Positions 1 through 64,000 of a stretch of 64,000 nucleotides of DNA are shown here, one piece after another. Source of the stretch: Prolixibacteraceae bacterium (lineage in GTDB: Bacteria > Bacteroidota > Bacteroidia > Bacteroidales > Prolixibacteraceae). Every line of letters starts with the position of its first letter. Positions within the stretch are counted from its first letter, which is position 1. A program made the position numbers and the translations under genes. The DNA lies in assembly GCA_021740385.1 (NCBI GenBank), contig JAIOZY010000012.1, forward strand, positions 1 to 64,000, given 5' to 3'. Under the pieces are notes generated by a model, which worked only from the letters and a program-made list of their open reading frames with translations, did not search any database and was not told where the DNA came from.

Positions 1-137
1 CCTGCCCGAAGAAAATGCCAAAAATGCCGCTTGATGAAAATGGAAATCATAAACACCTAATAAACAGCAATATAGAAAATTTTGAAAATATATATTTAAT
101 TGAAAGAAAATACTTTAAATTTTAGTGCGAAACTTGA
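1..137. other. Foreign sequence replacing the 3' half of cas9
   Basis: From about position 138 leftwards the sequence stops matching what a Cas9 should continue with. The last family-like residues are GEAIEKIKD, and after them come 13 unrelated codons and a stop at 96-98. The remaining bases to the window edge are very AT rich next to the junction. A short rightward reading frame (2-34) ends in PEENAKNAA and a stop, which could be the tail of a transposase, but it is too short to identify. I infer an insertion or deletion joint here. The other end lies outside the window, so neither a target duplication nor the element family can be checked. Confidence 0.4.
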
Positions 138-1919
138 GTCCTTTATTTTCTCAATAGCTTCTCCGTCCTTATTTTCTTCACTCATTATTCGTATTACAGC
201 ACGCTCTATTTCATGATGAAAATCGGCAAAATACTCCCAACGTTCACCAAAAGCGTTTTTGATACCACCAAGTAAAACAGCCCTGTCGTATTGAAAACCT
301 TTTTCAAGAAATGGCATAATGTTACGAATGGCTTTTAATGACACATTCCCATAGCCTTCCTTTAAACGCACTTTTTTAATTGTTTCAATATCCTTTCTAA
401 ATCCAAAATCACGTTGCATTTTTTCAAACAACTTATTGTTGTCTTCATAAAAATAGAAGCAGTGCCAAATCTCTTCGAAATGTTCTGCCCAAACTTTTAT
501 AGGGAATAATGGTTTTAATTGTTTCAATGTTGGATTACCTGCAACTTTAAACTTATCATCGTAATTAAATTTTTCGTATGTCAATTTTAGCGTTTTAGGA
601 ATTAAACCAAAATCGAAATTTTTATCCTTTTTATTAATAATGTCTAAAACGACACTCTTTTGTTCATTGCTTAATGGCAGGTTTTTACCAAAACGAATGT
701 TGTTAACAAACTGGAAAGCCCTGAATAATTCAAATTCGGGATGAGATATCGGACAAGGTTTTTTACTGCGTGTAACAGGCTTATTGTTCTTTATGCGAAT
801 TTCACCATTGCCCATTATTACAGGCAACTCGTTCTCGAAACGACAATTACTCAATAAACTTTTTTGTGAACGCAATGGCCTTTGCCAAAACAAAACACTT
901 TCGTTGCTTTTGAATTGAAGTTTATCATTTCCATCGGCATCAATTTCGTGCTCAATATTACCAGCCAAAAACTCTTTCAAGGAAACTTTGCTGTATGAAG
1001 TAATTTTGGTTATACCTTTTGCCCCTACTGCTTCAATGGTAATATTTTCTTCCCCGTATTTTTTGTTTAATGCCATAATTTTTAGACTATTTCGTATACC
1101 ATCCAATGATCCTTTTAGCTCACGTACTTTTTGTGCGTCAACAACACGTTCGTCAATATCAAGGTATTCCGATTGCTTTTTCCAAATCTTTTCAAATTCA
1201 TCTATATACATCTCCCGTGTGGTATAACGCCCCCGGGGTCTTATTTCGAATCCTTCTTCATTGGTTTTTCGAGCAAATGGCTCATTATCTTTGTATCTGA
1301 TTGTGTTAAGATGATTACCTAATGTTGAATTACCAATTTCTGCCTTTGTTTGATTGATTGGTAAAATATTTTCATCGGGCTTTCCTTTGGTGAATATGCT
1401 TGATTCATCGTTACCTTTCCGACTACTTAAAAATCCCCTACGCTGAATAAAATGGTAAAAAATGCGTCCCAACTCGAACATAGTTATAGGCTCGATCAAG
1501 GCTTTTGCCCTTAAATCGTATGGATTAAGGTTAATCCAAAAAGTAAATTCTTCGGTATCGGGAAACTTTTTGCCCTCAGTCTTTTTTGTACGATCCCAGT
1601 TTTTCCATTTCTTAAGTTCATCCATTTCAATGGGACACATTCCCTGCTTAATTAAAACTTCTAACAATTTTATTTTACGAAGACGTTTACGGTAATATTG
1701 TCGGCGCATTTGACGATGCTCCCTGCGGGTGGAGTTTTTGGACTGCTCTTTATCTCCCTGCCCAATGGTTTTGGGTTCAACCCCTTCTGGGAATATTCTT
1801 ACACCTGCATCATCAATGAAATTGTATGAATCTACTTTCCCTTCTTTATTAAAAGTTGCATCTACCACAGCCCACCCAATGCTATTGGTGCCGAGGTCTA
1901 ATCCGAGAATTTTTGCCAT
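96..1919 (-). pseudogene. cas9: Truncated type II-C Cas9 (N-terminal 594 residues plus 13 foreign codons)
   Basis: Cas9 is the crRNA/tracrRNA-guided DNA endonuclease of type II CRISPR systems. The start MAKILGLDLGTNSIGWAVVD is the RuvC-I motif with catalytic Asp8. The arginine-rich bridge helix follows at about 64-90 (RREHRQMRRQYYRKRLRK), then the recognition-lobe signature FIQRRGFLSSRKG at about 157-169, and the sequence stays family-like to about residue 594. Bacteroidota II-C Cas9 proteins are usually about 1350-1500 residues. RuvC-II, HNH, RuvC-III and the PAM-interacting domain are all missing, so nuclease activity is not expected from this product. Reading is otherwise clean, with no internal stops, which suggests a recent break. 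No cas1, cas2 or repeat array is in the window; they would lie to the left if still present. A divergent tracrRNA gene lies directly upstream. Confidence 0.9.
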
Positions 1920-2032
1920 GATTACTGTTTTTTAGTTTAGCTACTGATAATTCTTCAAGTTCGGGGCTGTTGTGAAGCCTGTCGCGTTGAAAAAATGTTT
2001 TAGAAAGGGCAAATTACATAATATTTTTAAAG

Positions 2033-2064
2033 TTTGGAAATTAAACGTTAATTATTTATATTTG
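2033..2064 (+). promoter_or_regulatory. Bacteroidota-type promoter of the tracrRNA
   Basis: TTTG at 2033-2036 and TATATTTG at 2057-2064 are separated by 20 bases. This fits the Bacteroidota vegetative promoter (TTTG, 19-21 bases, TAnnTTTG) exactly. Transcription should begin around 2070, just before the anti-repeat. Confidence 0.75.
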
Positions 2065-2069
2065 TAACA

Positions 2070-2167
2070 CGTTTAAAACAAGAGATTTCAATTTACATCT
2101 TATCACAATAAGGCTATATGCCGAAGGAAGAAATTCCTATACTCCCGCTTCGGTGGGAGTTTTTATT
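2070..2167 (+). ncRNA. tracrRNA of the type II-C CRISPR system
   Basis: The tracrRNA pairs with the crRNA repeat and anchors it in Cas9. The segment lies directly upstream of cas9 and is divergent from it, a common place in type II-C loci. An A/T-rich anti-repeat (about 2070-2108) leads into CACAATAAGGCTATATGCCG, which closely matches the CAATAAGGC nexus of known II-C tracrRNAs such as that of Neisseria meningitidis. A small hairpin AGGAA-GAAA-TTCCT follows (2125-2138), then an 8-bp terminator hairpin with a TTCG loop (2141-2160) and a T-rich tail. A consensus promoter sits at the right distance upstream. The 5' end is inferred from that promoter. The anti-repeat predicts a crRNA repeat beginning near ATTGTGATAAGAT. 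Confidence 0.8.
2141..2167 (+). terminator. Intrinsic terminator of the tracrRNA
   Basis: ACTCCCGC and GTGGGAGT form an 8-bp stem (one G-T pair) around a TTCG loop, followed by TTTTATTT. Confidence 0.8.
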
Positions 2168-2177
2168 TATATCAAAC

Positions 2178-2205
2178 GCTTTCGGGTCTTACAGACCCCG
2201 AAAGG
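2178..2205. repeat. REP-like inverted repeat
   Basis: CTTTCGGGTCT and AGACCCCGAAAG face each other across a few bases, with one extra C in the right arm. A related half-copy (TTTTCGGGTCTGAAAG) occurs near 3419, after the flavodoxin-like gene. This looks like a small dispersed intergenic palindrome. Nothing else is recognised between the tracrRNA and the Crp-family gene. Confidence 0.4.
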
Positions 2206-2307
2206 TTTTCCACCGACCCCGAAATAACTTTAAGACCTTCGGGCGTCTTGATCACTTTTGATGAATAAATGAATTCCATTATATTTACGATTCAAAATCC
2301 ATCATTC

Positions 2308-2886
2308 ATGGAACCGATTGATATTCTTGCTAATTACCTAAAAGAAAACACTTCGTTTTCAAGCCACGAGGTTGAAATCGTTTGTTCTTTTTTTCAACCT
2401 GAGCGTTTATCAAAAGAAGAAATTCTTTTTGCAAGTGGAAACCTGTATTCAAAAATAGTTTATGTGGCGGAAGGTATATTGCGTTCATTTATCTATAATG
2501 ACAATGGTGAAGAGATCGTAAAAACGTTCATAAGCGAAAATGATTTTATTGCTGAAATTAACAGTTTTGAAAACGATACTCCGGCAGCTTTTAATGTCGC
2601 TGCAATTACGCCATGCCAGGTGCTGACACTATCAAAAACCGATTCGGAAAAACTTATCGGGCATTTGCCAAAATGGGAAATGGCTGCTAAAGAGGGTATG
2701 ACTAAGGCCATGAATTTGATGATAAGAAAACAGGAGTTTTTATACATGGGCGATGCCATTGACAAGTACAAATATTTTGTGCAAAATTATCCCGGGTTGG
2801 CTCTTCGGTTGCCCCTAAAATACATTTCTTCCTATCTTCAAATTACCCAGAGCTCCCTGAGCCGCATTCGAAAGCAACTTTGGTAA
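2308..2886 (+). CDS. Crp/Fnr-family transcriptional regulator
   Basis: About 192 residues. The first ~120 residues read as a cyclic-nucleotide-binding-type beta roll (LFASGNLYSKIVYVAEGILR, then GEEIVKTFISENDFIAEINS). The C-terminal part, PLKYISSYLQITQSSLSRIR, is a winged-helix recognition segment typical of the Bacteroidota Crp/Fnr branch. No Fnr-type cysteine cluster is visible, so an iron-sulfur oxygen sensor is unlikely; the ligand is unknown. I prefer the start at MEPIDILANYL; an in-frame ATG at 2269 would add 13 residues. The flavodoxin-like gene begins shortly downstream on the same strand and is a plausible target or operon partner. Confidence 0.8.
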   Translation: MEPIDILANYLKENTSFSSHEVEIVCSFFQPERLSKEEILFASGNLYSKIVYVAEGILRSFIYNDNGEEIVKTFISENDFIAEINSFENDTPAAFNVAAITPCQVLTLSKTDSEKLIGHLPKWEMAAKEGMTKAMNLMIRKQEFLYMGDAIDKYKYFVQNYPGLALRLPLKYISSYLQITQSSLSRIRKQLW

Positions 2887-2975
2887 TTATTTGTCATATG
2901 ACAAATTTTTTCTGGAAGCACATCGCTTACTTTGAAATGAAAATTTATTGGATTTATTCATTCAAATGTAAAGCT

Positions 2976-3398
2976 ATGAAACGAGCAATTATTTTTTATC
3001 AAAGCAAAACAGGAACAACGAAAAATTACGCAAAAGAAATTGAAGCTTATCTTCAAACCTTAAACATTGATTCCAGGTGCATACACGTTAATGAATACAA
3101 GGAAAAAGAGCCCCTGGATGTTGATTACCTGATGCTGGGATGCTGGACAAAAGGCCTGATGATCCTTTTTCAAAAGCCCGATGAAGTATGGAACAAGTTT
3201 GCTGAAAAATTAAATGTCCCTGACCATTCAAAGGTGGCATTGTTTGCAACCTACAAAATTAGTACCGGAAGCATGTTTAAAAATATGGAAAAACAAATTC
3301 ATCTTACCGGAGGTACGTGCCCGGCCAGGCTAAAATCCCGCAATGGTACCTTATCGAAAAAGGATAAGGCAGCATTAACCCGACTTGTATGTAATTAA
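2976..3398 (+). CDS. Flavodoxin-like family protein
   Basis: About 140 residues. It begins MKRAIIFYQSKTGTTKNYAK, an FMN phosphate-binding loop of the flavodoxin fold (S/T-x-T-G-x-T type). The central DVDYLMLGCWTKGLMI matches the second flavin-side segment of short flavodoxin-like proteins. Probable role: electron carrier or FMN-dependent redox protein in the cytoplasm; partner unknown. An upstream in-frame extension exists (from about 2880), but its translation is unlike a flavodoxin start, so I place the start just before the conserved beta strand. It lies directly downstream of the Crp/Fnr gene on the same strand. Confidence 0.7.
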   Translation: MKRAIIFYQSKTGTTKNYAKEIEAYLQTLNIDSRCIHVNEYKEKEPLDVDYLMLGCWTKGLMILFQKPDEVWNKFAEKLNVPDHSKVALFATYKISTGSMFKNMEKQIHLTGGTCPARLKSRNGTLSKKDKAALTRLVCN

Positions 3399-3470
3399 AT
3401 TACAATTATTTAAATACTTTTCGGGTCTGAAAGATGCTGAAAGATTTTGCCCCTTACGAACGAAAAACCC

Positions 3471-3814
3471 GAGGGGCTGTCTCAAAAGTCAGTCCTTTTT
3501 TTCTTTACTTTCAATTTGTAAGTAACAGGTAGTTTTATCGGGCTGAATTGAAAATCGGCGAAGCCAAAACCAATTTATTTCAGCTCAATGCAATCCCGAT
3601 AAAACCGGGGGGCACATTGGGTTCTATGGGTATGAATAATTTTTTGCCCTGAAAGGGCATCTAATTTATTATTTATCAATCTATTAAACTGGGCCTTCAG
3701 CCCGCTCTGTTTTGCCCCTCTTATTTTCCCAAGGTGTTACCTTGGGCTGAAATGATTAAGCCCTTCAGGCTTTTACTTACAAATTATAAGTTACTCTACT
3801 TTTGAGACAACCTC
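3471..3814. mobile_element. MITE-like non-autonomous element (~344 bp)
   Basis: The ends are inverted: TGTCTCAAAAGT at 3478-3489 and its complement at 3798-3809, both next to GAGG/CCTC. A second, nested pair is present, AATTTGTAAGTAA at 3513-3525 and its complement at 3773-3785. The termini resemble the GAGGCTGTCTCAAAA ends seen on some IS1182-type elements (recollection, not searched). There is no transposase gene inside. The interior holds phrases such as GCCCTGAAAGGGC and CCCAAGGTGTTACCTTGGG that are common in Bacteroidota intergenic DNA. I see no clear target duplication. Confidence 0.6.
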
Positions 3815-3837
3815 GTCTTTAACTCGCCAAAGCAAAA

Positions 3838-3954
3838 ACATCCGTGTTCATCCGTGTGCATCTGAGGACTAAAAACTTTGCCGAAGGCAATAATCATCCG
3901 TGTGCATCTGTGTGCATCTGTGGACTAAAAACTTTTGCCGAAGGCAAAAACATC
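3838..3954. repeat. Two-copy tandem repeat, ~56-60 bp unit
   Basis: The phrase ATCCGTGTGCATCTG-GGACTAAAAACTTT-GCCGAAGGCAA occurs twice in direct orientation with small differences. Inside each unit the hexamer-rich part (CATCCGTGT / CATCTGTGT) is itself repeated. No gene is evident in 3399-3971 apart from this repeat and the MITE-like element. Confidence 0.6.
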
Positions 3955-3971
3955 AATACCTATCCGGGTCT

Positions 3972-4304
3972 TTATTCCCCTTCATACAGCCGAACAATCT
4001 TATCCATCTTTTGCGCCAGTTCTGAAACACTTACATTTCGGGTCTCGCGGATGTATTCCCGGCCATCAACAAAAAAAAGTACTACCGGAACGGTAAAAAC
4101 AGTATACCGTGAAGCCAGTACGGGAGCCTTTTCTGCCTTAACTTCAAAAATTCTCACGGTAGGAAATTGCTGTTCAACAAGCATTTCAATTTTGGGTTTC
4201 AAGGCATTGCACACGTTGCAGCTCTGACCCGAAAAGTATGCCAGCACCAGGGGGTTTTCTTCCCGTGCTTTTTCAAAACAGTTAACGTCGGTTATTTCTT
4301 TCAT
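3972..4304 (-). CDS. Thioredoxin-family protein
   Basis: 110 residues. The active-site motif is CNVC within AYFSGQSCNVCNALKP, and the typical cis-proline segment FTVPVVLFFVDGRE follows. No signal peptide is seen with the start chosen (MKEITDVNCF), so it is probably cytoplasmic. Role: thiol-disulfide exchange on unknown partners. Length fits a single thioredoxin domain. A longer frame to 4391 adds 29 residues with no thioredoxin similarity, so I chose the internal Met. It is a monocistronic gene, convergent with the repeat region. A hairpin CCCGCCTGGGCGGG lies about 50 bp upstream of the start. Confidence 0.85.
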   Translation of the reverse strand: MKEITDVNCFEKAREENPLVLAYFSGQSCNVCNALKPKIEMLVEQQFPTVRIFEVKAEKAPVLASRYTVFTVPVVLFFVDGREYIRETRNVSVSELAQKMDKIVRLYEGE

Positions 4305-4499
4305 ACTATTAAAATTATTAGTTTTTAAATGTATAGTATGGAACTTCTCCCGCCTGGGCGGGATCGTTTCATAAAAAAAGGATTGGTTCATACAATTTAA
4401 GCAGGAAACTGCTTCGGTTGTTTAAATTTTAACCGTATTTTTCGATCAGGTTTTAAAATTTCTTTTCATATTTATTGTTCAAATTAAAATTTTCAAACG

Positions 4500-5267
4500 A
4501 TGAGATCACACGAAGTAGACTACAAAATTATTGGGCACGATGTGCAACTTGTTGAAATAGAGCTCGACCCTAACGAAACCGTTATTGCCGAAGCAGGTAC
4601 CATGTTGTACATGGAACCCGGGATCGATTTCCAAACCAAAATGGGCGACGGCTCAAACCCGAACGAAGGGCTTTTCGGCAAACTGTTAAAAGGTGCCGGA
4701 CGCATGATCACCGGCGAGTCGCTGTTCCTCACTCACTTCACCAACCGCGGTAGCGGAAAAAGCCACGTGGCCTTTGCCGGACCATACCCGGGTACCATAA
4801 TCCCGGTCGATTTGCTGCAATATGGCGGACAAATAACCGTGCAGCGCGATGCTTTCCTCTGTGCTGCACTGGGCACAAGCGTTAGCGTAACGCTAAGCCG
4901 CAAACTTGGCGCCGGATTTTTTGGCGGCGAAGGGTTCATCCTGCAAAAGCTCGAAGGAGACGGGAAAGCATTTATCCACGCAGGGGGAACAGTAATTGAA
5001 CGACAGTTGAACGGTGAAACCCTCAGGGTCGATACCGGGTGCATTGTTGGTTTTACCGGTGGCATTAATTACGACATCCAGCAGGCCGGTGGGTTAAAGT
5101 CGATGGTTTTTGGCGGCGAAGGACTATTCCTGGCTACATTAAGCGGCCATGGTAAAGTGTGGCTCCAGTCAATGCCCATCAGCAAACTCATCAGGGAAAT
5201 ATCGCCACGGGGCGGAAACCAGCGCAAAGAAACCGGCGGGTTACTTAACCAGTTTTTACAAGATTAA
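4500..5267 (+). CDS. TIGR00266 / AIM24-family protein
   Basis: 255 residues, close to the family's usual length. Features are the opening [23 protein letters not shown], the glycine-rich beta-strand repeats ([42 protein letters not shown]) and the basic C-terminus. The family forms a beta-sandwich barrel of unknown biochemical role; the mitochondrial homologue AIM24 is linked to inner-membrane organisation. No signal peptide. Two further genes follow with a short gap and then an overlap, forming an apparent three-gene operon with 5292 and 5584. Confidence 0.85.
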
Positions 5268-5291
5268 ATTAGCCAAACTTTAAACAAAAAG

Positions 5292-5591
5292 ATGAGCACT
5301 AAACCAAAACAGGAACCTGTTGACGAAGAGACCCGGATCATTCTCGATCACCTTTACAGCAATGCGCCAACAACCATGCGCTTACCCAACGGAGAAACAA
5401 CCGTTGTGCCCGAAACCGGAAACATTGGGCTAATGGCAGCAGGCTATCGCGGGATACTGGCCTGGCGTAAAATACGGGAAGAGAAATACGGGAAACGGAT
5501 TTTCTCACCCCTCGCCGAAATTTTTAAACGTTACAAAGAGATGACCAACAAGAACCGGGAACCGGATAAAAAGAAACCTGCCGATGAATAA
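5292..5591 (+). CDS. Small conserved-looking protein of unknown function
   Basis: 99 residues, charged at both ends and rich in Lys/Glu at the C-terminus (NREPDKKKPADE). The middle part, GNIGLMAAGYRGILAWRKIREEKYGKRIF, could form one amphipathic or weakly hydrophobic helix. I do not recognise the family. It lies 24 bp after the TIGR00266 gene, and its last codons overlap the start of the phosphodiesterase fusion by 8 bp. This arrangement supports translational coupling and a function tied to those neighbours. Confidence 0.6.
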   Translation: MSTKPKQEPVDEETRIILDHLYSNAPTTMRLPNGETTVVPETGNIGLMAAGYRGILAWRKIREEKYGKRIFSPLAEIFKRYKEMTNKNREPDKKKPADE

Positions 5592-8334
5592 GCAAAAAAA
5601 GAAAGTACTGCTCCTGGGATGGGATGCCGCCGACTGGAAAATCATAAACCGGCTGATTGACAACGGGCAAATGCCGGCAACAAAACACCTGATCGAAAAC
5701 GGGGTTATGGGCAACATTTCAACCCTCACGCCGGCCTATTCACCCATGCTTTGGACGACCATTGCCACGGGAAAATACCCCGACAAGCACGGGATACTCG
5801 GTTTTTCGGAACCCACCCCCGACCATTCGGCTATACGCCCGGTATCAACATCATCGCGCAAAGTAAAAGCCCTTTGGAACATTCTTACACAAAAAGGATA
5901 TAAAACCCACGTGGTAAACTGGTGGCCTTCGTTCCCGGCCGAACCCGTTAACGGGATATACGTGTCGAACATGTACCCGAAAAACGCCGGCATGCCTATC
6001 GATAACCAGCCATTACCCAAAGATGCCGTGCACCCGTCCGACCTGCAAAACCTGTTTGCACATTTCAGGGTACACCCGCTCGAACTTACGGCCGAACACA
6101 TCCTGCCGTTTGTGCCCGATCTTGAAATGGACATTTCAAAAATCGAAAAGAAAACAGAAACTGTTGCCAAACTCATTGCCGAAGCATCGAGCGTGCAGGC
6201 CGCTGCCACACTTGCCCTTGAACATGAGGAATGGGACTTTGCCGCCATTTACTGGGACACCGTCGACCACTTTTGCCACGCTTTCATGAATTACTCTCCC
6301 CCGCAAATGAAAGGCATTAAAGACGAAGACTATAAACTTTACCAACACGTTGTTGACGGTGCCTACCGGCTTATGGACATGATGCTGGCCCGGCTGCTGC
6401 AAATGATTGATGAAAACTGCACGGTGATTTTGCTTTCCGACCACGGATTTAAATCGGGGCACCTGCGCAACTTACACACGCCCAACGAACCGGCGGGGCC
6501 GGCTTTCCACCATCGCGATGTGGGTATTTTTTGTGCCATGGGACCGGGCATCCACAAAGACGAAATGGTATACGGGGCTTCGTTGCTCGATATCACCCCC
6601 ACCATCCTCTCCATTTTTGATATTCCAATTGGTGAAGACATGGATGGCAAACCGCTGCTCGAAATATTCAAAAACCCGCCCAAAGTAAAAACCATACCCT
6701 CGTGGGAAAACGTTCCCGGCGAATGCGGCATGCTGCCCGATGAAAAACGCGACCTCGACCCGGCCGTTTCAGCCGACGCAATAAAACAACTCATTGAGTT
6801 GGGCTATATCGAAGACCCGGGGAAGAACGTTTCCGAAGCTATCGATAAAACCGTTGATGAACTCGACTATAACCTCGCGCAGGTATATGTTGGAACCAAT
6901 CGCCTTCAGGAAGCAAAACCGCTCCTGGAAAAACTCTTCAACAAAAACCCACACCGTGGACGATATGCCTTTAAACTCATTAATTGCTACCTGAGTGAGG
7001 GAAACTGGAACGAAGCCGAAAAATGCATTGAAAAATTCAAAAACCATGCTGCAAAAAAAATACTGACCAAAGAACAGCTCGACCGGATAAAAAACCGAAA
7101 AGTGCCCGCAATGTTAAAACCCGTTGAAAAACAGCAATGGGCAAGGGAACATAAAATCACACCGTTTAAAGAGAGCATGCAGGCCAAAAACGATCTTTTT
7201 AACATTAAAATAATCGAAGGCGACATTTTGCTGAAAAAGGGCAAACCGCGTAAAGCGCTTCAGAAATACCGCGAAATTGAAAAAGACAAACCCAAAACCC
7301 GCGGTGCAAACTATCAAATGGGTAACGCGTTTTTGAAACTGCAACAGTGGAAAGATGCCGAAAACCTTTTCAGCAAGGTATTAGCGTTCGATCCCGACCA
7401 TCAGAATGCATGGCTTGGAATGGGCATTAGTTGTTTTAAGCAGGGTAAAAACGAAGAAGCGCTTACACATTTATTAAATGCCGCATCGCTGAATTTTTAC
7501 AATCCCGTAACCCATTTTAACATAGGCCGTGTTTTGAATGAAACGCAAAAATACAACGAAGCAGCCAAATCGTTTGAAACGGTGCTGAGAATCAACCCAA
7601 ATTTCGGTCTTGCCCGCAATTCCCTTATCGAACTGCTGGAGAAAAAATTAAACAACCCGCAAAAAGCAAAACAATTCAGGGAGGGCGAACCACCACAAAA
7701 TGAAGAAGAAACAGTACCGGCTTCGGAATATCTCTTAATAAAACCCACGCAAAATAAAGCAGACACCACGCCCATTATTGTTGTAAGCGGCCTGCCCCGG
7801 TCGGGCACCTCAATGATGATGCAATTGCTCGAAAAAGCCGGCGTGCCCCTGTTTACCGATGAAGCACGTGGAACCGACGAAAACAATCTGAAAGGGTATT
7901 ACGAACACGAAAAGGTAAAACAACTGGTAAGGAACAGCCGTTGGCTTGGCGAAGCCAAAGGGAAAGCCGTTAAAATTGTTTTGCCTCTGTTGTACAAAAT
8001 CCCGGCCACCTTCAATTACAAAATAATTATGATGAAGCGCGATATGGAAGAGGTTATTGAATCGCAACACCGCATGTTGGTAAATACCGGAAAAATAGAT
8101 GAAGGCATTTATGCTTCGGGAATAGAAGCCACCTACGCAAAATACCTTGAGCGGCTTGAAGGATGGGCGCAACGAAACAAAAACGTTGAATTGCTGGAAA
8201 TTGACTACAACAAAGCGGTAACCAATCCCGTTGAAACAGCCCGTAAGGTTATTGGTTTTTTAAACCTCGGGAAGGAGGAAGAAAAAATTGCTTCATCCAT
8301 TAATCCAGAATTGTACCGTACAAAAAAACAATGA
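5584..8334 (+). CDS. Phosphodiesterase-TPR-sulfotransferase fusion protein
   Basis: 916 residues in three parts. Residues 1-~390 are a type I phosphodiesterase/nucleotide pyrophosphatase (alkaline-phosphatase superfamily). Seen motifs are VLLLGWDAADW (metal-binding Asp), the nucleophile region TPAYSPMLWTTIATGKYPDKHGI, YWDTVDHFCH, and LLSDHGFKSGH. Residues ~430-700 contain TPR-like helical repeats (for example GNAFLKLQQWKDAENLFSKV). Residues ~730-916 are a sulfotransferase-like domain with the PAPS 5'-phosphate loop SGLPRSGTSMM at ~734-744. There is no signal peptide, so the protein is probably cytoplasmic. The combination suggests hydrolysis of a phospho- or nucleotide ester coupled to sulfate transfer, but substrates are unknown. 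It overlaps the preceding small gene. Confidence 0.85.
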   Translation: MNKQKKKVLLLGWDAADWKIINRLIDNGQMPATKHLIENGVMGNISTLTPAYSPMLWTTIATGKYPDKHGILGFSEPTPDHSAIRPVSTSSRKVKALWNILTQKGYKTHVVNWWPSFPAEPVNGIYVSNMYPKNAGMPIDNQPLPKDAVHPSDLQNLFAHFRVHPLELTAEHILPFVPDLEMDISKIEKKTETVAKLIAEASSVQAAATLALEHEEWDFAAIYWDTVDHFCHAFMNYSPPQMKGIKDEDYKLYQHVVDGAYRLMDMMLARLLQMIDENCTVILLSDHGFKSGHLRNLHTPNEPAGPAFHHRDVGIFCAMGPGIHKDEMVYGASLLDITPTILSIFDIPIGEDMDGKPLLEIFKNPPKVKTIPSWENVPGECGMLPDEKRDLDPAVSADAIKQLIELGYIEDPGKNVSEAIDKTVDELDYNLAQVYVGTNRLQEAKPLLEKLFNKNPHRGRYAFKLINCYLSEGNWNEAEKCIEKFKNHAAKKILTKEQLDRIKNRKVPAMLKPVEKQQWAREHKITPFKESMQAKNDLFNIKIIEGDILLKKGKPRKALQKYREIEKDKPKTRGANYQMGNAFLKLQQWKDAENLFSKVLAFDPDHQNAWLGMGISCFKQGKNEEALTHLLNAASLNFYNPVTHFNIGRVLNETQKYNEAAKSFETVLRINPNFGLARNSLIELLEKKLNNPQKAKQFREGEPPQNEEETVPASEYLLIKPTQNKADTTPIIVVSGLPRSGTSMMMQLLEKAGVPLFTDEARGTDENNLKGYYEHEKVKQLVRNSRWLGEAKGKAVKIVLPLLYKIPATFNYKIIMMKRDMEEVIESQHRMLVNTGKIDEGIYASGIEATYAKYLERLEGWAQRNKNVELLEIDYNKAVTNPVETARKVIGFLNLGKEEEKIASSINPELYRTKKQ

Positions 8335-8398
8335 TTTAAAAAAAACGTATCTTTATAAACCAACAAATGTTAAATATCCGATTACCTAAACCTGAAAT

Positions 8399-9121
8399 AT
8401 GAATTATAAACTAACGTTTTTCCATTACGCTGCCTCGGTGGGCGCATTGCTGGCTGTTTCGGGGAGTGCAAATGCAGTAATCCTGCCCGGAAAGTTTTTA
8501 CCCATCGGGCCTTACTCCGATGCAATCCTCGACCATGATTACGACCGTGTATTCATCGACCTGAATGATGACGACCAACCCGATTTTCTCCTTGCTTTTG
8601 AAAGCCATACAAGAACAACATCAACAGGTTCTACAACCCTTTTTGTTACAGAAAGGATCGTTGATATAATTGCTGCTTCATCCTGTTTTATTGACAATAC
8701 ATTGCAGTATATAGCTTCTTCCTCCACTAATATCTTTGCAAGGAATAATCAGCTTAACGATGCAATAGGCCCGATCAGTTATCCCTACGACAGAGGAATA
8801 ATCTCCATGTATACCGATCCGGCTCCCTCCACTCCCATTCCGCTTACACCAGACTTTGACGGCACAAATGGCGACGAAGGATACATTGGCGTGGGCAAGA
8901 CATCACCTGAGGGAACCTATTATGGCTGGATTCATATAACCATTGGCCCCGAATGCACCCCGGTAACTTTCGATACCTGTGCGTTGGAATACTATCCGAA
9001 CAGGCCAATAGCAGCAGGCGACTCAACACCCGTACCCCTGTTGCCCATTGCTTCGGCTGCCGGTTTGGGATTAATAGGCCTGATGGCTGCAATGAAAAAA
9101 CGTAAAAAAGTAACCGCTTAA
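8399..9121 (+). CDS. Secreted protein with PEP-CTERM-like sorting tail (copy 1)
   Basis: 240 residues. The N-terminus has a signal peptide (HYAASVGALLAVSGSANA). An acidic DLNDDDQPDF calcium-loop-like motif sits near residue 60. The C-terminus is tripartite: VPLLPIASAAG, a hydrophobic helix GLGLIGLMAAM, then KKRKK. This layout copies PEP-CTERM/VPLPA-CTERM sorting signals, and the segment before it (EGYIG, YYGWIHI, CALEYYPNRPI-AAG) resembles the C-terminal part of small PEP-CTERM proteins. I infer processing by an exosortase-like enzyme, but none lies in the window. Two paralogues follow at 9525 and 10263. A Spy-like gene begins 11 bp downstream. Confidence 0.75.
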   Translation: MNYKLTFFHYAASVGALLAVSGSANAVILPGKFLPIGPYSDAILDHDYDRVFIDLNDDDQPDFLLAFESHTRTTSTGSTTLFVTERIVDIIAASSCFIDNTLQYIASSSTNIFARNNQLNDAIGPISYPYDRGIISMYTDPAPSTPIPLTPDFDGTNGDEGYIGVGKTSPEGTYYGWIHITIGPECTPVTFDTCALEYYPNRPIAAGDSTPVPLLPIASAAGLGLIGLMAAMKKRKKVTA

Positions 9122-9132
9122 AACATACAACT

Positions 9133-9465
9133 ATGAGAAATATTGTCTTTATCATTATACTAATGGTGATGTTGCCAATGGCAACCCAGGCGAAGGGCAA
9201 AAGCCCGATACCCGATGTCCGCAAACATAAAACCGAATTGCAGCTCACAACCGAACAAATGAACCGGTTGAACACCCTTTACACCAACTTTGAAGCAAGG
9301 GCCAAACTGCAGGCCCCGGCCGAAAACCGCAAGGAACAGTTGTTGCAAAAAATGGAACTGAACAAGGAAATGCGAAAAGAAGTGTTGAAAGTACTCACAC
9401 CAAAACAGCGAAAAGCGTATTTCCAACTCATTCAATCAAAAAGAGCACAACAAAAAATAAAATAA
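9133..9465 (+). CDS. Spy/LTxxQ-like periplasmic protein (copy 1)
   Basis: 110 residues. It has a signal peptide (MRNIVFIIILMVMLPMATQAKG), then a charged helical body with the repeat LQLTTEQMNRLNTLYTNF and LKVLTPKQRKAYFQL. That pattern matches Spy/CpxP-type proteins (the LTxxQ motif), which act as periplasmic chaperones or envelope-stress sensors in proteobacteria. It follows the first sorting-tail protein after 11 bp and ends at a strong terminator, so the two form a two-gene unit. A close paralogue lies at 10991 in the same position relative to the third sorting-tail protein. Confidence 0.7.
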   Translation: MRNIVFIIILMVMLPMATQAKGKSPIPDVRKHKTELQLTTEQMNRLNTLYTNFEARAKLQAPAENRKEQLLQKMELNKEMRKEVLKVLTPKQRKAYFQLIQSKRAQQKIK

Positions 9466-9470
9466 AAAAT

Positions 9471-9494
9471 AACCGCTGAAAAGCGGTTTTTTTT
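9471..9494 (+). terminator. Intrinsic terminator after the first cassette
   Basis: AACCGCT-GAAA-AGCGGTT followed by a run of Ts. The A-rich sequence upstream would let it act weakly on the other strand. Confidence 0.85.
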
Positions 9495-9524
9495 ATTTCG
9501 ATGGAAAGTAAAAAATTTTAACAG

Positions 9525-10196
9525 ATGAAAAACAACAAATTCATCAGGTATACAACGACAGTTGGTGCATTACTAACTGTTTCGGGCGGGGCAAATGCCG
9601 TTATACAACCCGGCAGTATAACCGGAGATGCCCTTTTAGACCATGTGGGCGACGAAGTTTTTATTGACCTTGACAGAGACGGAACTCCTGATTTTATCGG
9701 GTTTGCAGTCGGGGTTTCCTATGGCTCAATACCTGATTGGATGGAATTTATTCTATATGGTTATGCCTCAGGCAATTTTGTCGAAATCTATTCTCTTTCT
9801 ACATCTTTCTCCTGGCCAATGCCAAAAATTAACAATTTTAACCTGAACGACCTGATCGGCCCCCTGTCATACCCTTACTATTACGGGGTCATTTCTCATT
9901 ATTCTGCCCCAAGCCCTCCCTCACCGCCTACAGCCCCTTTCAATCCAACCAACGACGAAGGGTATATTGGCGTGAGCATGTTAAAACCTTCGGGTACATG
10001 CTATGGCTGGATACAGGTTTCAATCGGTACAGAAGGGGATGCCGTTGAATTTACAGCCTGTGCACTTGAACACAGGACCAATGACCCCATTGTAGCAGGC
10101 AATTCAGTTCCTGTACCTTTATTACCCATTGCTTCGGCAGCCGGATTAGGCCTTGTTGGCCTGATGGCCGCATTGAAAAAGCGCAAAAAAAAGTAA
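9525..10196 (+). CDS. Secreted protein with PEP-CTERM-like sorting tail (copy 2)
   Basis: 223 residues, paralogous to 8399 and 10263. Signal peptide (TTVGALLTVSGGANA), calcium-loop-like DLDRDGTPDF, conserved NLNDLIGPLSYPYYYGVISHY, the EGYIG / CYGWIQV pair, and the tail VPLLPIASAAGLGLVGLMAAL-KKRKKK. Unlike the other two copies it has no Spy-like gene behind it; the gap to the next paralogue is only about 65 bp. Presumed location is the cell surface or outer membrane after tail processing (inference). Confidence 0.75.
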   Translation: MKNNKFIRYTTTVGALLTVSGGANAVIQPGSITGDALLDHVGDEVFIDLDRDGTPDFIGFAVGVSYGSIPDWMEFILYGYASGNFVEIYSLSTSFSWPMPKINNFNLNDLIGPLSYPYYYGVISHYSAPSPPSPPTAPFNPTNDEGYIGVSMLKPSGTCYGWIQVSIGTEGDAVEFTACALEHRTNDPIVAGNSVPVPLLPIASAAGLGLVGLMAALKKRKKK

Positions 10197-10262
10197 AAAC
10201 AAACGAATGAATTAAAAACAAAAAGTGTTAACTTGCTGAAAATATTTATAAACCTGACTTCT

Positions 10263-10979
10263 ATGAAAAATAAATTTACACATTATGCCGCATCAGTAGG
10301 TGCTTTGCTGGCCATTTCGGGCGGGGCACACGCGGTTATTCAACCCGGCACAATTATTAAAGGTCCCGATGGCGATGCCATACTCAATCACGATTATGAC
10401 GAGGTTCTCTTTGATCTCGACAATGATGGAAACCCCGATTTAATTGCTGTTGCCTGGATCGAATCATCTATCAGCACTTATTTCAGTAGTAGCTATTATT
10501 CATACCGATCGTTTGCTTTAGGCTCTTACACTTATGGAAATGTAGTTGAATTAAACTCGTTTTCAAGTTCTTTCTTTTGGAGTGAACCAAAACTGAAAAA
10601 ATTCAACCTCAACGACGTTATTGGACCGCTTTCGTATAGCAACAACTGGGGTCTCATTACCAATTATTCAATTCCCGTTGGGGACCCGATTCCTACAACC
10701 ACGCCCCCGGGCACATTTGAATACACCAATGACCAGGGGTATGTTGGCATACAAATGTTTACCGATAGCGGTATTAAATACGGCTGGATTGATGTTCACA
10801 TCAGCTCAACAGGCAACGAAGTTGGTTTTACGGGATGTGCCCTTGAATACAGGCCCAATGCCCCCATTGCTGCAGGAGATGCTGTACCCGTACCGCTCTT
10901 ACCCATTGCTTCGGCAGCCGGGTTAGGGCTGGTAGGATTGATGGCCGCACTTAAAAAACGCAAAAAAGTTAACGCATAA
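10263..10979 (+). CDS. Secreted protein with PEP-CTERM-like sorting tail (copy 3)
   Basis: About 238 residues with the start at MKNKFTHYAASVGALLAISG; an upstream in-frame start at 10233 would add residues before the signal peptide. It carries the same elements as copies 1 and 2: HDYDEVLFDLDNDGNPDL, FNLNDVIGPLSYSNNWG, QGYVG, KYGWIDV, and the tail VPLLPIASAAGLGLVGLMAAL-KKRKK. A serine- and tyrosine-rich stretch (SSISTYFSSSYYSYRS) in the middle is specific to this copy. A Spy-like gene starts 11 bp downstream, the same spacing as in the first cassette. Confidence 0.75.
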   Translation: MKNKFTHYAASVGALLAISGGAHAVIQPGTIIKGPDGDAILNHDYDEVLFDLDNDGNPDLIAVAWIESSISTYFSSSYYSYRSFALGSYTYGNVVELNSFSSSFFWSEPKLKKFNLNDVIGPLSYSNNWGLITNYSIPVGDPIPTTTPPGTFEYTNDQGYVGIQMFTDSGIKYGWIDVHISSTGNEVGFTGCALEYRPNAPIAAGDAVPVPLLPIASAAGLGLVGLMAALKKRKKVNA

Positions 10980-10990
10980 AAATTATTGTT

Positions 10991-11320
10991 ATGAAGAATA
11001 TACTGATCATCATAAGTTTTATCATCCTTTTACCATTGGTTACAAACGCCGCCGGTAAAATTGCAATGCCCGATGTGCGCAAGCATAAAACGGAACTGAA
11101 CCTAACATCCGATCAAATGGAAAGGTTAAATACCATTTACAACAACTTCCAGGCCAGGGCTAAACTTCAGGCTCCGGCTGAAACGGGACGGCAACGGATG
11201 GAACAACGCAGGGAAATGCGTAAAGAAATGCGTAAGGAAATTGGTAAAGTACTTACAAAAGAACAACGTCAGGCTTACGTTCAGCTAATGAGAGACAAAC
11301 GGCAAGAACAACAACGATAA
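10991..11320 (+). CDS. Spy/LTxxQ-like periplasmic protein (copy 2)
   Basis: 109 residues and a clear paralogue of 9133. Shared segments are a hydrophobic signal peptide, PDVRKHKTEL-LT, RLNT-YNNFQARAKLQAPAE, and a C-terminal KVLTKEQRQAYVQLM. The central part is rich in Arg/Glu/Met (EQRREMRKEMRKEIG) and likely forms a long helix. It completes the second protein-plus-chaperone-like cassette and stops just before a bidirectional terminator. Confidence 0.7.
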   Translation: MKNILIIISFIILLPLVTNAAGKIAMPDVRKHKTELNLTSDQMERLNTIYNNFQARAKLQAPAETGRQRMEQRREMRKEMRKEIGKVLTKEQRQAYVQLMRDKRQEQQR

Positions 11321-11326
11321 ATAAAA

Positions 11327-11355
11327 AAAACCGCTTCGAAAAGCGGTTTTTTTTT
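11327..11355. terminator. Bidirectional terminator between convergent genes
   Basis: AAAACCGCTT-CGAA-AAGCGGTTTT is flanked by an A-run on the left and a T-run on the right, so it can stop transcription both from the Spy-like gene and from the leftward carrier/thioesterase gene that ends at 11354. Confidence 0.8.
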
Positions 11356-12679
11356 ATTCAATAATGTTGACCACCAAGTCGGAAAGCTTTTTTAAAACCA
11401 CGGGTTGCAACAATTGATTGTGATTGGCTTCAAGTGTTTCAATAGTCAAATTGCCTTTAACAAATTTATCCCAGTCGTAACGGTACCGGCTGAAATGCTC
11501 ATCGGTTGAGCGTACCAGTAACATATCCCCTTTTAACAGCTTATGATTGAATTGCCGGTAAAAACGTAAATGTGCCGATTCCGACATGGTCAGGTTGTTC
11601 TTCCGTTCGAACCACACAACCCGCTTTCCCCTGTAAAACAAATAAAACGCACACCAGGCTATGTGCTTCAGATTTACTGAAAGGGCTTTGCGATCTTTTC
11701 TGCGAATATTTTTGAAGATTAAACCGATATCCTGACGAACCAGTCCGGCAAGATTTATACCCCGCTTTTTTGCGGGTGGAATGTCAAGCAAGATAACTTT
11801 TTTCAAACGGGTTATTTTTAGGCGGGTAGCAATTTCGTAGGCCAGCAACCCGCCAAGGCTGTAGCCCAAAAGCGAAACCTCGTTGAAGTTCATCTGATCG
11901 ATTGTGGCAGCTGCCAAATCCATCAGTTCATTCAAGGTATAGAAATTGTAGCTTTTATCATCAACAATATTGTAGGTAACTACATAAAGGCCATATTTTT
12001 CGGGAAATGTCTTCAATGCAAAATTGTACGTATCAGCACCTCCCTTAACGGGCGGCACAAAAACAATAACCGGTGATTTTTCGCCGGAAGGCAAACGCAG
12101 GGGATCAACTGAAACCTTTTTCTCACCTCCCCGGTGGATGTATTCTGTTAGTCCGGAAAGGGTACGGTAACGGTAAAGGATAAAATAGGGCAAACTGATT
12201 TTTAACTCTTCCTGTATCCGGTTCATCACAAATTCGGCAAGGACACTGTCACCACCAAGATCGTTGAAAAAACAGTGCCAGGGCTGCACCCGGGGCAAGC
12301 TCAGTTCTTCCATCCAAATGGTTTTTAAGCGTTGGTATAACGGATCGTTTTCAAACTGGGATAAAACATTCCGATCGCCGGTATTACCAACTGAAAGCGG
12401 TTCAATTACAAGTGAGGCAATATCAATTCGGCCATTTTTACCTACAGGAAGGCATCTCTTTTCGATGTATAACAAGGGCACAGGCTGTACATCAACTTCT
12501 TTAAGAACCCATTCCCTTAAAAGATTTATATCGACAGGTTTCGACGCGGTGAAATATACAACGAGACGCTTTTTTAAGTACCGGCTACCTTTGTCTGCAA
12601 CAACAGCCTTTTCAACACCGGCGAACTGCTCAATCAGCTCCTCTAAATTTTTATAATCGGTAAATCGGTTGTGTGCCAT
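11354..12679 (-). CDS. Orphan NRPS-like protein: adenylation C-subdomain, carrier, thioesterase
   Basis: 441 residues. Residues ~1-95 look like the small C-terminal subdomain of an AMP-binding enzyme (VEKAVVADKGSR, LREWVLKEVDVQPVP, LPVGKNGRID, which is like the A10 NGK motif). Residues ~115-185 are an acyl/peptidyl carrier domain with the phosphopantetheine site LGGDSVLAE (Ser145). Residues ~200-441 are an alpha/beta-hydrolase thioesterase with the nucleophile GYSLGG (Ser274) and a likely catalytic His420 in EANHNQ. The large adenylation subdomain is absent, so the protein cannot activate an amino acid by itself. No adenylation, condensation or phosphopantetheinyl transferase gene is nearby. 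It may load in trans or be a decayed tail of an NRPS. Confidence 0.75.
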   Translation of the reverse strand: MAHNRFTDYKNLEELIEQFAGVEKAVVADKGSRYLKKRLVVYFTASKPVDINLLREWVLKEVDVQPVPLLYIEKRCLPVGKNGRIDIASLVIEPLSVGNTGDRNVLSQFENDPLYQRLKTIWMEELSLPRVQPWHCFFNDLGGDSVLAEFVMNRIQEELKISLPYFILYRYRTLSGLTEYIHRGGEKKVSVDPLRLPSGEKSPVIVFVPPVKGGADTYNFALKTFPEKYGLYVVTYNIVDDKSYNFYTLNELMDLAAATIDQMNFNEVSLLGYSLGGLLAYEIATRLKITRLKKVILLDIPPAKKRGINLAGLVRQDIGLIFKNIRRKDRKALSVNLKHIAWCAFYLFYRGKRVVWFERKNNLTMSESAHLRFYRQFNHKLLKGDMLLVRSTDEHFSRYRYDWDKFVKGNLTIETLEANHNQLLQPVVLKKLSDLVVNIIE

Positions 12680-12852
12680 AATTGTTTCGGTTGCAATAAA
12701 AGTAAGGTTTTTTTCCTGTATTTTTTACTTTCGCCCTCTATCCATAGAAATTACAGGTATCAATTTGTTTTTAAATGAATCCTGTTTTGATAAGAAATAA
12801 ACATATCAAAATCAAAATTGCTACTTTTACCTTGAACATTTATCATTTAATC

Positions 12853-15114
12853 ATGAAGAACATACTCTTTTTTGCCCTTGTATCGGGTCTGATATTTCTC
12901 TACGCCTGTAACACAGAAAAAGCTTCTCCAAAAAGTGAAGCATACAACTGGAAAAACGTACAAATTGTTGGCGGAGGTTTTGTCGACGGTATTGTATTCC
13001 ACCCTACCGAAAAGAATTTGCGTTATGCCCGTACCGACATGGGCGGGGCTTACCGATGGGACGAGGAACTACAACGCTGGACTCCCCTGCTCGACTGGTT
13101 ACCGTACGAAGATTTAAACCTGATGGGTGTTGAAAGCATCGCCCTCGATGCCAACAACCCCGATAAGGTTTTGCTATCGTGCGGAACATATACGTTACAA
13201 CATGTACCAAACGGAGCTGTGCTTGTTTCATCGGACAGGGGAAACACATTCAAAAAAGTTGATATGCCGTTTAAAATGGGCGGAAACGAAAACGGCCGCG
13301 GAAACGGTGAACGCATGGCCGTTGACCCGGCAAATGGCAACATTGTATACCTCGGAACCCGTAACGATGGTTTATGGCGAAGCACTGACGGGGGAATGAA
13401 CTGGGAAAATGTTTCCTCGTTTCCCGATGTAGAAGAAAAAATGCCCGAAGGGTTAAGCGAACGCGAACAACGACGCTGGGGCTGGTCGTCGAAAGGGAGC
13501 GGTATTATTTTCGTTGTGTTCGACCCGCAATCGGCTACATCCGAAGGGTGCCAAACAATTTATACCGGCGTTTCGCTCATGAACAGGGAAAACCTGTTCC
13601 GCTCGACCGACGGGGGCAAAACATGGAAAGCTGTTCCGGAACAACCTACACAATACCGCCCCACGCAGGGTGTACTGGCAAACAACGGAATGCTGTACAT
13701 CTCTTATGCCGATACGCCCGGTCCAAGCCAAATGACCAACGGGGCTGTTTGGAAACTGAACACGGTTAACGGAAATTGGACCAACATAACTCCCGACAAA
13801 CCAAATGAAAAACATAAATTTGGCTATGCTGCCGTTGCTGTCGATGCCTCCAACCCCGATGTTTTGATTACCAGTACACATTACCGTCCCGGGGAGATTG
13901 GCGGGGAAGAGATTTTCCGCACAACCGACGGTGGGCAAACCTGGAAAGCTGTATTTGCCAACGGAACGGAATACGACTATTCAAAGGCACCATACGTACA
14001 ACACACGGGCATACACTGGATGTTTGACATTGAAATTGATCCTTGCAACCCCGATCATGCTGTTTTTACAACCGGTTTTGGCGGCTTTGAAACCTTTAAC
14101 CTGACCAATGCCGATAAAGGGATCCCAACAAACTGGAGCGTGTATACCACAGGTATTGAAGAAACAGTACCGCTTGAGTTACTCAGTCCACCCGAGGGAC
14201 CTCAACTTGTAACAGCCATAGGCGATTACGGAGGCTTTGTACACTGGAACCTGGATGAACCGGCACCGGAAGGAAACTTCCTCAACCCGCACTTTGGCAA
14301 TACCGACGGGGTAGACTGTGCCTGGCAGGAACCCGAAATAATGGTACGGGTTGGTGTTGAATCGGGGCACGGACGAAATGGCCGGAACATTGCATGGACC
14401 AATGACTTTGGTAAAAGCTGGCAGCCTGCAAACATGCCCACAGAAAACAGTGCCCACGGTCACATTGCCGTTTCGGCCAACGGCGAAACCTGGATATGGA
14501 CGCCGCAACACCAAAAACCTTATTACACAAAAGATAACGGGGAAACCTGGAAAGGTATTGAAACCCTGCCTGAAGACACACGTGTGGCCGCCGACAAGGT
14601 AAACCCGCAAAAATTTTATGCCATTAATTTAGCTGAAGGCTTGTTGTACAACAGTACCGACGGAGCTTTAACTTTTTCAACGAAACCACTTAACCTTGCA
14701 AAAGGAAAAGTTGATAACGGAAACCGTGGCGACAGCCGTGGCGGGCAAGACCGGATTTATGCCACACCCGGACATGAAAACGATCTGTGGATTGCTGCAT
14801 TCGATGGATTGTACCATTCAGAAAACAAAGACACCCCGTTTGAGCTCATGCCCAACGTGACGGAAATTCATGGATTTGGATTTGGAAAAGCTGCACCCGG
14901 CAATAACTACCCTGCTTTATACCTGATTGGTGTTGTTGAAGGTGTGCGGGGCATTTTTCGATCCGATGATGTTACCCAAAACTGGGTGCGTATTAACGAT
15001 GACCGGCATCAATGGGGGCTTCTACTCCATATTACCGGCGACCCGAAAAAGTATGGCCGCGTTTACATTGGCACACACGGGCGTGGTGCGCTTTATGGCG
15101 ACCCGGCTGAATAA
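12853..15114 (+). CDS. GH74-type xyloglucanase-like lipoprotein
   Basis: 753 residues from MKNILFFALVSGLIFLYACN, a lipoprotein signal with Cys19. The mature protein begins with a GH74 hallmark, LRYARTDMGGAYRW, which holds the family's first catalytic Asp. AIGDYGGFVHWNL carries the second catalytic-Asp region. Asp-box/BNR repeats (RSTDGGKTWK, RTTDGGQTWK, YTKDNGETWK) build the two beta-propellers. GH74 enzymes cleave xyloglucan, and this one is likely anchored to the outer membrane or periplasmic face. It stands alone here, without a SusC/D pair beside it. An in-frame ATG at 12775 precedes the lipobox by 26 residues and is less likely the start. Confidence 0.85.
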   Translation: MKNILFFALVSGLIFLYACNTEKASPKSEAYNWKNVQIVGGGFVDGIVFHPTEKNLRYARTDMGGAYRWDEELQRWTPLLDWLPYEDLNLMGVESIALDANNPDKVLLSCGTYTLQHVPNGAVLVSSDRGNTFKKVDMPFKMGGNENGRGNGERMAVDPANGNIVYLGTRNDGLWRSTDGGMNWENVSSFPDVEEKMPEGLSEREQRRWGWSSKGSGIIFVVFDPQSATSEGCQTIYTGVSLMNRENLFRSTDGGKTWKAVPEQPTQYRPTQGVLANNGMLYISYADTPGPSQMTNGAVWKLNTVNGNWTNITPDKPNEKHKFGYAAVAVDASNPDVLITSTHYRPGEIGGEEIFRTTDGGQTWKAVFANGTEYDYSKAPYVQHTGIHWMFDIEIDPCNPDHAVFTTGFGGFETFNLTNADKGIPTNWSVYTTGIEETVPLELLSPPEGPQLVTAIGDYGGFVHWNLDEPAPEGNFLNPHFGNTDGVDCAWQEPEIMVRVGVESGHGRNGRNIAWTNDFGKSWQPANMPTENSAHGHIAVSANGETWIWTPQHQKPYYTKDNGETWKGIETLPEDTRVAADKVNPQKFYAINLAEGLLYNSTDGALTFSTKPLNLAKGKVDNGNRGDSRGGQDRIYATPGHENDLWIAAFDGLYHSENKDTPFELMPNVTEIHGFGFGKAAPGNNYPALYLIGVVEGVRGIFRSDDVTQNWVRINDDRHQWGLLLHITGDPKKYGRVYIGTHGRGALYGDPAE

Positions 15115-15150
15115 TTTATTTGGGGTTTAAAATTTTGAAGCAATCTGCTT

Positions 15151-15210
15151 AAAAAAAACCGTCCGGTGCAAGGTTTTGGCAATAATCATACAAACCCTGC
15201 ACCGGACGGT
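15151..15210 (-). terminator. Intrinsic terminator of the long leftward operon
   Basis: ACCGTCCGGTGCAAGG at 15158-15173 pairs with CCCTGCACCGGACGGT at 15195-15210 (one mismatch). On the minus strand the stem is followed by a run of eight Ts, so it ends the leftward transcript behind the Spy-like gene. Confidence 0.85.
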
Positions 15211-15232
15211 ACTATAACAACTAAAATTGCTA

Positions 15233-15670
15233 CTAACGCCTGTTGCCCCTTGGGGCCCCACGCCTTCCAGGAGGTGTACCCTGAGGCCCGCCACCACCAT
15301 CGCGCCGACGGCTACGGAATTCTTCCATCCGTTTCTTTTCAAGCTCAACGTGCTTCGTATATTGTTCTTCGGTTAAAATGGTTTTTAACTCAGCATTCTT
15401 TTCTTCCCTCAGGGTTTCCATTTTTTCACGCATCCCCTGAAAATCGCCTTGTGCCGACTGGAACATTTCGCCCATTTTTTGGCTGTATTTACGATTCAGC
15501 GAATCAACTTTTACTTCCTGTGCTTCATTCAGGCCTAAATCTTCAACCATTTGCTGCGTTTGTCGTTTGACCATTTCTTCAGGATCAAACTGTCCGCCCG
15601 GTGGCTGGGCAATTCCGGCAATTGTAAAAAATAAACCGGCTATTAACGGTATTAAAGTTTTCTTCATCAT
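15233..15670 (-). CDS. Spy-like periplasmic protein with Gly/Arg-rich tail
   Basis: 145 residues. Signal peptide (MMKKTLIPLIAGLFFTIAGIAQPP), then a helical body (VKRQTQQMVEDLGLNEAQEVKVDSL, TILTEEQYTKHVELEKKRMEE) with the LTxxQ-like pattern of Spy/CpxP proteins. The C-terminus is a disordered Arg/Gly/Pro tail (SRRRDGGGG, PPGRRGAPRGNRR). It is the last gene before the terminator of the RND/ABC operon, 92 bp behind the ABC permease, so it could be co-transcribed and serve as an envelope chaperone or sensor for the pump. That link is inference. Confidence 0.7.
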   Translation of the reverse strand: MMKKTLIPLIAGLFFTIAGIAQPPGGQFDPEEMVKRQTQQMVEDLGLNEAQEVKVDSLNRKYSQKMGEMFQSAQGDFQGMREKMETLREEKNAELKTILTEEQYTKHVELEKKRMEEFRSRRRDGGGGPQGTPPGRRGAPRGNRR

Positions 15671-15762
15671 TTCATTGGTTTTAAGTGTGATTAATTATTT
15701 ATGTTGATTGGTTAGCATCAAAAAGGTTTAATATGCTTTACATGCAGCTTGTAATACATTTG

Positions 15763-16521
15763 CTATCCCAGGAACTTTTCCCGTTTTTGCAAATTCATCA
15801 AACCGCCCAGAAGAAAAATGACCGCCCCTGAAAAAAGGAAGATGCGGTTTTTAACGGCCAGCGACTGCCACACCATGTTGCTCACATCCGAAGGATTGTC
15901 GTATGGGTTAAAGAAGATGTTCCAGTAACTGTTTTCAATATTATCAGACAGTATCAATAACGCGATTCCCAAAATGATAACCACGGCTGCTGTTCCGTTC
16001 CCCGAGCGCAGCATGGTTGACAAAAAAAAGGTGAAAATACCGATAAATGCCAACGGGAAAAGTATCTGAATATTCATCTTCAAAATGGAGAAAGATACCA
16101 TGGTGTATCTCAATAATTCAGAAAGCAACAGCAGTATAACAAAAGTGATGGCATAAATAAGCATCAGCCGCAAAAACCAAACCCTGAACCGGTAATTTGG
16201 AACGCCAAAAATTATCTCCAGCGTTCGGGAATCCTTGTCGCTCTGTATACCAAAAGCAGCCGGATAAAAAAGCAGCAAAGTCCCCACCAGCAGCAATATG
16301 CGGTATATGCCGGCCTCAGTAATCATTTGGCCGTTAAACAGGTTAAAGCCCACAATGAACAGAAAAATGGCCAAAGCACTTACCAGGAACCAAATAAACC
16401 TGTTCCCGAAAATAATCTTCAGGTTGTAGCGAATCATTTTCCATGTCAGGAACAGTTCTGCCCCAAATCGTTTTAAAAACGAAGAACTAACGGTATTCGT
16501 ATTTTGTTTTACAGCATTCAT
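15763..16521 (-). CDS. ABC-2 type transporter permease
   Basis: 252 residues with about six membrane segments: FIWFLVSALAIFLFIVGF, YRILLLVGTLLLFYPAAFG, LMLIYAITFVILLLLSEL, ILFPLAFIGIFTFFLSTML, AAVVIILGIALLILSD and IFLFSGAVIFLLGGL. FGIQSDKDSRTLEIIFGVPNYR is the typical cytosolic loop of ABC-2 permeases that meets the ATPase. It has no ATPase of its own next to it except the ATPase domain fused to the RND pump immediately upstream in the operon, which makes that fusion its likely energy-coupling partner. Confidence 0.8.
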   Translation of the reverse strand: MNAVKQNTNTVSSSFLKRFGAELFLTWKMIRYNLKIIFGNRFIWFLVSALAIFLFIVGFNLFNGQMITEAGIYRILLLVGTLLLFYPAAFGIQSDKDSRTLEIIFGVPNYRFRVWFLRLMLIYAITFVILLLLSELLRYTMVSFSILKMNIQILFPLAFIGIFTFFLSTMLRSGNGTAAVVIILGIALLILSDNIENSYWNIFFNPYDNPSDVSNMVWQSLAVKNRIFLFSGAVIFLLGGLMNLQKREKFLG

Positions 16522-16609
16522 AGTCTGAATTATCTTTTCATTTCCTGATGGTATATTTTTTCATGAATTTCTATACCACTTCAAATCGGAAACCCCAATC
16601 GCTCTCTTT

Positions 16610-19600
16610 TTAAGAGATGTTCGTGTGGGGTGTCCCTTTCTGCAACCACAAATATGCATCCTCTAAGTTTGGCTCAACATTTACAGCACCTTCTCCGGGT
16701 GTTTCTGCCGAAACAATCCTGAGTTTCACATTTTCGCCAACCTTCTGATGATAAGCCACATTGAATTCCCGGGTATACTTTTCAAATTCGTTTTCGGGTA
16801 CCAACAACTGCCAAACATGCCCGCGGGCAGCATCGGTCATGTTACGCGGCGAACCTACGTATTGCACCTGGCCTTTGCGCAACACAGCCAGTTGGTTGCA
16901 CGAGCTGGCAATGTCCTCGATAATATGCGTTGAAAAAATCACGATACGCTCGCGGCTCAATTCAACCAATAGGTTCCTGAAGCGAATGCGCTCACGCGGA
17001 TCGAGGCCGGCTGTTGGCTCGTCAACCACTAAAACACGGGGCAGGTGCAGCAATACCTGGGCAATGCCAATGCGCTGTTTCATGCCGCCCGAGAACGAAC
17101 CGATTTTTTTATCGCGGTTTTCCCACATGTGAACACTTTCAAGCACTTGCCTTACCCGCTGGTCGCGTTCCGATGTAACTTCAATTCTCTTAAGGATGGC
17201 CATGTACTGCAGATAGTCCCAGGCAGTCATGTTTTCGTACATGCCAAATTCCTGCGGCAGGTAGCCAATCAGTCCCTGCAGTTCTTCGCGCTTTAGGTCG
17301 CTGTCGATCTTGTTAAACCAAACCTTCCCGTAACTCTGCTGATTAATACCGCAAATGGCCCTCATCAGGGTCGATTTTCCGGCACCGTTTGGCCCAAGCA
17401 GGCCATACATGCCCTTGCCAATTTCAAGCGAAACACCTTTAAGGGCTTTAAACGGGATACGCTTTTTACCAATAACAGGGATTGCAAGTACAAACCGGTA
17501 AAGCAACCGTTTAAACTCCCTGTTTTTCCCTGTAATCCGGTTAACATTGATCTTCTCACGGTGTATTTTTTTCGATACAGCATCAACAAGCAGCATCAGG
17601 TATACCACAATGGTTAATACAATTGACAAGCCGATGTTTTTGTTTTGCATGTACAACCCGGCAATAATGACCAACGGGAAAAACCAACCCCACAACCATA
17701 AACTCCATTTTGTGATGAATTTTCCCCGTTTCACATTTAGGGTCCATTTATGCAAAACGCCAAGAATATTGTTTCCAAGGAAGAAAAGAACTGCAAAAGC
17801 AATGAGTTTCCACAATTCGGCTTCGAAATAAAAACCACCCATGAAAATTATAAAGCCGGCAAGGGGTATTTTCCATGCAAGTTCACCAAGGTCTTTCAAT
17901 GTTTTGTATGCTTTCGCCTCGCCAAAATTCTCGCGCAGTTTTTTGCCCCCGGCCCATTCACGGACAAAACGCCCGGGGCGGTCGTATATTTTCACCAGGT
18001 TTTGGATTTTTATAACAATGGGCTCACCAGCAGGGATAACCGACTCGCGTGCTTTCCGCAGGCTGTTCATGGCAAACCAAACAATAGCCGGCACTGCTAC
18101 AACAACAAGAATTACGCAAATCATCTGCCAAATGAAACTGTTCACTTCGAAATAAATTAAAACACCCAGCCCGGCGAAAAGGGCATATTGCAACAATTTC
18201 AGCCACAGGGGCAAATGCCTGAACCACGCCAGTGCATTGTGCAAACCTGAATAAAAAGTGGGGATAAATACAAGTGTTAAAACGGTGCTGAAAGCCAGCC
18301 CGCCAATAACAGTGAGGGCAAAGGGAGCACCAATAATCCCTACGTATTCCGATTTACCAAGTGCCAGCGGCAACATGGCAATAATGGTAGTAATTGCAGT
18401 AATAAGAATCGGGCGCAAGCGGGTAAGCCCGGCCATCATTAACGCGCGTTGCGGGCGGTAACCCCGTTTCTGTAAAATATTGCTGTAATCAATAAGTATA
18501 ATCCCGTTGTTGACTACGACACCCAGTAAAATTATGAAACCGGTAAGCGTGTTGGCCGATAACAGGGTATTGCCCGAAAGAATAAGCAAAATAAGGGAAC
18601 CTATTGCTGCCAGCGGAATGGAAAACATAAGCACAAACGGTGTTGCAAACGATTCAAAAACCGATGCCAGGATGGCAAAAATGAGAAAAAAGGCAATGGC
18701 AAACAGGGGGTAGTATGCCGCGTAGTCGTCTTCGTCGTGCACTACCTGAAGGGCAATGCCCGATGGTACAGGCAGCGAGGCAACCAGCATGTCAACGCTG
18801 TTACGGGCATCCTCGAGCAAATCTTTATTATCGGTTATATCGGACGTAAAGGAGTATGTCAGTTCGATCTCCTTCTCCTGGTTCACCCTGTTGATGTTTG
18901 AAATTCCCCAACTGTTGTAAATTTCGGCAATGTCCTGCAATTCATATTCTGCACCTTCATCGTTTTGGATGCTCAGTTGCTGCAAATCGGAGAGTCGCAT
19001 TGGCTCCAACTCCTGAACGGTATCGGTACGTATAATTATCTCGTACTCCTCGTTGTTATGTTTGAAGGTAAAGCCCGATTCAACTTCTTTTCTGAACGAT
19101 GTGAGTTCACTCATCACATTCTGCATGGACACATTGCTTCGCCCTGACAGTTCGGGGTCGAACTTCAGGTGGACTTCGGGCCGGTACGATGCCAGGTTGC
19201 TGCGGGCACGGTCAATTTCGTCCATGTCTTCAAGGTAGTATTCAATATCGTCGGCAATTTTCCGCATCATTTCATAATCCTGCCCTTTAATGAGGATGCG
19301 TTCTTCCTGGCGGCCAATGCCCATCATGCGCTCCATGCGCTGGCTTTGTCGCATACCGCCACCACCGGTACCGTAACCGCCCCCGGCCGACGACTGCTCA
19401 AAATCGATGTCGGCATGGCGATCGTGGTCATCCATGATCTCTTCAATTTCATTTTTGATTTTTTCAAAATCGCGGCCGGCAATTTTTTTGTACGCTTCCT
19501 GCAGGTTTACAGTAACGATGGCCGATTCTTCTTCGATTTTACTGGTAATGCTTTTTTTCTCGGCAATATTGTCAAGGTCTTTCTCGAGGCCTGTTACCAA

Positions 19601-21325
19601 CTCATCGGTGTTTTCGAGGGTCGACCCTGAATCCATGGTTACATAAATGGTTATCCGGTCGTCTTCGGCCTCCTGCAAATTCCGGGTTTGCGTAGCAAGG
19701 CTTACAAAAAGGGCAATGAAAAAAACAACAACACCGCTTAAAACGGTAGCCACCGGTTTGCGCATGGCTGTTTTCAGCAACAATAAATAAACCTGCACCA
19801 GCCGGTTACGTATTGAAATTTTTTCGAAAACCGGGATGGTTTTGCGTTTATTCTGCCGGCCCATAATCAGGTATGTTACCATGGGAATAAACAGAATGGC
19901 AACCAGAAAAGAGATTAACAGGGTTGATATGATGGAAACACCAATTTGCTTGCCAAATAATTTCACAATGATATCATCGGTAAAAAAGAAGGGAACAAAA
20001 ACACAAACCGTGGTAAACGTTGCCGCGAAAATGGAACGCCATACTTCGCGCGTTCCGTTAATTACCGAATCGTAAACACTTTCCCCCTTCCCGGCCAGGC
20101 GGTATATGTTTTCGAGTACAACCACGCTGTTGTCGATAAGCATGCCGATGGCCAGCGCCATCCCCACCAGCGTAATGCTGTTGATGCTGATGTTAAAGGC
20201 ATAAAAGAAGTTAAATGCGGCGTAAACCGAAATGGGGATTGACAGGGCAACAGCGGCCACAAGCCTAATATTCCGGAGGAAAAACCAAAGGATTACCACT
20301 GCCAGCAAACCACCCACCAGCGCCAGATTGATGATCTGGTCGATGTTTTTTTCCATTATTTCGGCCGAGTCGCTTTCAATAAACAGTTCAACACCTATTG
20401 GTTTCAGCTGTTCGTTAAGGGAGGCAATGGTTTCGCGGGTACGGTGCGACAAATCGATCAGGTTGGCTGTATTATCGTTTATCAGCAATACGGTAATGGC
20501 ATCTTTACCGTTTACACGGCTGTACGACGTTTCCTCTTTAAAACCAAAGGTAATGGAGGCGATATCTTTTAGCTTCAGGCCCGACTGCTGATTGACCACC
20601 ACGTTGCCAATGTCCTGAACATCCTGAAATTCGGCTGAAATGTTCACATAATAGCGGCTCGAAGCGTTGTACACTTCGCCTGCAAAAGTGCGGTCGGTAT
20701 ATCCTCTTTGTAATAACTGCCTTATGCGGTTGGGTGTTAGCCTGTAGGCTTCGGCCACGTCGGGCTCAATTTCGATGGTAATGGTCTTTTCCCTGCCGCC
20801 GTATATGTTTACGCTTGAAATACCATCGATATTAAGCAGCGGATCCTGTATCTCTTTATCGGCAATGTTCCTCAAGCGATCTACCCCGCCTTCGCCCAAC
20901 AGTTGTATGCTCATAAACTGGTTCAGCATCGAGCGCATATCGACCTTATCAACCGTTACATAAAACTCATCGGGCAAGGTTGCTGCTGCTTCATTCATTT
21001 TTTCCTGAAGGTGAAGCTGGGCATATTTCAAATTTACCCCCTGGCTGTATGTTATTTCGATGGTTCCGTTACGCCGGGTTGCATTCGACGAAATTTCCTC
21101 AACACCTTCGAGTTGCCCTATGGCCCCTTCGAGCGGGATAATGGCCTGGTTTTCCATGTAACCGGGATCGACTTCGATGGAAGTATTGACCATTACAACC
21201 ATGGTGGGCATTTCGGGTACAGGGTACAGTTCCATGGAAAGCCTGTTATACGATATCACACCAAGCATTACCATGGCCAGGAAAACCATGCTTATAAACG
21301 TCTTTCTGCGGATAATAAAATCCAT
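16610..21325 (-). CDS. RND efflux pump fused to an ABC ATPase
   Basis: 1571 residues in one frame. Residues 1-~1035 are a full RND inner-membrane pump, with MDFIIRRKTFISMVFLAMVMLG at the start, VPEMPTMVVMVNT, TM4 LIDNSVVVLENIYR with its proton-relay Asp, and TLTGFIILLGVVVNNGIILIDYSN in the second half. About two more helices follow. IVIKIQNLVKIYDRPGRF (1103-1120) is the first strand of an ABC ATPase. It is interrupted by ~170 residues with four hydrophobic segments, then the ATPase resumes (PFKALKGVSLEIGKGMYGLL). Walker A GPNGAGKST is at ~1311-1319, signature SGGMKQR at ~1412, Walker B VLVVDEP with Glu1436, and H-loop STH at ~1467. Standard RND pumps have ~1000-1050 residues. All ATPase motifs are intact. 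The gene lies 6 bp after the second RND gene and is followed by an ABC-2 permease. Confidence 0.85.
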   Translation of the reverse strand: MDFIIRRKTFISMVFLAMVMLGVISYNRLSMELYPVPEMPTMVVMVNTSIEVDPGYMENQAIIPLEGAIGQLEGVEEISSNATRRNGTIEITYSQGVNLKYAQLHLQEKMNEAAATLPDEFYVTVDKVDMRSMLNQFMSIQLLGEGGVDRLRNIADKEIQDPLLNIDGISSVNIYGGREKTITIEIEPDVAEAYRLTPNRIRQLLQRGYTDRTFAGEVYNASSRYYVNISAEFQDVQDIGNVVVNQQSGLKLKDIASITFGFKEETSYSRVNGKDAITVLLINDNTANLIDLSHRTRETIASLNEQLKPIGVELFIESDSAEIMEKNIDQIINLALVGGLLAVVILWFFLRNIRLVAAVALSIPISVYAAFNFFYAFNISINSITLVGMALAIGMLIDNSVVVLENIYRLAGKGESVYDSVINGTREVWRSIFAATFTTVCVFVPFFFTDDIIVKLFGKQIGVSIISTLLISFLVAILFIPMVTYLIMGRQNKRKTIPVFEKISIRNRLVQVYLLLLKTAMRKPVATVLSGVVVFFIALFVSLATQTRNLQEAEDDRITIYVTMDSGSTLENTDELVTGLEKDLDNIAEKKSITSKIEEESAIVTVNLQEAYKKIAGRDFEKIKNEIEEIMDDHDRHADIDFEQSSAGGGYGTGGGGMRQSQRMERMMGIGRQEERILIKGQDYEMMRKIADDIEYYLEDMDEIDRARSNLASYRPEVHLKFDPELSGRSNVSMQNVMSELTSFRKEVESGFTFKHNNEEYEIIIRTDTVQELEPMRLSDLQQLSIQNDEGAEYELQDIAEIYNSWGISNINRVNQEKEIELTYSFTSDITDNKDLLEDARNSVDMLVASLPVPSGIALQVVHDEDDYAAYYPLFAIAFFLIFAILASVFESFATPFVLMFSIPLAAIGSLILLILSGNTLLSANTLTGFIILLGVVVNNGIILIDYSNILQKRGYRPQRALMMAGLTRLRPILITAITTIIAMLPLALGKSEYVGIIGAPFALTVIGGLAFSTVLTLVFIPTFYSGLHNALAWFRHLPLWLKLLQYALFAGLGVLIYFEVNSFIWQMICVILVVVAVPAIVWFAMNSLRKARESVIPAGEPIVIKIQNLVKIYDRPGRFVREWAGGKKLRENFGEAKAYKTLKDLGELAWKIPLAGFIIFMGGFYFEAELWKLIAFAVLFFLGNNILGVLHKWTLNVKRGKFITKWSLWLWGWFFPLVIIAGLYMQNKNIGLSIVLTIVVYLMLLVDAVSKKIHREKINVNRITGKNREFKRLLYRFVLAIPVIGKKRIPFKALKGVSLEIGKGMYGLLGPNGAGKSTLMRAICGINQQSYGKVWFNKIDSDLKREELQGLIGYLPQEFGMYENMTAWDYLQYMAILKRIEVTSERDQRVRQVLESVHMWENRDKKIGSFSGGMKQRIGIAQVLLHLPRVLVVDEPTAGLDPRERIRFRNLLVELSRERIVIFSTHIIEDIASSCNQLAVLRKGQVQYVGSPRNMTDAARGHVWQLLVPENEFEKYTREFNVAYHQKVGENVKLRIVSAETPGEGAVNVEPNLEDAYLWLQKGTPHTNIS

Positions 21326-21331
21326 AAGCCT

Positions 21332-24300
21332 CTATATGATTTCGCCGTTTACCGGCATTTTATCTTTTCTGAAATCAATTATGTCGTACATGCAGGGAAT
21401 AACCACCAGGCAGAGTATGGTTGAAGTAACCAACCCGCCAATCACGGCCAGCGCCATGGGTGCCCGCAAACTTGCACTTTCGCCAAACCCGATGGTTAAG
21501 GGCAAAAGCGCCAGAATAGTGGTAAGGCTGGTCATGATAATGGGGCGTATGCGTTGCCGCCCGGCCTCAAGAATAGCGTCACGTTTAGCCATCCCCCCGT
21601 TTCGCAACTGGTTAATTTTATCGACAAGGATGATTGAATCGTTCACCGCTATGCCCACCAGCATAATCATGCCAATAAAAGCCATGATGTTAAAAGTGTT
21701 ACCGAGGAAAAAGAAAGTGAGTACGGTTCCCACCAGGGCCAAAGGAATGGTAAGCAAAATGGTAAAGGGATGTACCACCGACTCGAACTGGGCAGCCATT
21801 ACCATGTAAACCAACACAATGGATAGAATAAGTGCAAAAGTAAGGCCTTCCATCGATTCTTTTCGCTTCACTTCCTGTCCGGCCATCCGCAACCGGTAGC
21901 CGTCGGGAAGGGGTACTTCTGAAAGTTTTGACTGAAGCGCAGCCACCACCTTGTCGAACTTCATGTCCTCATCAACATAAGCACTCACTTTACCCACCCT
22001 GCTTTGGTTGCTGCGGTGAATTTCGCGCGGTAAACTGGCTTCGGTAATGGTAGCCACATCGGTAAGGCGGTAGCGGGTTGTACCGCTTGTAATTTCGAGA
22101 TTAGCCAACTGGTTTACAGTCACCTTGGGCTGCCTGATGGTAATATCGCGCATTTCGCCTCCGGTTTCATATTCGCCGGCTTCGTTGCCCTCGAGCCGGT
22201 TACGCACCTGTTCAATTATTTGCTCAATACTCAGGCCAAATATGCCGGCCTGCACACGGTCAATATTAATGTCAATTTCGGGTGCCCCGTTTTCTACCGA
22301 GCTTTCTACGTTATACAAACCATTAACTTCAAGGGCTGTTTCTTTCATTGCCACTGTCAGTTCATTAATTGTTTCGAGTTCTTCACCAACCACTTCAACA
22401 ACCAGCGGAGGTTCATCGTTACCCATAATCGACTGAAGACTCCCTTCTTCCTGCTGAAAGCTGAATTCAACATCGGGATTCGTGGCCATAATGTTGGTAA
22501 GGGTTTGGGCAATGTTGTCGTATTGTTTCATGCCTTCTTCGGAAAGGATAAGGTGCATTAAAGCGCTGTTCTCGCTGGCAACCGATGAACCGCCTGCTGT
22601 TGATTTCACTTCGCCAACTTCGGTATAAACAAGCGATACATTTTCGGCAAGGCTTTCTTTTACGAGGCCTTCAATTTTTTTCATGGCCGAAGCCGTGCTT
22701 TCGAGCCGCGTACCCTCGGGCATGGTTACTTCAAGCGTAAAACTATCGGACGAAGATGTGGGCATAAACTCGCTCCCGATTTTTGGAACCAGCAATACCG
22801 AACCGCCCATTGCCAATAAAGCCAGCACAATTACCAGCCATTTTTGTTTCAAAATGCCGGCGAGGATACCGGTATACCAGTTCATTTGGATGGGTTTCAC
22901 AAGTTTTTCTTTTTTCTTTCCGCCACCAATTTTCGACACCAGCACGGGTATAACCAAAATGGCCACAACAAGCGATGACAAAAGCGAAAAAGCAACAGTC
23001 CAGGCCTGGTCTTTAAACAATTCGCCCGATGCTCCCTGCAGGTAAACAATGGGCAGGAAAACCACAATCGTGGTCAGGGTCGATGCCGTTATGGCACCGC
23101 CAACTTCGGCTGTACCGTCAACAGCAGCTTTTAAAATGCCCTGCCCCCGCTCAATTTTACGGTAAATGTTTTCCATCACGATAATGGCATTATCAACGAG
23201 CATACCGGCACCAAGGGCCAAACCGCCAAGAGTCATCACATTCAGGGTCAGGCCTTTGAAATACATCAGGGTAAAGGTGGCTACAATTGAAATGGGTATG
23301 GCAATGCTTACCACCAGCGTGGTGTTAATTCTTTTCAGAAAAACAAAAAGGATAAAAACAGCCAAAACGATACCGATTAAGGCCGAGTTTCCCACTTCGT
23401 TGATGGCCCCGTTAATAAAAGTCCCCTGGTTTCTGACTACGGTAAATGTATAACCCGGCAGGGCTTTGGTAATCGATTCGAATGCTTCGTTAAGCTGTTC
23501 GACCGCCTTCACGGTATTGTAATGGGGCTCTTTAAAAATGGAAAGGCCTATACACTGTTTGCCGTTAAGGTATACAATGGTCTCGGGCTCCTTATTTTTA
23601 ACCGAAATTTCGGCGACATCGTTCAGGTAAACCGGTACGCTTTTAGTTGAACCATCGAGTTGTTCTTCCTCTTTTGTGCCAACAATGAGCGATTTCAGGC
23701 TCTCGGGCGATGAGATCATGCCCACGCCTTTAACGCTGTAATTCACCCCGTTTTCTTCAATGGTGCCGCCCGATACGTTGCGGTTGTAACCCTGTATTTT
23801 TGAACTCAGCTCAGAGACTGTGATACCGTAAGCTTCAAGTATGTAAGGATCGGTTTCAATTAAAACCTCGGCAATTTCCTCGCCGGCCATGGTTACATCG
23901 GCAATCCCTTCAAGCCTGATGAGTTCGTTACGGATGTAGTTTTCGGCCACTTTACGAACTTCATCGAGGTTCAGCAGGTTTTCGTTTTCGAGAGCCACAA
24001 CCATTATTGGTGAAGAGTTGGGATCGTATTGTGTGATACGGACATCTTCGACACCTGAGTTTTGCGCGTAGGAGGTCATGGCTTTCTGTAAATCGAGGAA
24101 AGCCTCGTCCATGTCTTTTCCCCAGGTATATTCAACGGTAATGCTGGCGGTACCCACTTCCGATACCGATGTAACATTAACCACATCGCTTTGCCTGATG
24201 GCCTGCGCCTCGATATTTGTCACATACAGGTTTTCCATTTCGCCCGGAGGCCGGTTTCCATCCTCAATCTCGACGAACAGGCGCGGGTTATTCAGCTCGG

Positions 24301-24430
24301 GAAAAAGGTCGATACCCAATTTCGAAAACGATATGTATCCCAGCAACAACACTGCCAATACCATCATTAAAACGGTTACCGGGTATTTTACCGAGAATTG
24401 TGTTAATTTTTTCATAATAGTTATTGTCAT
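21332..24430 (-). CDS. RND efflux transporter permease (HAE-1/AcrB-like)
   Basis: 1032 residues, the usual size of an RND pump. Visible landmarks are the N-terminal helix FSVKYPVTVLMMVLAVLLLGYISF, FPELNNPRLFVEIE, TM4 ALGAGMLVDNAIIVMENIYR with the proton-relay Asp, the second-half helix LVYMVMAAQFESVVHPFTILLTIP, and IMLVGIAVNDSIILVDKINQLR. It exports an unknown substrate with the adaptor at 24493 and the channel at 25558. It is followed after 6 bp by a second RND protein, so the pump may be a heteromer of two different RND subunits, as in MdtBC. Confidence 0.9.
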   Translation of the reverse strand: MTITIMKKLTQFSVKYPVTVLMMVLAVLLLGYISFSKLGIDLFPELNNPRLFVEIEDGNRPPGEMENLYVTNIEAQAIRQSDVVNVTSVSEVGTASITVEYTWGKDMDEAFLDLQKAMTSYAQNSGVEDVRITQYDPNSSPIMVVALENENLLNLDEVRKVAENYIRNELIRLEGIADVTMAGEEIAEVLIETDPYILEAYGITVSELSSKIQGYNRNVSGGTIEENGVNYSVKGVGMISSPESLKSLIVGTKEEEQLDGSTKSVPVYLNDVAEISVKNKEPETIVYLNGKQCIGLSIFKEPHYNTVKAVEQLNEAFESITKALPGYTFTVVRNQGTFINGAINEVGNSALIGIVLAVFILFVFLKRINTTLVVSIAIPISIVATFTLMYFKGLTLNVMTLGGLALGAGMLVDNAIIVMENIYRKIERGQGILKAAVDGTAEVGGAITASTLTTIVVFLPIVYLQGASGELFKDQAWTVAFSLLSSLVVAILVIPVLVSKIGGGKKKEKLVKPIQMNWYTGILAGILKQKWLVIVLALLAMGGSVLLVPKIGSEFMPTSSSDSFTLEVTMPEGTRLESTASAMKKIEGLVKESLAENVSLVYTEVGEVKSTAGGSSVASENSALMHLILSEEGMKQYDNIAQTLTNIMATNPDVEFSFQQEEGSLQSIMGNDEPPLVVEVVGEELETINELTVAMKETALEVNGLYNVESSVENGAPEIDINIDRVQAGIFGLSIEQIIEQVRNRLEGNEAGEYETGGEMRDITIRQPKVTVNQLANLEITSGTTRYRLTDVATITEASLPREIHRSNQSRVGKVSAYVDEDMKFDKVVAALQSKLSEVPLPDGYRLRMAGQEVKRKESMEGLTFALILSIVLVYMVMAAQFESVVHPFTILLTIPLALVGTVLTFFFLGNTFNIMAFIGMIMLVGIAVNDSIILVDKINQLRNGGMAKRDAILEAGRQRIRPIIMTSLTTILALLPLTIGFGESASLRAPMALAVIGGLVTSTILCLVVIPCMYDIIDFRKDKMPVNGEII

Positions 24431-24492
24431 CTGACATTAGGAATTGGTCATTAGTTGGCTGTTGGCTAATGACTATTGACCTAATGACAATT

Positions 24493-25545
24493 TTATCTTT
24501 GCACCTTAACCTTGGTACGGTTCGAAAGCATTTCGTACCCTTCAACAACAAGTTTTTCGCCGGTTTGCAAACCGCTGGTAATTTCAACTTCATCGTCGGT
24601 TTCAATGCCGGTGTTTATCCGTTTTTCAACAGCCGTGTTGCGTTCCACCACGTACACAACCATGCCCCGACGTTTACGCTGAATCACTTCCCTGTCGACA
24701 ACAATGGCACTGTCGCGTTTTTCAATTACAATTTCGGCTTTAACAAACATGCCGGGGCGCATGATCAGTTCGGGGTTATCCACTTCCATCACCCCCTTAA
24801 ACGTGCGCGTGCTTTCGTTAATGGCCGGCGATAATTCTGTTATCACAGCCATCAAAGTATCTTCTTTGAGGTTGTAATTGGTAACAAAAGCTTCCTGCCC
24901 CAGTTTAACGGTTGAAATGAATTTTTCGGGAAATTCAACGCCCAATATCAACTCGCTGTAATCCATCACTTTCAATACCGTTGTACCACTTGCAATTTTC
25001 ACACCGGGCGTAAACCAGGGTAAATCGACAATGACCCCGTCGAAGGGTGAATTAACTTGCAGCTTCTCCATCTGGATAAGGGCATTTTCATAATCGTATT
25101 TCGCATTAATGTAAGCCACTTCCGAATTCTTCAATTCATTGAGGGTTACGCCACCTTTATCGTATAACGATTGTTGCTTTTCGTATTCCCCTTTGGCATT
25201 TTCAAGGTCGAGCTTCTTCGCGTCGATGCGAATACTGATTTCGTATTCCTGGTTTTCGAGAAGAATGATCGTTTCTCCCGCTTTTACTTTATCGCCCATT
25301 TTAAAGGGTTTTCCCGTTCGCGGGTTTACCTGCAAACGGTATTTTCCGTCGGCTTCGGTTGCCATTTCGATACTGCCGGCAGGTGCCACGGTGCCGTTAA
25401 TGGTAAGGCTGTTGAAAATGGGCTTCTTCACTACATCGGCAACCCGAACAGGAACACTTACATCGGCTCCCTGGGATACTTCTTCATTCCGGCAGGCCCA
25501 AAAAAGCGGAATGGCTAATACTGCAATCAGGATGTATTTTTTCAT
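24493..25545 (-). CDS. RND membrane-fusion (periplasmic adaptor) lipoprotein
   Basis: 350 residues. MKKYILIAVLAIPLFWACRN is a lipoprotein signal with the Cys at residue 18. The body shows the adaptor order: lipoyl-like halves (INGTVAPAGSIEM, KMGDKVKAGETIILLEN; VNSPFDGVIVDLPWFTPGVKI), a helical hairpin (KLDLENAKGEYEKQQSLYDKGGVTLNELKNSE), then beta-barrel and membrane-proximal parts (RPGMFVKAEIVIEKRDSAIVV). It bridges the RND pump and the TolC-like channel. The ~60 bp before the next gene hold direct-repeat phrases (CATTAGTTGGCTGTTGGCTAATGAC) typical of intergenic filler. Confidence 0.9.
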   Translation of the reverse strand: MKKYILIAVLAIPLFWACRNEEVSQGADVSVPVRVADVVKKPIFNSLTINGTVAPAGSIEMATEADGKYRLQVNPRTGKPFKMGDKVKAGETIILLENQEYEISIRIDAKKLDLENAKGEYEKQQSLYDKGGVTLNELKNSEVAYINAKYDYENALIQMEKLQVNSPFDGVIVDLPWFTPGVKIASGTTVLKVMDYSELILGVEFPEKFISTVKLGQEAFVTNYNLKEDTLMAVITELSPAINESTRTFKGVMEVDNPELIMRPGMFVKAEIVIEKRDSAIVVDREVIQRKRRGMVVYVVERNTAVEKRINTGIETDDEVEITSGLQTGEKLVVEGYEMLSNRTKVKVQR

Positions 25546-25557
25546 AACACGCGGTAA

Positions 25558-27036
25558 TTAATAATTTTTAAATTCTGGTGAATACTCATTGGGAACAATT
25601 GATTTATCCGATTCGAAATCCCACAGGGTTTGAATTTTCAGGTTCAAAAGCTCCAGTTTATAATTGATGAGAGCCCGTGTGAGCTCGTTTTTTTGTTCCG
25701 ATAACTGGTTTTGATAGAGGCTAAGGTCCATGCTGGTAAGGTCGCCGTTTTCGTATTTTTCGAGGTTCAGTTCGTAAGTAAGCCGCGCGTTTTCAACACT
25801 TTTGCGGGCAATTTCGATTTGAGAAACCAGGTTTTGCAGGTTGCGGTATATCTGCCTTATATTCAATTGTATCGATACCCTTTCCTGTTCAAAGTTCAGT
25901 TCCTGCCTGTCGAGCGTGGCCTCGGCTGCTTTTACGAGCGATTTGCGCTGCCCCCAGTCAAAAATGGGTATTTCGAACGAAAGTTCTACCTGTTCGTTAT
26001 CGGTAGGCGACTGGTAGATGTTGCCAAAATTTTCGTTTTCGCCAAAGAGCCCAACAGCCAGCGAGAGGTTCCCCCTGAACTCATTGGTAGCTTTTGCCCT
26101 TATAAGGTCGAACTGTGCCGTTTCAATATCAATTTCGCGCTGCCTCAGTTCCATGCGGTGCTGCAGTGCATAACCAATGGCATCGTTCAACGCAACGTCG
26201 ATGGTTTTTACATCAACTTCAGCAATAATATCAAGGGGCATATCGAGGTCGGCACCAATAGTTTGTTTGAGCTGGTCCTTTGCATTTTCGAGCGTCACCT
26301 GTGCATTTTGCACCGATGAACGGGCGTTGGCAAGGTTCAGTTCGGCCTGCCACAACTCTTCGCGGGCCGACAAACCGGCTTCGACTTTATTTTTTATAAT
26401 TTCGTGCGATTTTTCCTGGTTTTCGAGTTCTTCACGGCTTATGATCAAAGCTTGCTGCTCCTGGTAAACCTGGTAAAAATACTGGCTTACTTCCTTTTCA
26501 ACATTGAGTTTTTGCATGGCATAACCCAACAGGGTATTTTCAAGGTTTAACTCGAGTTCGCGCAAGCCCATTTTTGTCTGGTTATAGGTAAACAACGGTT
26601 GTTCGAACCTAATTTGAACGTTGTTGCTAAAGGTTTGGTTTGTAATGTTGGTATTATCGTTGTAAGCATTTTGCCAGCCAAACTGGTTGTATAGCGATAA
26701 GGTACCATCGGTTAATGCGATGGGTTGCGAAATACCAAACGTACCCGAGCTTCCCATAATTTCGCGGGTGTACCACGTCGAGCTAAAATCGTCGTATTCA
26801 CGGGTATGGTCGTAAGAAAATGGGCTCACATTCAGGAAGAATTTTGATTTAAGCGAAGCCTTCTGGGCATTGAGCCGCTCGCGGCTGTTCACCAGGTTGT
26901 ACTTCGACTGCCTGATGGAAGGGCTGTTCTCGTATGCAATTTCGAGCACCCGGTTGAGGGTATACAGTTCCTGAGCCTGTATTCCGGTTGCGAGGAAAAG
27001 TACCCCTAAAAGCATGATCTTTTTTCTAATCTTCAT
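25558..27036 (-). CDS. TolC-like outer membrane efflux channel
   Basis: About 492 residues from MKIRKKIMLLGVLFLATGIQAQ (signal peptide); a longer in-frame start at 27063 is less likely. The long coiled-coil halves (LENQEKSHEIIKNKVEAGL, ELNLANARSSVQNAQVTLENAKDQLKQTIG; NARLTYELNLEKYENGDLTSMDLSLYQ) are the two OEP domains of the TolC family. It should form the trimeric outer-membrane duct for the adaptor and pumps downstream, and stands 12 bp ahead of the adaptor gene. Confidence 0.9.
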   Translation of the reverse strand: MKIRKKIMLLGVLFLATGIQAQELYTLNRVLEIAYENSPSIRQSKYNLVNSRERLNAQKASLKSKFFLNVSPFSYDHTREYDDFSSTWYTREIMGSSGTFGISQPIALTDGTLSLYNQFGWQNAYNDNTNITNQTFSNNVQIRFEQPLFTYNQTKMGLRELELNLENTLLGYAMQKLNVEKEVSQYFYQVYQEQQALIISREELENQEKSHEIIKNKVEAGLSAREELWQAELNLANARSSVQNAQVTLENAKDQLKQTIGADLDMPLDIIAEVDVKTIDVALNDAIGYALQHRMELRQREIDIETAQFDLIRAKATNEFRGNLSLAVGLFGENENFGNIYQSPTDNEQVELSFEIPIFDWGQRKSLVKAAEATLDRQELNFEQERVSIQLNIRQIYRNLQNLVSQIEIARKSVENARLTYELNLEKYENGDLTSMDLSLYQNQLSEQKNELTRALINYKLELLNLKIQTLWDFESDKSIVPNEYSPEFKNY

Positions 27037-27144
27037 TATCGTATGTTTAAAACTTTTAATCATTATTTCAAAATAGTCTGTTCTCGTTTTCGGATGTCGG
27101 CTGTTAGCTGTGCTGGCTGTTTGCCATTATCCATTGCTCATCAA

Positions 27145-30100
27145 CTACCGTTGCAACACCCACTTCACAGCATCGGCAATAACGCGGTCGGCGCCACCTT
27201 CATCGGAAAGGACAACCGCTGCTGTATCGGACGAAAAATAAAAGCTTCCGAGAAGGTTCCATCCATCTTCAAAATCTTTTATTTCCAGTTCGATTTTCTC
27301 AACCCCGTCATCGTGGGCAACCGTGTATACAAATTTTCCTTCCGGGTCTCTCCTTCCACGGCGACCGAAACGGCGTTGCTCTTCAAGAAAAACATAAATG
27401 TCGTAATAACCGGCTTCGGCAATGGGCGTTTTCCATGTTGCCGTTTTGCTTCCGTCGCCCGAACGTACAACCATGGCCGACTTTTCAACTTTCCCGAAAT
27501 ATTCGGAATTGGCAACTTTTTTCCATGTTGTGGGCGGCGGTCCAAATTCACCCCTGACAAATTCCTCTTCTTCTTCCGTTTTTCGGCTTTCGATGAATTT
27601 ACGAATCGGGTTTTCAAGCGAAGGGTCGCTTACAGAAAAATTCGGATCGGTATTGTCAACAATCAATTCTCCGGGCAATGCCAATTCAACGGGCTGGTCA
27701 ACAACACGTTCGTATTCTTCGGCTTTCCCGTTTTCATCTTTTTCAGACCGCAGTCCCCATTCCATTGAGCTAACCGGGATATTTTGCGACAGCAGGGTGT
27801 TAAAAATTACCGAACGTGGTGAGTCGAACAACACCATTTGCAGCTCCTTTGTCTGGTTGCCTTCAATGAGAAAAGTCCGTTCTTCAGCTTCTTCTTCCAT
27901 GCCACCGCCAAAAAAACCGCCCCGGCGTCCACCTCCGCCCATTTGAAAGGAGAATTTAACAAGGCCGTCAACGGGGCTGTAATTGGTAACCTTGGTTGTG
28001 ACTACAAAATAGGCCTGCGAATTTTCCACAATTTCCCGTACTTCGAAATTACCCAGCCCAAAAGCCGGCAACTCCGATTCGTTGTACCAATTGGTGAGAA
28101 AATCACCCATTTTAATGTTAAACCTTTGCGACAATTCGCTTTCAAGTTCGCTGTATTTTATCTCGCGATAACTGTTGTTGTACAAGTAATCGAGAAGGAA
28201 CTGATCGAAATTGCTATCATTAATTTGTTTTTCAATCCAGGTTAATAAATACGAACCTTTAACTTGCAAAACGTTATTGATTTTCTGCTGGTCATCCTCT
28301 TCGGCAATAATCTGTTTCAGGCTTTTTTCCCGCAACATCAGGTTTGCCCTTTCGTTGTTGCCCAGGCCCATTGCCCTCGACATAAAAATTTGGCGCGGGT
28401 CGTCCTCGCCTTTCATCAAATAACTTTCGAAGGCATAGTTTAATACGGGGCATTCCTCTGAAGTTATGTAGTTCACATAATAATAATAGTTTGGATAAAT
28501 ACTGTAAGGATTTGATGATGTTGATGTTCCAGGAGGCCCAAAAGGCATATCGGCACTTTCTTCGGCCAGCATTCCATTCAGGAAATTTGTAAAAACCCGG
28601 GCCTGAATCTCTTTTTCGGTTAGTCCCTCTTTGTTCCGGTCGCTGTCGCGTTTTATCATACGGTAATTCGACTTAAAATCGGCCTGCCTGACGTTGAACC
28701 CCCACTCGGGGTAAAAAACCATTTGGGGCTGGCTTTGTGCCAGGGCCGATGTCCACGAATGCGGACGGGAAGCAAACTGCACGGGTGCTTCAACCATTGT
28801 AAACGTTCGGTACGGATAATACATGCCAATGGGACGTTCGTAATCATCGAGAAACTCGGTAATAAGTACTTTTACGGTATCGCCCAGTTCCGATAAATGC
28901 GATGAAAAATAATCGTGCCCCTTTTGAAAGACAATGCCAACTTCAATTCCATCAATGTCGATTTTGCGCTCTTCATAATCCGAAACAGCCAACGACAACT
29001 GTGGCAGCGGATCCCTGATGTCGAAACGGTACACCAAACTGTCGGTAGTTTGCCGCTGCCCCTGTGAAACAGGAAGCATTCCGGGCTTTACTTTTACCGA
29101 AAGGTCGAAGTTTGTAAACTGCTGCCTGAAAATGGCCGGTTTTGATGGATCGTAAGCCACACCCGGAATGGGATACCAAAGATTTTCTTTCGTCAGCAGT
29201 ACATAATCGCCCCTGTAAAATCCGTATTGTCTGTCAATGCGCATGGTCATTACCTGGTCATGTCCATAAACGTCTTCGTTTTCATTATCGAGGTAAGAAA
29301 CATCAAAATCGGGAATTCCGGAATAATGCATTTCGAGGTTTATCTCTTTGCCGGGCATCAACCCTTTCTGCAGAAAAACATTCACTAAAAGGGCATTCTT
29401 TTCAAAGTGCAAATCATGACCATCACCGGTTATTTTTTCAACATTAAATGCCGGGTTTATTGAAAAAACAAGGGTGTCGAGCGCCTGGTTAAAAGGGTTG
29501 GTTAATGTCATTTTTGAAACCGCCTTCAACTGTTCCCCAATATCGACATTGATTGTCGCCTGCTTCATCAGGGGAACTTTTTTTGAGAAATTTTCCGAAG
29601 AAAGGGTTGAATATACCTCCCTGTTTTCAACAACCGCTTTGTTTTGCCTTATCATATTAGCAAAGCCAACTGCTGAAACAACAATTAGCAAAACCGTTGA
29701 AAGAAAAACAACGGCTTTATTCGCTGCTTTATTGGGAATGCGTTTTAGAAAAGCGGTTGAAAACAGAATAAGGCCGGTGCCCAGGAGCAAATAAGCCATC
29801 CGGTGCCACAAAATGTATTGTACATTGCTGAACCCGACAATATCGGAAAAAGGTACGGGCATGGCAAAAAGCATGTAGTCGAAAACATAGCCAGGCTTGC
29901 CGGCCAAATAAAACAGAACCAGCGCGATGTAACCCAGTAATATAATAAAGGTGATGGCCTGGTTTCGCAAAAGGGTCATTAAGGCAAACGTTAAGCCAAT
30001 AATAAAAATTAGTGACGGAATGCTAACCATGAAAAAGTAAGCCACAAAAGGCATAATTCGAAACGGCACCTGTCCGGAAATAAAAATAAAAACCGAGGTA

Positions 30101-30483
30101 AGTACCATTAAAAGCAGGTTAAGGGTTACAAACACCCCTAACAAGCCCATGGTTTTCCCGGTAATGTATTCGAAATTGGACATTGGCCTGATGAAAAGAA
30201 CCTCTGCCGTATCGAGTTTTTTGTCGCGTTTAATAAAATCGCTTGCTAAAAATACGGCTATAACGGACTGTATAATGTTTAAAAGAAAGAAATTTGAATA
30301 AACAATTGCCGAAGGCAGGCTCCTGAACATCCAGGTAAAGGGGTTCCGGTTAAAAAAAGTAGAACCGCAAAAAAGGCCAATGAATAAAATAGCGAGTATC
30401 GCAAAAATGCGAAAGAACCAACTACGGAACAAAATACGGCGTTCGTAGCGCGCTATGGTATTGATATTTCTTAACGATATCAT
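27145..30483 (-). CDS. Large ABC-2 permease with degenerate M1-like region and golvesin-like C-terminus
   Basis: 1112 residues. The first ~290 residues are an ABC-2 permease with about seven helices (WFFRIFAILAILFIGLF, IIQSVIAVFLASDF, AFALMTLLRNQAITFIILLGYIALVLFYLAG and others). The next ~550 residues form a periplasmic region laid out like the M1-aminopeptidase half of ABC permease/M1 fusions, with MVEAPVQFASRPHSW in the substrate-site position. I find no HExxH zinc motif anywhere, so it is probably not a peptidase. A GGGGRRGGFFGGGMEEE linker follows. Residues ~980-1112 resemble a golvesin/Xly carbohydrate-binding-like domain (ATWKTPIAEAGYYDIYVF, WNLLGSFYF, VIADAVKWVL). Its ATPase is encoded directly upstream. 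Confidence 0.8.
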   Translation of the reverse strand: MISLRNINTIARYERRILFRSWFFRIFAILAILFIGLFCGSTFFNRNPFTWMFRSLPSAIVYSNFFLLNIIQSVIAVFLASDFIKRDKKLDTAEVLFIRPMSNFEYITGKTMGLLGVFVTLNLLLMVLTSVFIFISGQVPFRIMPFVAYFFMVSIPSLIFIIGLTFALMTLLRNQAITFIILLGYIALVLFYLAGKPGYVFDYMLFAMPVPFSDIVGFSNVQYILWHRMAYLLLGTGLILFSTAFLKRIPNKAANKAVVFLSTVLLIVVSAVGFANMIRQNKAVVENREVYSTLSSENFSKKVPLMKQATINVDIGEQLKAVSKMTLTNPFNQALDTLVFSINPAFNVEKITGDGHDLHFEKNALLVNVFLQKGLMPGKEINLEMHYSGIPDFDVSYLDNENEDVYGHDQVMTMRIDRQYGFYRGDYVLLTKENLWYPIPGVAYDPSKPAIFRQQFTNFDLSVKVKPGMLPVSQGQRQTTDSLVYRFDIRDPLPQLSLAVSDYEERKIDIDGIEVGIVFQKGHDYFSSHLSELGDTVKVLITEFLDDYERPIGMYYPYRTFTMVEAPVQFASRPHSWTSALAQSQPQMVFYPEWGFNVRQADFKSNYRMIKRDSDRNKEGLTEKEIQARVFTNFLNGMLAEESADMPFGPPGTSTSSNPYSIYPNYYYYVNYITSEECPVLNYAFESYLMKGEDDPRQIFMSRAMGLGNNERANLMLREKSLKQIIAEEDDQQKINNVLQVKGSYLLTWIEKQINDSNFDQFLLDYLYNNSYREIKYSELESELSQRFNIKMGDFLTNWYNESELPAFGLGNFEVREIVENSQAYFVVTTKVTNYSPVDGLVKFSFQMGGGGRRGGFFGGGMEEEAEERTFLIEGNQTKELQMVLFDSPRSVIFNTLLSQNIPVSSMEWGLRSEKDENGKAEEYERVVDQPVELALPGELIVDNTDPNFSVSDPSLENPIRKFIESRKTEEEEEFVRGEFGPPPTTWKKVANSEYFGKVEKSAMVVRSGDGSKTATWKTPIAEAGYYDIYVFLEEQRRFGRRGRRDPEGKFVYTVAHDDGVEKIELEIKDFEDGWNLLGSFYFSSDTAAVVLSDEGGADRVIADAVKWVLQR

Positions 30484-30523
30484 TGGCTTATAATCTTTTA
30501 CTTTATTTACTCATTTACTTTTC

Positions 30524-31483
30524 TCATAAAAGGCTTGCTTCGGCGTAGTGCTCCATATAATACACATAAGCATGCTCGAGGTTGGGCTCAATCGGTACAG
30601 CATCAAAACCCTTTGGCGATTCATTCACAACCTCAAGTTCCCATCCCCCAACCGACGGTATCGAAGAAATGACATTAAATTTCACATTCACTTCGTCGAA
30701 CTGTTCATGGCTTGCTTTAATTTTCCAAACATTTCCTTTTGCCTGGTTTATTAGTGCTTCGGGTGAACCGTTGTACATGAGCCTACCACTGCGTAACAGG
30801 GCCATGTGATGGCACGTGCTCGAAATGTCACCCACAATGTGTGTCGACAATATGATAATCACATCGCGTGCACTGATTTTTGTTAACAGGTTGCGAAAGC
30901 GGATCCGCTCATCGGGGTCGAGGCCGGTGGTGGGTTCGTCTACAATGATTATTTTCGGGTCGCCAATTAATGCCTGTGCAATACCAAGCCTGCGCTTCAT
31001 CCCCCCCGAAAGGTTATTGGCAAAACGTTCGCGTGCTTCGTATAACCCCACCTCTTCGAGCATTTCTTCCACGGCATCGCGGCGTTTTTGTTTTCCCTTA
31101 ACACCGGCCAAACGTGCCGAATAATCGAGAAATTCCCAGGAACGCAGTTTGGGAAAAGCGCTGAAATCCTGCGGCAAATAGCCCGTCATGGTCCTGATGG
31201 CTTTCCTGTTTTTGCGTAAGTCTTCGCCATTAACCAATACTTTTCCGGTGGTTGGGCTCATTAACGAAACCAAAATTCGCATCAGGGTCGATTTACCCGC
31301 GCCATTGGCACCCAGCAGGCCAAACATCCCGTTACTGATTTCGAGGCTGACCGACTTGAGGGCTTTATGACCGTTCGGATAAATTTTGGTAAGGTCCTGA
31401 ATTGAAATATCCACTTTTTTCTGATTTAATAAACTTGTTCTGTTAGATACACCCTTAGCTAAAAGGTTTAATCCGTTTTTCAA
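30524..31483 (-). CDS. ABC transporter ATP-binding protein
   Basis: 319 residues. Walker A GANGAGKST, Q-loop YLPQDF, signature LSGGMKRR, Walker B IIIVDEPTTGLD and the H-loop STH are all present. It begins VDISIQDLTKIYPNGHKALKSVSLEISNG after a ~25-residue leader. It is a close paralogue of the ATPase domain fused to the RND pump at 16610: both share RIRFRNLL after the D-loop and an EPNLE-AY C-terminal motif. The comparison shows that the fused copy carries an insertion between KIY and KAL. This is the first gene of the leftward operon and pairs with the permease 40 bp downstream. Confidence 0.9.
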   Translation of the reverse strand: MKNGLNLLAKGVSNRTSLLNQKKVDISIQDLTKIYPNGHKALKSVSLEISNGMFGLLGANGAGKSTLMRILVSLMSPTTGKVLVNGEDLRKNRKAIRTMTGYLPQDFSAFPKLRSWEFLDYSARLAGVKGKQKRRDAVEEMLEEVGLYEARERFANNLSGGMKRRLGIAQALIGDPKIIIVDEPTTGLDPDERIRFRNLLTKISARDVIIILSTHIVGDISSTCHHMALLRSGRLMYNGSPEALINQAKGNVWKIKASHEQFDEVNVKFNVISSIPSVGGWELEVVNESPKGFDAVPIEPNLEHAYVYYMEHYAEASLL

Positions 31484-32030
31484 ATTAGTAACAAATAGGC
31501 AGGAAAATTACAAAATCTGAAACCACAAACCCGATTAAGGCTTCAAATTATTAAGCTACAGGCTATGTCACGATTTAAAAGACTGCTCCGGCAACTGCAA
31601 AATTTAAAACATATCCCGATGAGTTAAGGTTCACATTTTCAAAAAACAGGCATGTTAAACTACATCTAAATCACTAGTGTCCGGTAAAAATTACAGCAAT
31701 TGGGCTAAAGCCCCCATCAATAGTAGCTTTTACTGAATCGCACCGGATCTTTCGGATTTGCACAATGTACGTTCTAAGCGCTGGTGGCGATTTGCAATCG
31801 CCGCCTTTCAAACTCATGATTTTTAATCCTGTAAACAAACTAAACATACTCTATATTAACCAACCCTTTTACACCTGTTAGGCACGGATGACATATCCGC
31901 ACCAGCCCACGTTGCCATCATTCCGCATATTCCGAAGAGTTGAGTAAAACAAATCACAAATTCCAAATTACACATTTTACATCTATATTTATATCTTTAC
32001 TATCGTTTAAGTGCAAAAAAATATTTTAAA
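31484..32030. other. Gene-free spacer with element relics
   Basis: Divergent spacer between the efflux operon and yjbQ. CACTAGTGTCCGGTAAAA at 31672-31689 resembles the outer end of IS4-type elements known from Bacteroidota (recollection only). GGGCTAAAGCCC lies at 31702-31713. A perfect 7-bp palindrome GGCGATT-TGC-AATCGCC is at 31786-31802, of the kind seen in REP-like intergenic repeats. No open frame of note is present. I find no clear consensus promoter for the leftward operon; TATCTTTA near 31992 is a near-match for yjbQ. Confidence 0.4.
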
Positions 32031-32441
32031 ATGATCCAGCAACAAACCATCTATTTACCGCAATACCGAAGGGGTTTTCACCTCATAACCCACGTTATTG
32101 AACAGGAATTGAACGAACTGCCGGCAACCGGTATTTTAAATCTTTTGCTCCAACACACTTCGGCGGCCCTTACGCTTAACGAAAATGCCGACCCCGATGT
32201 GCGGCACGATCTCGAAAACTTCACCAATAAACTCATACCTGAAAACCACCCGGTTTACACCCACATTCTTGAAGGCCCCGACGACATGCCTGCGCATATA
32301 AAATCGTCCCTGTTCGGGGCAAACCTTTCAATTCCAATAACGAACCACCAACTCAACCTGGGAACCTGGCAGGGGATTTACCTCTGTGAATTCAGGAACC
32401 GGGGCGGAAGCCGGCGGATAATTGCCACCATATACAGCTAA
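32031..32441 (+). CDS. yjbQ: YjbQ family protein (UPF0047)
   Basis: 136 residues, the full family length. The hallmark LLQHTSAALTLNENADPDV and the closing GTWQGIYLCEFRNRGGSRRI are conserved metal-site segments of the YjbQ/TIGR00149 family. Family members show weak thiamine-phosphate synthase activity in E. coli, but the physiological role is unclear. It is a cytoplasmic, small trimeric protein by homology. Its position ahead of the TPP-dependent indolepyruvate oxidoreductase is noteworthy but may be coincidence. Confidence 0.9.
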   Translation: MIQQQTIYLPQYRRGFHLITHVIEQELNELPATGILNLLLQHTSAALTLNENADPDVRHDLENFTNKLIPENHPVYTHILEGPDDMPAHIKSSLFGANLSIPITNHQLNLGTWQGIYLCEFRNRGGSRRIIATIYS

Positions 32442-32526
32442 ATCTGCCTATTTATTTATGTGACGATCCTCATTGAATTATTGAAATATTTAATCCACTT
32501 TTGCTGCTTCTTTAAAAATTACAACC

Positions 32527-34131
32527 ATGAGTGTAAAACTTCTTTTAGGCAACGAGGCAATTGGCCTGGGCGCAATCGATGCAGGCATTTCAGGAGTTTA
32601 TGCATATCCGGGCACACCATCGACCGAAATAACAGAATACATCCAGGCACATCCGCTGGCTGCCGAACGCAACATTCAACGCAAATGGAGTGCTAACGAA
32701 AAAACAGCTTACGAAGGGGCACTGGGCATGTCGTATGCCGGTAAAAGGGCGCTGGTTTGCATGAAACATGTGGGGCTTAATGTTGCTGCCGATGCTTTTA
32801 TAAATTCAACTTTTACCGGCGTAAATGGCGGACTGGTATTGGTTGTGGCCGATGACCCGTCGATGCACTCCTCGCAAAACGAACAGGATTCGCGCTTCTA
32901 CGGGAAATTTGCCATGATCCCAATCCTTGAACCTTCATCGCAACAAGAGGCCTACGAGATGGTTAAATTTGCTTTCGACCTTTCGGAAAGCATTCAATAC
33001 CCCGTTCTTTTCAGGATCACAACCCGGTTAGCCCATTCAAGGGCCGGCGTTTCGAGGGATGAAAAACATAGAAAAGAAAATTCACTCTCGTTCCCACCCG
33101 ATTTAAGGCAATTTGTTTTACTTCCGGCAATAGCACGTAAACGTTATGAACTTCTTCTGAATAACCAGGACAAATTTCAGAAACTTTCTGAAAATTCATC
33201 CTACAACCAATACACCCCCGGCAGCGACCATTCATTGGGAATTGTGTGTTGCGGCATTGCCATTAATTACCTGCTCGAGAATTATACAGAAAAACCCTGC
33301 CCTTATCCCATTTTAAAAATCGGACAATACCCCATACCGGAGAAGTTGGTGAAAAAAATTGAAAGCGAATGTGACGAATTGCTTATTGTCGAGGAAGGAT
33401 ATCCGGTTGTTGAAGAAATGTTATCCGATTATTTCGGAAAAGGCAAACGCATAAGGGGGAGGCTCGATGGCACATTGCCCCGGGCTGGTGAACTTTCGCC
33501 CGGATTGTTGGCCAATGCGTTGCAGTTAGAACAGGCTAAAAACCCGGGCATACCCGAAATTGTTACCAACAGACCCCCCTCGCTATGTACAGGTTGCGGC
33601 CATCAGGATATGTACAAGGCGCTTAACGAAGCCCTGAAACCCTGGGGCGACGGGCATGTTTTTTCCGACATAGGTTGCTACACACTGGGGGCACTACCGC
33701 CTTACCGCTCAATAAATTCATGTGTCGATATGGGTGCTTCGGTTACCATGGCCAAAGGCGCTGCCGATGCCGGGTTGTTCCCGTCGCTGGCCGTTATTGG
33801 CGATTCTACATTCACCCACTCGGGCATGACCGGCCTACTCGATGCTGTGAACGATGGTTCAAACGTAGTCATCATTATTTCCGACAACCAGTCGGTATCA
33901 ATGACCGGGGGGCAGGACTCCTCAGCAACCGGACGGCTTGATTCGATATGCAAAGGCATTGGAGTCGATCCGGCACACATCCGCACCGTTGTACCTCACC
34001 GCAAAAACCACGACAAAATGGTGAGTATAATTAAAGAAGAAATTGATTATAAAGGCGTTTCAGTAATTATTCCAACCCGCGAATGCATTCAAAGAACTGC
34101 AAGATTGAAACGGGCAAAACGCAAAAGTTAA
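32527..34131 (+). CDS. iorA: Indolepyruvate oxidoreductase alpha subunit, without ferredoxin domain
   Basis: 534 residues. It reads as a pyruvate-ferredoxin-oxidoreductase-type enzyme: the N-terminal pyrimidine-binding part (LLLGNEAIGLGAIDAGISGVYAYPGTPSTE), LCTGCGHQDMY, and the TPP motif GDSTFTHSGMTGLL...DNQSVSMTGGQ. It converts aryl-pyruvates, products of aromatic amino acid transamination, to acyl-CoA. Archaeal IorA carries two C-terminal 4Fe-4S clusters; here the chain stops at CIQRTARLKRAKRKS, with no CxxCxxC ferredoxin motif. Electron transfer must then use a separate carrier. The beta subunit follows 26 bp downstream. Confidence 0.85.
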   Translation: MSVKLLLGNEAIGLGAIDAGISGVYAYPGTPSTEITEYIQAHPLAAERNIQRKWSANEKTAYEGALGMSYAGKRALVCMKHVGLNVAADAFINSTFTGVNGGLVLVVADDPSMHSSQNEQDSRFYGKFAMIPILEPSSQQEAYEMVKFAFDLSESIQYPVLFRITTRLAHSRAGVSRDEKHRKENSLSFPPDLRQFVLLPAIARKRYELLLNNQDKFQKLSENSSYNQYTPGSDHSLGIVCCGIAINYLLENYTEKPCPYPILKIGQYPIPEKLVKKIESECDELLIVEEGYPVVEEMLSDYFGKGKRIRGRLDGTLPRAGELSPGLLANALQLEQAKNPGIPEIVTNRPPSLCTGCGHQDMYKALNEALKPWGDGHVFSDIGCYTLGALPPYRSINSCVDMGASVTMAKGAADAGLFPSLAVIGDSTFTHSGMTGLLDAVNDGSNVVIIISDNQSVSMTGGQDSSATGRLDSICKGIGVDPAHIRTVVPHRKNHDKMVSIIKEEIDYKGVSVIIPTRECIQRTARLKRAKRKS

Positions 34132-34157
34132 TCGGTTGAATATTTAAAAAAGTAAAA

Positions 34158-34739
34158 ATGAAGACAAACATCATATTGGCCGGAGTAGGCGGACAAGGGA
34201 TCCTTTCGATAGCAGCCGTTCTGGGCGCAGCATCGCTTAAAAACAAGTATTACCTGAAACAGGCCGAAACACACGGCATGAGCCAGCGTGGCGGTGCCGT
34301 TGTCTCACACCTGCGCATATCCGACAAACCCATTCATTCCGATTTAATCCCAATGGGAAAAGCAGACATTATCCTTTCTGTTGAACCCATGGAATCGCTC
34401 CGTTACCTCCCTTTTCTTAAGCCCCATGGCTATTTGGTTACAAACAACGTACCTTACAAAAACATTCCCAATTACCCGGAAATGGATAAACTTCAAGCTG
34501 AAATTGACAAATTAAAAAGAAAAGTAACCATTAATGCCGATGGCATTGCAAAAGAAATTGGTAACCTGAGAGCTTCAAACATGGTCATGCTTGGAGCAGC
34601 TTCAAATTTTATTGAAGTACCTTCGAAAAAAATTGAGGAAGGGATTGCTGAAATTTTCAGATCGAAAGGGGCAGCTATTATTCAGTTGAATATTGAAGCC
34701 TTCCGGAAAGGGAAAACAACTGCAAAAACAACCCCTTAA
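34158..34739 (+). CDS. iorB: Indolepyruvate oxidoreductase beta subunit
   Basis: 193 residues. It opens with NIILAGVGGQGILSIAAVLG, the gamma-type 2-oxoacid oxidoreductase motif, and includes AETHGMSQRGGAVVSHLRI, both characteristic of IorB. It completes the two-subunit enzyme with the gene just upstream. The usual length for this subunit is about 190-200 residues. Confidence 0.9.
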   Translation: MKTNIILAGVGGQGILSIAAVLGAASLKNKYYLKQAETHGMSQRGGAVVSHLRISDKPIHSDLIPMGKADIILSVEPMESLRYLPFLKPHGYLVTNNVPYKNIPNYPEMDKLQAEIDKLKRKVTINADGIAKEIGNLRASNMVMLGAASNFIEVPSKKIEEGIAEIFRSKGAAIIQLNIEAFRKGKTTAKTTP

Positions 34740-34824
34740 CACCGGACATCTGACGATTCACTAACCTTTACCTCATTATAAATTCTGCTTTAAAATACCG
34801 TTGCAAATCATTTAAGGGTCAGGA

Positions 34825-34856
34825 TTGTTCAACATTTCTCATTTTTTGTATATTTA
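34825..34856 (+). promoter_or_regulatory. Probable promoter of the lipoprotein/DUF5723 operon
   Basis: TTG at 34825-34827 and TATATTTA at 34849-34856 are 21 bases apart, close to the Bacteroidota consensus (last base A instead of G). It would start transcription near 34862. Confidence 0.5.
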
Positions 34857-34876
34857 CCCGGTTCATGGGGGAAAAA

Positions 34877-35530
34877 ATGAGAAAAGAGAAAATAACATCA
34901 ACAATAATTCTGTTAATACTATGCCTGCATTTTTCGTGTGGCTTTGAAGATTTGGGCAAAGTTGAAGACGTAGCGGTTGTATCGAATGCAAAATTCATTG
35001 TGCCGCTTGCCTATGGCGAAATCGACATTGAAACAGTAATTGATTATACCGGACTCGGGACCAACGAGTTTGAACGTACCAGCGACGGGTATTACATTTT
35101 AGATTACTCGCTAAGGGAATTCGAAACAGGCGATACGCTTGCCTTATCGAACAGTTTGCCAGAATTAATCTCCCGACTTGAGTTGCGCATTGAAACCGAA
35201 AACCGCTTACCACTTGGCATAAGCTTTTCTGTCAGCTTTTACGATTCCATCTCAGCCGCCAGACTTGGCCCGCCAATCGAAATCGACTTCATCGTTCCGC
35301 CCGAAACAGACAGTGAAGGAAAAGTCATTGCCCCCTCAAACCATATTCAGAACATTGCACTCGCTGCGGAACATGTCAATCAGTTAAAAAATGCAAACGG
35401 CATTATACTCAATGTTTTTTTGTACCTGCCCGAACGCAAAAGCCAAGAATTACTGATACATCCCTCCGATTATTTTTCACTGAACATTGGTGCCATAGTC
35501 GATTTATCGACCAACAATGCCCCTGATTAA
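34877..35530 (+). CDS. Lipoprotein of unknown function
   Basis: About 217 residues. MRKEKITSTIILLILCLHFSC is a lipoprotein signal with the lipobox Cys in HFSC. The mature part has repeated beta-strand-like segments (SNAKFIVPLAYGEIDIETVIDY; RLELRIETENRLPLGISFSVSFYDS) and is acidic. I do not recognise a named family. It ends 12 bp before the start of a DUF5723 outer-membrane barrel, so the pair probably works together at the envelope. The start at 34865 is possible but adds only MGEK. Confidence 0.65.
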   Translation: MRKEKITSTIILLILCLHFSCGFEDLGKVEDVAVVSNAKFIVPLAYGEIDIETVIDYTGLGTNEFERTSDGYYILDYSLREFETGDTLALSNSLPELISRLELRIETENRLPLGISFSVSFYDSISAARLGPPIEIDFIVPPETDSEGKVIAPSNHIQNIALAAEHVNQLKNANGIILNVFLYLPERKSQELLIHPSDYFSLNIGAIVDLSTNNAPD

Positions 35531-35542
35531 CAATTGGTGATT

Positions 35543-36919
35543 ATGCTGAAAAAAATAAGCACATATTGTACATTGTTAATACTAATTCTGCACCCGTTAT
35601 TAACCCGTGCGCAGGAACCCAATATTTTATACACGCTCGGAAACACACCGCAGTCGACCCTTTTAAACCCGTCCCGCATAACCGACCAGGCGAAAATTAC
35701 GATACAACTCCCCCTTCTTTCAGGCTTCGGGTTCAGTTTAAACAATTCGTTTCCGATGAGCAGTTTCATTGGCATTCACGACACAACCCTCACCCTCGAT
35801 TTTAACAAACTGCAATCGAAAATCGGGTTCAACAGCCATTTTACCCAACAAATAAACCTGCCCCTTTTGGGCTTGCAGCTGCGCCTGGGCAAAAACATGT
35901 TCACCGCTTCGGTTACCGAAAAACAACTGTTCAGGCTGAGTTTTGACCGCAACCTGGTACAATTGATCAACGAAGGCAACGAGGCCTTTATAAACCAACC
36001 ATTTACAACACACTTCGACCTGAATTTTTTTCATTACCGTGAATACTCCCTGGGTTATGGACGCCGCATCGATAAAAGATGGTCGGTTGGGGCAAGGGTA
36101 AAATTGCTGACCGGTTTTTCAACAGTCGATGTCAGAAAAATGAACATCGGGCTTACAACGGGGCAAAATTTTGAATACCTTACTTTATCGGCACAGGGTG
36201 AATACAACATGAGCCTGCCCTTTAATGTTGAAGAAAACGATGGGGAACAAACACCTTTTGATGTAGTGGGTTACTTTACCAACACGTCGAACCCGGGCAT
36301 GGCCATTGACCTTGGTGCTTCATTCCGTATAATGCCCGAGCTGGAAGTTTCGGCCAGTGTTATCGATCTGGGCTTCATTCGCTGGAAGGACAATGTAACA
36401 AACATCAGCCACGAGGGCAGTTTCCTATGGCAGGGGCTCGACTTGAACAGCTTCATTTCAACACCTCAACCCATCGATGGGGAAGATGTTCCTAATCCGA
36501 ATCCCATAAACGAATTAGCAGACTCCATATCAAAATTAATCGATCTGCAATATGCTTCCAATCCATTTACAACCGGCCTGCCCACAAAAATTTTACTTTC
36601 CGGCGAATACACTTTTCATCCTGTAATATCCGTTTCACTTGTTGATCGTTTATTGATATACGACAGGCAAATAACCAATTCATTCACCCTTTCGGGGAAC
36701 CTGAAACTGGGGCAAATTTGGGCCTTATCGGCGGGATATTCCGTCATTGGACGTTCGTTCAACAACCTCAGTCTTGGCACTTCGTTAAAGCTTGGTCCCT
36801 TTCAACTTTGGGCAGCTACAAATAACATTCTTGCCCTCAGCATACAGGAAACATCAAATTTCAACCTGCTTTTCGGGTTTAATTTAATGTTTGGGAATAA
36901 CCATAACCAAAGTTTATAA
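35543..36919 (+). CDS. DUF5723-family outer membrane beta-barrel
   Basis: About 458 residues with signal peptide MLKKISTYCTLLILILHPLLTRAQ. The segments LYTLGNTPQSTLLNPSRITDQ, SLGYGRRIDKRWSVGARVKLLTG and the alternating strands to the C-terminus match DUF5723/PorV-like barrels of Bacteroidota, where AQS-LNPA-type N-termini are common. Function is unknown. Operon partner of the lipoprotein upstream. Confidence 0.75.
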   Translation: MLKKISTYCTLLILILHPLLTRAQEPNILYTLGNTPQSTLLNPSRITDQAKITIQLPLLSGFGFSLNNSFPMSSFIGIHDTTLTLDFNKLQSKIGFNSHFTQQINLPLLGLQLRLGKNMFTASVTEKQLFRLSFDRNLVQLINEGNEAFINQPFTTHFDLNFFHYREYSLGYGRRIDKRWSVGARVKLLTGFSTVDVRKMNIGLTTGQNFEYLTLSAQGEYNMSLPFNVEENDGEQTPFDVVGYFTNTSNPGMAIDLGASFRIMPELEVSASVIDLGFIRWKDNVTNISHEGSFLWQGLDLNSFISTPQPIDGEDVPNPNPINELADSISKLIDLQYASNPFTTGLPTKILLSGEYTFHPVISVSLVDRLLIYDRQITNSFTLSGNLKLGQIWALSAGYSVIGRSFNNLSLGTSLKLGPFQLWAATNNILALSIQETSNFNLLFGFNLMFGNNHNQSL

Positions 36920-37018
36920 AAACCTCATTTTTCAAAATCTATATGTTAAGGATAATCTTAATAAGTTAAAAAAAATCATTTTTAGGGGCCAATAATTTTC
37001 ATTTTGAAAAAATATTTT

Positions 37019-37026
37019 CATATTTG
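37019..37026 (+). promoter_or_regulatory. Near-consensus -7 element for the leu operon leader
   Basis: CATATTTG differs from TAnnTTTG only in its first base and lies 20 bp ahead of the leader peptide ATG. I see no convincing -33 element at the usual spacing. Confidence 0.35.
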
Positions 37027-37046
37027 CACGAAATTATAACAAAGAA

Positions 37047-37115
37047 ATGATCAGAAACATTATCATATCGCTTATTAGCCTGCTAGGGATTCTAATTCTC
37101 ACCAAGCGGAGCTGA
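37047..37115 (+). CDS. Ile/Leu-rich leader peptide of the leu operon
   Basis: 22 residues: 7 Ile and 5 Leu codons, mostly in the first 18 positions, then TKRS and a stop. It lies directly upstream of a terminator hairpin and leuA. Ribosome stalling at the Ile/Leu codons would report branched-chain amino acid shortage. The stop codon overlaps the upstream arm of the antiterminator, exactly as needed for attenuation. Confidence 0.85.
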   Translation: MIRNIIISLISLLGILILTKRS

Positions 37116-37187
37116 GAGTGGTATGTATATGTGAAAAAGCATAAAAAATAGTTGAAGCCATTCTCAGAAATTGAGAGTGGCTTTTTT
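37112..37187 (+). promoter_or_regulatory. Transcription attenuator of the leu operon
   Basis: Arm 2 (CTGAGAGTGG, 37112-37121) can pair with arm 3 (CCATTCTCAG, 37158-37167) as antiterminator. Arm 3 can instead pair with arm 4 (TTGAGAGTGG, 37171-37180) as terminator, followed by TTTTTT. Arms 2 and 4 differ at one base. A ribosome that reaches the leader stop codon covers arm 2 and allows the terminator; a ribosome stalled on Ile/Leu codons leaves arm 2 free. Confidence 0.85.
37156..37187 (+). terminator. Leader terminator ahead of leuA
   Basis: AGCCATTCTCA and TGAGAGTGGCT form the stem (one T-G pair) around a short A-rich loop; six Ts follow. Confidence 0.85.
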
Positions 37188-37243
37188 AATTAATAATTTT
37201 CATGTTAAACCAGGCTGAAAAAACAGCCGCAAAAACAAACACC

Positions 37244-38752
37244 ATGAGCGACAGGTTGTACATTTTCGACACAACGTTACGCGACGGGGAACAAGTTCCC
37301 GGCTGCCAGTTAAACACCATTGAAAAAATTGAGGTGGCAAAGGCACTCGAGGAACTCGGGGTTGACATTATTGAAGCGGGATTTCCCATTTCGAGCCCCG
37401 GCGATTTCAATTCAGTTGTCGAAATATCAAAGGCAGTAACATGGCCAACAATATGCGCTTTAACGCGCGCGGTAGAAAAAGATATTGATGTTGCTGCCGA
37501 TTCGCTAAAATATGCCAAAAAAGGACGTATACACACAGGCATCGGTACATCACCCTATCACATAAAATACAAACTTAATTCAAACGAAGATGAAATCCTC
37601 CAAAGGGCTGTTGCCGCCGTTAAATATGCCAAAAAGTACGTCGAGGATGTTGAATTTTATGCCGAAGATGCGGGCCGCAGCGACAATGTTTACCTTGCAA
37701 AAGTTGTTGAAGCCGTGATTAAAGCCGGGGCAACTGTGGTAAACATACCCGATACTACCGGTTATACCCTGCCCCACGAGTTTGGCGAAAAAATTAAATT
37801 CCTGATGGAAAATGTGAAAGGGGTTCACAAAGCTGTAATCTCAACCCACTGTCACAACGACCTGGGCATGGCAACCGCAAACTCGGTAAGCGGAATCCTT
37901 AACGGCGCACGCCAGGTTGAGGTTACCATAAACGGGATTGGCGAAAGGGCCGGCAATACTTCCCTTGAAGAAATGGCCATGATTTTTAAAAGCCGCGAAA
38001 AAGAACTGGGTATCATGACCAACATCAACACGAAAAAAATATACAAAACAAGCCGTTTGGTTTCAAGCCTGATGAACATGCCTGTACAGCCAAACAAAGC
38101 CATTGTTGGGCGCAATGCTTTTTCACACTCATCGGGCATACACCAGGACGGGGTGCTGAAAAACCGTGAAAATTACGAAATAATCGACCCAACAGATGTT
38201 GGTATTTACGAATCGTCAATTGTATTAACTGCCCGAAGCGGAAGGGCTGCCCTGAAACACCACATCGAGAACCTGGGCTTTAAACTCGATAAAAGCAAAC
38301 TCGATGAAGTTTACCAGGAATTTCTGAAACTGGCCGATAAGAAAAAAGACATCAAGGAAGATGATCTTTTGCTGCTCCTGGGAGAATTAAGGGGCGAAAA
38401 ACATCGTATTAAACTCGACTTCCTGCAGGTATTGTCGGGCAAAGAGGTACACCCCATGGCAACGGTTCGCCTCATTATTGCCGGGGAAAAATTTTCGGCC
38501 ACTTCCGATGGTAACGGTCCGGTTGATGCAGCAATAAAAGCTGTTAAACAAATCCTGACCCGCCACGTTACGGTTGAAGAATTTTTGATCCAGGCGATAA
38601 CACGGGGCAGCGACGATGTAGGCAAAGTGCACATGACCATTTCGCACGACGACCGCCACTACCATGGCTTTGGGGCTCACACCGACATCATTACAGCATC
38701 GGTTGAGGCCTTCCTCGACGGCATTAATAAAATTCCGGTTGTGAAAAAATAA
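37244..38752 (+). CDS. leuA: 2-isopropylmalate synthase
   Basis: About 502 residues. Condenses 2-oxoisovalerate with acetyl-CoA, the first step of leucine synthesis. [17 protein letters not shown] is the catalytic start of the TIM barrel, [15 protein letters not shown] holds the metal-binding His-x-His, and [13 protein letters not shown] follows. The C-terminal part ([40 protein letters not shown]) is the leucine-binding regulatory domain. I place the start at MSDRLYIF; an in-frame ATG at 37202 sits right after the leader terminator and is possible. First gene after the attenuator. Confidence 0.93.
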
Positions 38753-38989
38753 CGTCCCTCCAACCTTCCGCCAACTGGCAGTGAAGATCAAAATGAAAAA
38801 ATGGAGAGGCACTGAAAATAAATAGTTGAAAAAATAATTATAAAAAAAGAACCTCGGATACGTGAGGATAGCTATAAAGCAAGACACAAACCGGAAACGG
38901 AGCAATTCGCAAAGGTTGAAAAAATCACCTTGCTTTTTAGCGCCTTAGCGGTTAAAAAATAGAAGCCGCTACCGAGGGGGAGGCACAAT

Positions 38990-40372
38990 ATGAAAACATT
39001 ATTCGATAAAATTTGGGATGCACACGTGGTAAAACAGGTTGAAGACGGCCCCGATGTACTGTACATCGACCGTCATTTTATTCACGAAGTAACCAGCCCG
39101 GTTGCATTCCTGGGATTAAAAAACAGGGGATTGAAAGTATTCAGGCCCGAACAAACAACGGCCACACCCGACCACAATGTACCAACAACCAACCAACACC
39201 TGACCATTGCCGACGAACTTTCGCGCAATCAGGTTGAAAAGCTCAAAACAAACTGCAAAGAACACGGGATTACTTTTCATGGCTTGGGTACCGAAGGGCA
39301 TGGCGTTGTTCACATCATTGGCCCGGAACAAGGCTTGACACAACCCGGTATGACCATTGTTTGCGGCGACAGCCACACATCGACCCACGGTGCGTTTGGC
39401 GCTGTAGCCTTTGGCATTGGCACCAGCGAAGTTGAAATGGTTTTGGCAAGCCAGTGCATCATGCAACCCAAACCCAAAAAAATGCGCATTACCATAAATG
39501 GCGAACTTAAACCCAACGTGATGGCCAAAGACATTATACTCTATGTCATCGCTAAAATATCAACCAGCGGGGGTACCGGCCATTTTATCGAGTTTGCCGG
39601 TTCGGCAATACGCAGCCTGAGCATGGAAGGCCGAATGACCGTTTGCAACATGAGCATTGAATGTGGTGCCCGGGGAGGAATGATTGCCCCCGATGAAAAA
39701 ACATTTGAATACGTTAAGGGACGAGAATTTGCCCCTAAAGGTGAAGATTGGAACAAAGCACTTGCTGAGTGGAAAAAACTCAAAAGCGATGAAGGCGCTG
39801 CTTTCGATAAAGAATACACCTTTGATGCTGCCGATATTGAACCCATGATAACCTACGGCACCAACCCGGGAATGGGTATCAAAATATCTAAAAATATTCC
39901 CGTTAGCGATGGTTTAATTGGAAACGACAAAGCAAGTTTTCAGAAATCGCTCAAATACATGGGCTTGTCCGAAGGCGAACCCATACTGGGAAAACCTGTC
40001 GACTATATTTTCCTTGGAAGCTGCACCAACGGCCGCATTGAAGACTTCCGCACATTTGCCAACTACGTGAAAGGCAAAAAGAAAGCAGAAAATGTTGTGG
40101 CATGGCTGGTACCGGGTTCGGTAGCCGTTGAAAAACAGGTGCGTGAAGAAGGCCTTGACAAAATACTTGAAGAGGCCGGTTTTGAACTTCGCCAACCGGG
40201 TTGTTCGGCCTGTCTGGCCATGAACCCCGATAAAGTACCAGCTGGCAAGTATGCTGTTTCAACAACAAACAGAAACTTTGAAGGCCGCCAGGGACCGGGT
40301 GCACGCACCTTGCTGGCAAGCCCGCTGGTAGCAGCAGCATGCGCGGTTACAGGGATAGTATGCCTCCCCTAA
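38990..40372 (+). CDS. leuC: 3-isopropylmalate dehydratase large subunit
   Basis: 460 residues. Aconitase-family enzyme that isomerises 2- to 3-isopropylmalate. [24 protein letters not shown] and the 4Fe-4S cysteines in LGSCTNGR and [10 protein letters not shown] are all present, as is the C-terminal [18 protein letters not shown]. It works with LeuD encoded downstream. The 237 bp before it contain no gene, only the phrase TTTTTAGCGCCTTAGCGGTTAAA, common in Bacteroidota spacers. Confidence 0.95.
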
Positions 40373-40530
40373 CCTCCCGAATCGGGATAAACTCTCCAAA
40401 GGAGGGAAATAGTTCTACCAATTTTGGTAGGGTATTATTAAAAATTAATAACATTCGCTCCTCCCGATAGTTTTCGGGACTTCCCCTTGGGGAAGATGCC
40501 GAAGGGCAGATGGGGCTTAAAATTAAAATT

Positions 40531-41130
40531 ATGGCAATCGATAAATTCATAAAAATTACATCAACGGCAGTACCACTGCCCATTGAAAATGTAGATACCG
40601 ACCAGATCATACCTGCCCGCTTCTTAAAGGCAGTTGAACGTAAAGGCTTTGGCGACAACCTGTTCCGCGACTGGCGCTATACCAGCGGCAACAAACCAAA
40701 CCCCGATTTCGTAATGAATAAACCCGAATATTCGGGGACAATACTCGCAGGCGGGAAAAATTTTGGAAGCGGATCGAGCCGCGAACACGCCGCATGGGCC
40801 ATTTACGACGGGGGATTTAAAGTGGTGGTTTCAAGCTTTTTTGCCGATATTTTTAAAAACAATGCGTTAAATAACGGCTTGCTCCCGGTACAGGTATCGC
40901 CTGAATTTCTGGAAGAAATCTTCGAAACCATTGGCAAAGACCCAAAATCGACTTTTACTGTCGACCTTGTGAACCAAAAGTTCACCAACAATGTTACCGG
41001 TAACAGTTACGATTTTGAAATTAACCAATATAAAAAAGAGTGCCTGCTGAATGGATACGACGATATTGACTATCTCGTTGCCATGAAAGAGGAGATTGAG
41101 GCGTTTGAGAACCACCCCCCAACCCCCTAG
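40531..41130 (+). CDS. leuD: 3-isopropylmalate dehydratase small subunit
   Basis: About 199 residues from [37 protein letters not shown] and [17 protein letters not shown] are the swivel-domain signatures. It forms the heterodimer with LeuC. An upstream in-frame ATG at 40510 adds seven residues. The preceding 137 bp are filled with CTCC/GGGG-type intergenic repeat phrases. Confidence 0.95.
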
Positions 41131-41208
41131 TGCCTCCGCAGGGTCGCTTTGGTGCCTGCAGAAAGGGGGAATTCGGGAAAATTCAAGATTTAAATATGAT
41201 TTGTAAAT

Positions 41209-41349
41209 ATGAACTTCAACTGGAATCCAATTCTTTACAACAGCAAACACAATTTCGTATATAAATACGGAGAAGCCTGGATTGCTGATTACAGAAGAAT
41301 TAGAGTAATCGCTGTAAAGAAAGAAGATATTTTTAATACGAACAATTAG
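41209..41349 (+). pseudogene. Remnant of a SAM-dependent methyltransferase gene
   Basis: 46 codons. The first part, WNPILYNSKHNFVYKYGE, resembles the N-terminus of class I SAM methyltransferases that begin with W-N-x-x-L-Y-x-x-K-H-x-F-V-x-x-Y-G-E. The second part, AWIADYRRIRVIAVKK, resembles the C-terminus of the same proteins. The whole catalytic middle, including the SAM-binding GxGxG loop, is missing, so I read this as an internal deletion that joined the two ends in frame. The family match is from memory and should be searched. Confidence 0.45.
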
Positions 41350-41420
41350 GAATTGATATTGGTTTATTCTTGAAAGAAAACTGCCAATGCTTTATTATTA
41401 AATGACTAATTATTTTTAAA

Positions 41421-42950
41421 ATGTCAACAGATAATCTGATAAGGATAATGGACACAACCCTGCGAGACGGGGAACAAACAACCGGGGTATCGTTTAACGA
41501 TATGGAAAAACTCAGCATGGCACGTGTGCTGCTGGGCGAACTAAAGGTCGACCGCATAGAAATAGCTTCCGCCAGGGTTTCTGAAGGTGAATTCCAAGGC
41601 GTTAAACGCATCACAAAATGGGCAGGCGAAAACAATTGCCTCGACAAGGTTGAAGTACTGGGGTTTGTCGATAACGGCACCTCGATTGACTGGATTGTTC
41701 AGGCCGGTGCAAAAGCTATGAACCTGTTAATGAAAGGTTCGTACAAACACGTTACCGAACAACTGAGACGTACCCCCGAAGAACACCTCGACGATGTAAA
41801 ACGTAATATCAGGCTCGCGAAGGAAAAAGGATTAACCGTTAACGTTTACCTTGAGGATTGGTCGAACGGGATGCGCAATTCGAAAGACTACGTTCATTTT
41901 ATAATTAAAGGGCTGGCCAACGAACCCGTGAACCGCATCATGCTGCCCGATACGCTGGGTATTCTCGATCCGGATGAAACCTACAATTTTTGCAAAGAAA
42001 TAACCGGTTCATTCCCGGATCTAAAGTTCGATTTTCACCCACATAACGATTATGATCTGGCCATAGCGAATGTATTTCAGGCAATTAAAGCAGGCATAAC
42101 CTGTATACACACTACCATAAACGGGCTTGGCGAACGGGCCGGTAATGCACCGCTTTCGAGCGTAATAGCCACAATAAACGACCACCTGAAAATGAAAACC
42201 AATGTTGACGAAAGCAAACTCAACATGGTGAGCAAGCTGGTTGAATCGTTTTCAGGAATACGCATTCCAACAAACAAACCGCTTATTGGCGATTATGTTT
42301 TTACCCAATGCAGCGGTGTACATGCCGATGGCGACTCGAAAAACAACCTCTATTACAACGACCTGCTTCCCGAACGGTTTGGCCGGCAACGAAAGTATGC
42401 GCTTGGCAAAACATCGGGTAAAGCAAATATTAAAAGGAACCTGGAAGATATCGGGATCAACCTCGATGCAGAATCGCTGAAAAAAGTAACCGAAAAAGTA
42501 ATTGAGCTATCCGACAAAAAAAATACCGTAAGTGCCGAGGATTTGCCCTACATTGTATCGGATGTACTGCGCAACCAAGCGCTCACGCAAAACATCAACA
42601 TCCGCAACTACAGCATTTCCCTTGCTTACGGGTTAAAACCAGTAGCCTCGGTTGCCATAAAAATTAACGATAAAACGCATGAAGATACGGCCCCCGGCGA
42701 TGGCCAGTACGATGCGTTTATGAACGCGGTTAAGAAAATATATAAACGACTTAAAAAACCGCTGCCAGTACTTATCGATTACTCGGTAACCATTCCGCCC
42801 GGGGGAAAAACCGATGCGTTTGTCGAAACGGTCATCACCTGGAAGGGAGAGAACGAGTTCCGTACACGCGGTCTCGATTCGGACCAAACCACGGCAGCCA
42901 TTAAAGCAACCATGAAAATGCTGAACATTATTGATCAAAAAATACAATAA
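41421..42950 (+). CDS. Second 2-isopropylmalate synthase / citramalate synthase-like enzyme
   Basis: 509 residues. [18 protein letters not shown] is the catalytic start, FDFHPHNDYDLAIANV the metal site (His-x-His), NGLGERAGNAPLSS the lyase signature. A C-terminal LeuA regulatory-type domain is present (SISLAYGLKPVASVAIKINDK, APGDGQYDAFMNAVKKI). It differs clearly from the LeuA at 37244. Two such genes in one leu operon suggest that one makes citramalate (isoleucine route via pyruvate), but family motifs alone do not decide which. The neighbouring leuCD could serve both routes. Confidence 0.8.
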   Translation: MSTDNLIRIMDTTLRDGEQTTGVSFNDMEKLSMARVLLGELKVDRIEIASARVSEGEFQGVKRITKWAGENNCLDKVEVLGFVDNGTSIDWIVQAGAKAMNLLMKGSYKHVTEQLRRTPEEHLDDVKRNIRLAKEKGLTVNVYLEDWSNGMRNSKDYVHFIIKGLANEPVNRIMLPDTLGILDPDETYNFCKEITGSFPDLKFDFHPHNDYDLAIANVFQAIKAGITCIHTTINGLGERAGNAPLSSVIATINDHLKMKTNVDESKLNMVSKLVESFSGIRIPTNKPLIGDYVFTQCSGVHADGDSKNNLYYNDLLPERFGRQRKYALGKTSGKANIKRNLEDIGINLDAESLKKVTEKVIELSDKKNTVSAEDLPYIVSDVLRNQALTQNINIRNYSISLAYGLKPVASVAIKINDKTHEDTAPGDGQYDAFMNAVKKIYKRLKKPLPVLIDYSVTIPPGGKTDAFVETVITWKGENEFRTRGLDSDQTTAAIKATMKMLNIIDQKIQ

Positions 42951-43017
42951 GAAGAAAAGTCAATATTCATTAGTCATTTGAGAGCGAATTAATTATTTTT
43001 GAATAAATGTTTGAAAC

Positions 43018-43233
43018 ATGAAAGCATTGGAATTTAAATCAAAAGTTAAGGACAATCAGATATTGATACCAAGCAATATTCAACCTGAATTGAAATCCCC
43101 AAAAGATAATATCAGAGTTATTGTACTTTTTGAAGATTCTGACATTTACGATGACTCTTTTTTTCAACAAACTACACAAGATCATTTTTTAGATGGTTAC
43201 TCTGACTCGGATTCAATTTATGATAATTACTGA
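43018..43233 (+). CDS. Putative antitoxin of a MazF-type pair
   Basis: 71 residues. The N-terminal part, MKALEFKSKVKDNQILIPSNIQPEL, resembles the DNA-binding swapped-hairpin start of small antitoxins. The C-terminus is acidic (FEDSDIYDDSFF, DGYSDSDSIYDNY), a typical toxin-blocking tail. It lies 2 bp ahead of the MazF-like gene. The pair sits inside the leu cluster. Confidence 0.7.
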   Translation: MKALEFKSKVKDNQILIPSNIQPELKSPKDNIRVIVLFEDSDIYDDSFFQQTTQDHFLDGYSDSDSIYDNY

Positions 43234-43235
43234 CT

Positions 43236-43559
43236 ATGGGTAGCTTAAGTTTTGGAGATATCGTTTTGTTAAAATTTCCCTTTACCGATGATAAAACATT
43301 TAAAAGGAGACCGGCTCTTGTAATTAATGACTTAAACGATGGCGATGTAATAGTATGCAGAATTACAAGTCAATTCTACGAAACAAATTTTGATGTTGTA
43401 ATTGAAAAGTGGGAAGAATCGGGATTAAAATTACCATCAGTTATCCGTGTACATAAACTGGCAACATTAGATAAAGAAATAGTTGAATTGGTTTTAGGAA
43501 AAGTTGATGTTTCAATTAAGGAAAAAATTAAAGGGATTATCACAAAACTAGCAGATTAG
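43236..43559 (+). CDS. MazF/PemK-like endoribonuclease toxin
   Basis: 107 residues, the usual toxin length. GDIVLLKFPFTDDKTFKRRPALVI is the MazF/PemK N-terminal motif, and SVIRVHKLATLDKEIVELVLGKV is the second conserved strand region. These toxins cut mRNA. It is preceded by an acidic small antitoxin gene. Lower GC than the leu genes around it suggests separate origin (by eye). Confidence 0.85.
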   Translation: MGSLSFGDIVLLKFPFTDDKTFKRRPALVINDLNDGDVIVCRITSQFYETNFDVVIEKWEESGLKLPSVIRVHKLATLDKEIVELVLGKVDVSIKEKIKGIITKLAD

Positions 43560-43613
43560 AAAAAACTTAAATATATTTTACTCTCCGAAAAAAAGGATCA
43601 GATTCAGAAAACC

Positions 43614-44327
43614 ATGGCTACAACAAAATCAACCGTTGAAGAAATTCGAACAAAATTCGATCGGCTGGCACATCGCTATACCAACCTGGAGAAAGGTCAG
43701 GACACGGCATTGGATTCCCCGCTTTCACTCGAGTTGATCAGCCAGGCTGCTGCAGCCTATAATCCAAATGCAAAAGCTTTACTTGACATTGGTTGTGGCG
43801 GTGGAAATTACATTGTAAAAGTCACCTCCCGGCTGCCCGATGTGAATGTATGGTTGTCCGACCTGAGCCAAAACATGCTGGATGTTGCTGCTGAACGTGT
43901 TCAGAAGATAATTAGCGGTAATGTTACCAAAATGCAGGGAGATTTTCGGGATATTGATTTCGGAACGGAGCAATACGATATCATTACAGCGGCTACTACC
44001 CTGCACCACTTACGCTCAGAACCCGAATGGGAACTGGTTTTTTTCAAACTCTACAAAGCCTTAAAACCCGGCGGCTCATTCTGGATCAGTGATGTAATCA
44101 TTCATGAGCACCCCGAAATTGATCGGTTAATGCGCCAGGGATGGTTCAACTGGATTGAAGCTACCCAGGGAGCCGAAAAACGGGTATGGGCTAAAGAACA
44201 GTACGAGAAGGAAGATACGCCGCAAACGCTAAATTTTCAATTGAACCTGATGAAAAAAGCAGGTTTCAAAGAAACAGTGGTTTTGCACAAACATCTTAAC
44301 TTTGCAGCCTTTGGTGGAATAAAATAG
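43614..44327 (+). CDS. Class I SAM-dependent methyltransferase
   Basis: 237 residues. The SAM site is ALLDIGCGGGNYIVKV, the acidic strand is WLSDLSQNMLDVAAER, and motif post-II reads FGTEQYDIITAATTLHHL. Substrate unknown; the profile fits the UbiE/small-molecule group. It lies between the toxin gene and leuB but has no obvious place in leucine synthesis. Confidence 0.85.
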   Translation: MATTKSTVEEIRTKFDRLAHRYTNLEKGQDTALDSPLSLELISQAAAAYNPNAKALLDIGCGGGNYIVKVTSRLPDVNVWLSDLSQNMLDVAAERVQKIISGNVTKMQGDFRDIDFGTEQYDIITAATTLHHLRSEPEWELVFFKLYKALKPGGSFWISDVIIHEHPEIDRLMRQGWFNWIEATQGAEKRVWAKEQYEKEDTPQTLNFQLNLMKKAGFKETVVLHKHLNFAAFGGIK

Positions 44328-44500
44328 AAAAGCCCCCTCTAACGCCCCCAAATGGGAAGATAAAGAAGTGATTATAAAAACAGGTTATATCTGTTATTGA
44401 AAAAAGGGAAAACCAAAAAAATATAATTTGTCACCGAAGTATCCGGGGTGGAATTAGCTTTTCCCTCCATTCCCGATTAATAGGGATGAAAGAATGCGGG

Positions 44501-44584
44501 AACTTGAAACTTGAAACTTGAAACTTGAAACTTGAAACTTGAAACTTGGAACTTGGAATCTGGAACTTGGAATCTGGAACTTGA
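44501..44584. repeat. 12-unit 7-bp tandem repeat upstream of leuB
   Basis: Units are AACTTGA (7 copies) with variants AACTTGG (3) and AATCTGG (2). The array ends 16 bp before the leuB start codon, inside the probable leader or spacer. Heptamer arrays can change copy number by slippage; since it is not coding, any effect would be on spacing or mRNA structure. The 173 bp to its left (44328-44500) hold no gene. Confidence 0.9.
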
Positions 44585-44600
44585 AATTTTATAATATATT

Positions 44601-45674
44601 ATGGGAAAAACATTGAACATAGCCGTACTGGCCGGCGACGGAATAGGGCCTGAAATTATTGATCAGGCGCTGAAAGTAACCAAAGCAGTTTGTAACAAAT
44701 TCGGTCACCAACTCAAGTACAAACACGCCATTACCGGGGCAAGCGCCATCGATCGGGTTGGCGATCCCTACCCGCCCGAAACACATCAGTTGTGCATGGA
44801 ATCGGATGCAGTGCTTTTTGGTGCCATTGGCGACCCCAAATTCGACCACGATCCTACGGCAAAAGTTCGTCCTGAACAGGGATTGTTGCGAATGCGTAAA
44901 CAACTGGGGCTTTACGCCAACATCAGGCCGGTTGAAACATTTGAATCGCTGCTTCACAAATCACCGTTACGCCGCGAATTAGTCGAAGGTGCCAATTTCA
45001 TGTGCATCCGCGAACTTACCGGTGGCATCTATTTTGGCGAAAAAGGAAGAAAAGATGACGGAAACACTGCTTTCGACAATTGCGAATACACCCGTCCCGA
45101 GATTGAACGCATCCTGAAGCTGGGTTTTGAATATGCCATGAAACGGAATAAAAAACTAACCATCGTTGATAAGGCCAACGTGTTGGAAACATCGCGCCTT
45201 TGGAGGCAAATCGGGCAGGAAATGGCCAAAATGTACCCCAAGGTTGAAACGGAATACATGTTTGTCGACAATGCCGCCATGCGCATCATCCAGTGGCCCA
45301 AAAGCTTCGATGTGATGGTGACCGAAAACATGTTTGGCGATATCCTTTCCGATGAAGCATCGGTAATAACCGGTTCATTGGGGTTGTTGCCCTCTGCGTC
45401 AATTGGTCTGCACACAAGTGTTTTCGAACCCATTCACGGTTCGTACCCGCAGGCTGCCGGGAAAGACATTGCCAACCCGGTTGCCACGGTACTTTCGGCA
45501 GCTATGATGTTTGAATATGTTTTTAACTTGATGGAAGAAGGGGCACTGATCCGCGAAGCGGTAGATGCTTCCCTCAATGAAGGAATAGTAACCGAAGACA
45601 TTGCCGGTGATGGTAAAGCATATAAAACATCGGAAGTTGGCGACTGGCTGGCCGGCTACATCTCAAAAAAATAA
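44601..45674 (+). CDS. leuB: 3-isopropylmalate dehydrogenase
   Basis: 357 residues. Oxidatively decarboxylates 3-isopropylmalate with NAD+. Opening [20 protein letters not shown], substrate arginines in [40 protein letters not shown] with the metal-binding Asp residues, and [19 protein letters not shown] in the NAD loop. Usual family length. Last gene of the leu cluster, followed by a terminator. Confidence 0.96.
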
Positions 45675-45685
45675 TTATTTTACTT

Positions 45686-45727
45686 GCAAACACAACCCGG
45701 GGCATTTGTTTCGGGTTTTGTTTTTGC
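45686..45727 (+). terminator. Intrinsic terminator after leuB
   Basis: GCAAACACAACCCG (45686-45699) pairs with CGGGTTTTGTTTTTGC (45712-45727) across a GGGCATTTGTTT loop, with Ts inside the right arm. Confidence 0.7.
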
Positions 45728-45902
45728 AATCGAGCCTTTCGAACAATCAGTTTTGTTAATTGAACCTACCTTTACTTTCAAAATGAAGCCGTTTACTAAA
45801 AAAAGACGAACATTCATAAAAAAATTTTGCCTGTTTGTAAAAAATACTCGATTTTCACAAAGCTTTTAAAACGGGTATTTACATTATATAAAAAGAAACA
45901 CA

Positions 45903-47222
45903 ATGCAGCAGGAAGGGTTCTTAAAAAACAAACTTAATCAGACCAAAGACATGGTGTTGAGCCGTGTACTTATAGTAATACTGTTTGTGATGACTTTTGG
46001 CATCACATTTTCGTTATTGCGAATAACACAAACCGGTTTCAGGATTAATTATGCAATACAGATATTCCTGGCAATGGTTATGGTTTTTCTGTATGTGTTC
46101 AGGAACAGGCTGGCAACAAAAACAAAAGGCCTGATTTTCGTAACCAGCTTATACCTTCTGGCTTTAAGCGGAATCCTTTCTTTTGGGCTATATGCATTTG
46201 GTTGGGCTTACTTTATTCCGGCTGCTGCTATTGCTTTTCTCTATTTTAATAAACAGACCGCCTGGCTCATGTCTGTTGGAAGCCTGGCCACGTTGCTCAT
46301 TATCGGGTTTTTGTTTAACCGGGGAATACTGAATTTTAACCCTGAAAACAACAACTACATGCAATCTCCCGCCCAGTGGCTGAACATGATCATAACCGTA
46401 ACATTAATCGCACTGGTAATTACCATGTTCTGGAACAACATTTTCGGGCTGCTTACCAACACGTTTACCCATATCAACTACCAGCAGGAAGACATGAAAA
46501 AACTGAACAAGGAACTGATTGAGGCACGCGACAAAGCCCTTGAATCGGACAGGCTGAAATCATCGTTTCTGGCCAACATCAGTCATGAAATACGCACACC
46601 GCTAAACATCATTATCGGGTACAGCGACATGCTCGCGCAAACAGAAAACACTCGGGAAAGACATGAATTCCATAAGGTTATTAAAGACAACAGCAATGTT
46701 ATGCTCAAAATGGTGAACGACATTGTCGATTTCTCGAAAATTGAAACCAAAAACCTTTCACTGAACAAAACAACGTTTAATTGTGCCGAAGTTATTGAAA
46801 CGGTCATCAAAGATTTAAAATTACGGATACCGAACGAGGTAAATCTTGAAGTTGAAACGCACGACCTTACAATCGAAACAGACAAAGACAGGTTTTTTCA
46901 AATTGCCTATAACCTGGCTGATAATGCACTGAAATTTACCCCTTCCGGAGAAGTTAAAATACAACTCAGCCAAAACAGCGACAAAATCCATCTCAAGGTT
47001 ACCGACTCGGGGATTGGCATACCGGCTACTGAACATGAAAAGATTTTCGACCGCTTTTACAAAGTCGATCAGTTTACCCAGGGTGCCGGCCTTGGCTTAT
47101 GCCTTGGCAAATCGATAGCCAACCTGATGGGGGGTGATATTGTAATGGAATCGGCCCCGGGAAAAGGCTCGGTTTTCGAATTTTTTGTTCCCGCTACAAA
47201 CAACAATATGGCTAAAAATTGA
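45903..47222 (+). CDS. Membrane sensor histidine kinase
   Basis: 439 residues. About six membrane segments in the first 190 residues (VLIVILFVMTFGITFSLLRI, QIFLAMVMVFLYVF, GLIFVTSLYLLALSGILSFGLY and others), with no large periplasmic loop. HisKA: SSFLANISHEIRTPLNIIIGYSD with the phospho-acceptor His. ATPase: NLADNALKFTPSG (N box), DSGIGIPATEHEKIFDRFY (G1/F), GAGLGLCLGKSIANLMGG (G2). It has no receiver domain and no partner gene on the same strand. Its last 11 bp overlap the end of the convergent LytTR regulator gene. Confidence 0.9.
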   Translation: MQQEGFLKNKLNQTKDMVLSRVLIVILFVMTFGITFSLLRITQTGFRINYAIQIFLAMVMVFLYVFRNRLATKTKGLIFVTSLYLLALSGILSFGLYAFGWAYFIPAAAIAFLYFNKQTAWLMSVGSLATLLIIGFLFNRGILNFNPENNNYMQSPAQWLNMIITVTLIALVITMFWNNIFGLLTNTFTHINYQQEDMKKLNKELIEARDKALESDRLKSSFLANISHEIRTPLNIIIGYSDMLAQTENTRERHEFHKVIKDNSNVMLKMVNDIVDFSKIETKNLSLNKTTFNCAEVIETVIKDLKLRIPNEVNLEVETHDLTIETDKDRFFQIAYNLADNALKFTPSGEVKIQLSQNSDKIHLKVTDSGIGIPATEHEKIFDRFYKVDQFTQGAGLGLCLGKSIANLMGGDIVMESAPGKGSVFEFFVPATNNNMAKN

Positions 47223-47964
47223 GCACGCCTTTTAGGTTTTTGTAACCGGTTTTGCTCACTTTCAGCTTTGTATGGTCGTTCTTCAAAATTACAATGTGCG
47301 ATTCTTTTTCGTATTGTTGAATTTCGGCAATTTCTTCAACCTTAACTATGTATGAGCGATGAATACGTATAAATTCGGAAGGGTTCAGGTGGTTTTCAAA
47401 AAACTTCATGGTTTTTTGCTTAATAAAACGCCTTTCTTTCGTATATATCATCACATAATCGTCGAGTGATTCGAAATAACGGATTTGCTGCACCGGAATA
47501 ATGTGTATTTTGCTTTTGTCTTTCACCACAACCCGTTCTATATAATCGGTTTCGGGGGCTTCGGTAAGTTTATCAATGGGCGCATCACCCCCTTTGTTGC
47601 CTTTTATTTTTTCAATGGCCCTGTCGAGTGCAACAAAAAGCCTGTCCTTCGGAAAAGGTTTTAACAAATAATCGATGGCATGTTGCTCAAAAGCTTTAAT
47701 GGCAAACTGGTTATAGGCCGTGGTAAAAATAATCTCGGGCCGGTATTCCAACAATTCAAGCATTTCAAAACCGGTTAGCTTTGGCATTTGAACATCGAGA
47801 AAAACAAGGTCGGGTTTCATATCGTTTATGGCCTTCAAGCCGTCGAAACCGTTTTCACACTCCTGTATAACCTCAACCTGTTCGTTATCTTTCAAATAGC
47901 TTCGAAGCAAATTGCGGGCCATCAGTTCATCATCAATAATTATTGCCCTGATCTTTTCACTCAT
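47212..47964 (-). CDS. LytTR-family response regulator
   Basis: 250 residues. The receiver domain (AIIIDDELMARNLLRSYL, phospho-acceptor Asp57 in PDLVFLDVQMP, IIFTTAYNQFAIKAFEQHAIDYLLKPF) is followed by a LytTR DNA-binding domain (IQQIRYFESLDDYVMIYTKERRF, FIRIHRSYIVKVEEI). It is the usual partner of the LytS-type kinase, whose stop is 2 bp upstream. Its 3' end overlaps the convergent kinase at 45903. Confidence 0.93.
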   Translation of the reverse strand: MSEKIRAIIIDDELMARNLLRSYLKDNEQVEVIQECENGFDGLKAINDMKPDLVFLDVQMPKLTGFEMLELLEYRPEIIFTTAYNQFAIKAFEQHAIDYLLKPFPKDRLFVALDRAIEKIKGNKGGDAPIDKLTEAPETDYIERVVVKDKSKIHIIPVQQIRYFESLDDYVMIYTKERRFIKQKTMKFFENHLNPSEFIRIHRSYIVKVEEIAEIQQYEKESHIVILKNDHTKLKVSKTGYKNLKGVLNF

Positions 47965-47966
47965 AA

Positions 47967-49013
47967 TTAATTGTTTTGCGGTATTTTCAAAGTTACAGTA
48001 AATATCTGGTTTTCATTTTTAACTGTCAATAATGTTGCATCGCCGTATACCAACCCCAGGCGCTGGCGTATGTTTATTAAACCAATACCCTCGCCTTTTT
48101 TCGAAATTGAATCGGGGTCGTAATTGTTGGTTACTGTAAATATCAGCATTTTATCAATTCGTCGGGCCGTTGTATTTATGGTTACCTGTTGTGTGGTTTC
48201 ATAAACACCGTATTTTATGGCATTTTCATAAATGGGCTGCAAAATCATGTTGGGGATCATGCACCCCGAACAGTCTGTAGTATCGAAAATGGTTTGAAGC
48301 TTTTCGCCAAAACGTACTTTTTCAATTTCGAGGTACAGTTTGATGTGCTCAATTTCCTGCGAAAGCGACACCAACTGGTTCTCTTTGTGTTTAAGCGAGT
48401 ACCTTAAAAAAGTTGAGAGTTTAATGACCATGTCCTGTGCTTTTTCGGGTTCGGCTATGGTCAAATACGAAACCGAATTGAGGCTGTTGAAAAGAAAATG
48501 GGGATTGATTTGAGATTTGAGTTCGTTCAGTTGTGTTTGTGTTACCAACTCCCTCAGTTTCGATTCCTCTTTCGATTTATCTTTCAAACGGTCGTAATAA
48601 AAAAACATGTAGTAAAACAGGGCAATAAGGATATAAATGAGCACCCCCAGCCCTGCCTTTCCGGGCATAACCAGTTTCATGTGGGCTTTAACAGCCTCCT
48701 GGTTAAAAAGGGCCACATCAATTTGATTGGTCACCCACATCCAGAAAGAAAGAATGAACAACATGGCAAACAAGTGATACATAACGATGTACAACTGGCT
48801 TTTTTTCTCGTTGTGCCCGCTGGTAACAACATACCAAATCCCCAATCCCAACATGGAATAAATGATATTCGAAATAATTACATCGACCAATGCAATTGAC
48901 ATATCGGCTTCAAAAACCCGCAAATCGAGAAAAAACTGGACCATCGATAAAATGATCCAGAATACATAATACCATATTAAAAATAACGGGTTTTTAAAAA
49001 GCGGATGGTTCAT
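47967..49013 (-). CDS. LytS-type sensor histidine kinase
   Basis: 348 residues. Four membrane segments (PLFLIWYYVFWIILSMVQFF, IALVDVIISNIIYSMLGLGIWYVV, HLFAMLFILSFWMWV, LGVLIYILIALFYYMFFYY), then the His_kinase motif LNELKSQINPHFLFNSLNSVSYL, and the ATPase box ILQPIYENAIKYGVY with GEGIGLINIRQRL. It signals to the LytTR regulator encoded just downstream. Confidence 0.92.
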   Translation of the reverse strand: MNHPLFKNPLFLIWYYVFWIILSMVQFFLDLRVFEADMSIALVDVIISNIIYSMLGLGIWYVVTSGHNEKKSQLYIVMYHLFAMLFILSFWMWVTNQIDVALFNQEAVKAHMKLVMPGKAGLGVLIYILIALFYYMFFYYDRLKDKSKEESKLRELVTQTQLNELKSQINPHFLFNSLNSVSYLTIAEPEKAQDMVIKLSTFLRYSLKHKENQLVSLSQEIEHIKLYLEIEKVRFGEKLQTIFDTTDCSGCMIPNMILQPIYENAIKYGVYETTQQVTINTTARRIDKMLIFTVTNNYDPDSISKKGEGIGLINIRQRLGLVYGDATLLTVKNENQIFTVTLKIPQNN

Positions 49014-49025
49014 CGATTTTCAGCT

Positions 49026-49829
49026 TTAATGTGCTTTATTGAAATTTTTAACTTCTGTTCCGCCAAATATACAAACCCCCGTTAAGACAATCGTCTTCGA
49101 CGGGTTTGGTGAGTAGGAAGGATCCTTGATCCGCACATCGCTGTACCCGCCAAATATGGTCGTAATCTTGTTCAGCACGGTCCAATCGTTGGGTACTTTA
49201 ATACCGTTGGCCCCGAAAAGGGCTGTTACTTCAACGGTACACCCCTGTGGCGATATTTCGCACTGGCGCAAATCGATTTCGGTCCCGCCAAAAATGGATG
49301 TCGACCTTCCCCCCAGAAGGTTTTTGGTTGCCATGTTGATCTCACGCCCGCCAAAAATCACGAACTCGTCAAAGTAATCGTTCCCAACATAATTTGTTGA
49401 ACTACTGCCAAAACCCGTTGTCCCCGAATCGCCCGAGGAACCCGAGTAAGCTCCCCCTTCACCTGTTTTGCGGTTATGTGCGTGTGGCGGATGCGGTATT
49501 TTGCGCGGGCGTTTACCAAAAATTACAGTAAGCCCAACCAGCAAAATAATTGCAGGCCAGAAAAAACGTCTGATCTGGTCGTAATCTTCAAAAATATCCG
49601 GAATCATAAAAAAGGCACCAATGCCCATAACAATAATACCGGCCCCCCTGTTACCGCTAAAGAATACGAAAGCGCCAATGGCTACCAACAACATCTTCCA
49701 CGATAGCAGAAAGTCATAAATTTGCCAATCAAGAATACCCGCACGGTACAAAATCATCACCAACCCAATCAACAACAAAATAAACCCAATGAAAAACCTG
49801 CGTCCTGATCCAAATTGTTTTTTATCCAT
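49026..49829 (-). CDS. LiaF-like membrane protein (DUF5668 plus C-terminal beta domain)
   Basis: 267 residues. Four N-terminal helices (FFIGFILLLIGLVMILYRAGIL, WKMLLVAIGAFVFFSG, GIIVMGIGAFFMIP, WPAIILLVGLTVIFG) correspond to DUF5668. A Gly/Ser linker follows, then repeated strands EFVIFGGREINMA, STSIFGGTEIDLR, TALFGANGIKVP, TTIFGGYSDVRI and GVCIFGGTEVKN, the LiaF-like fold. In Firmicutes LiaF modulates a cell-envelope stress kinase; here it is the first gene of an operon with a LytS/LytTR pair, which suggests the same kind of role. Confidence 0.85.
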   Translation of the reverse strand: MDKKQFGSGRRFFIGFILLLIGLVMILYRAGILDWQIYDFLLSWKMLLVAIGAFVFFSGNRGAGIIVMGIGAFFMIPDIFEDYDQIRRFFWPAIILLVGLTVIFGKRPRKIPHPPHAHNRKTGEGGAYSGSSGDSGTTGFGSSSTNYVGNDYFDEFVIFGGREINMATKNLLGGRSTSIFGGTEIDLRQCEISPQGCTVEVTALFGANGIKVPNDWTVLNKITTIFGGYSDVRIKDPSYSPNPSKTIVLTGVCIFGGTEVKNFNKAH

Positions 49830-50138
49830 AATTATAAAAAATTAATACGGTTCAAAAATAGACCGTAATTTTATAGTATCCGCCTGAACTTCGATAAAGG
49901 AGTGGTTTTTATCGGTAAAATGGGAACAAAACGGTTTTTTGATTGAAAATTGCACCCAGTCACGTCTTTCAAGTATCCTTGCATTGCTTTAAAATTAACA
50001 TTTCAGATATAAATGATGCCATAATAAACCCGAAAAAACAACAATTCTTTTTGACTTCAAAATATTGTATTTCTTTTTTTTTCGCACTCCCCGTGAATCT
50101 TGTATCTTTAGGCCAAATTAGTAAATCAATAAAACATC

Positions 50139-51317
50139 ATGGCTAAAACAGCATTAATTACAGGTATCACCGGACAAGACGGCGGGTACCTGGCCGAATA
50201 CCTGTTAAAAAAAGGGTACACCGTACACGGGATCAAAAGGAGAGCATCGCTTTTCAACACCGATCGCATTGACCACCTCTACCAGGACCCACATGTTGAA
50301 AACCGAAGTCTTATTTTGCATTATGGCGACATGACAGACAGCATGAACCTCACGCGCATCATTCAGGAGACCCAGCCTGACGAGATCTATAACCTTGCTG
50401 CAATGAGCCATGTGAAGGTAAGCTTCGAAACACCCGAGTACACAGCAAATGCCGACGGAATTGGCACATTGCGTATCCTCGAAGCGGTAAGGTTGCTGGG
50501 GCTTACCAACAGAACCAGGATATACCAGGCAAGCACATCGGAGTTGTACGGCATGGTACAGGAGGTACCACAAAGCGAAAAAACGCCCTTTTACCCCCGT
50601 TCGCCCTACGCGGTAGCCAAACTTTATGCCTACTGGATTACCGTGAATTACCGCGAAGCATACGGTATACATGCCAGCAACGGCATACTGTTTAACCACG
50701 AAAGCCCGCAACGGGGCGAAACGTTTGTAACCCGTAAAATAACCAGGGCCCTGTCGAAAATTTCACTCGGGTTGCAGGAAAAAGTATACATGGGAAACCT
50801 CTCGAGTAAACGCGACTGGGGCCACGCAAAAGACTACATCAGGGCCATGTACCTCATCCTTCAGCAGGATAAACCCGACGACTATGTTATTGCAACGGGC
50901 ATCACAACCACCATCCGCGATTTTATAAAAATGGCAGCCGCCGAAATTGGCCTCGAAATTACTTTTACCGGCAAAGGCGTAAATGAACAAGGCTTCCTAA
51001 CCCGTATTGATGAAAAAGTTTTTGTTGAAAAAGTGGGTGAAAAATACCTGCCTCAATTAAAAAAACGTATCAGTATTAATGACCAGAAAGATGGCCGGGA
51101 GGGAGCAATTGTTGGTGTCGACCCACGCTATTTCCGCCCTACCGAAGTTGATTTACTGATTGGCGACCCTACAAAATCGAATACAGTTTTAGGCTGGAAG
51201 CCAGAATACGACCTTAAGGCCCTGATTGCCGACATGATGGAATCGGACATTAAGCTCATGCAGAAGGAAAGTTATTTACGCGATGGAGGGTATGAAATTA
51301 TGAACTATTTTGAGTAG
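50139..51317 (+). CDS. gmd: GDP-mannose 4,6-dehydratase
   Basis: 392 residues. NADP-binding [22 protein letters not shown], catalytic TSELYG and YxxxK in [12 protein letters not shown], and [19 protein letters not shown] are Gmd hallmarks. It makes GDP-4-keto-6-deoxymannose, the precursor of GDP-fucose. The GDP-fucose synthase is encoded two genes downstream. About 20 residues ([20 protein letters not shown]) look like a lineage-specific insertion near residue 300. Confidence 0.95.
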
Positions 51318-51320
51318 ACG

Positions 51321-51371
51321 GTGTGAGAGTGAATGAGAGAGTGTGAAAGTGAGAAGGTGAGAGGGTGAGAA
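51321..51371. repeat. GTGAGA-type low-complexity repeat
   Basis: Imperfect iterations of GTGAGAG/GTGAAAG/GAATGAGAG directly after the gmd stop codon. Similar filler occurs elsewhere in the window. The rest of the ~180 bp spacer shows nothing else. Confidence 0.6.
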
Positions 51372-51501
51372 TAGACTTTTTAGTACCCACAATCTAAGTG
51401 CCCGTAATTGCAAAAACTTTGTGTTAACATAAATAAGTTTTATGGAAAAAATCAAGTCTCATTGACCAAAACCCCGGCGTTCAGAAACAAATAAATTTTC
51501 A

Positions 51502-52680
51502 ATGGCAATGAACAAAACAGACAACAATAAAAAGCGTGTATTCGTATCGGGATGTTACGATTTACTTCACTCGGGACATGTAGCTTTTTTCAAAGAAGCT
51601 TCCCGTTTTGGCGATTTATATGTTGGCATTGGCTCCGATTCAACCATTGAAGAACTTAAGGGCCGAAAAACCATTAACAGCGAACAGGAGAGGCTGTACA
51701 TGGTTGGTGCCATTAAATACGTTAAAGAAGCCTTCATAAATTCGGGTAGTGGCATTATGGACTTCGAAAACGAATTAAAAAAATTGAAGCCCGATTATTT
51801 TATCGTAAACGAAGATGGGTACTCACCGGCAAAAAAGCAACTGTGCGAAGAATATGGCATTGTATTAAAAGTGCTCGAACGCATCCCCGATGCCGGTCTG
51901 CCTGCACGTTCAACCACAGCCATCCGCTCGTCCGACAATTGCACACTCCCCTACCGGATTGATCTGGCCGGTACCTGGATCGACCAGCCCTATGTTTCGA
52001 AATACCACCCGGGCTGGGCCATTACCCTATCGCTCGAACCCGTTGTGGAGTATAACGAACGTTGCGGCATGAGCACCTCAACCCGTAACGCGGCAAAAAA
52101 AATATGGCCCTACTTTTTACCCCTCGAAAGGCCGGAAAAACTGGCCGAAATTCTTTTCAAATTTGAAAACACCCCCGGGTCAAAACTCATATCGGGCGCA
52201 CAGGACGCCATTGGCATTTGCATGCCCGGCCTGGTGCGCCACTATTACGATAATGCTTACTGGCCGCTTAAATTTGAATCAATCCACGATAACAACATAC
52301 TCAACTGGCTCGAAGACCACCTGTACATGGTGCTGCTTTGGCCACGCGAAGAGGGACTCGACCTGCTAAAAACAACACACATCAACACCCAAAATGTAAA
52401 AAAACTGGCAACTGCAGCCGAAAATGCCTGGCAGTCAATACGCAAAAAAGACCTGCATGCATTTGCAAAAGCTTTTCTCGATTCGTTCAATGCCCAAACA
52501 ACCATGTTCCCGGCCATGATAAACAAAGAAATTAAAAAAGTAATTGACAGCTACAAAAAAGACGCATTAGCCTGGAAACTGGCTGGTGCAGGCGGTGGAG
52601 GCTATTTAATACTGGTTTCCGAAAAACCTGTAAAAGGTGCCATGCGCATTAAAATACGACGTAAAGAATCGGGGATTTAA
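51502..52680 (+). CDS. Nucleotidyltransferase fused to degenerate GHMP kinase-like domain
   Basis: 392 residues. Residues ~10-140 are a cytidylyltransferase-like domain (FVSGCYDLLHSGHVAFFKEAS with the HxGH motif; INSEQERLYMVGAIKYV). The rest is GHMP-kinase-like: TLPYRIDLAGTWIDQPYVSKYHPG matches motif 1, and AWKLAGAGGGGYLILV matches motif 3. The central ATP-binding motif 2 (P-x-x-x-G-L-x-S-S-A) is absent; CGMSTSTRNAAKKIWP stands in its place, so kinase activity is doubtful. Position between gmd and fcl implies a role in activated sugar supply, perhaps fucose or a heptose-like donor. The exact substrate is unknown. Confidence 0.75.
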   Translation: MAMNKTDNNKKRVFVSGCYDLLHSGHVAFFKEASRFGDLYVGIGSDSTIEELKGRKTINSEQERLYMVGAIKYVKEAFINSGSGIMDFENELKKLKPDYFIVNEDGYSPAKKQLCEEYGIVLKVLERIPDAGLPARSTTAIRSSDNCTLPYRIDLAGTWIDQPYVSKYHPGWAITLSLEPVVEYNERCGMSTSTRNAAKKIWPYFLPLERPEKLAEILFKFENTPGSKLISGAQDAIGICMPGLVRHYYDNAYWPLKFESIHDNNILNWLEDHLYMVLLWPREEGLDLLKTTHINTQNVKKLATAAENAWQSIRKKDLHAFAKAFLDSFNAQTTMFPAMINKEIKKVIDSYKKDALAWKLAGAGGGGYLILVSEKPVKGAMRIKIRRKESGI

Positions 52681-52731
52681 TTTTATGATTTACTGCACCA
52701 TTAAAATTTAGCAAACAAAAAAACAAATACG

Positions 52732-53853
52732 ATGAAAAAAGATTCAAAAATATACGTTGCCGGCCACCTGGGCCTTGTGGGTTCTGCCATTTGGCAAACA
52801 TTAAAAAACAAAGGATATTCAAACCTGATTGGCCGCTCAATTGACGAACTGGATTTAATGGACCCCCACGCCGTTGCCCGTTTTTTTGAACAAGAAAAGC
52901 CCAAATACGTCTTCCTTGCTGCAGCAAAAGTCGGGGGCATTATTGCCAACAACACCTACCGTGGCCAATTTATTTATGAAAACCTGACGATCCAAAACAA
53001 CGTAATACACCAGGCATACCTTAGCGGTGTAAAAAAACTACTGTTTTTGGGCAGTACCTGCATTTATCCGAAAAAAGCCCCCCAGCCCATGCCCGAAGAC
53101 TGCCTGCTCACCTCGCCGCTTGAATACACCAACGAGCCTTATGCCATTGCAAAAATTGCCGGCATAAAAATGTGCGAAAGCTACAACATTCAATACGGCA
53201 CCAACTTTATAAGTGTTATGCCCACAAACCTTTACGGGCCAAATGACAACTTCAACCTCGAAACATCCCATGTTTTGCCGGCCCTAATACGGAAAATTCA
53301 TTTAGGGAAGTGCCTTGAAAACAACGAGTGGGAACAAATCAGAAAAGATTTAAACAAAAGACCCATAGAAGGGATTGATGGCAATGCCCCAAAAGAAGAT
53401 ATTTTTCAGGTACTTGCAAAATACGGCATCCAAATGTTAGACATTAATGCCTTTACAGGTGTTAAATCGAATGCGCTGGTTGAAATTTGGGGTTCGGGTA
53501 AACCCATGCGCGAATTTCTTTGGAGCGAAGAGATGGCCGATGCCTGCGTTTTTGTAATGGAAAACGTCGATTTTGCGGACACCATTCCGGAAAACGAAGG
53601 ACAAAATGTTGAGGTCCGCAACACACATATCAACATTGGCACCGGCCGTGAAGTAAGTATCAAACAATTAGCGCTCCTGGTAAAAGAAAAAGTTGGTTTC
53701 AGTGGCGAACTCTTTTTTAACACCGAAAAACCCGACGGCACCATGAAAAAATTGACCAATCCGTCAAAAATCCATAAACTCGGGTGGCACCACAAAACCG
53801 AAATAGACGTAGGCATTGAGAAACTATACAAATGGTACATGGATAATCTGTAA
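52732..53853 (+). CDS. fcl: GDP-L-fucose synthase
   Basis: 373 residues. NADP loop VAGHLGLVGSAIWQTLK, KYVFLAAAKVGGI, LFLGSTCIYPKKAPQPMPE (catalytic Ser), YAIAKIAGIKMCESYN (Tyr-x-x-x-Lys) are all present. It epimerises and reduces the product of Gmd to GDP-L-fucose. The chain is about 50 residues longer than E. coli WcaG because of an insertion around residues 205-240 (ENNEWEQIRKDLNKRPIEGI and following). Confidence 0.95.
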   Translation: MKKDSKIYVAGHLGLVGSAIWQTLKNKGYSNLIGRSIDELDLMDPHAVARFFEQEKPKYVFLAAAKVGGIIANNTYRGQFIYENLTIQNNVIHQAYLSGVKKLLFLGSTCIYPKKAPQPMPEDCLLTSPLEYTNEPYAIAKIAGIKMCESYNIQYGTNFISVMPTNLYGPNDNFNLETSHVLPALIRKIHLGKCLENNEWEQIRKDLNKRPIEGIDGNAPKEDIFQVLAKYGIQMLDINAFTGVKSNALVEIWGSGKPMREFLWSEEMADACVFVMENVDFADTIPENEGQNVEVRNTHINIGTGREVSIKQLALLVKEKVGFSGELFFNTEKPDGTMKKLTNPSKIHKLGWHHKTEIDVGIEKLYKWYMDNL

Positions 53854-54217
53854 ACCGATCATTTCACATCATAAATTTTAAATTCATTTTTATCCGGGCT
53901 TCAATTTAACTTCACATTTAATTTCTAATTAGTAATTACAAGAAATCATACTTTTATTGAGGCTTTAATAAGCCCCGAATCTCAATTGTTAGGAGTCCCG
54001 AAGACCATCGGGATGACTAACAAGAAAGATGAGCGTAACGCAGTTATCGGAGTTTTCTTGCAAAGACTAATTAAAAAAATCATCGTTCATACACGAAATA
54101 CAGTGGTTCACCACCAAAAAATCAACGTTCATTAAATAATAACAATCATTTAATTCATAACCTTTACTTTATCATTTAAATGTTTTAGCTTTGCAAAAGT
54201 GATACAGTGAACAACCC
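53854..54217. other. Gene-free spacer with a long interrupted palindrome
   Basis: GTTAG (53988-53992), TCCCGA (53996-54001), TCGGGA (54008-54013) and CTAAC (54017-54021) form one interrupted hairpin. TCCCGA/TCGGGA-type hairpins recur in several spacers of this window. No Ts follow, so it is not a standard terminator. The remainder is AT-rich and contains the wecA-like promoter. Confidence 0.5.
54163..54193 (+). promoter_or_regulatory. Promoter of the WecA-like/Wzi-like genes
   Basis: TAGCTTTG at 54186-54193 is a perfect TAnnTTTG, with TTTA 19 bases upstream. It lies about 25 bp ahead of the start codon at 54218. Confidence 0.65.
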
Positions 54218-55345
54218 ATGGAAAACCTCTTATACTTCATTTTGGTATCGATTATTGCTTTTGCATTTACAGCAATAAGCATCCCGCAAATTGTTAATTT
54301 GGCAAAAGCGAAAGGATTATTCGACAAGCCCGATTCGCGCAAGCTTAATACAAACGTTGTACCTACACTGGGCGGTGTTGCCATTTTCATTGGGTTAACA
54401 CTGGGGATAACCCTTGGAGGTGACGGTTTCCCGTTTTTCGACCTTAAATTCATATTTGCCAGCATATTGGTGACTTTTTTTACCGGCATCAAAGATGACT
54501 TGGTAGGCATTTCGCCCCGGGCAAAAATGATTGCACTCACATTCAGTATTGTGATCCTTGTCTTTTTTGCAAAATTGAGAATTAGTCATTTTTACGGGCT
54601 TTTCGGCTTCAACGAAATTGGAATGATCCCAGGTGTTCTGTTAACCTTTTTCCTGGGAATTGTTATCATCAATTCCATAAATCTCATTGACGGCATTGAC
54701 GGACTGGCTTCTGCCCTTACCATTGAAATCAGCACAGTGCTGGGCATCTGGTTTTCACTGATCGGGTTACCCGAATACGCGCTGATGTCTTTCTCGTTAG
54801 CAGGTAGTTGCCTGGCATTCTTCATGTTCAACGTGTTTGCCAACAAAAACAAAATATTCATGGGCGATACTGGCTCGTTGCTGTTGGGGACCATGATTTT
54901 CATTCTCGCTGTGAAATTCAATGAATTCAATGCAGGCTATACCGGCGATTTTGCCATCAAATCGGTTCCTGCCGTACTTTTTGGCTTTATGGCTTATCCC
55001 CTTTTCGATGTAGCCCGGGTATTCTTCCTGCGGATTTTCATCCTTAAACGTTCGCCCTTTACAGCCGACAAAAACCACATTCACCACAGGCTTTTATTAT
55101 TAGGTTTTAATCACTTACAAGCAACCGCTGCCATATTTGCCACCAATGCTTTATTTATTGCAGGCAGTTTATTGCTTCAAAAATATTTGGGTGTTTTGGC
55201 ACTTGTAGCCATCATTTTTGGTGTGGCTCTCTTGCTATCGTCGCTTCTCGAAATTGTACTTTTGGTGAAAAAAAGCATAAAACCGGATGACAAACACCAG
55301 GCACTGTTTCTCCCCTCAAAACTTATTCATGTCCTCCAACGATAG
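54218..55345 (+). CDS. WecA/TagO-like undecaprenyl-phosphate sugar-phosphate transferase
   Basis: 375 residues and about 11 membrane helices. Family landmarks: DKPDSRKLNTNVVPTLGGVAIFIG, the Asp pair in FTGIKDDLVGISPRAKM, INLIDGIDGLASAL, FMGDTGSLLLG, and the cytosolic FTADKNHIHHRLLLLGF. It loads a sugar-1-phosphate (often GlcNAc-1-P) on undecaprenyl phosphate to begin surface polysaccharide synthesis. Neighbouring GDP-fucose genes and the Wzi-like gene fit that role. Its 3' end overlaps possible alternative starts of the next gene. Confidence 0.92.
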   Translation: MENLLYFILVSIIAFAFTAISIPQIVNLAKAKGLFDKPDSRKLNTNVVPTLGGVAIFIGLTLGITLGGDGFPFFDLKFIFASILVTFFTGIKDDLVGISPRAKMIALTFSIVILVFFAKLRISHFYGLFGFNEIGMIPGVLLTFFLGIVIINSINLIDGIDGLASALTIEISTVLGIWFSLIGLPEYALMSFSLAGSCLAFFMFNVFANKNKIFMGDTGSLLLGTMIFILAVKFNEFNAGYTGDFAIKSVPAVLFGFMAYPLFDVARVFFLRIFILKRSPFTADKNHIHHRLLLLGFNHLQATAAIFATNALFIAGSLLLQKYLGVLALVAIIFGVALLLSSLLEIVLLVKKSIKPDDKHQALFLPSKLIHVLQR

Positions 55346-55370
55346 GTCTTTTAAAAGAAGAAGATTAAAC

Positions 55371-56759
55371 ATGGCACAAAGATCTTTCGTATTATTACTT
55401 GTAGTTTTAAATTTCTTCTTTCTTCCTTCGTTTAGTCAGTATCAGGGCAAGCATTCCATTGCATTCGAATCACTATATTCAACCGGCGAAGAACTTCCCT
55501 TTTGGTTAGTCCATAACAAATCGGGCAAATACGGCATGACCGGCAATGCTGTTCAGCTTTTAGAACTGCAAACCCACAACCGTTTTAACCGTGTTTTCAA
55601 CAGCGGCATTGACTTAAAATTCGGAACTGATTTAACCGGAACCTATACCAACGATTTCAATGGTCATTTTAATGAACTTTACGGGGGAGTCCACTTCTGG
55701 AATTTGTTTAAATTAGAGGGGGGATTATTCCGGGAAGAAGAGCTGGCAAACGGGTTGTCGTCAACCAACATGAACCTTGATCGCTCGCTTAACGCCCGTC
55801 CCTACCCAAAAATCCGCTTTTCGACCGACGGTTTTGTCAATCCTTTCTTCTGGAAAAAATGGCTGCTTTTTAAAGCCGAATACGACGAAGGATTACTTGA
55901 TGATTACCGCTATGTTGACGGAACCCATTTGCACCACAAGTCGCTCTATTTCAATTTCAGATTTAATGAAAGTGTTGACTTCACCTGTGGTTTGAACCAT
56001 TTTGTTATGTGGGGAGGAACATCTTCCAAACACGGCGAATTACCCGGCAGTGAATCTTACTTTCTTTATGTAACCGGCAAGCCCGGCGATTCAACTTTTT
56101 TGAATACCGACCAGCTGAATATTGCCGGGAACCAGTTTGGCTCTTATTACCTTCAACTCAACATCGACAAACCCGGCTATGCACTTACGTTTTATCTCAG
56201 CCACCCGTTCGACGACAAATCGGGCATGGAGGGCGACAACTGGCGCGATAACCTCATCGGGGCTTTCATCGATTTGAAACAAAAAAGCATTGTTGAAAAA
56301 GCCGTGTACGAATTTATGTACACCATCCACCAAAGCGGCGACACACACCTTTTCGGTTACATGCGGGGCCGCGATAACTATTTCAACCACGGCATTTACC
56401 GTTCGGGATATACCTACCGGGGATATACCATGTGTACCCCCGTGTTTTCACCGCTACTGTTCAACAACGACGGAATGGTAACAAACATTTCCAATACGCG
56501 AATAGCCATGCACCATATTGCCATTATGGGAACACTTGCAAAAATAATTAACTGGGACACACGCCTTACATTTACACACAACCTTGGAACATACAATGTA
56601 CCGTTCGAACCTGCAAAAAACCAGTTTTCGATGTTGCTTAATCTGGGTTACGTAAAACAAAAATTACCGGTAGACATCACCTTATCGTTGGCAGCCGATT
56701 TTGGTGCCCTTTATCCCAACCGGGTTGGCGCTATGTTGCGGCTATCCAAAAGCTGGTAA
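55371..56759 (+). CDS. Capsule assembly Wzi-family outer membrane protein
   Basis: About 462 residues from MAQRSFVLLLVVLNFFFLPSFSQ (signal peptide). HSIAFESLYSTGEELPFWLVHNKSG and the many amphipathic strands, such as SVDFTCGLNHFVMWGGTSSKHGELP and GAFIDLKQKSIVEKAVYEFMYT, fit the Bacteroidota capsule-assembly Wzi family. It should form an outer-membrane barrel that binds or positions surface polysaccharide. Longer starts at 55329 or 55287 overlap the WecA-like gene and precede the signal peptide with basic residues. Confidence 0.8.
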   Translation: MAQRSFVLLLVVLNFFFLPSFSQYQGKHSIAFESLYSTGEELPFWLVHNKSGKYGMTGNAVQLLELQTHNRFNRVFNSGIDLKFGTDLTGTYTNDFNGHFNELYGGVHFWNLFKLEGGLFREEELANGLSSTNMNLDRSLNARPYPKIRFSTDGFVNPFFWKKWLLFKAEYDEGLLDDYRYVDGTHLHHKSLYFNFRFNESVDFTCGLNHFVMWGGTSSKHGELPGSESYFLYVTGKPGDSTFLNTDQLNIAGNQFGSYYLQLNIDKPGYALTFYLSHPFDDKSGMEGDNWRDNLIGAFIDLKQKSIVEKAVYEFMYTIHQSGDTHLFGYMRGRDNYFNHGIYRSGYTYRGYTMCTPVFSPLLFNNDGMVTNISNTRIAMHHIAIMGTLAKIINWDTRLTFTHNLGTYNVPFEPAKNQFSMLLNLGYVKQKLPVDITLSLAADFGALYPNRVGAMLRLSKSW

Positions 56760-57124
56760 AACACAGCGAAATTTTTTCGCAACACAAAGCCCCTGTTAAA
56801 AAAGCCAACGAATATTCCTTTTTTACAAATTGCACCCTTTTCTTTAACAAATGACTTACCCCATGGTGTAGAAAAAACAGTAATTATGCTGATGCTTTAA
56901 CTTCAGCCTAAGTTGAACGGTTTGAATCCCGATAACTATCGGGAAAAAAGCGCTTTACTTAGGTATAACCCCGACTTAGAAATTGTTGGTTTTCATCGAA
57001 CGGGTGAAGGTGAAAACTTTATAATTTCTTTGTCGTGAGCGGAAATCGCTCAATTTGGATGCTGGTTAAGGGAACACTTAAAACAGAAAATTACATAACA
57101 CAAATCTATCTAATCGTAACTACA
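56760..57124. other. Spacer with a nested palindrome ahead of susC
   Basis: CCTAAGT (56907-56913) and ACTTAGG (56957-56963) enclose a perfect CCCGATA-AC-TATCGGG stem (56928-56943). TTTCTTTG at 57024-57031 is one base from the -7 consensus, but no matching -33 is seen. No gene is recognised. Confidence 0.45.
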
Positions 57125-60100
57125 ATGAAACATTTTTCAGTTGTTAAATGGATAAACAGGATGCCATCGAAACGAATAATGATGTTTGCAATTTCGTTAT
57201 TTGTTTTCAGTTCATCGTTGTTTTCCCAGGAACGCTCAGTATCGGGCGTTGTTAAAGACGAAACAGGGGAAACCCTTGTTGGCGTTAACATCATCATCAA
57301 AGGAACAACCATTGGTACAACAACCGATATTAACGGGGCGTTTTCAATAAATGTTCTTGAGGATGATGCAGTACTCACTGCAAACTACATCGGCTACAAA
57401 CCGGTCGAAATTCCTGTCGGGGACAAAGATTTTGTCGAAATTTTCCTTGAAAAAGACATTCAGGAAGTCGATGAAGTAGTGGTAGTTGGCTACGGTGTAC
57501 AGAAGAAAAAACTGGTAACCGGCGCAACGGTGCAGGTTAAGAGCGAAGATTTTACAAAGAACAATGTCAACCGTATTGAAAATGCCCTTCAGGGATTAAC
57601 CCCGGGCATGTCAATTGTAAAACGATCGGGACAACCCGGGTCCGACTTCAACATCACCATTCGCGGCCTTTCGTCCATTAACGGGAACGATCCGCTGGTG
57701 CTTATTGACGGGGTACCGGGCAGCATGAACATGCTCAACCCTTCGGACGTTGAAAGCGTTGATGTGCTGAAAGATGCCGCTTCGGCAGCCATTTACGGAT
57801 CGAGGGCGGCAAACGGGGTTGTGCTCATTACCACCAAAAAAGGGAAACCCGGTGAAGCAAAAGTAACCTACGATGCCTATTACGGCATTTCAAACCCGTC
57901 GAAAAAAATCGACCTGCTCAATGCCAAAGAGTATGCCATGATTATGAACGAAGCTTCATATAACGAAAGGCCTAAAAGAGACCTGCCCTTTACCGAAGAA
58001 TACATTAACTCGCTGGGTGAAGGTACCGACTGGCAGGAAGCAGTAACCAACCAAAATGCCCCTTCGCAAAGCCATTATATTGGCATTTCGGGTGGCTCCG
58101 AAAAATCCACCTATTCGGTTTCCGTCTCTTACAATTCAGAAGAAGGGATTTACGACTATGAAGACAAATCGTTCTACGAACGGATTGGGTTACGCATTAA
58201 CTCGGAACACCAGCTTAAAAGCTTTCTGAAAGTAGGCGAAAACTTAACCTACACACACCGCAAAAGCAAAGCACTCGGAACCGGGAACATTTATAACAAT
58301 TTCCTCCACGATGTTCTTGGCGCCAGCCCGCTTATTCCGGTATACGACGATAATGTTTGGGATGGCTACGGACGTTCGGACTACAACGGTTCGCAAGTAA
58401 ACCCTGTTGCCTCAATGCATTACAACTACAACGGAATTGAAAACTGGGACGATCTTATTGGAAATATTTATGCTGAAATTGAAATTATACCGGGACTGAA
58501 ATTCAAAACCGATTTTGGGATGACACTCGGTTACAGCTATTATAAAAGCTACAGGGACACCTTCACACTAACTTCCGAAACTTACAATCAACCTTATCCT
58601 GATTACGAGCAAAGCATGTCACGTACTTTTGCATACAACTTCGACAATGTGCTTTCGTACCAAAAAGATTTTGGCAAACACCACTTGATGGCGCTTGTAG
58701 GAATGAACGCGCAGGACGGCACCTATTTCAACATGCGCTCGGTTCGCGAAGGCTTTCTTTCAAACACCGCACCCGTTCTATCGAATGTTATGCCCGACAC
58801 CCTTATATCGAGCTACACCATTGAGGGCGACTTTGGCGAAGGCGACAGCCGTTTCTCCCTTTTTGGAAGGATCAGCTACGACTTTGACGAAAAATACATG
58901 ACCACCATTTCATTACGGCGCGATGGCTCATCACGCTTTGGAAAAAACAACCGTTTCGGTTACTTCCCCTCAGCCTCGGCAGGCTGGGTAATTTCAAGGG
59001 AAGATTTCATGGAAGACCAGGGCTGGCTCGGCTTTCTCAAGTTACGTGCAAGCTGGGGGCAAAACGGGAAAGAACCGGCCGATCGTTTTGTATACATGGC
59101 CCGTGTAGGATCGGGTGAAAGTACTACAGCCAACCGAAACTATGCTTTTGGCGGGGTTGAAAAAGTGGGTATATCGCCCATCATATACGCAAACCCCGAA
59201 TTGAAATGGGAAGCTTCGGAACAGATAAATATTGGCCTTGATTCCCGCTTGTTTGAGAATTTCAGGTTCACGTTCGACTGGTATAAAAAATCGAGCCGGG
59301 ATTGGATCATGCAGGCAACCGTACCGGGACTTTCAGGTATCGCCGGAATTAGCGGCACAACCAATCCTTACATAAACGGAGGTAACGTAATCAACAGCGG
59401 TATCGAAACCGAACTGGCCTTTCAGAAAAAAATGGGTGACTTTTACATTGATGCTGCCGCTAACTTTGCATACAACAAAAACATGGCCACCGAAGTCCCC
59501 GACAGCATTATTCACGGATCATCATCCGTATTGTTTAACGGGTGCCAGGAATTTTACCGGGTGCAGGAAGGCATGCCGCTGGGGTTCTTCTGGGGATACG
59601 AAACCGACGGTATTTTCCAAACCCAGGAAGAAATTGATAATTATGTGGATGAAGAAGGAAACCTTATACAAAGGACAGCAAGCCCGGGCGACGTAAAACG
59701 TGTTGATACAAACGGGGACGGTTCGCTGACTGATGACGACAAAGTAATGATTGGAAATCCCCACCCCGATTTCATTTACGGATTCAGGCTGAGCATGAAC
59801 TATAAAGGTATAGACTTTTCGATGAACATACAGGGCCAGGGCGGTAACCAGATTGTACAATCGTACCGTGCCATGGAAAGGGAATATTTCAATTATTCCA
59901 GAAACCTTGTTGAAGACCGCTGGCAGTGGAACGATGCAAACAGTAACATGGAAGTTGATCCGGGCGAAGAAATACCCGGAACCATGCCACGGGTTAGCCT
60001 TGCAAAAGAACCCAATCAAAACTGGCGAAAATTCAGCGACTTATATGTACAAGACGCCGATTACCTCAGAATTAAGAGCATCAACATCGGGTACGACCTC

Positions 60101-60325
60101 ACCCAATCCATCCTGAAAAATTCAGGAATTGAAAGGTTCCGTATCTACGTCTCAGCTTCTAATATTTTAACCCTGACCAAATACGACGGTTATGACCCCG
60201 AAGTAGGTTACGGTTCGTATTACAACGACCAGGGACAACTGACCGATGCCTACGCATCGGGGATTGATATGGGATTTTACCCCACGCCAAGTACCTACCT
60301 GATTGGTGTTAATGTTACATTTTAA
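57125..60325 (+). CDS. SusC/RagA-family TonB-linked outer membrane receptor
   Basis: About 1066 residues from MKHFSVVKWINRMPSK, with signal sequence IMMFAISLFVFSSSLFSQ. A carboxypeptidase-D-like domain (SVSGVVKDETGETLVGVNII) comes first, then the plug (DEVVVVGYGVQKKKLVTGAT, DPLVLIDGVPGSMNMLNPSDV, AAIYGSRAANGVVLITTKKG) and a 22-strand-type barrel ending in GVNVTF. It imports a glycan or peptide oligomer with the SusD partner 12 bp downstream and TonB energy. No hydrolase, anti-sigma factor or hybrid regulator is adjacent, so the substrate is not evident. Confidence 0.93.
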   Translation: MKHFSVVKWINRMPSKRIMMFAISLFVFSSSLFSQERSVSGVVKDETGETLVGVNIIIKGTTIGTTTDINGAFSINVLEDDAVLTANYIGYKPVEIPVGDKDFVEIFLEKDIQEVDEVVVVGYGVQKKKLVTGATVQVKSEDFTKNNVNRIENALQGLTPGMSIVKRSGQPGSDFNITIRGLSSINGNDPLVLIDGVPGSMNMLNPSDVESVDVLKDAASAAIYGSRAANGVVLITTKKGKPGEAKVTYDAYYGISNPSKKIDLLNAKEYAMIMNEASYNERPKRDLPFTEEYINSLGEGTDWQEAVTNQNAPSQSHYIGISGGSEKSTYSVSVSYNSEEGIYDYEDKSFYERIGLRINSEHQLKSFLKVGENLTYTHRKSKALGTGNIYNNFLHDVLGASPLIPVYDDNVWDGYGRSDYNGSQVNPVASMHYNYNGIENWDDLIGNIYAEIEIIPGLKFKTDFGMTLGYSYYKSYRDTFTLTSETYNQPYPDYEQSMSRTFAYNFDNVLSYQKDFGKHHLMALVGMNAQDGTYFNMRSVREGFLSNTAPVLSNVMPDTLISSYTIEGDFGEGDSRFSLFGRISYDFDEKYMTTISLRRDGSSRFGKNNRFGYFPSASAGWVISREDFMEDQGWLGFLKLRASWGQNGKEPADRFVYMARVGSGESTTANRNYAFGGVEKVGISPIIYANPELKWEASEQINIGLDSRLFENFRFTFDWYKKSSRDWIMQATVPGLSGIAGISGTTNPYINGGNVINSGIETELAFQKKMGDFYIDAAANFAYNKNMATEVPDSIIHGSSSVLFNGCQEFYRVQEGMPLGFFWGYETDGIFQTQEEIDNYVDEEGNLIQRTASPGDVKRVDTNGDGSLTDDDKVMIGNPHPDFIYGFRLSMNYKGIDFSMNIQGQGGNQIVQSYRAMEREYFNYSRNLVEDRWQWNDANSNMEVDPGEEIPGTMPRVSLAKEPNQNWRKFSDLYVQDADYLRIKSINIGYDLTQSILKNSGIERFRIYVSASNILTLTKYDGYDPEVGYGSYYNDQGQLTDAYASGIDMGFYPTPSTYLIGVNVTF

Positions 60326-60337
60326 AAGCTCGAAATC

Positions 60338-61966
60338 ATGAAAAAAATACTTATAATTTCATTGGCAATCATTCTCTTCGCCGGATGCAGCGAAGAGTTC
60401 CTTGACAAAACACCTACCACCTCGCTGGTAGTCGAGAATTTTTACCAAAGCCCCGAGGATGCTGAAAAAGCGCTTACGGCTGTATACAACATGTTGCTGC
60501 GCGACGATTACTGGAGCCCGTTTTTCTATTCCGAAATGGCTTCAGACAACGCTGCCGGTGGTGCAGGAACCGGTGATGGGGGCGGTGCTCAAATGGTTGA
60601 CCGCGGCCTGCAATGGCCTGATGCGAATACACATGAAATGGTCTGGAGAAATTATTACGGAGCCATTTATCGTGCCAACACCTATATTCAGAGCCAGGAA
60701 TTGATTGACTGGACAGGCAACGAAGACCTGCAAAAACAATTCATTGCCGAAGCCCGTTTTCTCAGGGCCTATTTCCATTTCGAACTGGCAAAATTTTTCG
60801 GGGAGGTCCCCGCACTGGAACAAACCATTGCGCCCGACATTGTACCCGAAAGAACGCCTGCCGAAGACCTGTACGATTTCATATTACAGGATTTACTCTA
60901 TTGTGCCGAAAACGGACTTTCAGCACCTTACGGTTCCATGAATTTCTCGAACTGGGGAAGGGCCACAAAGTGGGCGGCAAAAGCAATGGCAGTCAGGGTT
61001 TTTCTCTATTATACGGGCTATTACAACCAACCAGAACTGAAGGGGTACACTGCTTCGGATGCACTGGCCGATATTGAAGACGTGATAAAAAACAGCGGCC
61101 ACGACCTTGTACCAACATTTGCCAGTTTGTGGCGCGTACCTACCTATTCCGAACTGGGCGATATAGGCCAATATGCCGGCGAAATAAACAAAGAATGCGT
61201 TTGGTCGGTAACCTACAACCTCGACCGCACCCCATCGATTGAAACCTTTCACCGGATGGTTGGGCCACGGGGCTACAACAATGAACCATACGGAAACGGT
61301 TGGGGTTATTGTCCTGTTTTGCCTCCTCTTTGGAACCTGTTTGATGATGCTGATACACGTAAAACGGCCAGCATACTCTCGTGGGAAGACGAAGGCCTTG
61401 ATTGGGACTGGGAATCAAACAGCCAGGCCCAGTATTCCGGCTATAACTGCAAAAAATACATGATCGCGGCTATTGGCACAGCCAATGAAGTAAATACCAT
61501 GGGTGGCGACTGGCAATCGGATGGTTTTGAGGACCGCATGGTTATCCGCTTTTCCGATGTACTGCTTATGGGCGCCGAATTACGCGCTATTGTTAACGGC
61601 GCAGGCGACGGAACAGCAATTAATTACCTGAACCGCGTGCGCGAACGGGCGTTTGGCGACGGGAGCCACAACTATACTTCGGCATCGATCGAAAACATCA
61701 TGCTGGAACGCAGGCTGGAACTTTGTTTTGAAAGTTTAAGGTATTGGGATATATTGCGTTCGTGTAAAGGCGATTTTTCGAAACTTGCCGACATATTAAC
61801 CTATGTCGACAATACTGATGGTGACGATTACTCAAACTCAACCGATGTATTGAGCCTTGATGTTGACGGCAGTAATTTTGCAGAAACCAAAGGGTTGTTC
61901 CAGCTTCCACAAAGCGAACTTGACCTAATGAAAGGTATAATAGAACAAAACCCCGGCTATGAATAG
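60338..61966 (+). CDS. SusD/RagB-family surface lipoprotein
   Basis: 542 residues. MKKILIISLAIILFAGCSEEF is a lipoprotein signal with Cys17. FLDKTPTTSLVVENFYQSPEDAEKALTAVYN, FIAEARFLRAYFHFELAKFFGEVP (TPR-like core) and IMLERRLELCFESLRYWDILR near the end are SusD hallmarks. It captures substrate as the lid of the SusC channel encoded upstream. A strong terminator follows. Confidence 0.93.
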   Translation: MKKILIISLAIILFAGCSEEFLDKTPTTSLVVENFYQSPEDAEKALTAVYNMLLRDDYWSPFFYSEMASDNAAGGAGTGDGGGAQMVDRGLQWPDANTHEMVWRNYYGAIYRANTYIQSQELIDWTGNEDLQKQFIAEARFLRAYFHFELAKFFGEVPALEQTIAPDIVPERTPAEDLYDFILQDLLYCAENGLSAPYGSMNFSNWGRATKWAAKAMAVRVFLYYTGYYNQPELKGYTASDALADIEDVIKNSGHDLVPTFASLWRVPTYSELGDIGQYAGEINKECVWSVTYNLDRTPSIETFHRMVGPRGYNNEPYGNGWGYCPVLPPLWNLFDDADTRKTASILSWEDEGLDWDWESNSQAQYSGYNCKKYMIAAIGTANEVNTMGGDWQSDGFEDRMVIRFSDVLLMGAELRAIVNGAGDGTAINYLNRVRERAFGDGSHNYTSASIENIMLERRLELCFESLRYWDILRSCKGDFSKLADILTYVDNTDGDDYSNSTDVLSLDVDGSNFAETKGLFQLPQSELDLMKGIIEQNPGYE

Positions 61967-62024
61967 AACTTTATCTACCCAAAATAGATTTAGTTTGTAT
62001 GTAGTTGTTAATTAGTTAGTTAGC

Positions 62025-62051
62025 AAAAGGCGCCCGTTGGGCGCCTTTTTT
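62025..62051. terminator. Terminator between susD and the convergent DUF4954 gene
   Basis: AAAAGGCGCCC-GTT-GGGCGCCTTTT then TT; the A-run on the left allows function in both directions. Confidence 0.85.
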
Positions 62052-62129
62052 GTATATCAATTTAATCAAATTCCAATTACGATAACCACCGGAACTAATT
62101 TCCCATAAATCTGTAACGAATATCAAACA

Positions 62130-64000
62130 TCAAGTATCGAGCAGGATTTTTAGTTCCTCAATCATCCGGTCGCCCAGTTCCGATTTGCGTTTAATGTGCG
62201 ATTTTATTTCTTCCACCAGGCTGTTGCTTTCAAATTTACCACGTACCATTTCGAAATCGGCCCGCTGTATTTCCAGGTCGCCATCGCTTCCGAAGCCGGT
62301 CATTGAACTTAACTGGAATTCTTTCTTTGCATCATTATACAACATCTTGTCCAGCTCAACAACACTCTTTTTCCATTGTTCTACAACCCCGATAATATCG
62401 GGGATGGTAATATCCTGAAGCGGTTTTTTCAACCGCCACTGAAGCAGGTTCGAAGTCCAGTTCCATTCATAATCGTAGTAAGCCTGATGCAAAGCTTTAA
62501 AGTGGTCTTTAATGGTTGGAATATCTTCTATCTGGCCATTTTCAATTTCATCAAGAATTTTATCAACCTCCATTTTAGGGGCAATCATCCCCGAAATGTC
62601 AACCCAATCACCAACACCTTTTTCTGAATCGGGCATCAGCCGGTTTCGGAAATCGTTCTCATCCTTCATCTCAAATTGATGCAACCTCGTTATAATCGAA
62701 TTCCCCAAAAATTTATTAATCCCCGTGTTATACATGGCAACCCCCCGCTCGAGGGAGTTGCGTGTAATGGAAGTATTGTTATAAATGAATTCATTTGAAT
62801 TGCCTCCCGATACATTTCGCAGGTTCTCGAGTATATTGATACCGTTAACCATTTTCTGTATGGTAAACGGGCTTAATAGGTTGAAATTGATCAGGTCTTT
62901 TTTATCGGGATCGGTTCGTTTATCACGTTTGGGCCATTTCATGGCATCCCTTATTGTACCAACACTTCGGAGGTTAACAGCAGGAGCAAGCCACGATTTG
63001 TCTTCCCGTTCAATCAGGTATGAAAATGGCATATCGGAAGTATCTGAATTTTTGTAATGCCTTCCCATAACCAGCGTAAACGGTCCCACTTTGGCGGGCC
63101 ACAGAAGGTATGAATCGGAAGTTGTTTTCGATCCTCGCTCAACAATGCCTTGGTGTATGGGGCCAAGTTTATACATGTGGTTGCTTTGGTTTGATCCCGA
63201 TCCGGCATTGAGGAAAGAAAACATACCTGCAATCAAAAGTGTCGATTTATGATGGGTAACGGTGTACGGGCCTGCAAATATGGAACATGCTTCACCATGA
63301 AATCCCTGGCAATTGGCAAAAAACAACGAATTCTCGGCCGAATAATTTTTACCCAGCTCGCACCCCTGCCCTACAAAACATTTATCGAGAATGACCCCTT
63401 CAACAACGGATGAACCCGACTGAATGATGAAGTTTTTCAGGATAACATTGTTGCCCAGGAAAACAGGTGCCTTCTCATTGCTGATAATTGTCCCGTTTTC
63501 GATCGAACGGGCCCCGTCGATGGTTAGGTATTCACCAAGCCGTGCATTTTTTATCGATCCGGAATTGGTAATTACTGAATAATCGCCGATAAAACCCCGC
63601 TGGTAGGCATTTTTTTGGGCATATAATTCGATCATTTGCTCCAGCTTTTCAATGAGCTTAGGCCTGTAACGGTACAGTGTCATTATGTATGCAAGCTGGG
63701 CCGAAAGCCGATCGAATATCATAATCGATCGCCCGCCCGATTCATCAAGTACGTCAACCGGCTGCCCGTTTCCGAATTTACTTTTCCCCTCGGTTGCAAT
63801 AATCTGAACATTGTTGATGATTACATTATTCCCAATATTGTAATTGGAAATGTGGTTTTTGACGTAATTGATGTAACAATTTTCCCCTATACTGCAATTG
63901 TGCAGCGTTGAATTGTAAATACCGGCACGACGCTTGATGCCTCCAAACAGTTTAATTCTTTTGCTTTGCGAAGCAATTTGGATAACGCCTGTAAAATGGG
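62130..64000 (-). CDS. DUF4954-family left-handed beta-helix protein (5' end outside window)
   Basis: At least 623 residues; the frame stays open to the right edge, so the true start lies beyond 64000, and the internal Met at 63722 is not the start. The N-terminal part reads HFTGVIQIASQSKRIKLFGG, then many hexapeptide-like turns (SIGENCYINYVKNHISNYNIG, NIGNNVIINNVQIIATEG, FLGNNVILKNFIIQSGSSV, CFVGQGCELGKNYSAENSLF). These are typical of left-handed beta helices of acyl- or nucleotidyl-transferase-like proteins. The C-terminal ~200 residues are helical. The enzymatic role is unknown. A product tail of KILLDT ends at 62133, convergent with susD. Confidence 0.8.
   Translation of the reverse strand, partial: HFTGVIQIASQSKRIKLFGGIKRRAGIYNSTLHNCSIGENCYINYVKNHISNYNIGNNVIINNVQIIATEGKSKFGNGQPVDVLDESGGRSIMIFDRLSAQLAYIMTLYRYRPKLIEKLEQMIELYAQKNAYQRGFIGDYSVITNSGSIKNARLGEYLTIDGARSIENGTIISNEKAPVFLGNNVILKNFIIQSGSSVVEGVILDKCFVGQGCELGKNYSAENSLFFANCQGFHGEACSIFAGPYTVTHHKSTLLIAGMFSFLNAGSGSNQSNHMYKLGPIHQGIVERGSKTTSDSYLLWPAKVGPFTLVMGRHYKNSDTSDMPFSYLIEREDKSWLAPAVNLRSVGTIRDAMKWPKRDKRTDPDKKDLINFNLLSPFTIQKMVNGINILENLRNVSGGNSNEFIYNNTSITRNSLERGVAMYNTGINKFLGNSIITRLHQFEMKDENDFRNRLMPDSEKGVGDWVDISGMIAPKMEVDKILDEIENGQIEDIPTIKDHFKALHQAYYDYEWNWTSNLLQWRLKKPLQDITIPDIIGVVEQWKKSVVELDKMLYNDAKKEFQLSSMTGFGSDGDLEIQRADFEMVRGKFESNSLVEEIKSHIKRKSELGDRMIEELKILLDT

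Follow-up and report, generated by a model that had tools for sequence, protein, structure and literature searches.

Efflux pumps of the RND type and ABC transporters are regarded as distinct classes, each with its own energy source. In MacAB-TolC, the inner-membrane part is ATP-driven and works together with a membrane fusion protein (MFP) and TolC. For CFTR, a regulatory insertion of about 30 soluble residues is known in NBD1, in the loop between strands 1 and 2 of the ATPase, just after the aromatic residue of the A-loop. Among the HAE-1 RND pumps, like AcrB, MexB and MdtBC, heterotrimers were also identified, namely MdtB2C1, which contains a single copy of one of its two subunits (PMC7015380). 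For AcrB, the exchanges D407N, D408N, K940A and R971A were each shown to result in an inactive pump (PMC4359379).

The DNA analysed here, referred to as the window, is a stretch of 64,000 nucleotides from a Prolixibacteraceae bacterium. It contains a gene coding for an RND permease and an ABC ATPase in one polypeptide, so that two known transporter classes are joined in one chain through a membrane module without relatives in Pfam or the PDB. With HAE-1 pumps, the locus shares a full-length ACR_tran domain and adjacent genes for an MFP and an outer membrane efflux protein (OEP), and with MdtBC the presence of two RND paralogues per cluster. It differs from them by the C-terminal ABC ATPase, which is attached via two plus four membrane helices, and by residues of the proton relay discussed below. 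The ATPase motifs, the similarity of the ATPases and the ABC-2 permease partners are shared with ABC-2 exporters (GldA-like ATPases, NosFY, ABCA); however, in one of the two ATPases, four membrane helices interrupt the domain at the A-loop, and this ATPase is covalently tied to an RND permease. MacB has no RND domain, whereas here the ABC and RND parts are present in one chain. Compared to the soluble insertion of CFTR, the one in the fusion protein is about 177 residues long and contains four membrane helices; the presumably identical site suggests that additions at this position are tolerated without the loss of ATP binding.

In a search limited to the open-access literature, no description of an RND-ABC fusion was found, in agreement with the first-pass annotation of the window, to which no characterised counterpart was known. 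The protein is, as we assume, surely already contained in sequence databases, probably labelled as RND.

The RND-ABC Fusion Gene

The fusion gene consists of a single uninterrupted frame with an ATG start and no internal stops (Table 1). The first-pass annotation had proposed an RND pump and an ABC ATPase in one frame, and had named a stop or frameshift between the two parts as evidence to the contrary; the frame in the window is intact, and both domains were identified by Pfam. ACR_tran (PF00873) covers residues 2-1026 with 545.6 bits against a cut-off of 28, matching positions 3-1018 of the 1021 positions of the profile and thus a full-length RND permease. ABC_tran (PF00005) covers residues 1295-1439 with 103.1 bits against a cut-off of 25. 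The RND permease is followed by two membrane helices, strand 1 of the ABC domain, an insert and the remaining ABC ATPase. The solved structures nearest to the RND domain are MdtB and MexB, and those nearest to the ATPase are ABCA-type transporters, NosF and LptB.

The claim that the ATPase motifs are intact proved correct: Walker A, the Q-loop, the signature, Walker B with the catalytic Glu and the H-loop are all kept in 73 aligned sequences and in a distant clade. In the same alignment (n = 73), the most conserved stretches of the fusion protein include the ATPase motifs.

Table 1: Features of the fusion gene and its cluster in the window. Residue numbers refer to the fusion protein.
Feature	Position	Strand	Basis and remarks
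Perm2, ABC-2 type permease, 252 aa	15763..16521	-	ABC2_membrane_3 in 27/54 homologues; adjoins the fusion gene
RND2-ABC fusion protein, 1571 aa	16610..21325	-	Intact frame; Pfam; near-full-length homologues
RND permease domain, residues 1-1028	18242..21325	-	ACR_tran; D398 and R969 kept; N399, N939
Two extra membrane helices, about residues 1040-1093	18047..18208	-	AlphaFold2 models; charge pattern
ABC strand 1 with A-loop Y1114, residues 1105-1114	17984..18013	-	Model; conservation
Insert in the strand 1 - strand 2 loop, residues 1115-1291	17453..17983	-	Models; alignment; charges
Remaining ABC ATPase and C-terminal tail, residues 1292-1571	16613..17452	-	Pfam; alignment; model; structural relatives
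Walker A GPNGAGKST, residues 1311-1319	17369..17395	-	Alignment; distant clade
Signature SFSGGMKQR through Walker B LVVDEPTAGLD, residues 1410-1442	17000..17098	-	Alignment; distant clade
H-loop His1467	16925..16927	-	Alignment; distant clade
RND1, second RND permease, 1032 aa	21332..24430	-	Pfam; 61/61 loci
Membrane fusion protein MFP (HlyD_D23)	24493..25545	-	Pfam; 56/56 loci
TolC-like outer membrane efflux protein (OEP)	25558..27063	-	Pfam; 54/54 loci
PermM1: ABC-2 membrane domain, M1-peptidase-like domain lacking HEXXH, Golvesin C-terminal domain	27145..30483	-	54/54 loci
ABC1, free ABC ATPase and paralogue of the fused ATPase	30524..31483	-	Pfam; tree; 45/50 loci

The Membrane Module and the Split ATPase

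Strand 1 of the ATPase had been reported in the first-pass annotation to be separated from the rest by about 170 residues with four hydrophobic segments. In the window, the sequence NLVKIYDR corresponds to residues 1109-1116, and the sequence PFKALKGVSLEI to residues 1291-1302. Between Y1114 and F1292, 177 residues are inserted. When residues 1020-1571 were modelled with AlphaFold2 (mean pLDDT 85.9), four membrane helices were likewise predicted in this insert, at 1143-1166, 1170-1195, 1201-1228 and 1231-1256. Strand 1 was placed at 1105-1114, apart from the rest of the ATPase, which follows on a strand at 1292-1302. In the models, the four helices are flanked by amphipathic helices at 1119-1133 and 1269-1281. 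Two further helices, which had been missed in the first-pass annotation, precede strand 1 (1040-1060 and 1064-1093), so that the extra membrane module consists of two plus four helices.

In a second model, of residues 1030-1300 without the ATPase (mean pLDDT 89.5), strand 1 nearly vanishes. This is consistent with strand 1 folding into the sheet of the ATPase across the insert. The N-terminal beta subdomain is not contiguous, with strands 1 and 2 being 165-191 residues apart in 73/73 aligned sequences. The mean number of Lys and Arg residues is 7.5, 4.5 and 10.5 in the predicted cytoplasmic loops, compared to 0.3-0.9 in the predicted periplasmic loops. Since these charges obey the positive-inside rule, both pieces of the ATPase are predicted to be cytoplasmic.

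For the module of two plus four helices, neither a Pfam family nor a relative in the PDB by sequence was identified, and despite the confident model no fold match was obtained at E <= 0.001. The possibility that the insert represents a degenerate ABC-2 permease or a repeat of the RND type was considered and rejected, as profile-profile comparisons to Perm2, PermM1 and RND1 gave no match. An unfused ATPase carrying the insert was not found in ten genomes, in which all full-length profile matches lie within the fusion gene.

Conservation and Distribution

A contig scan of bacterial and archaeal genomes resulted in 129 loci, of which 80 were kept, and 73 near-full-length sequences, including the one of the window, were aligned. 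The position of the insert is identical in 73/73 sequences, between the invariant Y1114 and the invariant F1292. The A-loop Y1114 is also kept in the distant clade, which has the same joint and insert at about 33-35% identity. Chance is excluded by the conservation of the insert position, the length of 165-191 residues, Y1114 and the catalytic motifs in the 73 sequences.

Within the family of the window, the region was identified in 34/37 genomes, mostly in frames of 1550-1600 codons and also in single-contig genomes, while it is rare in an even draw across the whole phylum of the window. In the phyla of the loci from KSB1, Gemmatimonadetes and Krumholzibacteriia, 28/59, 31/64 and 13/78 genomes were positive, respectively. 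Chlorobiota and Calditrichaeota are also named in the record titles of loci. The fusion gene is present in the named isolates Marinifilum, Labilibaculum, Ancylomarina and Carboxylicivirga, so that it can be studied in culture.

The first-pass annotation had proposed a search for the same fusion and insertion point in other genomes, and many homologues were found to share the joint. This bears on the idea that two adjacent genes have been joined by an accident of assembly or annotation. The genome of the window is a draft of 113 contigs, and isolated broken copies exist (L143, L146, L124), as such an accident would allow. However, the joint is identical in 73 aligned sequences, it is present in the single-contig genomes G026, G029, G556 and G557, and the remaining short frames inspected stop at contig ends. 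An assembly error is thereby ruled out for practical purposes, its probability being negligible.

In L124 (G517 C183), the apparent break is located in the loop between helices 2 and 3 of the insert. The ATPase half starts with an ATG of its own in a different frame, which may represent a natural split, decay or an assembly error.

The Seven-Gene Cluster

The fusion gene is part of a cluster which had not been mentioned in the first-pass annotation and which codes for a further ABC-2 permease and a further RND permease. The order along transcription is ABC1, PermM1, OEP, MFP, RND1, RND2-ABC and Perm2. In the window, neighbouring genes of the cluster are separated by about 6-90 bases. Neighbours were counted only at loci with enough flank; Perm2 is present in 67/67 of these, and the counts for the other partners are given in Table 1. 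Order and strand of the neighbours are kept across loci, and the distant clade has the same partners. In L114 and L122 of this clade, the cluster is organised in two divergent blocks, with the parts still being together.

The genes for MFP and OEP, as expected for a tripartite RND efflux system, are contained in the cluster, apart from three loci in the phylum of the Gemmatimonadetes locus (L149, L150, L152). Here, no OEP/TolC gene is present between PermM1 and MFP, and TolC must come from elsewhere. As for ABC-2 exporters, permease genes are located beside the ATPase gene, namely those for Perm2 and PermM1; a profile comparison of these two gave a weak result. The HEXXH motif was found in 0/49 copies of PermM1, which suggests that the M1-like domain is probably not an active peptidase. 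The Golvesin C-terminal domain is present in 37/37.

For the divergent homologue L098, no other genes of the cluster were identified in the short flanks (2.9 kb upstream and about 0.5 kb downstream). Downstream of Perm2, no gene is conserved across loci, and no functional hints were obtained there. In the window, a small DUF4890 protein is encoded directly downstream of Perm2 (15233-15670, minus strand), and elsewhere only in L033 and L101. In Marinifilum and relatives (L046, L050, L056, L093, L095, L106), genes for a small putative BlaI-like regulator and for putative M56-peptidase-like proteins are located downstream of Perm2. Scans for promoters and terminators in the sequence performed no better than on shuffles.

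Ancestry of the Two ATPases

The free ATPase at 30524, which the first-pass annotation had used for comparison, is a real gene, designated ABC1 here. Both ABC1 and the fused ATPase contain the canonical motifs, and in the tree no other sampled ATPase is closer to either of them. The fused copies were grouped with a support of 94/91 and the ABC1 copies with 84/85, in a tree with long outgroup branches, from which the grouping can be trusted and not the root. Each of the two groups spans both clades, which implies that the duplication is old.

Energy Source of the RND Domain

In the fused RND domain, D398 corresponds to D407 of AcrB and R969 to R971 of AcrB, the exact register of the latter being based on AcrB numbering. 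At the positions of AcrB D408 and K940, N399 and N939 are present. Two of the four residues of the AcrB-type relay (D407, D408, K940, R971) are replaced, a relay which does not define all RNDs. In RND1, TM4 likewise contains D-N, and the position of K940 is mostly occupied by Asn. In an RND sample from the order of the window, this pattern is limited to RND1 and the fused RND domain. In related phyla, the Asn pair was also identified in stand-alone RNDs (e.g., L188, L194, L200, L206 and L209), so that these residues neither prove nor exclude proton drive. For the same reason, the absence of relay residues was rejected as proof of ATP drive. Of the earlier description of a proton-driven pump joined to an ATP engine, the joining of RND and ABC was retained; proton drive is one possibility, on which the Asn residues at the D408 and K940 positions do not decide.

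A Proposed Export Machine

The reading preferred here, to which we assign a probability of roughly 0.5, is that of a two-stage export, in which an ABC-2 exporter containing a pair of paralogous ATPases is linked to a tripartite RND pump via the fused subunit. The fusion protein would be the bridge of this hybrid export machine, which is apparently undescribed. Its ATPase would pair with ABC1 and power an ABC-2 exporter composed of Perm2 and PermM1, while its RND domain would form a heterotrimer with RND1, working with MFP and TolC. The two plus four helices, four of them beside the A-loop, may anchor the ATPase at the membrane near the RND trimer and couple both. By the ATP-driven movement of the ABC half, a hydrophobic or amphiphilic substrate would be brought to the periplasmic side, and the RND tube would then carry it across the outer membrane. 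We infer a physical complex with such a hand-over and such a substrate, and a stoichiometry in which, similar to MdtB2C1, two copies of RND1 are perhaps combined with one fusion protein. With a single-copy subunit of this kind, one fused ATPase would be present per pump, left to pair with one ABC1.

The covalent tie, which is retained in all clades, would also agree with ATP driving the RND cycle directly. Here, the dimer of the fused ATPase and ABC1 would push the RND trimer via the two plus four helices, replacing or supplementing the proton gradient. The residues D408 and K940, at which single substitutions inactivate AcrB (PMC4359379), are missing in RND1 and the fused RND domain, in line with this possibility. 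However, the stand-alone RNDs of related phyla have the Asn pair without a fused ATPase, the residues at the positions of D407 and R971 are retained, and the two ABC-2 permeases of the cluster would need a different role. Direct drive by ATP is unlikely in our view; if true, an RND pump driven by ATP, alone or in addition to the proton gradient, would represent a primary transporter class so far undescribed. Rather unlikely, too, is a mechanical or regulatory role of the ABC half in the manner of MacB or FtsEX, in which the large periplasmic domain of PermM1 would be moved at the expense of ATP, so that the substrate is released into or gated through the RND-MFP channel, with no substrate transport by the ABC half itself. 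The large and presumably periplasmic part of PermM1, with its pseudo-peptidase and Golvesin C-terminal domains, would suit this role, but Perm2 and the membrane part of PermM1 match ABC-2 exporter families and not the MacB/FtsX type.

An ABC ATPase is a covalent part of an RND pump in several phyla, within one conserved gene cluster, and a membrane domain sits inside this ATPase at the adenine-binding loop. This makes it testable whether a single trans-envelope machine can draw on ATP as well as on the proton gradient, and whether an RND fold can be driven by ATP.

Other RND genes were also identified in unusually long frames, in L165 (G000 C113), L159 and L154, coding for 1459, 1472 and 1526 amino acids, respectively.
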